Source of the DNA: Chalara sp. BL73
Lineage: Eukaryota; Ascomycota; Leotiomycetes; Helotiales
Length of the DNA: 64,000 bases
Reading direction: 5' to 3'
NCBI GenBank assembly: GCA_918026815.1
Contig: CAKJVC010000011.1
Location: forward strand, 186,001 to 250,000
In this document: in pieces, positions 1 to 64,000 of the stretch
Position numbering within the stretch: the first letter of the stretch is position 1
Layout of the letters: each line of letters starts with the position of its first letter
Position numbers and translations under genes: made by a program
Notes under the pieces: model-generated
Databases searched by the model: none
Seen by the model: only the letters and a program-made list of their open reading frames with translations
What the model was told of the DNA's origin: nothing

Positions 1-15
1 AAACACTAAGGCGAT

Positions 16-836
16 CTATTTCTTTCCTTTCTTCTTTCGGACACTCCCTGTCGAGTTTGCCGCTGGTCCACCCCCTTCCACCAAGATCGCCTCGTCGCTT
101 CCAGCTTCGCTAACGGGCGATTTTCCCGACGTTGTTGAATCTTGGTCGAGCTCTTTCATGAATTCGGATTGGATAGATGCTCTTCGCTTCTCCCACCATT
201 CCTTCTCGGCTGGGGCCTTTGACTGAATTTCGTTAAGTCTCTTTTTGAAAGCGGTATTTGCAGCAATTTCATTTGCAGATTGGAATATCGTATTGCCCCA
301 GCCCTCAGAGAGTGCATTTGCCTTTGGTCGCATTAGCATGAAATGACAGTCTCAAATACTTAGTAAAACAAACCTCCTGGACCACATCCCTTAGCTCATT
401 CTCCATATCCTTTTCCGCGCGGATGAATCTCTCGTTCAGATCGTCCCCAACACTGCCACGTTGTAATAATGTGGTGCAAGCTTGCTTCGCGCTTCGGATC
501 TGAATAATTCTGTGGATGTCTTCAACTGCCCGTCGTAGAAGGGCAGCACGGATTACACTGTCAGGCACCGTAGGGGCCTTCTCCTTTCCCTCTTCGGGTT
601 CAAGGTGCAGTAGTGAAAGATAGATATCCTTTGATAGGTGCTGAGGAAACCATGGCGCAAGAGTTGCGGAAGCAGCTACATACGTTAGTATTTGAAACAG
701 GACTGTGTGTAGTGAGCAGTAGAGACTTACTGGCCTTCCTCTTGCGATATAGGGAAGAAAATGTGATCAATGATCCAAGCAGGACTGTGATGTATGCGAA
801 GGGTAGGGTTAAAGACCACCAATCTATGTCGAACAT
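16..836 (-). CDS. SEC66: Sec66/Sec71, ER translocon (Sec63 complex) subunit
   Basis: This is a non-essential subunit of the Sec62/Sec63 post-translational translocation complex in the ER membrane. The exons are 836-731, 675-374 and 321-16, and joining them gives exactly 237 codons plus stop. The introns are 55 and 52 nt, and the first has a GTAAGT donor. The N-terminus has one strong membrane segment at about residues 8-30, followed by an RKRK stretch. The family core that follows includes WFPQHLS, a YLSLLHLEP stretch, ALLRRAVEDI and IQIRSAKQA, and the C-terminal exon starts ANALSEGWG. The tail is Lys-rich (KKKGKK). The length fits fungal Sec66. The family call is from recalled conservation and is strong. 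The upstream neighbour NPL4 is divergent and unrelated in function. Confidence 0.9.
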
Positions 837-1307
837 GTTGAATTCTCAGAGTTTGGTGGATACTGCAAGCTGTTCCTAGGAATTGGGATGGTCGTTTATT
901 CGAGTCTGCCCAATTCTGTTTTGTTTATTTATTTGACAGAGCGAAGTTGTAGAAGATGCGTTGCAAAAGGAACTTGCAATTTTGAGGACAGTTTATATTT
1001 TTGGATCTACCTCTAAGCCTTGCGCTATAAATGTTATATTGACACCACCCCGCATTTGATTGTCCCACGTCGCAACATGACCAGGGTGTCAAGGCTGAAC
1101 CACTTACGACACTTTATGTGAATTCCCGACAACCTAGAGGCTAAGGCTATAGCTAGGAAGCTCGATAGCTTTCCGCCTTCTTCTCTGGACGCATTCTTCC
1201 CTTTAATTACGCCCTTTCCTTTGCCTCAAATTCTACCCTTCACAAGTAGTGCGACCAAGCTCCTAACACTGCAACTTTCAGCATCATAATATTTCTCTTG
1301 AAGAACT
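837..1307. promoter_or_regulatory. Divergent intergenic region SEC66/NPL4
   Basis: This 471-bp stretch lies between the starts of two divergent genes and must hold both promoters. I see no clear TATA box or repeated motif. It is pyrimidine-rich on the + strand just before the NPL4 start. Confidence 0.5.
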
Positions 1308-3422
1308 ATGCTTCTTCGCTTCAGAGGTCCAGATGGGACCTCCCGCATCACAGTCGAGGCGACTTCCACGTTCGGCCAGGTCGCAGAGAAGGTGAGGAGA
1401 AACTGGAGTTGATCTGGGTAAACTCTGCTAAGAAGGAGTAGCTTGCGAGCGTATTACCAAAGAACGCTAATCTCAACACATTAACATTTGCCAATTCTCC
1501 AGCTGGTGGGGATGCCAGACTCCTCAAGGACATCGCACACGTACAAGTTTCCCGAGTCGGCTTAAGGTAAGAGGATTCGTGTGCGATCTTTGAGTGCGAT
1601 TTCTGGTGTCACTTCTAACCCTATTTTTAGTCATGGAGACCTTGTCTTCATTAAATATAAAGAACAAGACGCACTCTCGAATGGCCACTCGGACGGATCC
1701 ATCGCGATCAGCTCGCAGACTCTAGTCTCTTCTACGAACCGATTAAATGGAAATGCAGTCGCTCCTGAAGAGGATATTCCCTTGACAACGCTCCCGGTTA
1801 CCTCGTCGTTAGAAACAATTAAGAACCCCTGGGAAGTAGTGAAGCAGTCAGCGCTAGATGACTGGTTAGACAAGCAGGATGGCAAGATACCAAGAAAGCG
1901 TGACCAGAAGATGTGCCGGCATGGAGCGAAGGGAATGTGCGATTACTGTATGCCCCTCGAGCCGTTCAACGACGATTATCTGAAGGAACGGAAGATCAAG
2001 AACCTCTCCTTCCACTCATATCTGCGAAAGATCAACTCGGCAACAAATAAGCCCGAGCTGGGGAGCTCATTCATGCCACCTCTCACAGAGCCATATTACA
2101 GAGTAAAGAAAGCCTGCCCATCAGGACATCCACAATGGCCGGAAGGCATCTGCACGAAATGTCAACCCAGCGCTATCACTTTACAACCACAACCTTTCAG
2201 AATGGTCGATCACGTCGAATTTGCAGACTTCAATATCGTCAATAGTCTGTTAGACTTCTGGCGGATGTCTGGCAATCAACGCTTGGGATATCTGTATGGT
2301 CGTTATACAGAGTACACGGAGGTCCCGCTTGGTGTTAAAGCTGTCGTGGAAGCAATCTATGAACCCCCTCAAATCGACGAGGTTGATGGCATTACCCTAC
2401 TCGAATGGGAGAACGAGAAAGATGTTGACGAGCTGGCGCGGCAATGTGGGCTTCAAAAGGTCGGTGTTATCTGGACGGATCTCCTCGATGCTGGCGCAGG
2501 AAACGGCTCTGTTATTTGCAAAAGACATATTGATTCATACTACCTTGCTTCCCAAGAGATTGTTTTTGCAGCACGTCTCCAAGCACAGCACCCTAAGCCT
2601 ACCAAATGGTGTGATACTGGAAGATTTGGATCAAATTTCGTTACCTGCGTGGTCTCTGGAGATGAGTCTGGCCAAATCGCTATTTCAGCATACCAGGTCT
2701 CAAATTCAGCAGTGGAGATGGTCAGGGCCGACATAATTGAGCCATCTGCGGATCCCAGTGTCATGATCGTACGGAGCGAAGACGATGGTGGGGAACTAAG
2801 CCCAACTCGATACATCCCTGAAGTCTTCTATAGGAAGATCAACGAATATGGTGCGCAAGTTCAAGAGAACGCCAAACCGTCTTTTCCAGTTGAGTATCTC
2901 TTGGTGACATTGACTCACGGCTTCCCTGATGAAGCAGTCAAAAAGCCCTTGTTCAGGGCAAAGACGCCAGGCTTTCCAATCGAAAACCGCCTGGCCATCG
3001 GCCAGGAGCAGGATCTCAGAAAACTTGGTGAAGCCTTGGGCATCAGCAGTTCTGGCGAATCGACATCTAGCCAAGGAATTTTGGCCATATCCGATTTTCA
3101 TATCCTCTGCTTCCTTCATCAAGGTGGATATCTGTCTAAGGTAAGTAGCATGATATTTAATATATCGATCATTTTTAACCTTTAGTAGGAAGAAGAGAAG
3201 CTTCTCTGTCTCGTGGCTACCCAGCACAATACCGAGGACGGGTTTGCCTTGCTTCAGACAGATGGTTGGGCAACATTACTTGCAGTCTTACAATCGAGTA
3301 TTGGTTCGTACCACCCCCCTAAGCGGCCGTCCCTCGACGATCATGATGGATATCATGACCGTGGAGCTGGCGATAGCGAAGAACGACTTGCTAAGAGGGT
3401 TCGTGGGGTAAGGCTAGTCTAA
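1308..3422 (+). CDS. NPL4: NPL4, Cdc48/p97 cofactor
   Basis: NPL4 pairs with Ufd1 as the ubiquitin adaptor of the Cdc48 segregase in ERAD and ribosome quality control. The exons are 1308-1391, 1442-1566, 1631-3140 and 3189-3422, giving 650 residues. Residues 1-80 form the ubiquitin-like domain, with the conserved HGDLVFI ending supplied across the second intron. The NPL4 zinc finger covers about residues 160-250, with Cys at about 165, 173, 176, 232, 244 and 247. The MPN-like NPL4 domain starts at about residue 264 (HVEFADF) and runs to the C-terminus. The start codon is chosen because [10 protein letters not shown] begins the UBL directly. The gene converges on CPA2. Reading through at the last GT would lengthen the tail, but nothing supports that. 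Confidence 0.92.
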
Positions 3423-3909
3423 GAAAGAAAATCTTCAAACTAGAGTCTGCCTCAATAAATATAGGTCCCCCATAAATTTTCCATGTTCGGGAATGCCTCA
3501 TAACGATAGATGAAGTGGACTTATCACATTTTACATACCTCAAGGAAGAGGTCTGGTATATTAGTGGCAGTGGTGGCATTGGATGCATTTATGGGCGTAG
3601 AAAAGGAATTTGGGTGTGGTCAAGCGGCGTCAGTTGGAGCATCAGCCTGGATTTGTGGAAATACATATACAAATCGAGAGTCTTAGCAAACATAAATATG
3701 GCCAAGAAAAATATGAGATTGGTTTCAGTTTGTAGTGACACATTACAGTGATTGAGTGAACTCAACTCAAAAGAAAATTTGCATATGCTAGAGGACCAGC
3801 TACTATCTACTCTGTTTTTGTTGTTTTCTCCCTTCCACGCTCCACGCTCCAAGCTATATCCCATTTAACTCCAAGAAATTAATATCATGATGAAGCGATT
3901 GTTCGTTGT
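3423..3909. other. Convergent intergenic region NPL4/CPA2
   Basis: These 487 bp hold the 3' ends of two convergent genes. It is AT-leaning, with no credible coding frame or repeat. Confidence 0.5.
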
Positions 3910-6900
3910 TTAGAGTGGCTTGCCACCAATGAAATCAGACCATCTGCGGACTTCTCCTGGGATACCTTCCTTGCGAGGAAGCTTCTCGCTCATGCACTGG
4001 GCAAAGAGCTCAGCGGTCTGTGGATATGTTAGCCATGCAGATACTTAGGTAAATAATGACACATTGGTCATACCTTAGGCTCCATAAACAAGGGTACACC
4101 AAAGTCAACAGCATTACGACGCATGACATAGTCAACATCAGTGACGGTCTTCGCTCGTGCTTGTGCCAAGTTGAACACGCCACGGATGTCGTATTTCTCA
4201 AATACCGCTCTAAGGGCTCTCTTGTCTTCAGTTGGGAATTCAATTACCTCGACGCTGATGTCGTTCTTTGCGGTTTTCTCGAGGAAGTTCTTGACTTCCT
4301 TCTCAGCCGCATAGAGCTTGTAGCCAAGTGGAGAGATGTAGTCCACGATCTTGGTAAGAACTGTCTTGGAGATATCACCACCAAACAGTATACCCTCTCC
4401 AGGCTCTGGCATGCGGAAGTTCATTGTGGATTGCAAGGATGCCCAGTATGCCTCAACCAAGTTCTGTCCAAAACAAGCGATTTCGCCAGTGCTGGCCATT
4501 TCAACCCCAAGGAAAGGATCGGCACCAGCGAGACGAGTCCAAGAGAATTGAGGCACCTTCGTTGCAAGATAGTCACGCTTAACGGCCATGAGATCAGTGG
4601 GCTCAGGAACATCTTTGCCAACAAGAGCCTTGGTGGCGACGTCTATGAAATTCAAGCCGAGGACCTTGCTGACAAATGGGAAGGAACGGGATGCACGCAA
4701 GTTACACTCGATGACCTTTAACTGAGGCAGACCTCCGTTGGGGTCGTCTGCCTTGATAATCTGCATATTGAAAGGTCCAGTGATGTTCCAGGCTTTCGCA
4801 ACCTTGACGGCAATCTCCTTGACACGGTCCATTGTAGTCTGGTCGAGAGAAGCGGGTGGGAGAATAAGAGTTGCGTCACCGGAGTGAACACCAGCTTGTT
4901 CCACATGCTCACTGACAGCATGGACAATGAGCTTGCCATTTGATGCAACAGCATCAACATCGATCTCCTGTGCACCTTCAATGAATTTAGTGATGACAAC
5001 AGGGTAGTCAGGAGACACATTGCTAGCAGCTTCAAGTTTATCCTTGAGCTCATCTTTGCTGCGGATGACAGTCATAGCTGCGCCAGAGAGAACATAACTA
5101 GGTCGGACAAGAACAGGGTAGCTGACTTCGTAAGCGAAGGCTTCGGCATCAGCAACGGAAGTAAGCTCCTTCCATGCTGGTTGATCAACACCAATGCTGT
5201 CCAAGATCTCAGAGAACTTCTGTCTATCCTCTGCCTTGTCAATGTCTTTAGGATCAGTGCCAAGAATCTTCGCGCCTCCAGATTCTTGCAGACGGAGGGC
5301 AATGTTCTGAGGTAGCTGACCACCGACAGAGACGACAACGCCACTAGCGGATTCAAGCTCGTAGATATCCATTACACGTTCGTAACTTAACTCCTCGAAG
5401 TAGAGCTTGTCCGCGACATCCGTGTCAGTCGAAAATGTCTCTGGGTTGTACGTTAAGCAAGTTAGCAATGGCAATTAGCAGTAGTTATTTGACAATGGTT
5501 AGTTAACAATGGTTAGCTCCAAAAAGAGGTTCCGGGTTGAGGATCGTGCCCCTCAATCGAGCTGAGAGCTCGACAGGGCCGCCACATTGTCAAGATGGCG
5601 CTGTGATTGGAAATGGCGAGTCAGATTGCTCTGATTATGATAAGCCAGGTTGCAGGCTTCCATTGGTAGATTCTTAAAGTACTTGATAGTAGGAGGTGCG
5701 GCAGTTTGAAGCACTTCGAACAGGCCTGGAGCAAATACAAGGGAGATTGTCGAGGCTATCTGTTCGAATACCGCCTGACTTGTGAAGATCTGAGCAAAGA
5801 GAGTGTTCTTCGCATTGGCAGGTGTATCACTGAGACAGGTCCAAGTAATCAACAGCACAAGCTGGAGAAGAGTAGCAGCTTCGAACGCCATCGTGGCTCA
5901 CGTTCGAGCCGTCCGGAAGGGTTGAGGCAACCTTTCAGCTTGAGTGTACTCTGACAGCAGTATCTAGACACCGTGTTAGCCACTGACTCCCAAGATTCTG
6001 TATATCTCAAACTTACATCTAGCATGAGAAGGCAATTGGACAGCGTCGATTCTTGAGCTCTAGAGGAGACGGTAGGCAGTGAAGAGTGTCGGAGAGAGTG
6101 AAAGTAAGTCGAAAAGTACTTTTGAGTGAGGTCCAGTCGGAGGGTAGGTCCGAGTAAGTAGGTCCATGCGGCCGCAGACATATCCGGAAGGGGGGGGGCA
6201 TCTAGGTGGGTGGGCAACAACAACCCAGGTGACATATTACCTTTTTCAAAGGGTATAAACCATCGAACGCAACTATATCTATCCAGAGGGTAGATGCGTC
6301 CAGTAGGGATATAAAATAAAAGTATAACTTACGTTGATCATGACAGTCTTTTTCCCTATTTCCCTAAGAGCATTTGCAGCCATTACAGAGCACCAATCGA
6401 ATTCAACAGAGCTACCAATTCTGTAAACGCCGCTTCCAAGGATGATGGTCCCATGGTCGTCAAATGTTACGTCGTGTGAAGTTGCGTTATAGGTCGTGAA
6501 AAGATAGTTTGTGTCCGCAGGGAACTCCGCGGCCAATGTGTCAATTTTTTTGACAAAAGGAGTAATGCCAAAATTCTTACGGCGGGCTCTGACTTCATCT
6601 TCCGTGCTTCCAACCGCAATGGCTATTTGCTTATCAGAGAAACCAAGCTTCTTCGCCTTCATGACGAGCTCCTTCTTCAGACCAAAGAGACTTCCAATGT
6701 GCTCGAGTTCATGGGTACAATCAACAATGTTCTGCAGTTTGTACAAGAACCACTTATCAATTTTGCTAAGCTCATGGATGCGATCAACGGAGTAGTTCTC
6801 ATGGAGCATGGCCTGGCCAACAGCAAGCCAGCGGCGATCGGTTGGATTAGCAAGTTCATAATCGAGATCATCAAATCTATCACCCTGGAAGCCAACAAAT

Positions 6901-8468
6901 CGTGGGTCGACCTGGCGAATAGCCTTCTGTATTGACTCTTCGAAGGTTCTACCAATGGCCATCACTTCACCGACAGATTTCATTGCGCTCCCAATATCAC
7001 GCTTGACATGCTGAAACTTTGACAGGTCCCATCTTGGAATTTTGGTCACAACATAATCTAGCGAAGGCTCAAAGTTTGCCGTAGTAGTCTTCGTAACTGC
7101 ATTCGGTAGCTCTGGAAGAGTGTGACCAAGTCCAATCTTAGCGGCAGTATACGCAAGTGGATATCCCGTGGCTTTGGAGGCAAGAGCAGACGATCGAGAG
7201 AGCCGAGCATTGACTTCGATGACCCTATAATCAAGTCCATCTGGTTGAAGGGCGTATTGTACATTGCACTCGCCCACAACCCCCAAATGACGAATGATCT
7301 TAATGGCAGCAGAACGAAGCATGTGATACTCCTCATCGCTCAAAGTTTGACTAGGTGCAACAACAATAGAATCACCAGTGTGCGTACCAAGGGGGTCAAA
7401 GTTTTCCATGTTGCAAACCGTAATACAGTTGTTAGCTGCATCTCGGACGACCTCATACTCCACCTCTTTCCAACCCTTGAGAGATTTCTCAACTAAGATC
7501 TGAGGAGATAAGGTTAGAGATCTTGCAGACATATTGCGGAGCTCTTCTTCGTTGTTTGCAAATCCAGATCCAAGTCCCCCAAGAGCGTAGGCCGCACGAA
7601 CAATAATTGGATACCCAATGTCCTTTGCGGCTGCCAGGGCATCGTCGACAGTGCCCACAGCAATTGATTGGGCAATTGGGATATTGATTTCATTAAGGGC
7701 TTTGGCGAATAGATCCCTGTCTTCACTGGTCTCCAGTGTCTTGATGCTTGTACCAAGAACCTTCACACCATATCTCTCGAAAATGCCCATACGTTCCATT
7801 TGCACACCAAGATTCAAGGCTGTCTGCCCACCAAATGTAAGAAAGATGCCATCTGGTCGTTCCCGCTCGATTACGTATGTGACATATTCTGGGGTGACTG
7901 GTAGATAATAGACTTCATCAGAGAGAACGTGGGCGGTTTGAATCGTTGCGATGTTGGGGTTGATAAGGACAGACGCAACGCCTGCTTCTTTCAGGGCTTT
8001 CAAAGCTTGCGATCCTGGAGAGGAAATATGTCAGCAATATCCTCATTCATTTCACGACTAACTGAATTGCCTTTCGACCGCCTTTACGTCTGGAGCTTTT
8101 TCAAATGACTCATTTCTTAAAATATGGGAGGACTGACCAGAGTAATCGAATTCTCCTGCCTGTCCAATGCTTAATCCACCACTGCCAATGACCAGGACTT
8201 TCTTGACGTCTACAGGATTTGCGGCTCCCTTGATAACTCCGCTCTCCAGATACGCCTTCGCATTTGGAGCGGTTTGTGTTTGATCCCTTCGAGCAACATA
8301 GCTTGAAAAGCATCTAGAATACTTTGCGGTCTTGATAGAGGATATCTGGCTCTTCGAAGAAAGGCACTTCGGGGAGTATCGGGTTGCGAAAGCTCTGGTA
8401 GGAGCTTGTGTTCGGACATGTCGTAACAGGGAGCTTGATCGAGCTCCCAGGCGAGAAGAAAGTGCCAT
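3910..8468 (-). CDS. CPA2: Carbamoyl-phosphate synthase, arginine-specific, large subunit (mitochondrial)
   Basis: This enzyme makes carbamoyl phosphate from glutamine-derived ammonia, bicarbonate and two ATP for arginine synthesis. The proposed exons are 8468-8138, 8014-6333, 5450-4074 and 4017-3910, which sum to 1165 codons. The first 60 or so residues are Ser/Arg-rich, Asp/Glu-poor and look like a mitochondrial targeting peptide. The [21 protein letters not shown] motif then opens the first CPSase half. The second half begins near [18 protein letters not shown] at about residue 645. Introns 1 and 3 are ordinary. The junction after MIN (residue 671) is not: the 882-nt gap has a GTAAGT donor but ends CTTAACG with no AG, although YNPETFSTD follows in perfect register. 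Either the acceptor is damaged or mis-sequenced, or splicing is non-canonical. The targeting peptide and single function indicate the arginine enzyme rather than the URA2 fusion. Confidence 0.88.
5451..6332 (-). other. 882-nt intervening sequence in CPA2 lacking an AG acceptor
   Basis: This interrupts CPA2 exactly between codons 671 and 672. On the minus strand it starts GTAAGT and ends with branch-like TTGCTAAC followed by TTGCTTAACG, with no AG. The 6-mer TACGTT occurs at both edges (5449-5454 and 6330-6335), which could be a target duplication or chance. Near the 3' end, ACAATGGTTAG occurs twice (about 5491-5517). Inside is a same-strand ATG-started ORF of 112 codons (5891-5553) with a hydrophobic signal-like N-terminus and a half C2H2-like tail. 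I recognise no family. The length is far above the other introns in this window (44-123 nt). Confidence 0.6.
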
Positions 8469-9348
8469 TGTAGAGATTGATATAGTCAATTAGCCTTACG
8501 AAGCTTCGCACAGCCTACTGCAAATTTTAACACAGAAGTTTTCCTCGCAAGAGTACAGTGTTTGGGTTTTGTTGTTGAATGAGTCTTTCACCGCTGAACC
8601 ACAACGAAAAAGATTGCTGGAAGAGTTTGTTTGTGAAAAGAGTTAGTTAGTAACCCTATTCCTGTAACTTCGAAGGCTCAAAGTCCCTGAGCATTGTGTA
8701 GTGCAAGAGCTATAGTATCTAACACTTGCGGAAATGTGAATCACTTGGGATGATGGAAAGGAGAGTTTGTTGAACCACCCCCGCTAGACAAAAAAAAAAG
8801 ACAGGGGTTCCATACCGTAGCTAACTCATCGCCTGCGTAGCTTCAAAAAGACAGGATTTCATTCGACAACAAATTTTTCGATCATATGCAGAGGCCTGCA
8901 GGAAAAAATTTGTTCCTACTATACATTTTATACTACTGTGTATAAACTTCGTATGAAAAGCTGTGCAGAGGCTGATTCTTACTATGAGAGTTGAGGTTTT
9001 CATCGAGTTGATGTTGGCCTTGGCATTATCAGTCATATCAAAAGTGTGTAAGAGGTAGATAAGGTACACTAGAAGCATATTCGGGGCTACAAAACATTCG
9101 TCGTTGTACTTTGCTATAAGCAGGCAAGACGCGAAAGACTTCTTTGATATAGACATAACTGAAAATTGGGTAGTGGGAGGAAGCAAAAGACTCGTCTCTC
9201 TGCTCTCCGAGATCGGATCTCCATAATTGGAGGTTATCTTCACTGTACTTTTTCCTTATATACTCCTTACAATGCCGTGCCATGCTCAAACCAAACCGAG
9301 AGACGCCGGAATAGGATTTCTATAGAATTCGCAGTGACATCTGGCCAA
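8469..9348. other. Intergenic region upstream of CPA2
   Basis: These 880 bp lie between the CPA2 start and the FRS2 stop. They should contain the CPA2 promoter and FRS2 3' UTR. A 140-codon minus-strand frame at 8821-9243 shows no conserved features, so I do not call it a gene. Confidence 0.4.
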
Positions 9349-11086
9349 TCACGCCTTCTCTAATCTAACTGCTGGATTTTTCTCGATGAACGACAGGTCT
9401 ACTTTATGGCCAAGCAACTCTCGAATGTTGTTTACCTGTATGGCATTAGTCTTATACCAATGAGCCCGTATTTCCCACATACCTTATACTTGATCATGGT
9501 GGGCCTTTCTAAACTCAATCCCCAACCAAAGACAACCATATCCTTTGGTAATCCCATTGCTTCCAACATTTCTGGTCTAAACATTCCACTATTGCCAATT
9601 TCGACAAGTTTGTTTAATCCTTTATGAAAACTGAAAATCTCCATACTTGGCTCGGTGTAAGGATTATATGCTGGCTTGAATCGTAGATCCTCAATACCCA
9701 TTTTTGTGAAGAATATTCTCATAAACTCCATCAACCCGCCCAATGACAACCCATAATCAGCAATAACTCCCTCCACCTGATGAAACTCAGCAAGATGCGT
9801 TGCGTCAACAGTTTCATTGCGAAAAACACGATCGATTGAGAAATATTTAGCAGGTGGTGGTCTCCCATCCGGCCCTTTTTGCGCTGCAAGTTTGTGGAGC
9901 ATTGATGTTGAAATTGCAGTAGTATGAGTGCGGAGGACTAAACGGAGCGATTCATCCTCTGCCCATGGATATCGGTAGCCAATTGAGCCATACTTCCCAT
10001 TCTGATGAACCTCTTTTACATTTTGCCAGTAAGATTCATAGTCGGCCTTGTCATCGTCAGATTCGGCATGTGGCTTAGCCGCCTCTTTTGGGTCGGAAAT
10101 ATAGAAGGTATCTTGAAGATCACGAGCTGGATGTTGTTGGGGAACAAAGAGCGCATCGAAGTTCCAGAAACCTGTCTCAACATATCGATTCGTGGGCATT
10201 TCCTCGAAACCCATCTCAAAGAATATTTGTCGAAACTCTTGTCGTACCTTGTTCAAGGGATGTAAGGCACCCGCGTTTTGATCTGATCCCAGAGAGTTGA
10301 AGTTGTATTTCTTGAAAGTGGCGGTCTTCCAAGCACCCCTGAAGTTGTCAGCGCACGACTGTGGCAGGTGCCAGAAACTTACGACTCGATCATCTCTTCC
10401 GTTAAGTCGGTCTCCAACTTAGCGACTTCCAAAGCAAATTCGGGACCTTTGTTGATTGTGTAACTAATAACTTTCTGTGTCTTGACAATCTTCCGCTTTT
10501 TTAGATCAGCAATCACTTTTGCGTCTGGATGTGTTCGCGTTTCTTGGATGATTTTCAACTGGTCTCTCGTAGAGTCTGACACGGTATCCGTCTTTAACAG
10601 TCAGTCTGATATCCAGAGGTCTGGTCCACAAACTCACGGTCTTCGCGATGAGTTTGCCTTCCTTGCCCTTCTCAATCCAACCTTTTTTGAAGCCGTTACC
10701 CTGTCCTAGCTTAACGACATTCTTATCCCCAATTATATTCTCAAGATCTTTAATTGTGAGACCCTCTAATTTCTGATTAACAATTAGCAATCGCCTAGCA
10801 TATGACTTTGCAATACACAAACCTTCTGAAGTGCTGCCAAAAGCCTAACTTCATGACTACCGTTCGCTAGAATCTGCTCTCCTTCCGGTTCTAGTATAAC
10901 ATCTTCTTGATTGTTGGCCTTATATGTGACCATAGAACGAGATAGTAAAGTGTCCAATGCACTCTTGACCACAGCAGATGTTTGTGATGGGAAGGCTTCC
11001 GAGGATATGATCGGTTCTTTTTGGGAAAGGGCTTGAAGAATCTGCGAGCGCAGAGCGTCTGTACTACTGCTGCTCTGAGTCGCCAT
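9349..11086 (-). CDS. FRS2: Phenylalanyl-tRNA synthetase alpha subunit, cytosolic
   Basis: This is the catalytic alpha subunit of the alpha2beta2 class II PheRS that charges tRNA-Phe. The exons are 11086-10823, 10772-10638, 10591-10383, 10338-9483 and 9435-9349, giving 516 residues with all four short introns in frame. The N-terminal third holds winged-helix-like repeats. The catalytic core has motif 2 ([19 protein letters not shown], about residues 376-394) and motif 3 ([15 protein letters not shown], ending about residue 488). The last exon encodes [14 protein letters not shown]. An in-frame upstream start at 11161 is possible, but MATQSSSS fits the usual family start better. The length matches the yeast protein (about 503 aa). 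Confidence 0.93.
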
Positions 11087-11492
11087 TGCCTGAGTTGTGT
11101 TATAAAAAAAGAGGTCCTGGGTCATAAAGGTGCGTGGTGGTGCAAATGACTCTACACCCAATAAATTTCCCTCAGCCTTATGACGTGTGCCTGAGGCAGC
11201 AGTTTCTAACTCAAAGCCCCTCCTAGCCCCTGTTTTTCGCTAAAGGAAGGGTTCCCACCAAATTGAGCAACCTTCGCTTGAGAACATGAGGCTGTCGCAA
11301 GACTATCAGCATTCGAAAGTCAAGTTCACAAGCTAACCATCGAAACGAAATTATGAAGATCAGCTATCTTGTTCTTAGAAGTTTAGTCTTGGAGTGGATG
11401 TTATGCGACCAGTATTTATCGGCTACCATTTAAGCTACCCCTTGGGCTATCCGTAATAGCCTAACCTTGAGATTTGGATCCAGCCTGCAGCT
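11087..11492. other. Intergenic region between two minus-strand genes
   Basis: These 406 bp hold the FRS2 promoter and the 3' end of the next gene. I see no repeats or conserved elements. Confidence 0.4.
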
Positions 11493-13034
11493 CTACCAAT
11501 CTGCTCCTTTGATAACACCTAGATGTCCTTCCAAAGCCGCCCATATATCTTTTCTGCCTGCTTCATCCATCACTCCTCGGCCATTTTCTTGCATACTTTT
11601 GACTCCAAAAAGCTCCTGAAGTGCTCGCAAGTTTTCTCGTGTATCTGTCGTTAGCATTTGGCCTTCTGCCAGCTTTTCTGACACAGCTTCTGCTGTACTT
11701 TCATCTGCTGAGCAAGAAGCAAACACCCAGTCTTTCGCTCTTTGATTGGAATTTGAGCCGCTCTTTATAGATATTTCTTCAGCAAAAGATGCTGGGCCTT
11801 TCTGATGCTTATCTATCGACGGAGCAGGATGAGCCGGTATCAAATGGCTTTCATCCGCTAAAAGGTCAAGGCCTTGGCTCGAGGTTCTAGCTATTTTCGC
11901 AAATCTAGCGGTAAGATGAGATCTTTGCTGAATATGAGATTTTTGCTCGTTTGAAATGGAAGCCAATTCCTCAAGATAAGGGTGGATAGAATGACTTATG
12001 AGTGCGGGGAAAGCGGTGGTGGTTTGTTCCTTGTTCTCTTTCGACTCATTAAGAGAGATATCGGCATCCCTTGAATGCGTTCTTCCATTCACGGCCAATA
12101 ATAACTTTGACCGAGACTTTAGATATTGAGCATATTTCTCCTCAACTGTACTGAGCTGCCTTTCAAATTCGCCCTCTTTGTTGCCTCCATGAGGCGCAAT
12201 ATCCTGTCCATTGTTTGAGTCACCCGAGACATCACTAGCCTTTCCCAGCTCGCTTTCTATCCATGCGATAAGTTCATTTCGAGTGGTTCCCAGAGCTTGT
12301 AATTTGCACGCATCATTCATTGAACCGGTATCCTTCGAGGAGCTATTATATCTTATCTTAGAAAGAAGTTTTTGCTCTTTTCCGAGTAGTAATTTTGCTC
12401 TAAGAATCGACTTTTCAAGTTGATCAATGAGCTCTTTCAGGTCAGTTTTCCTCCTTAGCGTAGATGTCCCCAACGTATCTAAAACTTCCTGTGGAACTTG
12501 AGGTGGTGCATCCAAACCTTTAAGCACAACGGTGGGTTCGAAATTATTGACGTCTGCAGCGGGCTTTTGTACAAGCGTGTCCGCATAGTCTTGAATTATT
12601 CGTAGACGGTCATGTTTTTGTCTGCAAACGACAGTGTTGAGGAATGGTTGCAGCGCCGGTTCGGACTTAACAACATGGCCAATTTCGTTGCGTGTTACCT
12701 CTTTCGGAAGTTCCCTTTCCAGGCTTGTTCGGAATTGGATTTCGGCTATAATGGCTTGATATTCTTTTTTGGCTTTCACGTTGGCCCTTATGCTTCGGAT
12801 ATACTCTCTTCTAATTCCCCTGAGACCAGTTGTACCTGCTTCTACATTTGCGGTACATTCCACAAGAGATAAAGGGCGATCAATAGACAGCTCTGCCTTG
12901 GACGTGAGGCATGAGCCTAGATGAGCCGCTAGCACCTTTCTTATGGATTCAGTTTCACGCCTTTGTTTAAGATATGGTCTCAGCGAGCGGTGGGTGTCTT
13001 GGATGCATGGCGGTAGGCTATCAGGCTTCTCCAT
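11493..13034 (-). CDS. Hypothetical protein, coiled-coil-like
   Basis: This is a single uninterrupted frame of 513 codons from the first real ATG at 13034. The frame is open a little further upstream to a TGA but has no ATG there. The protein is polar and rich in Glu, Lys, Leu and Ser. It has heptad-like stretches such as LKELIDQLEKSILRAKLLLGK and an N-terminal IRREYIRSIRANVKAKKEY segment. There is no signal peptide or membrane segment. I do not recognise a family. Length and composition suggest a structural or complex-scaffolding protein, but that is inference only. It is divergent from BRR2 across 441 bp. Confidence 0.7.
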   Translation of the reverse strand: MEKPDSLPPCIQDTHRSLRPYLKQRRETESIRKVLAAHLGSCLTSKAELSIDRPLSLVECTANVEAGTTGLRGIRREYIRSIRANVKAKKEYQAIIAEIQFRTSLERELPKEVTRNEIGHVVKSEPALQPFLNTVVCRQKHDRLRIIQDYADTLVQKPAADVNNFEPTVVLKGLDAPPQVPQEVLDTLGTSTLRRKTDLKELIDQLEKSILRAKLLLGKEQKLLSKIRYNSSSKDTGSMNDACKLQALGTTRNELIAWIESELGKASDVSGDSNNGQDIAPHGGNKEGEFERQLSTVEEKYAQYLKSRSKLLLAVNGRTHSRDADISLNESKENKEQTTTAFPALISHSIHPYLEELASISNEQKSHIQQRSHLTARFAKIARTSSQGLDLLADESHLIPAHPAPSIDKHQKGPASFAEEISIKSGSNSNQRAKDWVFASCSADESTAEAVSEKLAEGQMLTTDTRENLRALQELFGVKSMQENGRGVMDEAGRKDIWAALEGHLGVIKGADW

Positions 13035-13475
13035 CTCCAGTTGGTGGAAGGGATCTAGCTTGGGAATCAAAATCTGGTGCTCTCAGACTTGACAGTAATA
13101 GTGAGAGAATCAGCTTAGAGACAAAACTTTACGTATCTGGACCTGAAAGCGTCATCCGCATTATACGTCGAATAACAAATAGCAAGTTTAAAAAGTATAC
13201 AGTCATTGAAATGCATTAAGGCATGTTGACCTTCAGCCTTGCAGGCATATGTGAGGTCACATGACCCGATGGACGCGCTAGATTAAATACGGGAATTTGA
13301 AAAGTTTGAATAACTTCTACAAGTCAAGGCAGCCTATTTTCCATGACTCTCCTTCCCTGATGGCGCTCAATCAACTCGGTACTTGATAACGTTCATTTCA
13401 TTTTTCTGCATCTTCGATACCCTCCCAGTTTGAGCTGTATACTCCTTTAGATTTCTTCTCAGAATATTTGCAAAG
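13035..13475. promoter_or_regulatory. Divergent promoter region, hypothetical/BRR2
   Basis: This 441-bp region lies between divergent starts. A short upstream exon for the minus-strand gene is conceivable (CACCAG acceptor at about 13074), but the in-frame options I tried gave stops. No other feature is seen. Confidence 0.4.
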
Positions 13476-16400
13476 ATGACGGACCAACAGCGAGATGTCT
13501 CGCAATACAAATATTCGGCGATGTCCAACCTGGTTCTCCAGGCGGATCGTCGATTTGTAACGCGCCGAAATGATGAGGTCACCGGGGATCCGGAATCGCT
13601 GGCAGGACGCCTGAGCATACGAGACATGGGCTCTCGAAATGCCCGCGAAAGTGCGCCAAAGCAAAAGAAGAAGGCTTCTGGTTTGCCCAGAGTCGAGAGG
13701 GGAGGAGCAGAAGAAGGCCACGATATTTTAGAACGAGAGCAGCTGAAGCGCAAACGTGGAGAGCCAGCACAATTGCGGGGAGCAGGCATATTATCTGCGG
13801 CGGATGCATTAGTAGAAGGAATTGTATATCGGCCACGGACATCTGCCACGCGGGCAACATATGACTTGATTGTCACGACGGTGGCCAATAATCTTGGAGA
13901 TGTTTCGCACGAAATTGTAAGGAGTGCCGCGGATGCAGTCTTGGAATACCTGAAAGATGATGATATGAAAGATTTTGATAAGAAAAGGGAAATCGATGAT
14001 CTGCTGGGTGCTAGTCTTAGTTCGAAACAATTCAACGAGCTTGTTAATTTGGGCAAGAAGATTACTGATTATGAAGCGCAAGACGAGGACGAAGTAATGG
14101 CAGATGGAGACAATACTGGCGAGGATGGAGCAGAGATCGACGATAGGCAAGGAGTAGCAGTCGTTTTTGACGATAATTCAGAAGACGAGGAAGGAGCTGA
14201 GCTTGTTGATGAGATTCGTGAAGAATCATCGGAAGACGAAGATGGGGATGAGGAGGATCGGCCAGGTGCAGAGGAGGCAGCAACAGCCGGTGGTGCTGGT
14301 GCAGATCGAGATGAAGAATCACAAGAACTCATTGACGAAGAGGCGATGATTATAGATTCTGGTCAGGGCAATGGGACGACAGGCAAGGAAAAAGACAAAA
14401 GCTTTATCCCAGCCAGAGATATAGACGCTTATTGGCTCCAACGACAAATTGGCTTGATCTACTCAGATGCACACATTCAACAAGCTAAAACTCAAGAAGC
14501 CTTGCATACACTATCTGGGGATGCGGAAAACGGGGGGGAGGAGAAATCATTGAGAGAAATTGAAAATGACCTTGCCGAACTCTTCGATTACGAGCATCAC
14601 GAGCTGGTCCATAAATTGGTAGCAAACCGCGATAAAGTTGTATGGCTCACACGCCTGGCAAGAGCCGAGGATGCAGAGGCGCGGGGAGTTGTTGAGCGAG
14701 ACATCGTTTCAGAAGGCCTGAGATGGATATTAGACGAGCTCCGTGGTGTCACGCCTGGTACAGACGCGTCCAAAAAGCGTAAGCTAGAGATCAAGATGGA
14801 TATCGACGTCCCAGCATCTTTCAATGAGACCATAAAAGTTGAAAAGGATGGAGAGAGAGGACTTGTGGGAGGGTTACAACCACGGAAGCTCATCAATCTT
14901 GAGAATCTCATCTTCGATCAAGGTAATCATCTCATGACCAATCCAAAAGTCAGACTTCCTGAAGGCTCGACAAAGCGCACATTCAAGGGCTACGAGGAAA
15001 TTCATGTGCCACCGCCGAAGAAGCGAAACGACCCTAGTGATCGAGATATTCCCTTTTCAGAGATGCCAGAGTGGTCGCGAGTGCCTTTCAAACTTCCTGG
15101 GAAGCTTAACAAAATTCAATCTAAGTGCTTTCCCCAGGCTTTCAATGATGATGGAAATATGTTGATCTGTGCGCCCACTGGGAGTGGCAAGACGAACGTC
15201 GGAATGCTTACCATACTTCGAGAAATAGGGAAGAACCGCAATCCCGAGACTGGGGAAATCAACTTGGATGCTTTCAAGATTGTATACATTGCACCACTCA
15301 AAGCGCTTGTACAAGAACAGGTTGGAAATTTCGGCAGCAGACTGAAACCATACGGTATTACGGTATCTGAGCTCACTGGTGACCGCCAGCTCACCAAGCA
15401 GCAGATTGCAGATACGCAAATCATCGTGACCACCCCTGAGAAATGGGACGTCATCACGCGGAAAGCTACTGACCTGAGCTACACCAATCTAGTTCGCCTA
15501 ATTATCATTGACGAAATTCATCTTCTGCACGACGATCGTGGACCCGTTCTCGAGAGCATCGTCAGCCGAACCATTAGAAAGATGGAGCAAACGGGAGATC
15601 CTGTTCGCCTTATTGGACTTTCCGCTACTCTTCCTAACTATCGCGATGTCGCTAGCTTTTTACGAGTCGACCCTGCCAAAGGCATGTTTCACTTCGATGG
15701 TACTTATCGCCCGTGCCCTTTACGTCAGGAATTTGTTGGAATCACTGAAAAGAAAGCCATTAAGCAGTTGAAAACCATGAATGATGTCACATACACCAAA
15801 GTACTTGAACATGTAGGAACGAAGCGAAACCAGATGATTATATTTGTGCATTCACGAAAGGAGACAGCCAAGACCGCGAAGTACGTTCGGGATAAAGCAT
15901 TAGAAATGGAGACTATTGGACAGATCATGAAGAGTGATCAAGGGGGCAGAGAAATTCTACAAAGTGATGCCGAGGCAGTCAGTGATCGAGATTTGAAGGA
16001 TTTGTTGCCCTACAGCTTTGGTATACATCATGCTGGAATGAACAGATCTGACCGAACGACCGTGGAAGATCTCTTTAGTGAAGGTCTAATTCAAGTACTT
16101 GTTTGTACTGCTACTCTGGCTTGGGGAGTAAATCTACCAGCTCATACAGTTATCATCAAAGGCACACAAGTCTATTCTCCTGAAAAGGGTAGTTGGGTAG
16201 AGTTGAGCCCTCAAGATGTCCTACAAATGCTTGGTCGTGCTGGACGGCCGCAATATGACACTTATGGAGAAGGTATCATAATCACAACACAGACGGAGAT
16301 GCAATACTATCTTTCTCTGCTTAATCAGCAGCTACCTATCGAAAGTCAATTTGTTAGCAAACTAGTGGATAATCTAAATGCCGAGATCGTTCTAGGTAAC

Positions 16401-19400
16401 GTGCGTAGTCGGGATGAAGGTGTCGAATGGCTAGGCTACACTTATTTATTCGTCCGCATGTTGCGTTCTCCTGGACTCTATAGTGTTGGGGCAGAGTACG
16501 AGGAAGATGACGCATTGGAACAGAAACGAGTGGACCTCATACACTCGGCCGCTGTCGTATTGGAGAAATCCAATCTTGTTAAGTACGACAAAAAGACCGG
16601 CAAATTACAAGCCACGGAACTTGGGCGTATTGCATCTCACTACTATATCACACACAGCTCGATGTTGGTCTACAATCTTCATCTACAGCCGTCCATTACC
16701 CCAATCGAGCTTTTTCGAATCTTTGCACTAAGCAATGAGTTCAAATACATTCCTGTACGTCAAGATGAAAAGCTAGAGCTCGCAAAATTGTTGGGCCGTG
16801 TACCAATTCCTGTGAAGGAAAGTGTCGAAGAGCCACATGCTAAGATCAACGTACTTTTACAAGCATTTATTTCACGTCTCAAATTGGAAGGCTTGGCACT
16901 CATGGCTGACCTAGTGTATGTTACTCAATCGGCTGGGAGAATCCTCAGGGCCATATTCGAAATCACGTTGAAAAAAGGCTGGTCGTCAGTCGCCAAAACT
17001 GCGTTGCAGCTTTGCAAAATGGCAGAGAAGCGCATGTGGCCTACCATGACACCACTAAGACAGTTCCCAGGCTGCCCAAGGGATATTTTACAGAAAGCAG
17101 AAAGGATTGATGTCCCCTTCACCAACTATTTCGACCTAGATCCACCCCGCATGGGTGAGCTACTGGGATTGCCTAGAGCTGGAAAGACTGTTTGCAATCT
17201 TGTGTCTAAATTTCCCCGAGTGGAAGTTCAAGCTCAAGTGCAACCGATGACACGGTCGATGTTGAGAATTGAGCTAACAATTACACCAAACTTCGAATGG
17301 GATGATGAGATCCACGGCACAGCAGAGAGTTTCTGGATTATCGCTGAAGATTGTGATGGAGAAGAAATCCTCTTCCATGACCAATTCATTCTTCGCAAAG
17401 ATTTTGCGCAGGCAGAGATGAACGAACATTTGGTCGAGTTCACGGTACCTGTAACAGAGCCAATGCCGCCACACTATTTTGTCACAGTCCTTTCAGATAG
17501 GTGGATGCACTCAGAGAACAAATTGGCTGTTTCCTTTCGCAATTTGATCCTTCCAGAGAAATTCCCTCCACACACACCTGTACAAGATTTGCAACCTCTT
17601 CACGTTACTGCATTGAAGACCGAAGAGTACAAGTCGCTCTACCCTGAGTGGGATCGCTTCAATAAGATTCAAACTCAGACCTTCAACTCTCTATATTCAA
17701 CCGACGATAATGTTTTCATCGGAGCCGCTACTGGTAGTGGCAAAACCATTTGCGCCGAATTCTCATTGCTTCGACACTGGTCTAAACAAAATTCGGGCAA
17801 GGCCGTCTACGTCGCTCCATTCCAGGAACTGGTAGACCTCCGGCTTCAGGATTGGCAAAAACGCTTATCGAAACTCCGTGGTGGCAAAAACATTATCAAG
17901 TTGACCGGCGAGACAACAGCAGACCTTAAACTCCTTGAACAAGGAGACTTAATTCTGGCAACCCCTTCACAGTGGGATGTTTTATCACGGCAGTGGCAAC
18001 GACGGAAGAATGTTCAGAATGTGCACCTCTTCATCGCCGATGAACTTCATATGATTGGAGGCCAAGCTGGATATGTGTACGAAATTGTTGTGTCCCGCAT
18101 GCACCATATCCGTTCACAAATTGATGACTCACCACTTCGTATTATAGGTTTAAGTGTTTCACTGTCTAATGCTCGAGACGTTGGGGAATGGATTGATGCG
18201 AAGAAGCACAATATTTATAATTTTAGTCCTCATGTTCGATCAGTCCCTCTGGAGCTCCATATCCAGTCTTTTACAATCCCACATTTCCCATCCCTCATGC
18301 TCGCTATGGCGAAGCCCACGTATCTATCCATACTGCAAATGTCTCCCGACAAGCCTGCGATCATATTTGTTCCGAATAGGAAACAGGCTCGAGCCACAAC
18401 GCGGGACTTGCTAGCCGCTTGCGTAGCTGGTGACGACGAAGATCGATTTCTACATGCAGATGTCGATCAGATGAAGCCTTTGCTTGAACGAATTGGAGAG
18501 GAGGCCCTTTCTGAGGCTATATCTCACGGCGTTGGCTACTATCATGAAGCGCTTAGTTCATCCGACAAACGCATTGTCAAGCACTTATATGATAATGGTG
18601 CGATTCAAATAATGGTGGCCTCGCGAGATGTTTGTTGGGAGCTGGATTGCAGAGCCCATCTTGTAATCATCATGGGCACGCAGTTCTATGAGGGGCGAGA
18701 GCATCGTTATATTGACTACCCTCTGGCAGAAGTACTACAGATGTTGGGCAAAGCAACAAGACCGCTAGAAGACAAGCTGAGTAGAGGTGTTTTGATGGTG
18801 CCAGCCGTCAAGCGTGAGTACTACAAAAAGTTCTTGAACGAGGCCCTGCCGATTGAGAGCCAACTGCATGTGTATCTTCATGACGCATTTGTTTCTGAGA
18901 TTACTACAAAAATGATCGAGTCTGCTGAGGACGCTATCAATTGGACAACATTCACATATTTTTATAGAAGACTCTTGGCCAATCCAAGTTATTACAGCTT
19001 AACAGATACATCTCATGAGGGGCTTAGTTCCCATCTATCGGAGCTTGTCGAGACTACCCTGAAAGAGCTCTCAGAATCCAAGATCATCGACCTGGATGAG
19101 GATGACGATTCGGTAACTCCTCTCAATGCTGCTATGATAGCAGCATATTATAATATCTCATACATCACCATGCAAACATTTTTGTTATCCTTGAGCGGGC
19201 GGACGAAGCTGAAAGGAATACTCGAAATAGTGACATCTGCTACAGAATTCGAGACGATCCAGATTAGAAGGCATGAGGAGAGTCTCCTGCGACGGATATA
19301 TGATAGGATACCGGTCAAGATGGCTGAGCCCAGTTATGACTCGCCACATTTCAAGGCTTTCGTGCTTCTACAGGCACATTTCTCTAGAATGCAATTGCCC

Positions 19401-20212
19401 GTCGACCTCGCCAAAGATCAAGAGCTGATTTTGGCTAAGGTGCTGTCCTTACTCAGTGCAACCGTTGATATTCTCTCTTCTGATGGGCATCTAAATGCTG
19501 TGAACGCCATGGAAATGTCGCAGATGGTGGTTCAAGGCATGTGGGATAGAGACAGCCCACTCAAGCAGATTCCTCATTTCAGTCCGAGCGTGATAGAAGC
19601 TGCCAAAGGCGCTGGGTATGTACTTCGCTGCACCAAACCAAACTTAATACTAACCAGATCCGTTCTAGCATTACCGATGTTTTCGAGTTCATGGAGGCAA
19701 TGGATCCGTCGGAAAATTCAAATATTGAGGCCACTGTTGCAAGACTTGGACTGTCTCAGAGCCAGTTAGCCCAAGCTGCGAACTTCACCAACTCAAAATA
19801 TCCCAATATCTCTCTTGACTACGAAGTGGAGAAGCCAGATGAAATTACCGCAGGAGAACCGTCCTATATCAAGGTCAAGATCATTCGTGATGAGGATGAT
19901 GAGGAGACAATAGATGTAGACACAACAGTCCATGCGCCATTCTATCCAGTCAAGAAGATGGAGAATTGGTGGCTAGTTGTTGGTGAAGAGAGTTCCAAAA
20001 CTCTTCTTGCTATTAAACGAGTTACTATCGGGAAATCCCTCACAGCTCGACTCGAATACACAGTTCCGACAGCAGGGGAACACGAATTGAAGCTAATCTT
20101 GATGAGTGACAGTTACATTGGTGTTGACCAAGATCCTAGCTTCACTGTGTCGGTCGCAGAGGGAGATGCAGAGGATGAAGACGAGGAAGACGATGATGAG
20201 ATGGAGGAGTAA
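13476..20212 (+). CDS. BRR2: Brr2, U5 snRNP DExD/H-box RNA helicase
   Basis: Brr2 unwinds the U4/U6 duplex to activate the spliceosome. Exon 1 is 13476-19615 (6140 nt) and exon 2 is 19669-20212, giving 2227 residues. The frame-correct acceptor is the second AG (TTCTAG at 19668), yielding AGITDVFEFMEAMD. There are two helicase cassettes. The N-terminal one has APTGSGKT at about residue 566 and DEIH at about 679. The C-terminal one has AATGSGKT at about 1417 and DELH at about 1522. Each is followed by a Sec63 domain. The N-terminal region carries a strongly acidic stretch at about residues 230-290, and the C-terminus is also acidic. Length and motif spacing match the family. Only one intron in nearly 6.7 kb. 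Confidence 0.97.
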
Positions 20213-20912
20213 GATTAGTGTAGTATAGTCGGGAGGAGAGCTGTCGTCAATCAAAAGATATCCAGAGCCTACAGGGAAAAGGAGATAGTCCCTTGATACT
20301 GTGATGACTACTTGGTGAACAGCTGGTATTCAAGTTCAGCGACTTGCCTCGGGCCAGGAGATTGTCCCCAGCCTTGTGGGCCAGGAATCGAAAAAGGCTC
20401 AGCGGCGTACCCTGGCGTGGGAAAATGAAAGCCTGGGTGGGCTTATCATCACCAAGTGTGTTCATTTCTCTTTTAGTATGACTTTGCTCATTGCAATGAT
20501 TTTTTTTTCAACTTCAACTTGAAGGTTTTCATCTTCACTGAACGTGCTATTCTCAGAATTCTATTCTTATGGGTAATCAAGCCCATACTTGGACTTATTC
20601 ATTGTTTTGAGGCTGCTGCCTGGTGGTTTGATTCTCCCAAATGCTAGCTATTGTCTGTATTGGCTGGATGGGGGCTAGCGTGTCTTTCCGATAATTTTAG
20701 TCGCTTGATGTTTTTTGAACTCCACCAGCTCTTGACCATCACAACAACTTCCTCCCGACTCTATTTCATCGCTGTCATCCGCACCCACACCCCACCAGCA
20801 GATTTATCAACGAATACAATCTGCGCTTCATCTCAAAAAACGCGTCTACTTCAATCTCACGCTTATTGCCCTGAAATTATCAATTCTCCACCCCTCCATT
20901 CGCGACGGCATC
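20213..20912. other. Intergenic region BRR2/PWWP gene
   Basis: These 700 bp hold the BRR2 3' UTR and the promoter and 5' UTR of the next gene. The last 200 bp before the next ATG are C/T/A-rich, as in fungal 5' UTRs. No other feature is seen. Confidence 0.4.
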
Positions 20913-22988
20913 ATGGCGGACGAAGCTGTTCCCCTCGCGGTAGCTCTGCCTCTGGCTGCTGAATCTGCAGAGACTTCATCGACGCGCTCTGATGCAGCTC
21001 AATCGGAGGTCAAGGGGACGTCTAACACGAATGGCGCTGAAGCTGAAAGCGCTGGTGCAACAAAGGAAGTCGCGACTGAGCCCGTTGCGCCATCCTCTCC
21101 AGCTCCAGACAGTATGATTGCTTCTTCTCGCTTTGTCTTCATTCTTAATTCACTCTACTAACAGATCTCATCGCGTTTAGCCAAGACTTCCGAGAGTACA
21201 AACGACAAACAGGACAAACCTGCGGCTGCCCAAGAAGATGTCGAAATAAAGGATATAAAGACCGATGAGGCATCACAAGTCGCGGGTGAAAATCCCAGTA
21301 TAGAAATTGCTACGCCAGCTTCGGCAGATAAATCCAAGGCGCGGCGCAAATCAAGCGGTGTTCCCGAACACAAGACGAAGAAGCTCAATAAGAAGGCTTC
21401 GAAGGCAAAGATGACCCATACGGATGCAAAGCCAGGCGATTATTTCATGATCAAATTGAAAGGGTATCCTTTGTGGCCCGGAATCGTCTGTGACGAGACT
21501 ATGCTCCCCAGCACCCTCCTCAAGTCTCGCCCTGTTACAGCTGCCAGACCTGATGGTACATATCGCGCAGATTACGAGGACGGTGGAAGCAAGGTAAAAG
21601 ATCGGACATTCCCCGTTATGTATCTACATACCAATGAGTTGTGAGTATTCCCACCCCATTCTGTTTCCGAATCCTAACCTTGGGGAATTTATAGCGGCTG
21701 GGTAGCCAACTACGACCTCGTAGATATGGACGTTGATACAGTAGGCAATGTCTCCGATAAGATGCGCAAGGACTTACAGGCTGCACATCTACTTGCTGCT
21801 GAGCAAAATGACTTGGATTACTTCAAGGATATTTTGGCCAATTTCATGCAAGCTAAGGCGGCGGAGGCAGCAGAAAAGGAAGCTGCAAAGGCTGCTAAGC
21901 AAGCAAGCAAGGAAGCTAGTAAATCTAAGCAGCGGAAATCTATCTCCAAAGCTGTTGTTGATGAAGACGAAGACGTGGAAATGGAGGACGCGGCGGAGGA
22001 TCAGAATTCGGAAGTCGATGGTGCATCTGCTGAGAAGCCTAAGAAAACAAAGAAGCGTAAGGCAGACGAGGATGGAGCCGTAAGTCAACATCTATCCTGC
22101 AGATTGATTATTGCCTTTGCTAACATATTGTTGCAGGCCCCACACCGCGCGGATTCCGTAAAGAAGCCCAAGACCATCAAGATCAACAATACACCAAAAG
22201 CTACCAATGGTACGGCCACACCCAAGTCTGCCAAAGATGCGTCTGCGAAGCCTAAGACCAAGAAGGCCGCAGCAAAACCCAAGGAACCAGAGCCCGTCAT
22301 ACCCCAGGAGCCTGAGCTTACTCCAGAGCAGAAGCAAGATAAGAAACAAGTGAGCTGATCTTCATTGTAATAGGTTTGCAAGTACTAATAAACATTATAG
22401 AAAGAGATAATGTTCTTGCGTCACAAGCTTCAAAAGGGACTATTAGGAAAGGAAGGGATTAAGGAGGATGAAATCAAGCAAATGTCCGAGTTCGTCACTA
22501 AGCTGGAAGGCTATGCCGACCTTGAGGTTAGCATCATTCGAGGCACGAAGATCAATAAGGTTCTCAAGGCAATCCTGAAGCTTAAATCTATTCCTAAGGA
22601 AGAGGAATTCCAGTTCAAGGTTCGGTCACAAACACTGCTCGATAAATGGAACAAGCTCCTGGATAGTGAGACTCCAGCGACGACCACAGCAGCCACCAAC
22701 GGTACAAGTGAGGATGCAAAGCCGGATAGAGAAGATACAAAGGACACCCCAGCCCCCGCCCCAGAAGTCACCAATGGCGTGAAAGACTCGAATAAGGAGA
22801 AGAAGATCTCTGATGCCCACACTGCCCCGGCAGTGTCGAAGGATGCCACAACTGAAGTTGGGTCCACGCCAACTCAAGATACTAAGCTTGCCAAGGTAGG
22901 CTCCTTCCTTCCCGTCATCCTCGTGTGGGTTGCTAACGTTCTCTAGGAGTCAATTCCTGAGCCAACTACAGTCGAATCCACAGCTTGA
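20913..22988 (+). CDS. PWWP-domain chromatin protein with TFIIS-N/LEDGF-like C-terminal bundle
   Basis: This is a likely histone-methyl-lysine reader. The exons are 20913-21111, 21181-21640, 21695-22079, 22137-22349, 22401-22895 and 22947-22988, giving 597 residues with every intron in phase. Residues 1-160 are Ala/Lys-rich and low-complexity. The PWWP domain follows at about 170-260 and includes DAKPGDYFMIKLKGYPLWPG and the GWVANYDLV close. A Lys/Ala-rich linker comes next. The C-terminal helical module covers about residues 420-510 (FLRHKLQKGLL to LLDKWNKLL) and resembles TFIIS N-terminal/LEDGF-type bundles. This layout resembles fungal PWWP proteins linked to acetyltransferase or elongation complexes (Pdp3-like), but the exact orthologue is not decided. 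Confidence 0.85.
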
Positions 22989-23948
22989 GTGCATGGAAAT
23001 CGATCAAGAATGCATCATGGAAGTCATTTTTATTAGACATGATGACCATGGGCATTCTCCAGGCATCAACTGCTGTCACGATAAATAATGAAACCCTCGA
23101 ACTTCCATTTTCGAGTAACAGATTTGGAGAATTCCCATAATCAACTCGATAGTGGTACGCACCAAATAATCCGCATTGCTTTGCAGTTCACCTATGAGAT
23201 TATGCATGTAACACTACGCAATAATGGGGGTTTTAACGCCTTTTTCTCTTTGGCCGAGGACTGGTCGTGCGGCCTATACAATGTACAATTTTTCAGCTTT
23301 CCAAAATTCACGGCTTTGGGAGATGGAATGAATGGGAAGGAGTAGTCTGCATTTCACCTTCACCGACGCTCACTCGGAGTCTGATAATTATGGGTAGTTT
23401 ACGGAGTTACTCTGCAATAAAAGCAATGAAAATGAAATGAAATGATGAAATCCCTCTAGGTCTGTCTCGTGATGCGTCTGAATGCCACATAGCCAACATG
23501 AGACTCGTGATAACGTAACATTATGTAGAAGTTATTAGGTTCTTAGCATCCGCGTTCTTCAGTTGCTGGAAGTTAAGAGGAGTGGTAAAATTGGAAGCAT
23601 AACTACCACCCTAAGTTTCTCCTATATGCCACAATAGAGGTTGAGCGAACTTGAAATTTTAGAATTGGTTATGGTCGCTACTTACTTCGAGCCTGTTATA
23701 AGGCTTTATTGCCAGTGAAACAGGTAATATCCCAGAGGAATATCTATCTCGTGTTAATTTCACACATTTCGACATCACCCTGGGCGATTTTTTCCGCAGC
23801 CCATAGCCTGCTCTTTCATTTCAATCTTCAAACCACCAATGTCTTGAACATTTCTCATCTGTTTGATCTGTTTGGTCTTTCAAGCAAAATGAGACTGGAC
23901 CAGCTTTCATCGCCAGGCCGATCAATCTTCTTGCTATACCTCTCGTCG

Positions 23949-23985
<37 letters not shown>

Positions 23986-24843
23986 ATTGGCCTCCAGTTT
24001 CTGAATTATTTCTATCACAGATCGCGCCAATTGTCGTTAGATTTTTGAGACGCTCCCACTCTCGTAATTTATCGTCAGCATGGTATAGAAGGTCCTCTTC
24101 TTCTTCTACTAGAATATCTCGGATCTTTGCCGCTTCTTGGTCAGCAATTTTCCTTCCCAGGCGTCCTTGACTCGCACCCAGAGAACCCCAATTGATAAAT
24201 ACACTATCAAATTTGTAGCAAAAGTATTCGCGCGCAAACTCAGGTGATGAAACGGAGCATAATTGGTAAGTTTTAAGGCCGTGGCTTCGCGACTCTTAAT
24301 TGAAGTGTAAAAGACCAGGTGGCTTGCGTGTAGAAATAAATGTTCGTCTGATTTGGGACCATTTTATAGGTACTAATTCTGGCATGATGGTGTAGTCCCA
24401 TATCATGAAGCGGATTTCTGGAGGCAGCTTTGTGGAAGGTAGTTGGGATTGGGCATGAGGAAAAAGTCTGGCGAAGGGATCACGACATGTCTTCTTACAA
24501 ATATAACATTTTATATTATTTAAGGATCAAATACAGGATATATAGCAATGCCGGACCTGCTTGGCTACTTAGTGGAGTCTCAATAATGCTATAATTTTCT
24601 GAAGCTTCGGACACTATCAGAGAAGTCGGCCAGTAGGAAAGAGGGGCCGGCTTCCTGGGCCGTCAGCCAAGAAGTTCAATAAAAGTCGCGAGACAACAAC
24701 ACCTCATGAGAGCACAATCTGCACAAACAGCGCCTTAAAATTACTGCTTCAAAGTTTCCCATATGATGCCCTATTGATGAATCATGTGAGGTCCTGCTAT
24801 ATACAGCTTTCATCCAAGTATCCACCGATGAGTTCAATAAGCT
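22989..24843. other. Intergenic region with poly-C tract
   Basis: This 1.85-kb gap lies between two plus-strand genes. It contains a 34-nt C homopolymer (23949-23982) and short GAAATGAAAT-type repeats near 23430. The 153-codon frame across the poly-C is an artefact of the homopolymer. No gene is supported. Confidence 0.4.
23949..23982 (+). repeat. Poly-C homopolymer, 34 nt
   Basis: There are thirty-four consecutive C on the plus strand, immediately followed by AATATTGG. It is direct in the sequence. Such tracts are prone to length error in sequencing and to slippage in vivo. Confidence 0.95.
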
Positions 24844-25951
24844 ATGAACAATGACGCTTCAACAAGTTCCGCTCCACCTCGGCGAGCATCAGCTTCAGAG
24901 CCTACCATACAGAATACAAGTCTTGAGCAGGATGGAAATACAACTGAGGGTACGGGAGCAGCCCGGGAGCAGCCACCGCTCATTCAATCACCTGCGCAGA
25001 AGAGATTGGAGCTGCAAACCAAGAAGAAATATGACTTTGTCAACTCCTTAACGACAAACATAGATACGATTATTTATGTCGAACTTTGTATATTGTATTA
25101 TATGGAGTGAGTACAACCAAAATAATCTTTTCCATACGAATCTTCTAAAGCGAAGCAGCTGCTCTTTCTTTCGCCTCTTAATCAGATTTGTCAATCAGAT
25201 GGTATTCCTATCACCCAAACCTGCATTCATCCCACCAATGCCTCAACGCCGACCTTATCTCGGTGCCCTATTCGGACCGAACATCATATGTATGCTTCTA
25301 CATGTCTTCACTGCGCGGTCAGAAGCTGGAGAAGCTATGCGCGGATACTTACACGGTGGTATTATCATTGATTTGATAGGGCAGAAGGGGCCGACTTCGA
25401 AGATACACCTTGTTTTGCTGGATGTACTGGTTTTGGTGTTGCAATGCTGCATGCTTTCCGTGATCGTGGAGAAGCAAAGGCTTTCTACTATGCTCTCTGC
25501 GTTCTCGAAACCATCTTCATCAACGGATCAGTCAACGATACAGGTTGTGCCAGCTCAGGATCTTGATGCAGAGGAGAGAGGTGTCGTAGGAGCTGTTACG
25601 AACGTAGAAGATATTGAGATGCAGCGATTGAGGCCACGAACCGATGCCCCTCCGATGCGAGGTAATGAGCAAGATGGCAACCTGGAGCGTGGTCGTTTAT
25701 TGGATGAGCATCCGCAAGAAGAACCCGATGACGACAATCCGTTGGATATGTTGTTCACCGGAACAGCAATAGTAGCAGAGTTTCATGTCTTAGACACCTT
25801 GAGAAAGCAGTGGGCCGACTATGGCAATGCTACGTCCTCAGCGTTACAAACTGCAGGCTTTTCTGCTGGATTTGCAGCCACCACTGCAAATCGACGGATC
25901 AATGCTGCGACCCAGACATTGCAGAGAGGTGTAGAATCATTACGTGGTTAA
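24844..25951 (+). CDS. DUF1746 membrane protein, Dsc4-like (DSC E3 ligase subunit)
   Basis: The DUF1746 family includes Dsc4, a subunit of the Golgi/endosomal DSC ubiquitin-ligase complex that acts on SREBP in fungi. Exon 1 is 24844-25106 and exon 2 is 25159-25951, giving 351 residues. The DUF1746 region begins at about residue 58 (KKKYDFVNSLTTNIDTIIYVELCILYYMD) and continues across the intron. It has three or so hydrophobic segments (VYCIIW-type first segment, LGALFGPNIICMLLHVF, HLVLLDVLVLVLQCCMLSVIV). The tail is acidic and low-complexity, with a conserved-looking end from about residue 285. The Dsc4 assignment is by family recall. The gene converges on RCL1 with only 64 bp between stops. 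Confidence 0.82.
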
Positions 25952-26015
25952 GATACCCTGTACAAAATATGATACTCGAGAATCTCTGGTCCTGATCTCA
26001 TTGTAATTGCTTGGA

Positions 26016-27230
26016 TTACGCTATCTTTCTTGCTACATTTCCCACCGCAATTCCTTTAATAGCGATAATGATATCTCCGCTGTCATCCTCATCAACATCT
26101 CGTAGTCCCCAGTTACTAGCTCCAAACTTTTTCAGATCTCGGGCGAGTCCTACTATATCCTCTGTTCCCACTACGTCTCTTCCGAGTCGTAATCTGCCCA
26201 CGTCTTCTGACCCCATAGCCATAAGTATCAGCGCCGTATCTGCACCGACATTTGTGACGCATCCTCCTTGTGAGATGACCTCCAATAGCTGATATGCACA
26301 CTGCTTTCCAATATCCTCTGGCGGAACACCACCTGAACTCGAGCTTACCATATCGGCTGAATATAGAACACCATCAACGCTGCTTTCAGCCACCAAGCAT
26401 ATTCCGAAACCGATGCCTGTTTTCTTTTCCCCACTCAACCTCGCCTTCTCGTTAGAAACTAGAGGCGCTTGATCGTACTGTGTAGCAATGTTCACATCAC
26501 TAACCAGCGGGTTCAAGATCCCCCGCGCAACATGTATCATCCGGTGATTGTTGCTATTCGAAACTCCCGTCGAATATGCCACTCCGCGTATCCTCCTCAC
26601 CCTTCCTGGGCTTCTATTCATATGCAGCGTCTTCGGTAACCTAACCTGCGATCCAAACCTTAACTCCACCAGTCCTCCTCCGCCCTTCCCACTCGGCCCC
26701 GCACACGAGCGCTGTAAGACCCTCAACTCAATCTTGCTCGTCATAATGCCGAACTTCTCATATAAAGGTAATATAGCCGTGCGTACCGTATCCACGCTTA
26801 CATCGCCCATCTCCGTCGCGCTCGTAATCACGCCGTCCCCTCGAAACCTGACGTTAACCGGCTTTTTCGCGAATGGCGCCAATATACATAACGGAATGAT
26901 GAACCAGCTCACGCCCCTGCGGTTCGTCTCAGGTAGTACACAATCGACAACCTCTCCAATCGCACCTTGCCCATCCACGCTCCCAGTTATAAGCCCAGGC
27001 TCATAGTGGAATAAGGTGCCGGTATGTGAGAAAGTTGCCCGCGAGCCGTTTGTTATGGAGTCTAAGAGACGTAAGAATGAGACCTCGTGCGGAGCGAGGC
27101 CTGGTGTGGTGGATGTGGAGCGGATTTGGGAGACCCGGATGGGTTTTCCGGTGAGGGTAGAGAGGACAAGACGATTTGCGAGGGACTTCTGGGTGGTGAA
27201 CTGAAGGAATTTAGGTTCGGGGGCAGACAT
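26016..27230 (-). CDS. RCL1: Rcl1, RNA 3'-phosphate cyclase-like ribosome biogenesis factor
   Basis: Rcl1 is a nucleolar U3-snoRNP-associated factor that partners the GTPase Bms1 in early 18S pre-rRNA processing. The ORF is an uninterrupted 404 codons from the ATG at 27230. Diagnostic segments are FLRLLDSITNGS, YEPGLITGSVDGQGAIGEVVDCVLP, RGVSWFIIPLCILAPFAKKPVNVRFRG and VARGILNPLVSDVNIATQYD. Near the C-terminus it has EDIGKQCAYQLLEVISQGGCVT, where true cyclases carry the catalytic His. None is seen here, as expected for the Rcl1 branch. Length is as expected. Confidence 0.95.
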   Translation of the reverse strand: MSAPEPKFLQFTTQKSLANRLVLSTLTGKPIRVSQIRSTSTTPGLAPHEVSFLRLLDSITNGSRATFSHTGTLFHYEPGLITGSVDGQGAIGEVVDCVLPETNRRGVSWFIIPLCILAPFAKKPVNVRFRGDGVITSATEMGDVSVDTVRTAILPLYEKFGIMTSKIELRVLQRSCAGPSGKGGGGLVELRFGSQVRLPKTLHMNRSPGRVRRIRGVAYSTGVSNSNNHRMIHVARGILNPLVSDVNIATQYDQAPLVSNEKARLSGEKKTGIGFGICLVAESSVDGVLYSADMVSSSSGGVPPEDIGKQCAYQLLEVISQGGCVTNVGADTALILMAMGSEDVGRLRLGRDVVGTEDIVGLARDLKKFGASNWGLRDVDEDDSGDIIIAIKGIAVGNVARKIA

Positions 27231-27689
27231 GGTCGGGTATATGAGGTTTTGTACGAGAAAAGGTTCATGGAGAGCTGTTTGAGAATTTCCAGATCTTTTT
27301 TTAATTCTGCCGGTCGCAAATCGCCGCTTTGGTCTTAAGCGGGGTTGAGTCTCACCGCTGAATCGTGCTTGGCGGGCATTTTTAAACGGACCTCAGTAAG
27401 GACTTGCATAGCAGACAGAAATTCCAAGTGCTTGGTTGTGTTTTTTTGGTCCATATATTTGATAGTTCAGTAGTTCTCCTCGCTATCTGAGAAGTGCTAA
27501 ATATAGCATTCATTTCAGAAAGTAGATGCCAGTTGAGAACGACAGCTTTGGAACCAGCGTTCTCATCTCAAAACTAAAGAAGGGGAGATATTTCCTGTTT
27601 GAGACCATAGTGTACAGAAATCTAGAGGATCAGGCTTCTATATTATAGAAAGTGGTGCTACATTACAAGTAACCAAACTCTTCTTGAGC
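27231..27689. other. Intergenic region upstream of RCL1
   Basis: These 459 bp contain the RCL1 promoter and the 3' flank of the next minus-strand gene. No other feature is seen. Confidence 0.4.
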
Positions 27690-28316
27690 TCAACGCTTGC
27701 TACCATGATTTCTGTTTGCATAGTTCAATAACCCCGTACCCATCTTTCCCATAATATCTCGTTTCTGCTTTGGGACCTCGATACGCTGACGTACTATCTT
27801 ATCTTCCCCCCGGTCCCGCTCAATAAAATACTGTGTTTTCAATACAGTCTCCTGTTGTCGGTGATGTTTCTTGCCAGGTGTTGTTGGTTTTCCAGATGTT
27901 GTTGATTTTCTAGGCGTTGTTGACTTGCTATCATTCCCCCACGAGATGTTTGACCCAGACCTAGGACGATGAGATAGTCCTTTCAGTGGAAGATTTTTTG
28001 GACCGCCAATAGGCCCTTCGTGTTGTTGAGGTTGTGGCTGACAGTGATCTTCTCTGGCAGGGTTAGGGGGCATATCAGTATGAGGCCCAGGCCCAGTGGT
28101 CGATCCTCGAGGGGGTGAAGGAGACCCACTACTTCCGCCTGCATTACTAGGTATTGTGCTTTTATGGTCGGGGATTCTTGTACCTACGCTAGAGATGGAG
28201 TCACCAGGCTGTACCTCGTCGTTGGGCAATTTAGAATCTTTATCCCAATGTGGCTACACGTTTCAAAGGGGCTTTTGATATGTCTGATCTACTAGAGACC
28301 TCACTTCGTACTCCAT
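27690..28316 (-). CDS. Hypothetical Ser/Pro/Thr-rich protein
   Basis: The main frame is 28253-27690. Its open frame has no upstream ATG and starts directly after a TAG. A 12-nt first exon (28316-28305, MEYE) joined by a 51-nt GTGAGG...GTGTAG intron makes a 191-codon gene in register, so I propose that model. The protein is low-complexity: Gly/Ser/Pro-rich in the first half, then SGKPTTPGKK-type repeats (KSTTPRKSTTSGKPTTPGKK). It ends in a more ordered-looking segment, ETVLKTQYFIERDRGEDKIV to the basic C-terminus. I do not recognise it. It could be a fast-evolving lineage-specific gene, and the tiny first exon is uncertain. Confidence 0.45.
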
Positions 28317-29134
28317 TGTCGCCTGTCAAGCTGTGATTTGGTAAACATTTCTCTTCTGGCATACTAGTGGGTTGGATTTTGGATCATGTAAAACGTTGTC
28401 GACGAAGACCAATTTCAGAATGTGTCTTAATGCGGGCGATAGGCGTTGTATTGCTTCAGTGGTGTACAGATGAACCGAGGCATATATGCTGTCTTATAAA
28501 AAACCGTGAGGTCAAATGTGACTCAATAGAGTGGCTAGATGCCATATCTCGAGTACATTCGGGAATCGCTTGGGTGTGCGATTGACGGCCACATTTATAG
28601 AGCTCCTCCATAATTCTGAAGAAGCCTAGCGTCCAGAATCGACCACCCTGAAGCAAGTTGGCACACCGCAATTCACGCAATCGATCCGGTATCTCAGGTG
28701 TCTCACAGTATATTAGCTCTTAATTTCCATAGCACAGCTGGTAGACGATCGATTAGATTCTCTCAAATACAATGAACATTCCTCTCCGCGGCTTCGCCTC
28801 CCTTCTACCTTACGTCTCATCATGAGAACCTTATAACATCCAACTTCATCCTAGACCTCCTCTAATATATTCATTCTAGGATGCATGTAGAATGCATTGA
28901 ACAAACAGTCTAAACTGCTGAAGGTTGTTGATGAAGTCTGGGCTTGAGCTGTTAGCTCATATATATATATAAAGTGGGGCGATTAAGGGTTAGCGAGGGC
29001 AAAGTCAACAAACCGAAGAAGCCACGCCAATCTCTCATGAATAAACGCTTCTCATCACTCATAAACCTCTTTACATCATCTAGGTTCCCATCTCTGTTCA
29101 CTTCTCTCCCCAAATAAGCGATGCCACCTCTTCT
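28317..29134. other. Intergenic region
   Basis: This 818-bp region includes a short (AT)n run at about 28959-28971. No conserved coding frame is seen. Confidence 0.4.
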
Positions 29135-29362
29135 CTACAGGATAATGCAAAACCGCACATCACGGTGAGATCCTCTGGATCCTCTCTTTCGTGGCCTCCT
29201 TCCATGTCCGCCATGCCGCCTTCGACGCCCTGATCCTTCAACCTCCCTTGGTCGATCGTGATGCTCGGTTAGGTCCGACGTCCAGCGATTTGTCGTTGTG
29301 CGCCTATGACCCCACGGGTCCGCAACCACGTCGTGATAGGGCTCGTTGTGCTGGTAGGACAT
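29135..29362 (-). CDS. Small Arg-rich protein with C-terminal CaaX box (CIIL)
   Basis: The ORF has 75 codons with a real ATG and is intron-free. The N-terminus is His/Tyr/Asp-containing (MSYQHNEPYHDVVADPW), and the second half is strongly basic (GRRRRHGGHGRRPRKRG). It terminates exactly after CIIL, a CaaX motif whose final Leu predicts geranylgeranylation. A polybasic stretch before a CaaX box is the usual membrane-targeting layout. The neighbour at 29791-30489 has the same tail logic and a similar basic block, suggesting tandem paralogues. No known family is recognised. Because the ORF is short, the gene call leans on the repeated CaaX ending. Confidence 0.4.
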   Translation of the reverse strand: MSYQHNEPYHDVVADPWGHRRTTTNRWTSDLTEHHDRPREVEGSGRRRRHGGHGRRPRKRGSRGSHRDVRFCIIL

Positions 29363-29790
29363 TTTTCGTACTTGGTTATGGCTTGTAGGTGAGACTAGAA
29401 AAATCGCGTTGGGGATCGGAGGATCTTGCGCTTATAAAGAGGCGTCATTCATTTGACTCAAAATGGGATGGATGATCGGATCGGAGCGTTGAAGCCCTGA
29501 AATGACTTCTGGTTTATGATTCACTATCATGAGGCGGAGCATTGCACATAGTAACGCGTTATAGGGTAAAATATAAGGTAGTAGCTTAAGCAAATGTTGG
29601 CTTCTTTCCCGCTTTGCATCTTTTACGATTATTATCAATGTTTAGTAGCATTTTGGTCACTTCGGGAAAATCGAACAAGAATCCCAAGGATAATCATCAT
29701 TAAACCTCAAGCATCACCAAATAGCAACATGCCAAATCAAACTCCTTATATAAGCCCATGTCGAAGGCCAACATCCCAGGAGCTCCCACG
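29363..29790. other. Intergenic region between the two CaaX ORFs
   Basis: These 428 bp should hold the promoter of the smaller CaaX ORF and the 3' flank of the larger one. I see nothing else. Confidence 0.35.
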
Positions 29791-30489
29791 TTACAAGATA
29801 ACACAACTTGGCCCACTGCGACGCGATCTTCCGCTCCCTCTCGGCACACGCCTACCTTTATTCTTACCTCTATTCCGATGCCCATGTCCCCTTCTTCTAC
29901 GTCCTCCATTCTGACGCTCCCCCCGCCCAGATCCCCGCCCACCAGAACGGCGTCTCTGCTCATCGGGGCCAATCCTCGCAGCTTCCTCCGCGCCAGGCAA
30001 TTCCGATATTCGCGGTATTCGCCCGGTCGTCCTCTCGTGCCCTGTATCCAGGAATCCCAATCTCGGTATGTCAAACCAAGGATCCGTGACTGGTTTCTCG
30101 GCTGGCGCAGGATCAGGCCCGGGTTCAGAAGAACAGCGCGTTGCTTGACTAGGTGTCTGGCTCGATGCCGCACTTGTGGTTGGGCTCGACGCCGGGGTTG
30201 CAGATCTGGCTCGCCGACGGCCCCGGGTGCAGTCTCGTGTTCTATCCCTTCTGTCTCTGCTAGGGGACCTCCGGCGGTGCTGTTCGCCTCTGCCGCTTCT
30301 TTCGTCTGCCCACTGTGGTGGATCAGGGACATGCCAAGGGGTCGTCATGATGCTGATGGCAGTGCTTGTAGATTCGGAGCGCGGTCGTCTTTTAGCACTC
30401 AGGCAGACTGTTTCAGTGTTGCTGGGCACATTGCTTGATGATGCTCTTGGCTTCCTTTGTTGCTTGTTATGGTCACCGTGGGTGGACAT
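29791..30489 (-). CDS. Arg/Gly-rich protein with C-terminal CaaX box (CVIL)
   Basis: The ORF has 232 codons from the ATG at 30489, with no intron. It has a Ser/Arg-rich first half (RRRSPSRDRRDRTRD), a middle segment containing TDPWFDIPRLGFLDTGHERT, then an RG-rich basic region (GGRGSGRGE, GGRRRRGHGHRNRGKNKG). It ends in SCVIL at the stop. The DPW motif, the RRRRGHGHR-like block and the CaaX tail parallel the 75-codon ORF about 430 bp away. Long antisense frames on the plus strand are probably shadows of the skewed codon use. No known family is recognised. RG and RS composition could mean RNA binding, but prenylation would put it at a membrane. Both are inference. Confidence 0.45.
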   Translation of the reverse strand: MSTHGDHNKQQRKPRASSSNVPSNTETVCLSAKRRPRSESTSTAISIMTTPWHVPDPPQWADERSGRGEQHRRRSPSRDRRDRTRDCTRGRRRARSATPASSPTTSAASSQTPSQATRCSSEPGPDPAPAEKPVTDPWFDIPRLGFLDTGHERTTGRIPRISELPGAEEAARIGPDEQRRRSGGRGSGRGERQNGGRRRRGHGHRNRGKNKGRRVPRGSGRSRRSGPSCVIL

Positions 30490-31180
30490 CTGGTACTTGG
30501 ACCTGGTGAGGTGATGAACAGCACCATGTCAGGAAGTGTTCGATGAACCACTCATTTGAAGGAGAGAATATCCAAGAAAAGGTATCCAGTCATCTTGCAG
30601 AGTGTGAAGGCACTCTAGTCAAAAAATGCGGCAATGCTCTCAGTTCATGATTCACGTCCATCAAATCAGTCGGCTGTCTCTCAGGTAAGTCATAACAATG
30701 AGGCGAAAAGGGTTAGCGAGAATGAACGACAACAAACATAACTGTTGATCTCGAGCCAACTAAGCGTCAATTACCATTCTATTTGGCCGGCCAGCATCTT
30801 TTCAACTTACAATTATCACAGCCTTCGAAAGGATCCAATCTTTACAAAGAGCTCCTCATCGACCACGACTTCTCTTGCGCTGTAATGCCGCTCATCTCAC
30901 TCCTCCCTACCTCTATCATCTTTCCCTGGATGGCCATAACCTATACTTCCGAACCTCGATACTCCCCCTATCACGCTCTACAGCCTACCGTGAATAATCT
31001 TGCCTTTCGGGAAAACTCGATATGAAGGACTTTGCTCTCGCTCATGTATCCCTAAATGGTACCATATCTGGGTGTATATCCCTGAGAATTTGCTCAAGAA
31101 CCTCCCGCTGCATGTTTCTCACTATCTTTCCTCACCTCCTGTGTGCTTCTTTCGGTAAAAAGACATCCAATTAACTGAGC
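30490..31180. other. Intergenic region
   Basis: These 691 bp lie between the CVIL gene and a decayed gene. An 80-codon plus-strand frame at 30783-31025 lacks any supporting feature. Confidence 0.35.
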
Positions 31181-31708
31181 TTAAAACGTGATCCCCTTTA
31201 GTCCTCCCCCTGGACTGACAGTAAGATCAACCTCTAGTCGTCTTTCATCTTTGTCAGGATACTCAACCGGCCTCTTAAGATGACTTGATATGAGATTTTT
31301 AGTATCCCTGCCATCACCCTCCAGATCTGCGTCTTCCTTTGAAACCAGCGTATCCGAAACTAACCCGTCGAGTTTTTGTAGATGTCGCTGTCGCCGGCAG
31401 TCGAATGCATCCTTCGCATTTAGACTTTCTTATTCCCTAAGCCTCTTCTCTGCCTCGGTAGGATCCTCATATGCGGCGATACGCTCGGTGGTAATCTGCG
31501 CTCTACAGCCGCTCGGTCATGATAATTTAAATTCTTCTAGCCATCTTGCGAGGACCGATAGCATGCTCCAGCGCTCTTGCGCGAGAGTACTCATGGTTAG
31601 AACCCCTACTACTACAATCTAGGTGGAATCGCTTTGCCCGGCTGAGAAGGCTTCCCTATCCGCAGTAGAGCCGGATATTACGCCGCTCACGCGTGGTACG
31701 GCAGACAT
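31181..31708 (-). pseudogene. Decayed gene with three in-frame stops
   Basis: On the minus strand one frame runs 176 codons from the ATG at 31708 to a TAA at 31181, broken only by TAG (31621-31619), TGA (31519-31517) and TAA (31432-31430). The translation between the stops reads like real protein: acidic and basic helical segments such as AAYEDPTEAEKRLRE, then a hydrophilic C-terminal part ending VDLTVSPGGGLKGITF. Each stop is one C-to-T change from CAG, CGA and CAA. I do not recognise the family. An alternative is a multi-intron gene, but no donor/acceptor pairs bracket the stops convincingly. Confidence 0.5.
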
Positions 31709-32437
31709 TCTTGTGGTAGTTCGCAGATTCAATTCATATGTAGGCGGTGCTTGTCACTTTTAGGCAAAGAAAAAATATGTAGTGCCTCTAGGAAACTAAT
31801 AGCGGACATCCTGAAAAGTCACGGAGATATTTATGTTTGGAAATGTTCCGGTATCGTTCATTTTAGACATGACTGGCTGTATATCCGTGTAAGCCTTGAG
31901 CGGGATTACGGCCTTCTTCTGTACCTTGATTCGCGTTCATATGGATAAAGGCTGCTTTGTGGGCATAATTCATTAAGTCACTCATCTTGATACCTGAGAC
32001 TTGAATGAGGAATTGGGGTATCGCACTTGGATAGAAGTAAATAGGACAACATCATACAGCGCTATTGGGCTTGTGACCTCAGGCTATGTCCTAGGCCAAT
32101 TGGCTCAACAAGACTCTTTCGAACCTCACAATTATTCATGCTTCTAGCTTCTCTAATCAAGTGAAAGTTTAAAAGTACACCGCAACAAGTAAGCAAGAAC
32201 AAAAAGCCGTTCATACGCACAGATCAACACCTATCAATTTCCATGCATGCAAATACTCAATGCAGTCAATTACGAAGACCAGAGGCTATTGCAGACTGAT
32301 CTCCAAATTTCCTACTCAAATTGTCTGTGAAGTGTTGCAAGAATTTGCTCTTAAGGAGCGGGCGCCACGCTCGAAAGATTGTTACACATCAAAGCAAATA
32401 GATAAAGCGTTCATGCTCATGCCCAGAAAGAGAAAGG

Positions 32438-32980
32438 TCATTGTTTATGGCGTTGCGAGACATGATGCACTAGCAATCGCCAGCAACGGGATATAGCTGA
32501 AGCATAAAAGTGCGCCTTGTTAGGACTTGAAAGTGCGACAGAATGCATAGATGTTTGGACCTCCTGGACACCATATACCACTGACTGTATTCTCAGATAG
32601 CTGCCGTTCATACATTGTGGTGCGGTCACAAGAACAGCTTTTGTGGCTGCATTCAGGATTTTAACTTTGAGTTTGAAGCATGATGGTTGCGTATACTTGA
32701 TCTTCTGCGTCCCGACACCATCCTGAAACTCCTTGATGCCTTTTGATTCGAGATTATCGAGTGAGTTGGCATAACAAGGCTGCGAAAAATCCAGGCCAAA
32801 GCGCAACAGCTTGCAGAAAACCTGCATGCTTGACACTTCAAAACATCTGTCAAAAATCAATTGTACAGGGCTGATACAACCTATGGAGTCGCGTTGTATA
32901 TAATTGGTGGAAACTGCACGTTCCTCCTCAAGACTCATTTCAAGGTATCCAGAACACCATGGCCATTTCAGGATCGCCAT
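32438..32980 (-). CDS. Doubtful ORF, hypothetical
   Basis: The ORF has 180 codons from an ATG at 32980. Composition is protein-like and balanced, with several Cys and Trp residues (MAILKWPWCSGYLEM at the N-terminus, CISPVQLIFDRCFEV further on). No motif, signal peptide or family is recognised. It may be an orphan gene, a decayed fragment or a chance frame. Confidence 0.2.
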   Translation of the reverse strand: MAILKWPWCSGYLEMSLEEERAVSTNYIQRDSIGCISPVQLIFDRCFEVSSMQVFCKLLRFGLDFSQPCYANSLDNLESKGIKEFQDGVGTQKIKYTQPSCFKLKVKILNAATKAVLVTAPQCMNGSYLRIQSVVYGVQEVQTSMHSVALSSPNKAHFYASAISRCWRLLVHHVSQRHKQ

Positions 32981-34083
32981 ATCGAAATACTCATATAACT
33001 CTGTGCAAGCATAAGCGTTACATCTGCAGAAAATCCAACAACCATTGGGGACCTTCCCAAAGCTACTTCAGAAGGAATGGCGTCCTAAGAATAGATGGTA
33101 TCCTCCATACGAAGCGTCGTGAGCCCCCACGCAAATCAATCCGACTGACCTTCCCTAAACTCGGCTTCCAAGAACAGCACCCTGTTTCAAAAAGGAAGAG
33201 ATATATATGGTCTAGCTCCTTATCAAGATAGAATGCGCAATAGAGATATCAAACCCTAAATAATTTATTGTTGTACGATGTATAATGATGTGTGCACTTG
33301 ATACACTATCGTAGATGTGGAAATGCCAACAACGACGATGGTATTCTAAGATAATTTGACACGTGCAGCCTCTACGATCTTTCACTGAAAAAAGGGCCGT
33401 CTTATTAAGGCACCTTCTCTTCGCGGTCAAATTCGCGCCATTTGGCCGGAGGAATGAAGTAAGCAAGCTGAAGGTACAAGGGAAATACTGCTCAGTACAT
33501 AGTAGCAAGCAAGGATTCTCCTTCCAGGAACAATGGTTGGGAATCCCAATGGAAAGTTTCTTGTGTTCTGGAAACACATGACCAACACGTGCGTGCAGGT
33601 AGCCGTCTGCGGGTAAGATATGGAACATTACACTGTATCTGTATGTAATGTATTCTATTCTATTCTATTGTAATGTGGTGCATGTGAGGCATGTAGATGC
33701 TAAGCATGGTGCTGGACTGGGGATGCATAACGGGCTCTTCTGGGTTGCAAGCAAAAAGTGCGGGGATGTATGTTCTGGGGAAAATGTTCAACATTGGACG
33801 AGAAGATTGTCAACCTCGGTGGCCTGTGATACTCTGCAAGGCATGGTGGTTCAAGCCGCGAATCTACTTCGTACGCAGCAGAGCAATGCGACAAGCCTCA
33901 AGTACCCAATCAAGGAGATTTTTCCCTGCGAACCACCGTGAACGATTCATCATATCATGACGCAAGCCACCAACCTTATCCCTACACTAAAATGCGCGCC
34001 AGACGAAGAAGCATGGAAATGAGAAATTGTGAGTAATGCAAGGACAAAATGACAGACGGGATGAGGAGATAAAGAACAGCTGG

Positions 34084-34146
34084 TGATGGTGGTACTGTAG
34101 TGGTAGTGGTGGTAGCGGTAGTGGCAGCGGTAGCGGTAATGGGTGG
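34084..34146 (+). repeat. GGTRGT-type imperfect microsatellite
   Basis: This is an imperfect run of GGT, AGT, AGC and GGC triplets (units such as GGTAGTGGT and GCGGTAGCGGTA), visible directly. Confidence 0.8.
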
Positions 34147-37100
34147 CGACATTCTAGAACCACGATGGTGGCTGTGTAACGGTGCTTCTTCCCGTGCTAA
34201 ACCCATAGATCTGGCACGCCATTTTCAATCCTCTCTGCAACGGGACACCGGGAGGCAGTGAGCCTTTCTGTAGTGTCGCATAGTATAGCGTCGTGTAAGC
34301 ACTGTGCGGTAGCTCCACCATCCCGCCGTCAAGCTTGCCGTGTGTGTTTGCCGTGCCGAGCATTCTCGGAACGGTGCGCAAAGGCACACAGAAAGGGACG
34401 GAAAAGGGTCAGGATAAGGAAGACACAAAGATGGAAATGGTGCTTTTTGGCGAAGGGACCACTCCTTTGATTGGCTCATCCGCATATAGGGAAGTTGGAG
34501 ACATTTATCGCTTTTACGGAGGGTGAACTCTGTATTCAGCACTTGGCCCGAGGGCGTGACATGGGATGTGCATGGCGGAAGCAGGAGTAACTGTGCCGCC
34601 CATCTTCCCCTTGCAGGTGTTTGCCTTTGGTGGAATAATCAGCTGTTGCCTGAGGACTGATGGGTAGCTAATAAAACGTTACATGAAAAGACAAGGAGAA
34701 TTCAATGGTACAGTACTGTACGGATCCCACCAAGAATCCTTGATATCGACGATTTGATAAGAGGTTTTGGGGAAATGAAATGGCTTTCGGTGCAGCATGT
34801 TTGTTGAGAATTGAACTGCTGGGCATCCTTTGTGGTTGGTATATAGCACACATCTTTGAGCCTAAACATCAACTACTGAATGCGGTAACTAAAGAAGGAA
34901 TAAAGCACCCGACCAGCAGTAGTTCCGAATCTTTAATATCTGGATAAATCACTAAAGGCCCATTAGCTCCGAGTCGGTCAGCTTACTATGCACTCAATCT
35001 GCAGCCTTGTCGTAAAACGATGATAAGTACGACGCGACGTTGAGCTTCGCCATGGGGTAACCGGGGAAGTAATCTCAATAACCTTTACTGTCTACCAGTA
35101 AGTTGACGGTGGAAGTTCTGTGGCCCCGGAAATAATTATTTCTTTGATAAGACTTGGTAGGGCTTCTTGTTGGCCAAGTGGAGTCCTAGAGGTGGTGATA
35201 CGGATAAAAGATCGACCCAGCTGGTAAAGATGTTCGGTCTCCAGGGCTGAATTCGTGCTTGACTGTCAGACTCTCTTATGTAACTATATTGTCGATGGCT
35301 ATGGGGTAATGTTGTGTTCAATATGCGAGCCTTGGGGTTTAGTCACTGAAGTCAGGTCAGGATAGATTCTGGAAGTTGTCGAAGCGGCTCTAGCAACAAA
35401 ACGGTGACGCTTTTGGGTAGGAGTCATCTCCGCCATGCAGTTTGCGAATTTCTGGTAAATTCGCAGTTTGGCGCAAACCTTGTCCTGCTCGCCGACCATC
35501 GAAAATTTGTCTGTGCGAAGTAGCGGCCGTGCTTAAGAAAAAGCCTTGGGGGATCTCCAGACTTTTGGGAGAGGTCAAGGGTTCAAGACCCTCAGGAGGT
35601 CTGAGAGCGTAGGGCTATTTCCAGGTGAATGAACCGCACAACTGTAGCGTAACATGCATTTTATTTATCGATATCTGAGCTTATATATTTATTATGTTAC
35701 GATGGCTTTGCGCCAAAAACGATCCGTGAATTACCAAACGCTGGCAAAGCTCTCTGGAAAATCTGATGGTTTGTGAAACCTAGGTCAAGCTGGGTTAGGT
35801 TGTGATTTGGTCTTGGCAAGCATAGTTGCAATTGTGCAACTTGGAACGCATAGAGCTGAACTCGTAAGTATCCATTGAATGGGCTACAGTTTGAAATTCG
35901 GGATATCGTGGAACCGGAATGTCTGTGATTGCCAAGATCTGTCAAGTTCGTCCATTGTGAAAATTATATTTTAAGCAGATCTTGGGTATTGACAGCCCGC
36001 AATGTAGTTGCATTAGACCAATCCTACGTGATTTTCATTAGCGCGGAGAAGCACTACAGTTATGAGGGGGGCGTTGTTTTATCCAAGACCCAATTTCCTC
36101 TTCAGTAACGATTTAAGGTTCAATGTTTGCCTCAGAGCCGCATCAAAGATCGATTTGGATACTAAGTTATCTTTCAGTTTTAGCCTCTATCCCGCTCACA
36201 ACAAACTCGAAACGGTAAATTGTCAGTGCTCAAGTACGCAAGATGGCTCACATGAGACAGATTAGCGAAGGGACGGCAGCACCCAGGAGAATGGGCAGAG
36301 ATTCTTGGAAATGTAAGACAGTCAAAGGATCGATGCAAAACATATTGGGAATCTGATCGAACGGTACGGTCCTGTCCCGGTGACTCGGCGAATCCGTGTT
36401 GGCTTCAAGGATATGACCAGGTTTGGAGTTGGTGGCAAAAGTAAGAGACTGCCTTGTAGCTCTTTATGCTCGAGAGCTTCCTAATGATGGGTACATGCTG
36501 TGATATGAGGCCAGGGAATTCAAGGTGAAGGCAGGATGAATTGTGCCACAATTTTGATTGTTTATCGCCTCCTGAATGAATCCTGAGATGTCGGCAGATC
36601 CTATTCACGAGCGCTGCCCCAACGCTCAGCACCGACAAGCGCGTAGCCGCCAGGCCAAGCAACTTGCTCAATCCATCCTTTGATGTGGGTTTGGCTGAGC
36701 GGCAAAAAAGAAAGTTTACTGCCACTGTGCCATCTGAAAGCATTCTACCGTACCTCCCGTGAACGGCAATCCCGTGGGATTTGATCCTCTTTTGGAATTA
36801 TGGAAGCTTAGCTGCTAGCTATCGGGGAAATGATGTAGAAAAGTAGATAGGAGATGCATGCTAACTTTGTTTTTATCCATACTTGAAAGCGCTTGACATG
36901 CAGGACTAGATGGGCAGATTGTGTATTGAAAGCATCGTGAAAGGCATGCAAGAAAGATTCAGCCTCCCGCTCCTGTGCCACTTGACTGCCGATGCCGTGA
37001 GTTTGCTTGGCCAAGGACAGGATAAGAGAGGCTGAAGAATGAGCTTGTCGTCCAATCAAAGGACAGATGCAGAGCACACAACTTTGTGGAAGGCAAAGCA

Positions 37101-37763
37101 TGTCAAAATGCCTCTTCAGCAACGCCGAAAGGGTACGACGAAGGCGCTGTCATGGGATGTACGGTTGGCGACCGCATGCCGCTGATTGGGGATAGTTTGA
37201 TTAGATCATTGTTGAATTTAAAAGGCATCCGAAGCAGAAGCAGAGTGTTTGATGTCAGCTTCAGGACACAATGATTACCAGGAGTATAGGCACTTGCCTA
37301 CTGAGTTACAGAGTTGAGCAACCTTTGGTAGCGAAGGGGTTATCTAGGCGTAGTTGACACATATATGCTTCGCTACAGCTTTTCGGCTCGTGTTCTCTGT
37401 ATCGGGTACTGGAAAGGCGAGAGTCAAAGAATCTGGGTCGTGCCATCTTTTATCCTCAAACAAGCCATGTGGAGCGACAGCACCAAACAGGACGGAGGGG
37501 TACGTACCCCTGAAGCAGTTAGTTACAAAAGGTAAAGTTCGGGTTCAGACCTTCTAAACTTCCATGCATCGAAGCTTGCGGCTGGGCAGTACCACGCCCC
37601 AATCCCTACGGTATAGACTGTCCTGTCCTGTAGAATCGGCCCTCCCCCCGGGTTTAACCGTCAACGAGGTGAGGCGAGCATAGTGTTCTATCGAGCATTC
37701 CAACGCTCCGACCTTGTAAATGGGAACACTTTCGCCCCCTCCTAAGGATGTTTCGGAGCATAC

Positions 37764-38059
37764 CGTACTGTAGGGTGCTGTACTGTACTCTACTGTGACC
37801 GTGTTGATGTAGCGAGGTTTGCGAGGATAAAGGAGCTTCCGTGTTGGTTCTCAACGCGACATCCGTCCCTCCACCTTTTTTTTTTTTTTTTTCTGTTGGA
37901 GTGTCCACCACAACACTAAAGCAAAAGCGAGTCGCGTCCTCTTGATTGGAACTGGAAAGTCAAACCGCAACTATCATGCTGGACTTTGCGTGCCGTCTTG
38001 GCATCGTCCCGTACTCGATTGTATTGTACAGTAGCACGCGTACTGTAGATATACTGTCC
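37764..38059. repeat. Cluster of TACTGTA/TACAGTA palindromic words
   Basis: Words of the type GTACTGTA or TACTGTAC recur: CGTACTGTAG, CTGTACTGTACTC and CTACTGTG at about 37764-37797, then TTGTACAGTAG, CGTACTGTAG and TACTGTCCTGTACTA at about 38025-38066. A further GTACAGTACTGTAC lies at about 34709-34722. The density is above that of the flanks by eye. They may be regulatory-protein sites or simple-sequence drift. Confidence 0.4.
37876..37892 (+). repeat. Poly-T tract, 17 nt
   Basis: Seventeen consecutive T on the plus strand, preceded by CCACC. Confidence 0.9.
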
Positions 38060-39706
38060 TGTACTATAGGGTACCTACCTTATACGGGCTTCGCTTCGGT
38101 TAACTAGAAAGGAATTATTAGATTCGTTGATAATTTGCTCTCGATGCGCGGCCCTCTCCAGGCCGTTTCCATGTTCCTAAGATTTGGCGTGTACAGCATC
38201 ATAGCCGTTGGCAGGATCCAGCCATTGTCCAGCCTTTGAAATTTACAAGATTCTAGCCCGGTCTAGTGATAGGCTGGTGGCGATGAGAAGAAGTCTCACG
38301 GGATTTCTTAGCTGAGGTTGGCGAACAAAATTTCCTTCATGCAGTCGCGAAGAGACGGCGAATAAACGTCGAATATGCACGTCAAGTCAGCAACGAAATG
38401 AAAGTTCCAGCATACCCAGCCTTTACAAATAAATACCCTTGAGCCTAAGTACAGTCCTAGACGTCCTTCCAAGAGCACCTACTTCTGGTCCCTGGCGGTC
38501 AGCTCATTTGTCTAGCATGGCGTTATTGCTGGGTCTCTACTGGGTGGTCGAGCGGTCTCTTCTTTGACTTCTTCCACTGCTTCTTTCGCCCTTGGCATCA
38601 ATAATTATGACTCTGACGCTTTTCTGATGGGTGTTTGTGTTTGCCGACACCCGTATATAGCGCAATCTGTTCGTTTTTGACAGGCGGCTCGACAGGCTCA
38701 AGGGGGGTTTCAGAAGAACAAACCTCAAGCATAACTTGGATTGTATTTGTTGGGTGCACTGTAACGTCTTAGTACCTTTTCTGGTATGGTCGCACAAGGT
38801 GATCTACGGAGGAAAAGAAAAAGACCATACAATGTACACAATTCCACCTGCGTTGTGTGTTCCTCAATCCCCCCCAGCCGACCCAACAGGAGGGGCGGTT
38901 CTGGGCATTGGTGCTAGCGTTGCCCTATTAGTGCCAAATGTGTTGCACGCTAGCGCATAGTGGTGGGCTATATGCCCCCCCTTGAAAAGCTAGGCCCAAA
39001 CTCACGGATTATACCCTATTGGGAATCATTTCGTTCGACATTATTCGTGGCTCTACGCATCCGCTCAACCCGCTGGAACTTGCAAGGGAAGCCCCCAACA
39101 CCTAACTGGTTGACCGACCACCCTGGTGCCTTTTTCTACCTCCCCAATCAACACCAAAATGGCCCCTTCTCCATGCTTGCAACTGATCATGGGTGCCCTG
39201 CCACTTAGACTGACTGTACATGCTACCTTTTCGTGTCCGCTGGGTTGACTGGCTCCACCAGCTTAATGCTTTCGCTTTCCCTAAGATCAAAAAGTGGCTT
39301 CACCAGCATGGTGAACCTCTTCCCTCCCTGTGTCTCCCATTCGTACTTATTACCTCACCCTCTCCCCCACATTCTGGATATATCCTATTTGCGACTCTCG
39401 ACTTTCCTTAATGCTTCACGCCTGCAGCACAATTCCAATGGCTCAATGAAACAGTTTGCTACATCTACCAGCACGGTACGCGCAGCATAGTGTCCGCCAT
39501 CAACTTGTTCCGACGCACACTTTGCACATATTTTGCTTCATAACAACAGACGATTTGGAAACAGCGGTAGTTGTGTGTCTAAGACATAGATAACTTACCC
39601 CAGCTTGGGGTCTTGGATAATTGATATTGAAGAGGCATCGATATAAGAGGGTTGCCTTTCCTGGAGCCTATCTTAACTGGAGTCTTACCTAAGTCGACGT
39701 CAACAC

Positions 39707-39720
39707 TTTTTTTTTTCAGA
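39707..39720 (+). promoter_or_regulatory. Probable 5' UTR intron acceptor before the 7TM gene
   Basis: A ten-T polypyrimidine run followed by CAG sits one base before the ATG at 39721. This looks like a splice acceptor and suggests a spliced 5' leader whose first exon lies upstream. It could instead be a simple poly-T leader. Confidence 0.35.
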
Positions 39721-41386
39721 ATGGCCAACACAAGTGACACGATTTTATGCGCTACACCATTTTTAGCGGAGGATAACTACCCTAAGATAGGCGGTTGTAT
39801 GTTGAACTTATAGTCACATGTTACAACAGCACTGACATGGCTGTAGTTGTCGAAGGGAGATTCTGTTCTGCTATAGCAGGTCCAAGCTGCTGTCTACCAT
39901 GCCCACAGGCAGAATGGCTATATCCAGATAACTTCAAGACCATGACGAAATCGGCGAACTGGATTAATGTTATAGGCTTGACCTGTTGTGTATTCCTCAT
40001 ATTATCCTACGCCGCTTTGCCTGTAAGCAAGACGCATCGGCATTATTTGAGTATCTGTCTCGTTCTTAGTGTAATGGTCATGCAGGTGAGTCCATCATTG
40101 ATTAGCTACTAGTTGTTGCATGCTCTAATATTCTCTAGCTGGCCTTTGTTGTGCCCTTGGGTGCGAATCCTAATCAATGCTATAATGATATCACTCCCAA
40201 CGACATGAAGACTAGTGGTGCTTGCGCAGTCTCCGGCTCCTTTATCCTGGCTGGGGGATGGTGCGGCGTAATGTGGGTGTTCTTGAGAGCACTCGCGTTG
40301 CACCTTCAGATCTGTTGGCAATATGTCCTGGGGAATACATTCATGTATGGTGCCTTCGCAGCAGGCTGGGGAGTTCCAGCGATTGCCTTGACCTTGGCAT
40401 TAGTTTTCAGCGGCGTCTCCTTCCGATTTGGGGAAAGCTGCCATATCAACCACAAGAACAGTCTAGCAGACTTCTGGATCCCTCTTCTGATTTTTGCCGG
40501 CGTCACCGTTATCATTCAGTTTGCAACGTTCGGTTACTGTATCAAAGTCTACCTACAGTCTCTCAGTGATGACTCGAGCACGACCAACAGCTCAGGACTT
40601 CCCTCCTATAGTGGAAGTGTTCGCGCCACTCTATCTCCACGTCAAGCTTATCGACGTGTAAGAAGAGTGCTTGAACTTCAGTGGAGGGGTATTGTGATCG
40701 TCATCATCATTATCGCCGATGTCATCTTCTTCGCCGTGGTGTTCGTATTCCTTGACGATATCGAAGCAAGTCTCCTCAAGGACCCTCTAAAGGGCAAGTT
40801 TTGGCTTGCTTGCCTAGTTCAGAAAAATGGAGATAAGAATCAATGTCTCGACCTAGCGGCGCCTCTCGTGATCAATGAATCTACTGTGATGGCGGTGTTA
40901 CTATTGCTATCAGTACTTCATCTTACTCCCTTCTACCACGCCATCCTTGCTAACAATCTACAGGTTAACGGCATCTGGCTCCTCCTCTTGCTAGGAAGAA
41001 GATCCATGTTCACTGGATGGGTAGAACTCGTCCGCGGAAAGATAAGGCCGAACCATGAGTTTGTCAGCGCAGACGTCGGAAGATTCAAAGATCCAGGTTC
41101 GTATGAAATGCTGGGGCGAAACGCAGACAAAACCCCTGAACCAATCTTTTCTCCAGTCACACCTCTCTCCCCCGCCGTCCAACAACCTCTCAAGAGCACC
41201 CTGAAGAGCGGCCGTGAGACGCCCGATTACTTTGGCCGAGAGGCACGTTACACATCACCATCACGAAGCTTCTCAGCGCCGAAACCACCCACGATGGTGG
41301 GCTGGGATGATACCAGGACTCACGCTATGCCAGCGCGATCGCCTTCGCCATACAAAATGGATCCCCTTAGCATGAACAAGATCTAG
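39721..41386 (+). CDS. Seven-transmembrane receptor-like protein (fungal Frizzled/secretin-like GPCR group)
   Basis: The exons are 39721-39796, 39847-40085 and 40139-41386, giving 520 residues in register. The first acceptor must be CTGTAG at 39846 to give GGFVEGRFCSA. The extracellular N-terminus has a Cys-rich FCSAIAGPSCCLPCP motif. Seven or so hydrophobic segments follow: WINVIGLTCCVFLILSYAAL, CAVSGSFILAGGWCGVMWVF, AGWGVPAIALTLALVFSGV, FWIPLLIFAGVTVIIQFATF, IVIVIIIIADVIFFAVVFVF, VMAVLLLLSVLHLTPF, plus one at the second exon end. A conserved QCYNDITPNDMKTSGACA loop lies between. The cytoplasmic tail of about 120 residues is Ser/Pro-rich. Similar fungal proteins are annotated as Frizzled/Smoothened-like without the CRD. 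Ligand unknown. Confidence 0.82.
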
Positions 41387-44300
41387 TCTTAGTTCACGGG
41401 TTTGTCGGTTCCACTAGAAGTATATCGCACTCACGTGTTGAAATTATGGGTCAGCATTTTGTCTTTGCCATTGCGATTTAGCGAACATCTTTCATTTCGG
41501 CATGTCTATATAATTCGTTACGATCATTTTATACCACTTGGGGCACTTGGGGGGCTTTTCACGGGGATTGGACATGGGAAGGGAAAGGAAAACCTGGCGT
41601 CCGGCGAGGACGCTAATTCAGGTTCATGGCATAGTGGATAGGGAACAAAAAGTTCAATGTGTGTACAGTATCGAATCTACGCGTTCGAGTATAGGGCAAC
41701 GGTCCAGGGAGGGTTGGTCTCGATGCGGCATCGAGGACAGTGTAAAGGGGTATTGTGTAGTACAGAGAACGAGTCAGGCAGTAATAGCACAATAGACCGA
41801 GATCCTCAATAGAGACTCATCAAAATCCTTTACTCCACCCCTGACCGGTCCTAGCGTATAAAATGTGAAGATCATTATGTTGACTAGGAACTGCAAAAAC
41901 CCGAATCCGACGCACTGCCTGTTCCATAGATAGTACATTTTTTAGGCCCCCTACGTACCACTTCCTTGTTCTTGCAGAATGCCATGCCCTATCAATGATC
42001 TTCTTAACATTTCCAATAAACATCGCGACTCGCCTCAAACAGAACATAACCCCGCATCGTTTCTACGTGCCAAGCATCGTGAACCTCAACGCTCCACGAT
42101 CTGCCGATGGTCCACCAACATCCCCCAAAATTGCAGCAGCGCAGATCCAGAGGCCCAGCTAAGGACGCTGATTTTCGTGTTCTCCCTGTTTTGGACAAAT
42201 GCGTATGAAGATCACAATGTCTCATCACCTTAAGCTTTAGACATGGGGAAGCTATATGATGGTTGCCCACTGTTTTGAGTATGGGGACTCTCAATAATCC
42301 CGAGCCTCCTGACAACGAAGGTAGCCTATGAAGCATGGGTAGCTGGGGGAGCCCCTTTTGCCAAACGCGGTGTCGCAAGGTCCGATGAAATGTTTCTGGT
42401 CAGAAAGCTCTAAAGATGCTCCATCTTTCAAGCTTCTAACAAACCTTAGACGGCCATGCCTCCTCTCCCGATTGCATATGTAAGGGTAGGGCCCGCGTTG
42501 AAGACCGTGCTTAAAGTATGGAGAGTAAAAGTTTCTCATTTTCAAGGTTGATATGGGCTAGCGGTCTCTGCTACATCATCATTTCCATCTCACGGCTCTA
42601 AGAAAGTTTGCCAGGAAGTTTCCCCTGAATTCTGTAACTCTTTACCACTCAGTTTACACGAGGAGTCTTTTGTCTGCAGTAGTTGGGGGTGAGTGCGCTG
42701 CCCCTTTGAACGTCTTTTCCTTGTTGAGAAATCAAGTGAACTATGGTCACCTGATATCGTGATAGCCTGGCGCGGCGGCTTTCGTTGTATCCGGAGAACC
42801 AAAGGTGGTATTGAGAGTTAATACGCATACGTATTAGGACATTTCATGCACATTTCGTCGTCACGATGAAAGTCTAGCGTGGATAGGACTATGTCGGATA
42901 TAGCTGTTAAACGTATACCAGTAAATGAGATATCTCGCACCACCTTCAGTGTAGTCGAGCAGCAAGCATCAGTGAAGATTAAGCATACAGTAGTCAGCCA
43001 GATAGCTGATCTTAATGATTAATTCAGACTCATATCAAGTACCATGAACTAGCCTCCTTCTCTCATTTTTGCAACATTTCTCCTCTTCAGTTATGCATTC
43101 AGCATCGTTCGTTCAGCTATGCGTCCTCCGCTAAATGGGTATTCATTTTCCTTGACGACACGCCTTTATTTGTCGCTTTATAAGCCACCGTCGGAACTTG
43201 CTGTCTGACCGTCGAACCGCTGCATTCCGAATACAAGGCTGTACAGTGTTGTAACTCAATCTTTCCCAGTTCTAGAGTGGAAACCTGAGCTACAACGAGG
43301 GTTATAGTCCACCTGAACCAAATTATCCTCACAAAATTAGACAAGTCCCTCCTACCGCTTGTGCGTCTTCTTTTCTGCGCAATAATCACACCATACTGAC
43401 TACATTTGCAGATTGTGGAGGTGTACAAGATTCATCTGCACTTTTTGTCCTCGAATAAACTTGTCGAACTTATCACTAAGAAGCAAAAAGTGAAGAATTC
43501 GCCGAAACAAGAGCTACCGGATACTTGGCGTGATGGGCGGTACAAGCGCTGAGGGCCAACAACACTCAGTTCTCCATATCTGATATAATTGTCGGTCGCC
43601 ACCGAATCGAGGTCTGCTCGAGTATGAAGCATAAATACGCTCGAGAAGCCGTTCCGTATTACCCCGTCATATACAGGCTTTGAGACTTATGCGAGGGGTG
43701 GTTAACATAGCTAACAGCGGATACGTTGATCATGCTGGGGCGTCACGATATACCGATAGCCATAAATATCGAGGAAAATGCATAAGAGGCATACAAGGCT
43801 TACGACTATCTGCGTTAGAAACGGTCTCTCGAAAGGCCAGAACACCACCCACCATGCTAGGATGCAGCAACCTGGTATAGAATAATATCATGTTTCCGAA
43901 ATTATGGAGCTGATCCCGATTAAGTTGTCTGCGGAAATTCAAATGGAAGAACAACACGTCATCGTCCACTCCACGCCGTTTAAGAGCCGAAAAGGATGGG
44001 CACATCCTCTCCTTCAGTAAGTTGCTCTCAGAGAAACTCGCAAGTCTTGATCCTCGAGACTCACATGGAAAAGACTGGTTCTAATATAGCTAGAGCCTTT
44101 CATGCAGAAGTCTACAACCCGTTAGTCGACTTCCAGGGGAAGAGAGTGCTGAAATCAAGCGAGAACAGCCTACGAAGTGAATCCTAAAGGTGAGAAGAAG
44201 CTTACAATGATTGTGCTAAGCGGCCGGAACGGTGAAGAAGTCGAGGACTGCTATGGAGAAGCCATGATGCTCTTGGCAAGAATACTGGTTGGCATGAGTA

Positions 44301-44942
44301 CCATAATTTGGTGTCTTGAGTTTGGTAAGCACTTAAGATTAGTGGCCGGACTAGCAAGAGTGTTTGGCACGGGTCGTAGAGGAATAGGGGTGGACGGGGT
44401 GGTACGAGTTGATGTTTCGCTCTGCGGGTAGTAGAAGCCTTTTCAGAGAGCTGACGGAGTTGTACTCATGGCGAAGAGCATAGGATGCGCTTTCAAGTCT
44501 CTCCGAGCAAGAGTCAAGACATGCCCCATTTATACAACTGACTTAACGCTTAATCTGGCTGTAACAGTCATTATTTTCTTGCCATGTCGCTTCACATAAC
44601 ACTGAGATATCTCAGAAACAAGGATAATCAAATGATTCAGAATAGTATTCTACTATCTATCACCCGCCGCCTGTAACGCCTCGAACAAAAACGCTATAGT
44701 ACATTCTGTACAGGTGGTGGTATCAAGTCTGTTTGCCGGAAAGGAGATCTGCCTAAACGCCCGTTTCTCGCGAGAGAATATTTTGTACAAACAAATGAAA
44801 TGCAAAGAGCGGTTCGTTGTTGTTGTCGTCATGTGTAGGCTCCCCTCTAATCTAGTTCACCATCCGCCATGATAGGACTTCTGTAAAGATCTGCTGCACA
44901 AAGTTATTCGCTTCAGCTTGTTTCCATCTTCCCCTAGCCCTT
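41387..44942. other. Gene-poor intergenic region (3.6 kb)
   Basis: This region lies between the 7TM gene and the AOX stop. Several ORFs of 60-125 codons exist on both strands (for example 42004-42378 minus and 44177-44431 plus), but none shows motifs or family resemblance. No repeats or RNA genes are recognised. Confidence 0.4.
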
Positions 44943-46064
44943 TCAAATAACCTCGTCGCGTTCCCAACCGGTTGGCTTGATATGCTCAATACCCTTTCCC
45001 GGGTGCGGAATCTGTGAGTCCTTATACGAGCTCACGAACGGGTTTGGATCCTCCTTCTGCTTCAGGTTGCCTAGCGTATGGTTCACCTCCCGATGCTTCG
45101 CCTCATCTGCCCGAATATATAGCAACAGATCGCGCATCGTTCTGCTGCCCTCCGGCATCTTCCAATAGTTCACAGCTAGGTCTGGTACTGTAAACTTGGG
45201 ATCGCTCCATTTAGGAAGCTTGCCTTCTTCGATGTCTTGGATAGCGAGCGTGTAGGTGAGCACGGCTTCTTCCTCAAGGTAGCCGACGAAGCGGTGGCAG
45301 GTTCGCGGCGAGATGAGGTAAGAGAGGAACATTCCATTGAAGAAGACGCCTTGCGCTCCGAGAATCATGAATCTCATGAACCATCCCGGCTCTGCCATCT
45401 TCAAGAAGGTAAGCAGATGCATTCGCTCGTTATATGCCTCCTCTAGCAACGTTTCAATCCAGCCATTGTCTCTCTTCATGCGTCGCAGACTGTGTAAGTG
45501 ACGGAGCATGCCAGCCACCATGCCTGGTACTCCTGCTACGGACTCGAGGAATACCATCCGGATCAGCCATTTGCGCTCGCTCATGGCGTATGGCTTTGTT
45601 TCTGAAACGGCGTTGTTATCGGCCGCCTTCTTGGGGGAGGAGACGTCGTGCTTGTAGCCGGTCGCTAGATCGGTACCCCATCGCAGCAACCGGACCATAA
45701 ATAGTGCTACACGATCGGAGAAGTCTTTGGGTTGTCGGTGCGCGAAGTAGATGTTCTTTCTCAGAGCTTCGGCTTCATATCTAGCTTCTCATTAGCAAAA
45801 TGGATAGCAGTGTATAGAGGTGACATACGGAGGATGTGGCCAGGCGGCTTCTGTCTTGAAGATCTTGGTATCTTGTTCGGGTTCTGGAAAATAGTCTCGT
45901 AAGCTGGCTCTGGGTGTGGAGGAGAAGTGTCGAGCGGATTGGAGACCAGCTAAATGTGAGCTATTAATGTTCGCACATGTTTGAGAGAAGCTCGTAACGG
46001 CTTTCGTGAGCTGTACGGCTGTTTGTCTGGATAGCGGTGATCTTGTTACTCGTGTAATATACAT
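44943..46064 (-). CDS. AOX1: Alternative oxidase, mitochondrial
   Basis: AOX is a non-proton-pumping ubiquinol oxidase on the matrix face of the inner membrane. Exon 1 is 46064-45829 and exon 2 is 45780-44943, giving 357 residues, with a 48-nt intron. The N-terminus is basic and Ser/Thr-rich (mitochondrial presequence, RHFSS processing-like site at about residue 47). The di-iron ligands are present: Glu at about 158 (FLESVAG), Glu and His at about 197 and 200 (NERMH), Glu at about 248-250 ([10 protein letters not shown]), and Glu and His at about 305 and 308 (RADEAKH). Two hydrophobic hairpins fit an interfacial protein. Length is normal for fungi. No stress-response element was identified with confidence in the upstream kilobase. 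Confidence 0.96.
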
Positions 46065-47075
46065 CGAGGTTGTTCTGCTAGGATGCTATCTGATTGATAC
46101 TGTAGCGTAATGATGTGTGTTTAGATTAGTGGTGACCACAGAATGATTTCAATGTTTCTTGGTAGTAAAGAAAAATAGTGAATGCCTCAGAGCTGACTAC
46201 TTATTCTTTATATGTTTGTATGAGGTGACACATATGGCTGTGTCTCGTAAGCGGATTGCAGATGGCTCGCAAACATGCCAATGGGAAGACCGGAAATAAC
46301 AGCAGTTCCAGGCCATCCGCAAACCGCCCGTGGAAATACACTACAACAAGCCGGCATAAACGCTACAGCATTTTATGTTGGCCGCCGTCATAATTCAAGG
46401 AGATCGGTTGAAATTGGAACCAGGCGATCCTGGCCGCTTACTTAATAGGCATTTCAACCCTTGTATGCCTTGCGGTAACCAAGCTGCATTTGATATAATT
46501 TATATTGTCTTTCTATTCATTGGCCACATTTTACTCTTTTCACGAGCCAAGGATTTTCAGCCTCATCATGTGACTTGGCGCTTCTCTCCGACTTCAGCCA
46601 TTTCCGTGCGGAAGTTGTCGGGCGAGTACGAGCTGTTTTCGTTACGAGCGTCAGCATCCTGAAAGAACGAAAGAAAAACAGTCCTGCTGATACATCTAAT
46701 TTTGGCGATGCCACTCTTCCGTGTATTCTCTTGGGACAAGGCAATTTCAAACAGGATCCTCGGTGTCTTTTCGCCGTGCATTTTCTAGCCAAGTCAAGTA
46801 TTCCAAGTGGAATCTGCTTCGGAGCCCAGGTGGGCTCTTATCCCAGATTTGATTTGTTTTCAGCCTCAAGATCAACATCACTCTACGTCAGTTGTTCAAT
46901 TGGCCAATCAGTATGTACTCTTGTGTAAACACAGCTTGTCCGCATCCTACTGAAGCCAACTCGGGTTCAGGTGGGTGTCGCTGACCAATTTTTCCTTAGA
47001 TGCATGGCCCTAGATCTCTTCCATATTTTCTTCTTTCGTGCTCAGTGGGTTCTTGTTTGGTACGAGTTAGCGACC
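46065..47075. other. Intergenic region, AOX promoter side
   Basis: This divergent 1-kb region lies between AOX and the broken GFA-family gene. Short ORFs at 46375-46930 overlap on both strands and look random. No clear regulatory motif was found. Confidence 0.4.
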
Positions 47076-47674
47076 ATGGCCTCGAAATGTTGTAGACCGT
47101 TTGATGCTGTAATCCTTACTGTTGTCGAAGAAACCTCCTCAGAAGAGAGGATTACCCATCCAGCAAGCTGCCATTGTGGGGCGATGAATTTCGATTTCAC
47201 ACTCAAATGGCCTTTTCCTAGATATACCATGAACAAGTGTACTGCTCTATCTGCGTTCGTACGGGATATTTAGTTGTATATCCTGCCAGACGAGATGTTG
47301 TATTTACCCAAGGTTGGTTCCTTCGCATCAGTCGATAATGATGGACTATATATAGGATTAAGTACACAGAACTGACTATCTAATAGGCTATGAAAATCTA
47401 GATTCATATGCTTTCAACACGAAAACAAAATCCCACAAGTTTTGCAAAACATGTGGGAGTAGCATCATGATAGATTTCCAAGTAGCCTTTGAAGGAGAGC
47501 CAGACCCAGCTAGGGATATTTTGGCCGTGAATGTAAGTATACCTTTCCTTGCCTGCAAGTTGATATCTACAACAAGAAAACTTGTGCTGACATGGCCAGG
47601 TGCGGAATTTTAGAGACATTGACTTAGACGCTTTAGAGTATACGTTCTTTGATGGAAAGAATAACCTATATTGA
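47076..47674 (+). pseudogene. GFA/CENP-V-domain protein (glutathione-dependent formaldehyde-activating-like), frameshifted
   Basis: GFA-family proteins are small zinc proteins of variable function. The segments are 47076-47312, 47387-47532 and 47600-47674, with two ordinary introns. The zinc motif SCHCGAMNFDFTLKWPFP and NKC are followed in another frame by SICVRTGYLVVYPARRDVVFTQ, then HKFCKTCGSSIMIDFQ after intron 1. The break is at about 47241-47246, where one base is missing relative to the expected NKCxCSIC coding. All other junctions are in phase once a single missing base is assumed, so decay is recent or it is a sequencing error. The start at 47076 is the nearest ATG, and the 25 residues before the domain are atypical. 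Confidence 0.75.
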
Positions 47675-47946
47675 AACGATCACTCGAGCAAAGCCACACC
47701 TGTTAAGCAGTCCTACATATTATTTGATGAAACTGTTCATCAGACTGTGTGCGTGCATACAATGATTGGGAATGTGATGCGCGAGTATTGGAAATATCGG
47801 TTATTACTAATTTTGGATCTAGAATAATTCCCGTTCCAAACTTGAAACATCATTCACATGCTTCTGAATTAAATCGGATACAGATCAGAACTTATACCAT
47901 AACTCATTCTCGGGAATGAACTCCTGCTAAGGCAATACATTACGAT

Positions 47947-48409
47947 CTATGTCTTGTCGTGTACCTCAAAGTCGTGGCCCTTGCGTTCCTGGGACTTGAA
48001 CGCATACTTCTCCGTTAATGCAGGCGGTGCCTCGTCGCGCTTGCGGTCATGGACCTCGAAGCCATAGATCTGGGCGAAAGCGTCGTCGCCTTGTATTTCT
48101 TGTGTTTCAAACCCATATATCTCGGTCGCGGCTTTGCCACGCTTACGATCATGGGAATCAACATTATATATTTGGACGGATGCATCACCGCGTTTGGCAG
48201 CTCTTGGAACCTAAATATTTGAGCTTATCATTAAAATTATTTGAAATTCGCGACTAGTACCTCAATAGCGACATCTAAGGTTTCTTTGTTAATAGCAGAT
48301 TCAAGAAAGGATGAGTGGTTGCGAACTCACGTTTTGAAGCTGGGAGAGGAGCACCGGCTACGAATGGTGCGATAATCGCCATGATGGTGAGAAGTCTAGA
48401 TGAATGCAT
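47947..48409 (-). CDS. Putative dikaritin-type RiPP precursor with dibasic-flanked Tyr repeats
   Basis: This is a predicted secreted precursor of 121 residues. The exons are 48409-48331, 48283-48261 (a 23-nt microexon) and 48210-47947, in phase. The signal peptide is residues 1-20 (MHSSRLLTIMAIIAPFVAGA). From residue 35 there are four imperfect repeats of 16-19 residues (42-58, 59-74, 75-92, 93-111) plus a partial one. Each carries a Tyr-containing core (IYNVDSHD, IYGFETQE, IYGFEVHD, KYAFKSQE), usually followed by RKR or RK. Dibasic Kex2 sites lie at about 40-41, 56-58, 90-92 and 110-111. UstA-type precursors have this layout. A divergent UstYa/DUF3328 gene 758 bp away supports the call. The second repeat has lost its dibasic site (EIQ). 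No function is demonstrated, and an alternative is an ordinary Kex2-processed peptide family such as repellents or pheromone-like precursors. Confidence 0.75.
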
Positions 48410-49167
48410 GATGAGAGGTTCGGGTGTTTACAGCCTCGACGAAATCGGGATTCGTTTGGGTTATTGAAATGGAGGCGAGAGGCGCTTCCTTTATGAGAGA
48501 TTCTCATAAACTTGGCTGATCACTGGTCGCATGTCATGTAGTATGTGGTGCATGGGGCTCAGATCGAGCTTCTCTTCATCTATCATGCGAACGAGCAGTC
48601 CTACCAGAGGAAGGAAACATAGGTGGTAGTCTTTCAGATGCGGCACAACCGTATCCCAGAGAGAACCCAGTATATATTGGGCGAAGTGACAATAAAAGGT
48701 GCTATATTTGCTACGGGAACAGCTGGACTAAGGCTCAGCTTAAAGTTTCTAATATTATCTCAACTGATGAACAGAGGATATATTTTGGTCACATACTATC
48801 ATGTGGCCCTGAAAGAGTGTAGGGGTAAACCTAGTGACATTATTGAAGATCCAGAAGGAAGAGATGTGAGGGATCTAGCTACTTATTTATACCCTTCCTC
48901 CATGCGCAATCAATGCTTAAAACCATCTGACCACTACTTAAATCGACGTTTTCAGCCATACCCGCACTAAACCTAGATGAAGTGTTGATGTCACTCTACC
49001 CCAAAACATCACCAGAGAACTAGGTTTTGATCATTAGACCTAATCCACCTAACATCAATGCCTTTTACAAAGCATAATTCCTGAGGAATCGCCTTTCACA
49101 AAAAGAGCTACAATGCGAATACTACGGACCCCATCCTGCGTGTCACTCTCCAGTTCAGCTTCAGAAT
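48410..49167. promoter_or_regulatory. Divergent promoter of the RiPP precursor and UstYa genes
   Basis: This 758-bp region separates divergent starts, which would allow co-regulation. It contains CGGCACAACCG at 48641-48651, a CGG-N5-CCG inverted pair typical of Zn2Cys6 factor sites. A 115-codon plus-strand frame (48623-48970) within it has no recognisable features. Confidence 0.5.
48641..48651. promoter_or_regulatory. CGG-N5-CCG candidate zinc-cluster binding site
   Basis: The exact inverted triplets CGG and CCG are separated by CACAA, near the middle of the divergent promoter. A single such site can arise by chance. Confidence 0.3.
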
Positions 49168-50237
49168 ATGGAGGATGAAGAGGAACTCTCCTTCCTCACA
49201 CCGCCGAATCGCCAATCCCAAAAAAAAGGCTCTAGCATTATAATCTATGCAACTATCTTTAACCTTATAATCCTCACATTCTCTTTGCTACTCGTTCACT
49301 CTTCCCATCATCATGCCGGCATGAACTCTCTGCTCAAAGCCACGTCATTTTACTGTGAGATCTAGACATTCTCATTGCTTTTAAAACATGGAGTAATTTG
49401 TAGAACCCAGCACCAATTCTCGACAGGCTTGAAATCAAAACCACCGTCAAACAAATGAACGCCACCCTCTTTCCATCTTCCCATCCATCAATCGCCCGGC
49501 AGAAACCCAATCCAGATGCTGATGCTATCTGGAGAGAGTTTGAGCTTACACGTGCCATTGCCATTTCTGGGGAGGACGTGAGGAGACTGGGGAAAGTATG
49601 TACTTGTCTTGACGCGGAATATACTTGAGCAATTACGATGCTTGACTTTATTGTGGTAGTGAGATGCTGACGCAGAGTACTTAGGACCCAGAAACGGCGG
49701 CGAAATTTGAGGATGCCTACTGGCACTTTGGCGACGACGCATATATCGGACAACTTGATGTATTCCATCAACTACACTGTTTGAACGCATTGCGCAAATT
49801 GTTATATCCGGCATACTATAACAATACACCGGTAAGTAGTTCTATGGACACATCACGATCAAAGACTCTCGTCAAGGATCGACCCGTTCTCCCATACATT
49901 CTGAAAGTCAATCTACTTACTCCTAACTCCAAAGCAGCGGCATCCAGAGTTATATTACGCGCACTACGACCACTGCGTCGATGTCCTATATCAAAATATA
50001 ATTTGTACGACAAACACTGACCTCAACACAATGAACTGGATGGAAACACAACACCACCCCTTTCCCGATTTCAGCATCAATCACCAATGTCGAGACTTTG
50101 GCGCCTTGGTTGCATGGAGGAAGGAGAACAGCGTCGACATGGAGAAGTGGCATGCAATGCAAAAACCGGAGGGTGTGAAGGAGGTGCCGGTGATGAAGGA
50201 GTATTGGGAGATATTTGGAGATGCGATGGGTGAGTAG
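49168..50237 (+). CDS. UstYa family (DUF3328) oxidative cyclase-like protein
   Basis: UstYa proteins perform oxidative macrocyclisation of fungal RiPP core peptides. The exons are 49168-49354, 49411-49595, 49685-49831 and 49938-50237, giving 272 residues. The first acceptor is AACCCAG at 49410, because the earlier TAG would create a stop. Residues 1-22 are cytosolic and acidic, with one membrane anchor at about 23-43 (IIIYATIFNLIILTFSLLLVH). The luminal domain has both family HxxHC motifs: FHQLHCLNALRK at about residue 151 and HYDHCVDVL at about 182. A TNTDLNTMNWM stretch is followed by the final INHQCRDF. Alternative use of AG at 49934 would add one Gln. The divergent RiPP-like precursor points to its substrate. 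Only one UstYa is seen, whereas characterised dikaritin clusters usually have two or more. Confidence 0.88.
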
Positions 50238-50855
50238 GATGCAGGTGGACATGGTTTCGTCTAGATATCAGAGTACGGTGTTCACTTGGGTGGCAATATA
50301 TGAATTAACCCATGGAACGAGAACATTGTAAGATCAGGAGAAGACTGGAGTCACGATGTTTCACAGGTCCTGCAACGATGTATTAGTGTGGCCGCATCCA
50401 TCGATTTTCCGCTTTCCTTTCTTCGAGCCTAGATGCACCGAAGCTATTGCTACTAGGCTCAGGGGCCTAATTCCTGAACCTTAGTGACTTGATGATACAT
50501 CTTGGAATAGATCAGTTTTCGTAGTAAATATGGAATAACAGGTTCCGTCTTCGACACACTTAAGGATGTGACAGCATCTAGCACGCAGATTCTTCTATTA
50601 TTGTTAACGGATTGTTGAAACCCAAGTAAATTGTTGCCGTTGATCACCAGAAGATATTATTTCCTCATCACTACCTATTACTACTATCCTAAAAACTGTC
50701 TTTTTGGTTATTGTTTCCATAACACAACGCTCCTATCGCTCACGATCAAACGCTCTGGAATTTTACCGAGATCCAAGTCCATGTGGACCGGCATTTGGCG
50801 TTTTGATCCTATAGTACCCCTTAAGAAATGCAAACAACATTCAAATAACGTTTGC
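50238..50855. other. Intergenic region, convergent
   Basis: These 618 bp lie between the stops of the UstYa gene and the cupredoxin-like gene. No feature is seen. Confidence 0.4.
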
Positions 50856-52302
50856 CTACCTCAGAATCTCAGGTATCTCAGGTAGTGACCTTTCGCTCGG
50901 ATTCTCAGTCGCAGGACTTAGCGGACTGACCTGGCCGCTCTCCCCTGACGGGGTAGGCAAGGCTTCCATCTCGGTCACACTGTTCCTTCCGCTGCTACTC
51001 GTCTCATTTAGCAAGATCTGGGTCGAGTCTATCTTTGCACTCGGCACAACTGGATTTGAGGCTAGCTCTGTGCTCGGTTTGACTTGTCTTGAATCTATCT
51101 CCACTTTGGGGCGGATTTGATATGAATCTATTTCCGCTTTCGGTAGAATTTGACGTGAGTCTATCTCTGCATTCGTCACAACCCGAGTCAAGTCTATCTC
51201 TTCCACAGCCCCTGTTTTTGCACCAAGCGAACCATGGGGTTCCGTCCTGATGGCTGAGCTGTCTTTGACACCCCTGCGTGATAACTGAAATAGGTTCAGG
51301 CCTTTAGTGTCGGGATGGTGAGACTCGGTGAGTTCTGCTCTGGGCTTTTTTGGTGCATTCATAGATGAATATTGCGGAAGAGTCTGATTGAGTTTCCGGC
51401 GTCTTCGACATAGATAGATCAGAGTTGCGGATATAATTAGAGCTGCAGCGCCTCCTAATGATATGCCTGATATTTTTTCTGGAGAAAGAGATGGTGTTCT
51501 CGTCGCTGGAGGCGTGGTGGCAGCTGGCTGAGAGGGCAAAGCTTGCCCAGGAAATATTTCCTCGCCTGACGTTATCGCATGTTCTTTCAAGTGCTCGATT
51601 GTCTCTCCAGAGACCTATGACAATCGGCACCTCTATTAGCTGAGTCCCGCAGATCAGAGGGTTGAATTTGGGAGTATATACCGCATTAATGCTTCCAACT
51701 GCACCTCCCTCGCTGCAAGCTCCTGGAGCCGTGCAGTAGAAATAGATGGGGTCGGTGTCATTCACCATTACTTGAAATTTCCGTGATGGAAGATGGGCAT
51801 CTGCGAAGAAATAAAATCCAGACCAGAATCCTTGCTTCTTATTGCTGGATATCTCGATTGGAACACATGGGCGTGCAAATGTTGATCGAGCTACACCAAT
51901 ACTCAGATCAAACTCTGTGAATAGGTCAGTTTCTGGACCAAAGCCCGCTGCCCTGTCCATACCTATGACGTCTCCGACATCTGCTACCGTAGTTTCTGGT
52001 TCAAGCCAGGAGCCGTCCTAAACTTCAATTAGTAACGACCTTGCGAACAAGGATGTCATGGCTACCGTTCCACCCATGATTGTATGAGTAGGGACTAGAG
52101 AATCGGAAGAACGAGGAGAACCTGAAGCACCTGAAGGATTATTGGTAAACTCTGCAGGTGGTAGATTAGTAATAGATGATCCCAATCTTCCGAGGCTCGA
52201 AGTCGGTGATTTCGTGGCTGTAGATTTCCCGAAATATAACGAGGATTCTGCAAGAATGGAAGGCAAGATAGCCAGGGCTGCTAAAAGAACTACGATAGAC
52301 AT
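50856..52302 (-). CDS. Membrane-anchored cupredoxin-like serine-rich protein
   Basis: The exons are 52302-52066, 52017-51963, 51914-51682 and 51614-50856, giving 427 residues with all junctions in phase. The signal peptide is about residues 1-19 (MSIVVLLAALAILPSILAE), followed by a Ser/Thr linker. The cupredoxin-like domain runs from THTIMGG (about 72) to AVGSIN (about 174). A Thr/Pro stem, a single TM segment (about 224-243, ISGISLGGAAALIISATLIY), an RRRRK stop-transfer and a long cytosolic tail with six 11-residue repeats come next. Many fungal extracellular serine-rich proteins share this domain. The usual copper His residues are missing here (GVA instead of NHSV/T, GAC instead of GHC), while Cys 114, 158 and 164 remain, so a structural or sensor role is likelier than redox chemistry. 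Confidence 0.75.
51006..51203 (-). repeat. Six tandem 33-nt (11-residue) coding repeats
   Basis: Within the cytosolic tail of the cupredoxin-like protein, residues 313-378 form six units with consensus xEIDSRQILPK. The clearest are AEIDSRQILPK, AEIDSYQIRPK and VEIDSRQVKPS. The first and fifth units are the most diverged. Confidence 0.85.
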
Positions 52303-53263
52303 CGCTGAAGATTTCAGATATAATACCGGTGGCTTCAAGGTCTGGTTCTTGGTGAATGCAGTTGAAGAGCACTTCTCTCTCTCTCGCACTGTATGAAGAG
52401 GATCATATACATAAATATACCCAAGGTGGTGTGAGAACTGCACCTACCTTCAGGACCCCTGTTCAAAAGCAAACAATCGCTGGAAAGACCATATTCATCT
52501 ATGCTGTCTCACAGTGCCATGCGATGTAATAATAAAAAACGCGAAAATATAAATACAAAATTGCAACGGAAAATAGCAGTCATGTGCTTATATAACTGCT
52601 AGACCACAATTTATGTCAATGTATGTTTGAAATAGAAGAATCATTCACTTGCTCGATAGTTCATAGCGACTATGTGCGTACCAAGGCGTTAAGAAGCGGC
52701 TGCCTGCCATCTGGTACCACGTTCTGTAACCACATGAGACGCAGGTTTTAACTTTGACAGGATCAGACTGACAATAGATTTAACGTCAGCCTTCGCCGTG
52801 CAACTCGAAAATTTGTATCATGGTATTCCCAAGATTCGGTTGCACAGATAGCGAGATGTCTTGAACTTGTTGGCACTTGGCAAGTAGAAAGAGTCCTAGG
52901 ATCCATTTCTGAAATAAGAGTAGCGATCAATAAGAATGATAGGGACGTGTCATAAGTCAAGTGCCCAGAGTCATACCGTTCATTGAGTAGTCTAATCTCA
53001 TTTCAATGTTCATCTTGCATACCCTTTGCGTTACCTTGCCCTCTTCCTAATGCAAGTGTGTATTCCACTATGGACTCTTGCTAGATGCGCTCCTGGGATG
53101 GTTTGCGTTGTCTTTCCTTAATATTCTCAGACACATAACCATAAAATTATTGGAGTCGTGCAGATTTGCCCTCTGGACTTAAGGTCTCCGATGATGGGTT
53201 GAATCGTGGTTATTTCTTTCTGGTTGTTGATTGGGTCGAAACGCCTAGCCTTCTGTGTCATGC
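52303..53263. other. Intergenic region
   Basis: These 961 bp include the promoter of the cupredoxin-like gene. No supported gene, RNA or repeat was found. Confidence 0.4.
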
Positions 53264-53991
53264 TCATACTACTTTCTCAAACAACTTTTGGATTGGCTTC
53301 GCAGCCTATTATAGCAAATTAGATTATTTTCAAGGAGCAAGGTAGGTAGCCCGGCCAAACTTACATCTATAAACTTTTCCAAGTCTCTGTCTAGATTTGC
53401 CAGATCATCTTTCCTCTTCTTGTTTTCTGCGATAAGTCCTTGACGCTTTTTTAACAGAGCCTGCCTCTCTTCCTCCAACGCCAATCTTCCCGCATGCTCA
53501 TGATCGATGCGTGCTATCATAAGTGCATCTTCGTCTGCATCAGCATGCTCAGGGTGTTCGGCCTTGAATTGTTCCACTGGAATGAGTGGCAACTGCATGT
53601 ACTTGTGACTGACGATGATCAGTTAACTATCGCCGTGATTTCAACACTTCAATGAGACCTACTCATAAGACTCGCAGGCGTCTATTTCTCCTTGTAGATG
53701 TCGCTGCTCATAATACAGATTCTGTAAATGTAGATGTAGCTTATCAACCTCCTGGCGCATTTCTGCGGTAGATGCCTTTGTTTCCCGCGCGCCAACATGC
53801 GCATCTCGGTGAAGCCCTCGTAGTTGTGCAAGGTACGCAATCAATAACTTCTGCTGTTTGGAAATCTCGATTGGAGTTGGAGACGCGCTAGACACGAGAT
53901 CAAGAAGCGCTATAGCCTGATCGCGGGTACGATTAGAGACTTCTAAGGCTCTTTTCAGAGCTGGGTCAGCGACTATATCATCTACGGCCAT
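53264..53991 (-). CDS. THO complex subunit, THOC5/Fms-interacting protein-like
   Basis: This is a probable subunit of the THO/TREX mRNA export complex. The exons are 53991-53663, 53608-53365 and 53305-53264, giving 204 residues. The family signature lies in LHLHLQNLYYEQRHLQGEIDACESYDHKYMQLPLIPVEQF, split by intron 1. It is followed by an HEHAGRLALEEERQALLKKRQGL coiled coil and a short AAKPIQKLFEKVV end. Fungal members are much shorter than animal THOC5, and this length agrees with them. The last intron supplies only 13 residues, but the frame and splice sites are good. Confidence 0.85.
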
Positions 53992-54254
53992 GGCGAATTT
54001 GGTTGAGCTTTTCGTAGCAGTTGTCAGTTAATGAAGTATAAGTGAGTCGTTGCAAGGATCTGAAATGCCAAGAAAAGTTTGGCTAGAATAGGGAGTTTAG
54101 CTGACATCACCCCGCCGCGCTTTCAATATTATCCCCTCCATCGACAAAATAAAAACTGGATTGAATAGCATTTATATCATTTTTAGATCTCAGACTTGTC
54201 TTGTGATTGCGAATAGTAGAATCTTCTTTCCACGCCATAGTGTAATTGTCAAAG

Positions 54255-54980
54255 ATGCATAACCCACCACCAACAAAGATTACTGTCTTGATCTCAGGCA
54301 ATGGCTCCAACCTCTAAGCTCTAATTGATGCTTCTACAACAACCATGTCTCATGTCCGGATTGTGCGGGTTATATCAAATAAGAAAGATGCCTTTGGCAT
54401 CTCTCATGCTGAGAAAGCCTCAATTCTAACGCTATATCACAATCTGGTTGCTGGAAAATACCACAAGCTCGGGGAATAAGATCCACAGACAAAACAGCAG
54501 GCTCGTGAGAAATACGATGCCGACCTTGCAAAATTAGTTATTGCTGACTCTCTAGATTTGGTTGTTTGTGCAGGATGGTACGTCTATATTGCTGAAGAGT
54601 TGATTTTGGTCACGGCTAATTCTAAGTTTAGAATGCATATTCTTGCGCCATCATTCTTAGATCCTCTAAGTGCAGAGAAGATACCCATCATGAACCTGTA
54701 CCCGCGCTTCCTCGGAAATACGATGGTGCAGGTGCCATCAAACGAGATTTTGATGACTTTCATGCTGGGAAATTGGAGAATGATAGGACGGGCATCATGC
54801 CACTATGTTATCGGTGAGGCTAATCGAGGAGCACCCATTATAGTCAGAGATATTCCTTGTAAGAAGGAAGAAACCCTTGATGAACTGGAAGAACGAATAC
54901 ACGCGCAAGAGCACCAACTTATCGTAGAAGGCACTGCGATAGCTATCATAAAGCTATGCGAGGATAGAAATAGTTCATAG
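54255..54980 (+). pseudogene. Decayed ADE8 (GAR formyltransferase) copy
   Basis: The functional enzyme (GAR transformylase, purine step 3) is recognised from ISGNGSNL, SNKKDAFG, LYHNLVAGKYHK, LVVCAGW, MHILAP, FLDPLSAEKIPI and the C-terminal LDELEERIHAQEHQLIVEGTA. Damage: TAA at 54315-54317 right after GSNL (expected Gln), TAA at 54477-54479, and a would-be intron at 54578-54631 whose exact junction turns the conserved Trp codon into TGA. There is also a frame change after INLYP, with the expected ALPRKYDGAG part lying in another frame, and a return before HYVIGE. Multiple independent lesions mean it is not functional. The intact ADE8 must be elsewhere. The retained intron argues for DNA duplication, not retroposition. 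Confidence 0.88.
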
Positions 54981-55200
54981 GGTAATGATAAAACATAGCA
55001 GAGATGAGCTAACTAATTGTATGACAGCTGATTTCTAACAAGTTACGATGCTAATAACTCTTAGTCCTGTACTGAGCCATGTCGACAACCACCCTCCGCA
55101 TCCACCCATTAAATCCAAAATTAGGAGAGATTGTGTATATTGCAATGTTTCAACGCCGTTGTATGGGAGTAGAAATGACAATTCTGCTTGCCGTTGTATA

Positions 55201-56289
55201 TTATGTCGCATCCGTCTTCGATATTGGTGGCGGGACGTCATCTGGAGGCGTTGCAGGTAGCTTTTTGTTCGTAGTGGTCTCAGTGTTACCGCTTCTCTGG
55301 GTGGAAATCCAAGCTAGAAACATATCGACATCTTTTGCAACCTGTGATGGAATTGCAAGGTTTTGTATCCATGGTGGAAGTACTCCTCCTGCATCAGAGG
55401 CTGTCCCCATTAGCCATTCGATCTCACCATTCCTAGGGAGAACGCGTATTCGTTCTATCGATACGTATGAAGCAACGACTAGACTCTTGTCTCGAGCATA
55501 TTCTGCATATGGTGACTTTTGGAAGTCGTTCACTGGTATCGAGACAATCAGAACTTCTTGAGTACCGGTAAGCTCTGCAGCAACTTGCAACACAGGAAAA
55601 ATTCGATTTTTCAGGGGCTTTGGAGTAATTTTATGCTTCATCTCAACCACAACAGCTGTGGTATTAATCCATCTCTCCTCATCGACATCGATTTCGAGGC
55701 CGTTTGTGTCCCATCTGATGGCTTCCCGTGCTCCGATAACGGCTGGGGTGAAAGCATCTTCAGATTCCGCGTGATGTTCTTTGAAGGCGTGGACGAACTC
55801 CTTCCAGTTTGCAGTCTTTGTCTCTGCCTTGTTCCTATGAGTGCTCTTCCTACAAAACCAAATCTCGTCTCTCCTATCAGCACTATACTTACCCATTCCC
55901 TCGATCTTGTCTAACACCTTCCCTTCCACTGTCCTCTCGTAGATCTGTACAGGGGCTTCAGAGTTTGGAAAAGTCTTCGGTGAACCTTTTATTTTCCACC
56001 TTGAAGCGCTAGAGTCCTTTGGAGAAACTCCATCGATGAATGGAACGGCTTCCGAGAGCACTTTCGTGATGAACGTTTTGAGGTCTGGCGCCACAACAGA
56101 ACCTGAGGCGTCACTTGACTCTTCTGCGGATGGGAGTTGGTTTGCCGGCTTCAGACCTTTGCCCCCGGGAGGCAGTTGTCCACTGAATATATATTAGTCC
56201 TCTCACGCCACAACAAGATCTAAACTTCAAGATACCTACATCCCAATGCCTTCAAGGCGTACCCATGGTCCAAGATATACTTCCGTCAT
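55201..56289 (-). CDS. DUF3074 (START-like) protein
   Basis: The DUF3074 family is a fungal START/Bet-v1-like fold group of unknown ligand. Exon 1 is 56289-56240 and exon 2 is 56182-55201, giving 343 residues. The N-terminal exon (MTEVYLGPWVRLEGIG) is joined by a 57-nt intron. The domain runs from about residue 60 to 300, with WFCRKSTHRNKA, ANWKEFVHAFKEHHAESEDAFTP, VVEMKHKITPKPLKNRIFPVLQ, DKSLVVASYVSIERIRVLP and IEWLMGTASDAGGVLPPWIQ. The C-terminus is Thr/Pro-rich. Long overlapping plus-strand frames (55079-55914) are shadows. Confidence 0.85.
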
Positions 56290-56749
56290 GCTGAGAGCGG
56301 CTTGACCTTGAGTCAACGGGGTAGCAGTAAGATTATTTAACAATTTCATGAATGTTGACACACTTCCGCAAGACAATGATGTATGGTGTTCACGTCCGTT
56401 CGACGCAATTTCTGAAACAACAGGCTCAATGGGTCACATCTGGAGTATTCAACTCCTCACGTATAGTGCCCATATGTATGTTTATGTCATGATTTGTCAC
56501 ACTTCACTTGCACTCTGCCTTCTCTCATATTATTACATCGTAAGTTCGGATTAAGTTCTATGACATCCTGAGATGCATATTAGAACATACCTAAAGCAGC
56601 CTAGCTTTACCCAACATATATGTACAATCACGTGCCGGAAGTGATCGACATTTTATCGAGATTAAAATCCTAATCGGGACAACCCCACCATCTCCTTTCT
56701 ATGCCTGTACAGCCTGTTCTATTCCCTCTATTCCTTCAATTCTACAAAT
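56290..56749. other. Intergenic region, promoter of DUF3074 gene and left flank of Tc1 remnant
   Basis: These 460 bp run from the DUF3074 start to the first Tc1 transposase codon. The left terminal inverted repeat of the Tc1-like element must lie in the last 150 bp, but I could not fix it because its partner is not visible. Confidence 0.35.
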
Positions 56750-57379
56750 ATGCCTTCCAAGCCTAAAACCTCACGTCGAGAAACTACCGTAGAACAGCGA
56801 AAAGCCGTATGGACCTGGTATTTGGCTGGCAAAACTATTAGTGCTATCGGACGCCTTGAAAACCTGCTCCGCACTACCTGCCACGATATTATTACAAGAG
56901 CAAAAGCTAGTACTGGCACCGACCGTTTTAAAAACAAAACTAGGCCAGGAATTCAGCCTAAACTTACTGTTCAGGCCGAAAGAAAGCTTGTACGCTATGC
57001 TACTACGAATACTACAGCATGTTTAGCTGCACTTGCAACGCTTTCTAAGTCAGGAAAGCAACTTTCTAAAAATCTAGTCCGAAAAACTCTCAAAAAATAC
57101 AACAAAGCTCGCAGACGCGCTCGCCGTAAGCTTTAGCTCAAACCTGCACACATAAAAAGAAGAATAGTTTTCGGAAAAGCTGAAAAGAAAAGAAATTGGA
57201 GCTTAGTTATATAGTCAGACGAATCTACTTTTGAAATTGGATATAAGGGCAAAAACTGGTGAATTACACGCGGACCAGAAAAAGAATACTTTAACAAAAT
57301 CCTTAAGTTTTCATTCAAGTCAAAAAAAACAAGTGTAAAAGTCTAGAGATGTTTTATAAGCAACGAATTTGGCCCTTTG
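56750..57379 (+). mobile_element. Tc1/mariner transposase remnant, truncated by a gypsy LTR
   Basis: One plus-strand frame reads from MPSKPKTSRRET through an N-terminal HTH (VEQRKAVWTWYLAGKTISAIG) and a second basic helix region. It reaches the first catalytic-Asp block SDESTFEIG and TRGPEKEY, as in fungal Tc1 transposases. In-frame stops are at 57134-57136 (TAG) and in three later places (before SDES, after KNW and before RCF). Some are explained by TGG-to-TAG. At 57379 the frame is cut exactly by the TGTTACG end of LTR A, so the second and third catalytic acidic residues are absent from the window. Confidence 0.8.
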
Positions 57380-57729
57380 TGTTACGCGCATCGCTAACAG
57401 ACTTGTGCCTTAGGGGCCTGAGGCTCGGTAGACTCGGTCTACACAGAGAACCCCTGGGGTAGGATCACGTGATGGATCATGGATCATGCTATGATCCACG
57501 ATCCATGGATTATAGAACCTGCAATAATCCAACACACGGAGGAATTTATATAAGTAAATAGCTTTTCTTTAGATAAAAGCTTCGTACTTAACTTAATATA
57601 GTATTTTAATACTATACTGTTCTCGGGATCAAAGTCTTTATATACAATATACTTACTTTTTTCCAAACCAACAACTTTCGGACTAAAATCTTTTATTTAT
57701 ATCAGTTGTAAGCTAATAAAACCGTAACA
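57380..57729 (+). repeat. Gypsy element A, 5' LTR
   Basis: This 350-nt segment begins TGTTACG and ends CGTAACA, a perfect 7-nt inverted terminal match with TG...CA ends. It inserts into the Tc1 frame. It has a TATA-like TTTATATAAG at about 57544. The first 170 nt have ordinary GC content and the rest is AT-rich. No clean tRNA-complementary primer site follows. Confidence 0.65.
57472..57506. repeat. Inverted repeat (16-bp arms, 3-nt loop) inside LTR A
   Basis: The arms at 57472-57487 and 57491-57506 pair with one mismatch around GCT. They are built from GGATCATGGATCAT-like sequence. It could form a hairpin in LTR RNA. Confidence 0.75.
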
Positions 57730-58150
57730 CTTTAAGTACTTTGTTTTGAAGTACTTGTATCGCATATAACAATATCGACAACTAGTTCAACTTCACGTAT
57801 TTTTAAAAGCTCAGCGCTATTTAAAGCTTTATTACTAATTTTACAGCTTGTTTACATGCTACAACAAGTCAAACTATTTAAAGTTTAAAAACCTAAAACT
57901 TTCGATAGCAGTCGACAGCACTTTCGCTTATATGTTTTACAGTGCGAGATTTACATTCGCATAAACCCGTTATTTTTCGAAAGCCAAAAGCAAATAGTTT
58001 TGTAAGCAGTATTTTTTTTAACAAAAATTACTTACAACTAGATTTTTACTTATTTAAAAAACTACTTCGCGTATTTACATAACAAAAAAAAAAATTGAAA
58101 CTAATTTTATTTTCAACAGCTATAAAAAATACGTTAGCTAACTTACTCGC

Positions 58151-58510
58151 ATGTTCAAAAACATAAATAAAGAAATAAAAGCCGAGCGAAACATACAAGT
58201 CTGCAAACAACTTACTAATATAACGAAATACACGAAACGTTTTAAGTTGCTAGCAAAAAAAGTAAACTGGAATAATAAAGCTTTTACTGCGCTTTACTAC
58301 AAAAGTCTTAAAAAGAATGTTAAAAATAATATTGTTCGAAAAAAACGACCAACTAACTTTATTGCTATAAAAAACAAAGCAATTAAAATTAACACTAGAC
58401 TATATAAAAAACGCATAGAAAAAAAAAAACAGTATTTTTTAAAGTTCAGCAAAAAGCAATATTTTCAGAAACTCTGCTACTACTTACTTATAAAACTAAA
58501 CGCGTTCTAA
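58151..58510 (+). pseudogene. Gag capsid fragment of gypsy element A
   Basis: This is an open 119-codon stretch with the recognisable chromovirus gag pattern: AERNIQVCKQ, a KRFKLLAKKVNWNNKAFTAL helix block and the NRAIKI-like KNKAIKINTRLY. Gly and Glu positions are replaced mostly by Lys or Asn, as expected from G-to-A changes. The original start is not preserved clearly. Confidence 0.6.
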
Positions 58511-60056
58511 AGCAAACTTAAACAAAAAAATAGTTTATTTAAAAAAAAAATGCAAAAACGACGCGACAAGAAATTATGTTTTAAATATAGCCTCCCGGGC
58601 TATATAGCTAGCTCGCATCGACAAAAACGACAACTTTAAAAAAAAAAAAAGCAACTAAACATTACAGGCAAAAAAAAATACAACAAAACACTTAGCAAAG
58701 TTTTGGCCGTGTTTAAAGCCAAAAAACCAGAAACGCCAGAAAAAAAACTAAAACGACAACGAATTTATACTTAACATAACGCTACGTGCATTAAGTGTAA
58801 AATGAAATGCAGTGCGGCCTAGAAAAACAAATGCTTCAGTTGTTATTTCGACAAAAATAACAAATAGAAAAAAACAAGCAAAACTATAAAAAAAATTTTA
58901 TTCTAAATAAATAAAGCAGCTATCGAATCAGAATCTAATAAAAATTAGAATGTAAGCTTAAAGCTAAACCGGCTTTTAAGAATTTCCGAATTAAAAAAAC
59001 GGATTTTGCATAAGTTACTATTTAAAGTAAATCAAAACGACTTTAAAGCACTTTCTAAAAAATATATAGTCAATAACACTCTAGCAAAAAAAATCACTTT
59101 TTAGCGGCGACTAAAAATTATCAATAATGAAATCTTTAAAAAAAGAATTAAACTAAAAGAAATAAAAGCAAAACGAAAAGCTAAAAATTGCAGTAAATAA
59201 AAAGCAATACTCGCAATAAGCTTAGTCGACGAATCTGAAAAAAACAATACAGCACACTATCGACACTTACAATATAGCACACTTTATTAAATTACATACT
59301 ACACAAACTACTGCATATATTATTATAACGCTAAACAAGCAAAGTAGTACTTAAAGCGAAAGCGAATAATATACTTCGAAAATAACAAAAAAAAAAAACC
59401 AAAAAAAAGAACTTTGCGCTTTCGGAAAAAAAAAACAATTATTCGTTAAAGTTAAACTAAAAACGTACAGCATAACAGCTATAATAAACTTTGAAACTAT
59501 TAAAAACTTTGTATTTCTAAATATAGTAAAACATTTCGAGATATTTACACAAGTTAAAACTAACTTATACACTTTTACAGTAACTAACAACACGAATACA
59601 TCGTACCGAAATAAACTCGTAAATATCGAAACATTAAAGCTTAAAATAAACACAAGTAACTACATAAAATAATTACAATTAAACGTTACTCGAATAAAGC
59701 AGCATAAAATCATTTTAGAAATGCTATAGATTATAAAATATAATTCAACGATCAATTAGCAAACAAAACAACTCGTTTTTAACAAATGCTAATGTGCAGT
59801 CAAGCTTAAACTATTAATTATTAAGCTAACAAAAAGCAAAAACAAAAAAGCACAACTAAAAAAACTCGACTAGAGCCCAAAAGAAGTTTGCGCTATTTCT
59901 AAAAAAAAGCCAAATTATTTAAACGAAGAATTACATACTAAAAAAGTACTTAAAAAGTATAAAAAGTTCGAAAAGCTGTTTTCGGAAAAACAAAGACTCG
60001 CGGCTCTACCGGAACACAAGCTATAAAATCATAAAATACTATTAATTAAAAAAGCA

Positions 60057-60965
60057 GTGCTTTTTAAAAAACCAATTTACTTATTATCCGAAAATAACCT
60101 AAAAACGCTTAAAAAGTTTATCGATTCAAACTTGAAAAAAAAAATAATTAAAAAGTTAATATTACTAGCAAAAAGCTCGGTGTTATTTGTGCTTAAACCG
60201 GACAAAACTAAAAAAATGTATATTGATTATCGAAAGTTGAACAATATAACAATTAAAAATCGCTATACACTACTAAAAGCAAACGAAATAAAAGATCGCT
60301 TGCAAAAAGCCAAAATATTTATATAGCTAAACTTACGAAATGCGTACTATAGTGTACGAATCAAAAAAAGCGAAAAATAAAAAACAGCTTTCGGAACCCG
60401 GTACAAACATTATAAGTTTACAGCTATGCCGATAAAACTTACGAATGCTTTCGCTACTTTTCAAAAACTAATTAACAATATTTTTATGCTATTTTTAGAC
60501 ATTACTTGTATATGCTATTTAAATAACATCTTGATTTATTTTAGCCGGAAAAAAAATTATAAAAATAATGTTAAAGCAGTACTATACGCGTTGTATAATG
60601 TTAACATAAAACTTAAGTTATCGAAGTGTCGATTTAAAGTCAAAAAAGTTATATTTTTAAAATATGTGATTTTCACAGAAAAAATCAAAATAAACTTAGC
60701 AAAAATTAAACTCATTTTAGAATAAAATGCTTTAATATACGTTAAAAACGTGCAGTCATTTGTAAGATTCGCTAATTTCTATCGGAGGTTTATTAAAAAA
60801 TATTCGGAATTAGCTATTCTATTAACTCGACTTACTCGGAAAAACGTGGTTTTTAAATAAACAGCAAAAGCACAAAAAGCGTTCGACAAGTTAAAACAGG
60901 CTTTTACTACCGCTTTTGTACTTTTCGCTTTCGATGCAAAAAAAGAAATTAAAGTAAAAACAAAT
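60057..60965 (+). pseudogene. Reverse transcriptase fragment of gypsy element A
   Basis: It is readable in one frame with stops: SSVLFVLKPDKTKKMYIDYRKLNN, then AFGTRYKHYKFTAMP, LTNAFATFQKLIN, CYLNNILIYF, SKCRFKVKKVIFL and [20 protein letters not shown]. It ends at AFDKLKQAFTTAFVLFAFD, the RT/RNase H junction. The catalytic Asp pair is Asn-Asn. The frame is cut at 60966 by LTR B. Confidence 0.85.
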
Positions 60966-60966
60966 G

Positions 60967-61419
60967 TGTAACGTACGGGGTAGCCTTAGGCCTAGGTAGC
61001 TGGGCTTGGGGCTCGTTGGTTGGTATGGTATATATGAAATAGACTAGACACTGCTTCTTACTGAAGAGTGAAACGTTACAAGTATAACAAAAACTATATT
61101 GCTAAACTATAATAAAGTTTGAGCACGAAGCTTTTAAGCTATAAAACTACGACTACTTATATACTATAGTTAAGTTGAAGTTTATTGGAGTTTTTGGAGT
61201 TTATATAAACTTTTAAAACTTTTTTAGACTTTATTACATGACACAGTCGCGGTTTCCAAAAGTTAATAAGCTGTCTGCTTTTTTACTTACTTAAAGTTTT
61301 AAAACACTGGCTAATTTTAAGATTTACATTTCTAAAATTTTTATTGGTTTCGGAACGCTAAAACGTTCTAAGGCTTTTTTTTTAAGACTTTAGCAAGTTT
61401 TAAAATTCGGTTCGTGACA
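60967..61419 (-). repeat. Gypsy element B, 3' LTR
   Basis: On the minus strand this begins TGTCACG and ends CGTTACA, near-perfect inverted ends matching the TGTYACG pattern of LTR A. A purine-rich tract directly precedes it on the minus strand. It interrupts element A at AAATG, a possible 5-bp target site. The element-outward half is GC-ordinary and the inner half AT-rich. A TATATAAG box is present at about 61150. Confidence 0.7.
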
Positions 61420-61439
61420 CTATTCCTTTTTCGTTTTAG
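61420..61439 (-). other. Polypurine tract of element B
   Basis: On the minus strand, a run of A and G with only two or three pyrimidines ends exactly at the TGTCACG start of the LTR. This fixes the element's orientation as minus. Confidence 0.55.
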
Positions 61440-61553
61440 CGTGCTTTTACGCTTAAATACAAGTAAAGAAATCTCGCGCGAGAAGTATAGCTTTTTTCTT
61501 TTTTTACTATGCTATTTTAGCGCACGAGCAGAATCAAAAATTGTAATAAAAGT

Positions 61554-62072
61554 TTGTTTAAAAAAAAAATTCGTAAAAAATTCGAGCTGGCTAATTTTAT
61601 CGAGTTTGTCGGCAAAAAGATGTTTTCGTGTACTCGATGTAAAAAAAAGGATTTGAAATGTGTTGCTGATCCAAAAAAAAAGCGCTTAGCGAAGTGTTTA
61701 GAATGTATACAAACGAAGTGTTTTTATAACATAAGCGTTTTTTTGTTCGAACGTTAGAACTTCGAAGTTTTGCGCTTAGCTAACTGAATGTTTTTCGATC
61801 GTTAGCTGAAAAAGCTGGACAATAAAAAGAAAAAAGCTTCGGCTTAAGCCTAAAAAGCTATAGCTAAATTGGCTTGTTTTCGGAAACAAAAAGCGTTTAT
61901 TAAAAGTCGTCGAAAAGAAATAGCTCGTCGTGGTTTTCGCTATTTGAAAAAGCTAAATGCTGCCGAAAAAAAAAAAAAAAAAAGACCGAAGCAAAAAAAA
62001 ACGAAAAGCAAAAGCAAGCCGTCGCTGCTAGCGTTGTTTTTGCTGCTAGCGAATTTTATAACGATTTTCTAG
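61554..62072 (+). pseudogene. Antisense ORF in element B with Zn2Cys6-like cysteine pattern
   Basis: One plus-strand frame of about 173 codons, with a few stops, lies opposite to the pol genes between pol and the 3' LTR. It contains C-x2-C-x6-C-x11-C-x2-C-x4-C (about 61629-61728), close to the fungal Zn2Cys6 spacing. A Lys/Arg-rich helical part follows (FRKQKAFIKSRRKEIARRGF, about 61874-61935). I recall similar proteins scattered in fungal genomes near retroelements. Function unknown. Confidence 0.5.
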
Positions 62073-62079
62073 CAGGATT

Positions 62080-64000
62080 TTCTAGTTTTTTAAACTTTTT
62101 CTAAGCAAATCAAGATTTTGTTAATAGAACTTTGTTAACAATTCAAAGTAATTAAAGTTGCTTTTAGGTTTTTATGTGTTTTTTGAATATAAGTAGTTTT
62201 TTTATTTAACGAAGTACTTGATTTGTGTTTTAACGTATTTGCAGTTCAGAATTTGTTTTATTTTATATTCGGCGTTTAAGTTAACTAAAAGAATTTCGAT
62301 TTTTAATACTAGTAAAACGCTCGGTAGTGCTTTTTTAAGCAAAAATACGTAAAATACTAAATAAATATTTATGTTTTTAAGTAAATCCAATTTATAGTTC
62401 AAAAGTTTTTTGACTTTTTTGATTTTGTACAGTTTTAATTTTTTGTAGTCTAGTTTGTTACTTGGTTTTTTAGTATTAATGTTTTTTTTAAACAAGTAAA
62501 CTTTTTTTTTTTTTTCGAAAGTAAGCTTTTGACTACGTTTTTTATTGTAGTAGTAAGCGTTTTTTTCTGCGACAAATTGCAGGTTTTCTGCTAGTTTTTT
62601 GTGCAAGTTTTTAATGTTTCGAACTTGGATTCGAGTATACTTGTTGTTAATGTCCGTAATTCCTGGTTTTTGTATATTACTAGCTTGTAGCCGTAATTAG
62701 CGAAAAATAGTAAAACTAGTGTTGTTTTTGTAGTCGAACTGTTGTATGCGAATTGTGCGAACGGTAATAGTTGGACTTAATTGTTTTGTTTGTAATTAAT
62801 ATAGCATTTCAAATATGTTTTTACTATTTAGTTTATTTTTTCGGTTTAGCTATTTGTTTGCAAGTAGAAAAACGTAAATAGCTTTTTTTTGGCGCTTAGT
62901 TGCGCTATAAAGCTTGTTTAGAACTTAAATGTAAAAAGCTTGTTTTTGTCCGATATAATTTTTTTTAGTAACTTATGCGAAACAATTACTTTCCTGAAAA
63001 AAGTGTGTACGAAGTTTTTTGCCGTGTTTAACTCGCAGTAAAAAACAAGTATTATATACTTCGTCAGTTTTTCTACTATAACTAAAATAAAATCGTATTT
63101 TACTTTTGTTACTAGGTTTTTAAACTTTGAAAGTTTAACGATAAAGTTTTAAAATATTGATTTTTATAGTATAAGCAGTATCGAGATTATTTGTATTTGC
63201 TTATAAAAAACTCGGCGTAAAACTTTGTTTTTAATGCAAGTATCGCAACCGTTAACTACCGTTTTTACCGTGCTTTTTAGTTTCGGGCACCAGAAAGTTT
63301 TCGCAATTTTTTTATACGTTTTTCTGATTTTTTAGTGTTTGTGTACAAAAAAGCTGTATTATTCTTTAACGAAACTTTTTTTGATCTTTTTAAGTAAATA
63401 CAGCTTTTCTGTTTTTTTTTGTCGAAAAACTTCGTTTTTTTCTTCGTTTTTTTTAAAAGCTTTTTTTAACATTTGTTGTACGCCCAGATTTTTTTTAGCG
63501 CCGTTCTTGAATCGTACTAGCTATAGCTTAGTAAAGTTATGTTTTATTGTAGCTGCGATTTTTTTAATGTTTAAAACAAAGTTTTTGTTTTTGAGTTTTT
63601 TAAACAAAACTGTTTTTTAATATACTTTAAAGTTTTCGTATTTTAGTTTTTTGCTAAGCGCGTTAGTTTTCGCGTTGTTTGTTTTGCTAACGTGCTTAAT
63701 AATTAAGTCGAATTCTGCTAGTTCTTTAGTTTATTTAGCTAGCTTTCGATTGTTTAAGATTTTAGTAGTAGTAAAAGTTCAAAAATTTATATAGTCAGTA
63801 TAAATAGTAACTGTGAACTTTGCTTTTTGTAAATAAATACGTTAATGTTTTAATGCTTCTATAATTGCAAGCAGTTTTTTTTTATAGATATTGTAGTTTT
63901 GTTCTGTTAACAACATTGTTTTTAAAAAGTAAACAACGAAATGCAATTTGTTATTGTCGTTTTCTTGAAAGTGTACTGCTTTTATAGTTGTATTTGAAGT
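62080..64000 (-). pseudogene. Pol fragment of element B: RNase H, integrase, chromodomain
   Basis: In minus-strand reading, RNase H is recognised at about 63990-63640 (EQNYNIYKKKLLAIIEALKH, TVTIYTDY, ELAEFDLIIKHV). The H2C2 integrase zinc region follows at about 63340-63190 (KIAKTFWCPKL, VVNGCDTCIKNK), then the core start DFILVIVEKLTKY. The late integrase region is at about 62606-62400 (AENLQFVAEKNAYYYNKKRS). The chromodomain lies at about 62290-62150 (NAEYKIKQILNCKYVKTQIKYFVK, then the NYLYSKNT stretch). Stops and Gly/Glu-to-Lys changes are frequent. Confidence 0.85.

Follow-up and report, generated by a model that had tools for sequence, protein, structure and literature searches.

The window, that is, the whole 64-kb stretch of DNA analysed here (part of contig C8 of a genome of 58.7 Mb in 199 contigs), carried a two-gene locus that we consider likely to be an asperipin-like minimal dikaritin/KEP RiPP locus, from which a small number of Tyr-crosslinked peptides would be expected. 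The copper-enzyme neighbour of the precursor probably crosslinks the precursor tyrosines into cyclic peptides. A preliminary description had proposed a minimal dikaritin-like pair at 47947-50237. Our gene models coincided exactly with these coordinates and bore out the head-to-head pairing of a repeat precursor (minus strand) and a DUF3328 gene (plus strand). The strong DUF3328 profile match and the real precursor architecture supported the dikaritin-like reading, which was also backed by Bisporella, where the sole precursor relative and a 95% identical UstYa were found on equally long contigs. The precursor gene (48409-47947, minus; three exons, 118 aa) and the UstYa gene (49168-50237, plus; four exons, 272 aa) were divergent, with 758 bp between their starts (Table 1); the exon joins of both genes were read from splice sites in the DNA. 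The 758-bp region and seven sister intergenic regions had no common k-mer above shuffles. Gene structures, domain, motifs, repetition, two-species conservation, and divergent layout were seen directly in the sequences. One enzyme and one short precursor would form about the smallest possible pathway of this type, and two genes suffice for testing it.

Table 1. Features of the precursor/UstYa locus, in window positions.
Feature	Positions	Strand	Basis
Precursor exon 3: Tyr-bearing repeats and KR sites	47947..48210	-	repetition scan, P0001 alignment
Precursor exon 2: 14-nt micro-exon, VAIE	48261..48274	-	VAIEV conserved in P0001
Precursor exon 1: start codon and signal peptide (MHSSRLLTIMAIIAPFVAGAPLPAS...)	48331..48409	-	P0001 start aligns
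Intergenic region, possible shared promoter	48410..49167	.	between two divergent start codons
UstYa exon 1: N-terminal tail and transmembrane helix	49168..49354	+	helix in P0002 model
UstYa exon 2	49411..49595	+	splice-site reading
UstYa exon 3: first HxxHC motif, HQLHC	49685..49831	+	motif at 152
UstYa exon 4: second HxxHC motif, HYDHC, and conserved cysteines	49938..50237	+	motif at 182

The precursor gene had two GT..AG introns of 56 nt and 50 nt. Judged by hydropathy, residues 6-20 were hydrophobic, as in an ER signal peptide. The mature part read, in order, IYNVDSHD-RKR, IYGFETQE, IYGFEVHD-RKR, KYAFKSQE-RKG, and a partial HDFEVHD, the first four being Tyr-bearing repeats. The internal repetition gave a summed score of 205, compared with a shuffle mean of 73 and a maximum of 125, and none of the 5,000 shuffles attained either repetition score. 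These results confirmed the signal peptide and the four imperfect Tyr repeats noted previously, with self-similarity above every shuffle. The release of the repeats at KR sites, also noted previously, held in part: three sites were present (37, 54, and 88), so that not all neighbouring repeats were separated by one. No dibasic site occurred at the junction of repeats 2 and 3 (QEIQGDD), and repeat 4 ended in RKG, followed by the partial fifth repeat. With only three KR sites, repeats 2 and 3 would therefore leave as a single 31-aa piece; the pieces after KR were 14, 31, and 29 aa long, and the 29-mer would become 17 + 10 aa if RK counts. The KEP rule, as given in the available part of PMC7329392, calls for at least three tandem repeats of at least 8 aa between KR/KK/RK/RR sites; measured against it, the precursor repeats were imperfect, and two lay within one piece.

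A cruder scan rule, which asked for two KR sites and two recurring 4-mers, picked out 11 of the 983 segments in the window; this was too many, and a self-similarity scan was therefore used instead. Two of the 112 segments tested in the window exceeded z = 6, namely the precursor and an EIDS-repeat membrane protein. At 50856-51590 (minus), a protein that has one TM segment and imperfect EIDSRQ.. repeats in its tail matched no Pfam family. A search of the genome for a second precursor copy found none. The identity of the precursor as an alpha-pheromone was rejected because no XA/XP step directly followed the KR sites.

The 272-aa protein matched the DUF3328/UstYa profile PF11807 with 188.3 bits (cut-off 25; E = 2.3e-55). 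The single TM anchor and two HxxHC motifs described earlier were found as a hydrophobic stretch at residues 24-42, HQLHC at 152, and HYDHC at 182, so that the protein, with a profile score above the cut-off, both motifs, and an N-terminal anchor, belongs to the UstYa/DUF3328 family. Across 33 UstYa homologues, W103, H152, H155, C156, R161, and C197 were invariant, and H183, H186, and C187 were nearly so; the numbering is that of P0002, the 95% identical ortholog of Bisporella sp. PMI_857. The AlphaFold2 model of P0002 (pLDDT 84.2, pTM 0.73) placed a TM helix at residues 21-48 and the HxxHC motifs in helices 149-163 and 177-198, and CctR has the same arrangement of HxxHC helices behind a TM helix (PMC12435403). 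CctR binds two coppers per monomer; its motif alanine mutants lose all activity, and much is lost in W108A (PMC12435403). The asperipin cyclase AprY is copper- and O2-dependent according to PMC12435403. Searches of the window UstYa against the PDB gave no match at E <= 1 by sequence and 0/83 matches at E <= 0.001 by fold. The copper site therefore rests on analogy with these enzymes, by which the window UstYa may catalyse a binuclear copper, O2-dependent reaction.

In the pathway that we infer, which extends from secretion and Kex2 cleavage through copper binding, cyclisation, and ring position to a biological role, the signal peptide would direct the precursor into the secretory pathway. Kex2 would cut the three KR sites, yielding GDASVQIYNVDSHD, a 31-mer that holds two of the Tyr repeats, and a 29-mer from the C-terminus. 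By analogy with CctR, the single UstYa would be held in the membrane by its anchor, its helical domain lying in the secretory-pathway lumen. As in CctR, AprY, and UstYa, it would bind two copper ions via HxxHC...HxxHC and, with O2, would join a Tyr phenol to a nearby side-chain carbon, with a loss of 2 H per link. Every Tyr repeat of the precursor read Y-x-[F/V]; this spacing equals that of ustiloxin YAIG and phomopsin YVIP, and a ring from Tyr-O to C-beta(i+2) is therefore our preferred guess. The computed [M+H]+ values (linear / minus 2 H) were 1519.6659 / 1517.6503 for GDASVQIYNVDSHD, 1923.9334 / 1921.9178 for DEAPPALTEKYAFKSQE, 962.4214 / 960.4058 for IYNVDSHD, 986.4466 / 984.4309 for IYGFETQE, 979.4520 / 977.4363 for IYGFEVHD, and 1000.5098 / 998.4942 for KYAFKSQE.

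Members of the DUF3328 family also act as hydroxylases, halogenases, and desaturases (PMC12435403, and the available parts of PMC12048977 and PMC10512285). CctR is a hydroxylase and ApnU a halogenase (PMC12435403), and the phomopsin UstYa homologues desaturate too, as stated in the part of PMC10512285 at hand. Such precedents would allow the UstYa to modify the window peptide by hydroxylation, desaturation, or halogenation of the cores without cyclising it, which we consider unlikely. Against this, all four repeats retained Tyr and were hydrophobic at i+2, and AprY has been proposed as a single-enzyme cyclase (PMC6514808, available part). We prefer Tyr crosslinking by the window UstYa.

The precursor search covered a database of 5.8 billion proteins and required shared 5-residue words, so that strongly diverged precursors could escape it. 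The preliminary description had named no known counterpart for the cores, and within the protein-database searches run the sole relative was P0001 from Bisporella sp. PMI_857 (144 aa, 71%; 1 match among 18 candidates). A two-sequence precursor profile revealed no relative beyond P0001 (1 match among 1,096 candidates). With gaps excluded, the window precursor and P0001 were 86% identical. P0001 and P0002 are each on a contig of 2,026,417 bases; because these contigs are equally long, the two genes very likely share one Bisporella scaffold. The closest proteins found for the window genes were those of Bisporella sp. PMI_857. The annotated P0001 supported precursor exon 3 and intron 2, and its model keeps 19 residues (57 nt) where the 56-nt intron 1 of the window is spliced. 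Since the window frame needs splicing and 57 nt are neutral either way, the simpler view is that intron 1 is present in both species.

UstYa orthologs were found in Cadophora, Rhexocercosporidium, Mollisiaceae, Drepanopeziza, and Hyaloscypha. In a 46-row tree, the window UstYa grouped with P0002 (support 100/100), and the fork joining this pair to those five taxa was weak (84/75). No precursor relative outside Bisporella, including the genera with UstYa orthologs, was present among the 1,096 candidates, and the evidence for a conserved pair therefore stops at two genomes. The precursor family, seen here in these two genomes, is new, and its Bisporella member may figure in KEP survey tables. 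Bisporella was not mentioned among the matches listed in our literature search, which covered few subscription papers.

Six pairwise comparisons of the four 8-codon cores yielded a summed pS of 0.70 and pN of 0.33; these values are rough, being based on eight codons and on pairs that are partly saturated, with pS above 1 in two of the six. As far as such values go, pS exceeded pN as expected under constraint on core residues, amino acids having changed less than silent sites. The Tyr codon was TAT in 4/4 cores, and the core copies look old rather than recently homogenised. Between the window precursor and P0001, changes occurred at 2/37 core, 0/11 KR/RK site, 3/20 signal, and 12/50 other post-signal positions. 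A Fisher test of core against other post-signal positions gave p = 0.036, where the core boundaries were chosen by us and one or two residues beside intron 1 hinge on the gene model. The result is suggestive of cores that are more conserved than other post-signal positions between the two species.

These comparisons also bear on whether the locus is decaying, as an old KEP with degenerate repeats and Kex2 sites and with little or no mature product. The self-similarity z of the window precursor was 16.9, compared with 16.4-201 in sister precursors, its repeats thus differing more than those of most sisters. The Kex2 site between repeats 2 and 3 was missing in both the window precursor and P0001, and the fifth repeat of the window was 7 residues short relative to that of P0001 (SVQIHEFEVHD). 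However, the frame, splice sites, signal peptide, three KR sites, and UstYa were all intact; the UstYa was 95% identical to its Bisporella ortholog; and core changes were rarer than changes at other post-signal positions. Decay therefore appeared improbable, and we retained the reading of a locus that makes crosslinked peptides.

PF11807 had 89 exon-level matches in the genome. The survey covered 20 regions, each 8-10 kb long and located at UstYa matches that were for the most part among the stronger; the self-similarity scan found a KR-repeat candidate in 10 of these regions and none in the other 10. As L023 repeats L022 and L028 repeats L021, eight distinct loci were obtained (L020, L021, L022, L030, L032, L036, L037, and L038). 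Their repeats included YDNPKTATLPY, TNIYPSVSFLG, SWYYD, ATYLLSDGE, YPISALII, and the Tyr-free AEPAASWAAA. All except the convergent L020 were divergent (7/8), with a spacing of about 790-1541 bp by rough gene models and start codons, the UstYa start of L036 being represented by an internal peptide. With the window included, 8/9 distinct loci were divergent (binomial p = 1e-4 against 1 in 4 by chance), a value that assumes independent loci, which shared descent may break. That the precursor gives a normal linear secreted peptide, like a pheromone or an effector, with the UstYa as a chance neighbour appeared very improbable: although about 78% of the KEPs surveyed in 2020 lack a DUF3328 neighbour (PMC7329392, available part) and no precursor relative from species of the other UstYa orthologs was among the 1,096 candidates, divergent pairing recurred in 8/9 loci, the Bisporella relatives of both genes lie on equally long contigs, and the KR sites are followed by GD, GK, and DE, with no XA/XP dipeptide, unlike alpha-pheromones.

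The sister loci resembled the window in the divergent KR-repeat/UstYa layout and differed from it in having mostly near-identical repeats and other cores. The extent of core divergence at the window locus and the frequency of the head-to-head layout are unusual. No description of the recurrent divergent KEP/UstYa layout was found in the literature searched, which covered few subscription papers; a match for DUF3328 with 'divergently' was discarded, as the word was applied there to aflatoxin genes. We tentatively propose, at less than even confidence, that head-to-head KEP/UstYa pairs might be a recurrent Helotiales cassette that is respecified by core rewriting, of which the window copy no longer homogenises and encodes different Y-x-[F/V] cores, with one copper enzyme and no tyrosinase. 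The divergent layout (8/9 loci) offers a simple rule for locating precursors too imperfect for repeat-based mining.

Several sister regions had features of their own. The L030 and L036 regions carried further UstYa matches. L035/L036 (C184:99000-118999) was a fuller dikaritin-like cluster, in which a precursor with SWYYDKKR repeats was accompanied by several UstYa matches and, at two positions, by tyrosinase matches. The L030 precursor (C97:17000-26999; 8302-8985, plus) contained eight nearly identical TNIYPSVSFLGDPEAEKVKR-type repeats and adjoined two UstYa matches on the opposite strand. In L038 (C86:1254500-1264499; 2166-2921, minus), a YGSYTNYPPPPP-unit repeat protein was divergent from a UstYa, and its repeats seemed to be split by introns. 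L021/L028 and L022/L023 were near-identical UstYa/precursor loci on the contig pairs C86/C60 and C41/C107, as if they were alternative haplotypes or duplicated contig ends; the UstYa frame of L028 breaks where that of L021 stays open.

The window has 75 ORFs with a length of 110 aa or more, and the Pfam scan covered 30 of them; 13 of the 30 matched a family and 17 did not. The families were NPL4, carbamoyl-phosphate synthase (two ORFs), class II Phe-type tRNA synthetase, BRR2-type helicase, DUF1746, RNA 3'-terminal cyclase, a weak 7-TM match, alternative oxidase, DUF3074, THOC5 (two ORFs), and formyltransferase, which are housekeeping or unrelated genes. Neither tyrosinase, methyltransferase, peptidase, nor transporter was among the matches of these 30 ORFs, and neither tyrosinase nor a second UstYa was among the matches listed for contig C8, in agreement with the earlier statement that no tyrosinase, methyltransferase, or second UstYa can be seen in the flanking genes. 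Tailoring genes, if any, would be sited elsewhere. Among the matches listed, C184 and C82 were the only contigs on which tyrosinase (PF00264) and UstYa matches were separated by about 2 kb or less; the genome therefore has fuller clusters besides minimal ones. At 58001-64000, the G+C content was 26-30%, compared with 40-49% in the rest of the window; this AT-rich stretch is perhaps transposon-derived.

Two definitions of a dikaritin are quoted in the available part of PMC12048977. By that of 2021, in which DUF3328 is the class-defining enzyme beside the precursor gene, the window locus is a dikaritin locus. The original Ding definition lists a tyrosinase, a methyltransferase, multiple DUF3328, and a peptidase or transporter; none of these was among the matches near the window locus (30/75 ORFs scanned and C8 matches listed), and, from what is available of the sources, the four-gene asperipin-2a cluster likewise falls outside this definition.

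The asperipin-2a locus of Aspergillus flavus (aprA, aprY, aprT, and aprR) resembles the window locus in its Kex2-repeat precursor, single UstYa homologue, and lack of tyrosinase; the available parts of PMC6514808 and PMC7329392 describe four genes with this content. Unlike asperipin-2a, the window locus had no reductase or transporter among nearby Pfam matches, and its cores are imperfect, unlike FYYTGY. Ustiloxin and phomopsin share the signal peptide, the KR-released Tyr cores, and a Tyr with a hydrophobic residue at i+2 (YAIG and YVIP, compared with YNV, YGF, and YAF), but their pathways depend on a tyrosinase together with two or five DUF3328 proteins, and such extra genes were not found near the window locus. 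As in the epichloecyclins (gigA), whose imperfect repeats yield several different cyclic peptides per precursor (PMC9233826, available part), the window repeats are imperfect; the protein-database searches returned no relation between the two precursors. In the accessible text of PMC7329392 (Umemura 2020), 1,758 of 7,878 KEPs have DUF3328 among the 15 closest genes, the DUF3328 count peaks at the adjacent position, and Tyr is present in 65.6% of the repeats of DUF3328-neighboured KEPs, compared with 38.2% of others. These 1,758 compare with only five dikaritins reported by 2022, according to the part of a review at hand (PMC10512285). The window locus likewise has its DUF3328 gene directly next door, the commonest position, and its repeats are borderline for the rule of at least three repeats. 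Given the precedents of Umemura 2020, asperipin-2a, and the epichloecyclins, the window locus therefore fits a known kind.
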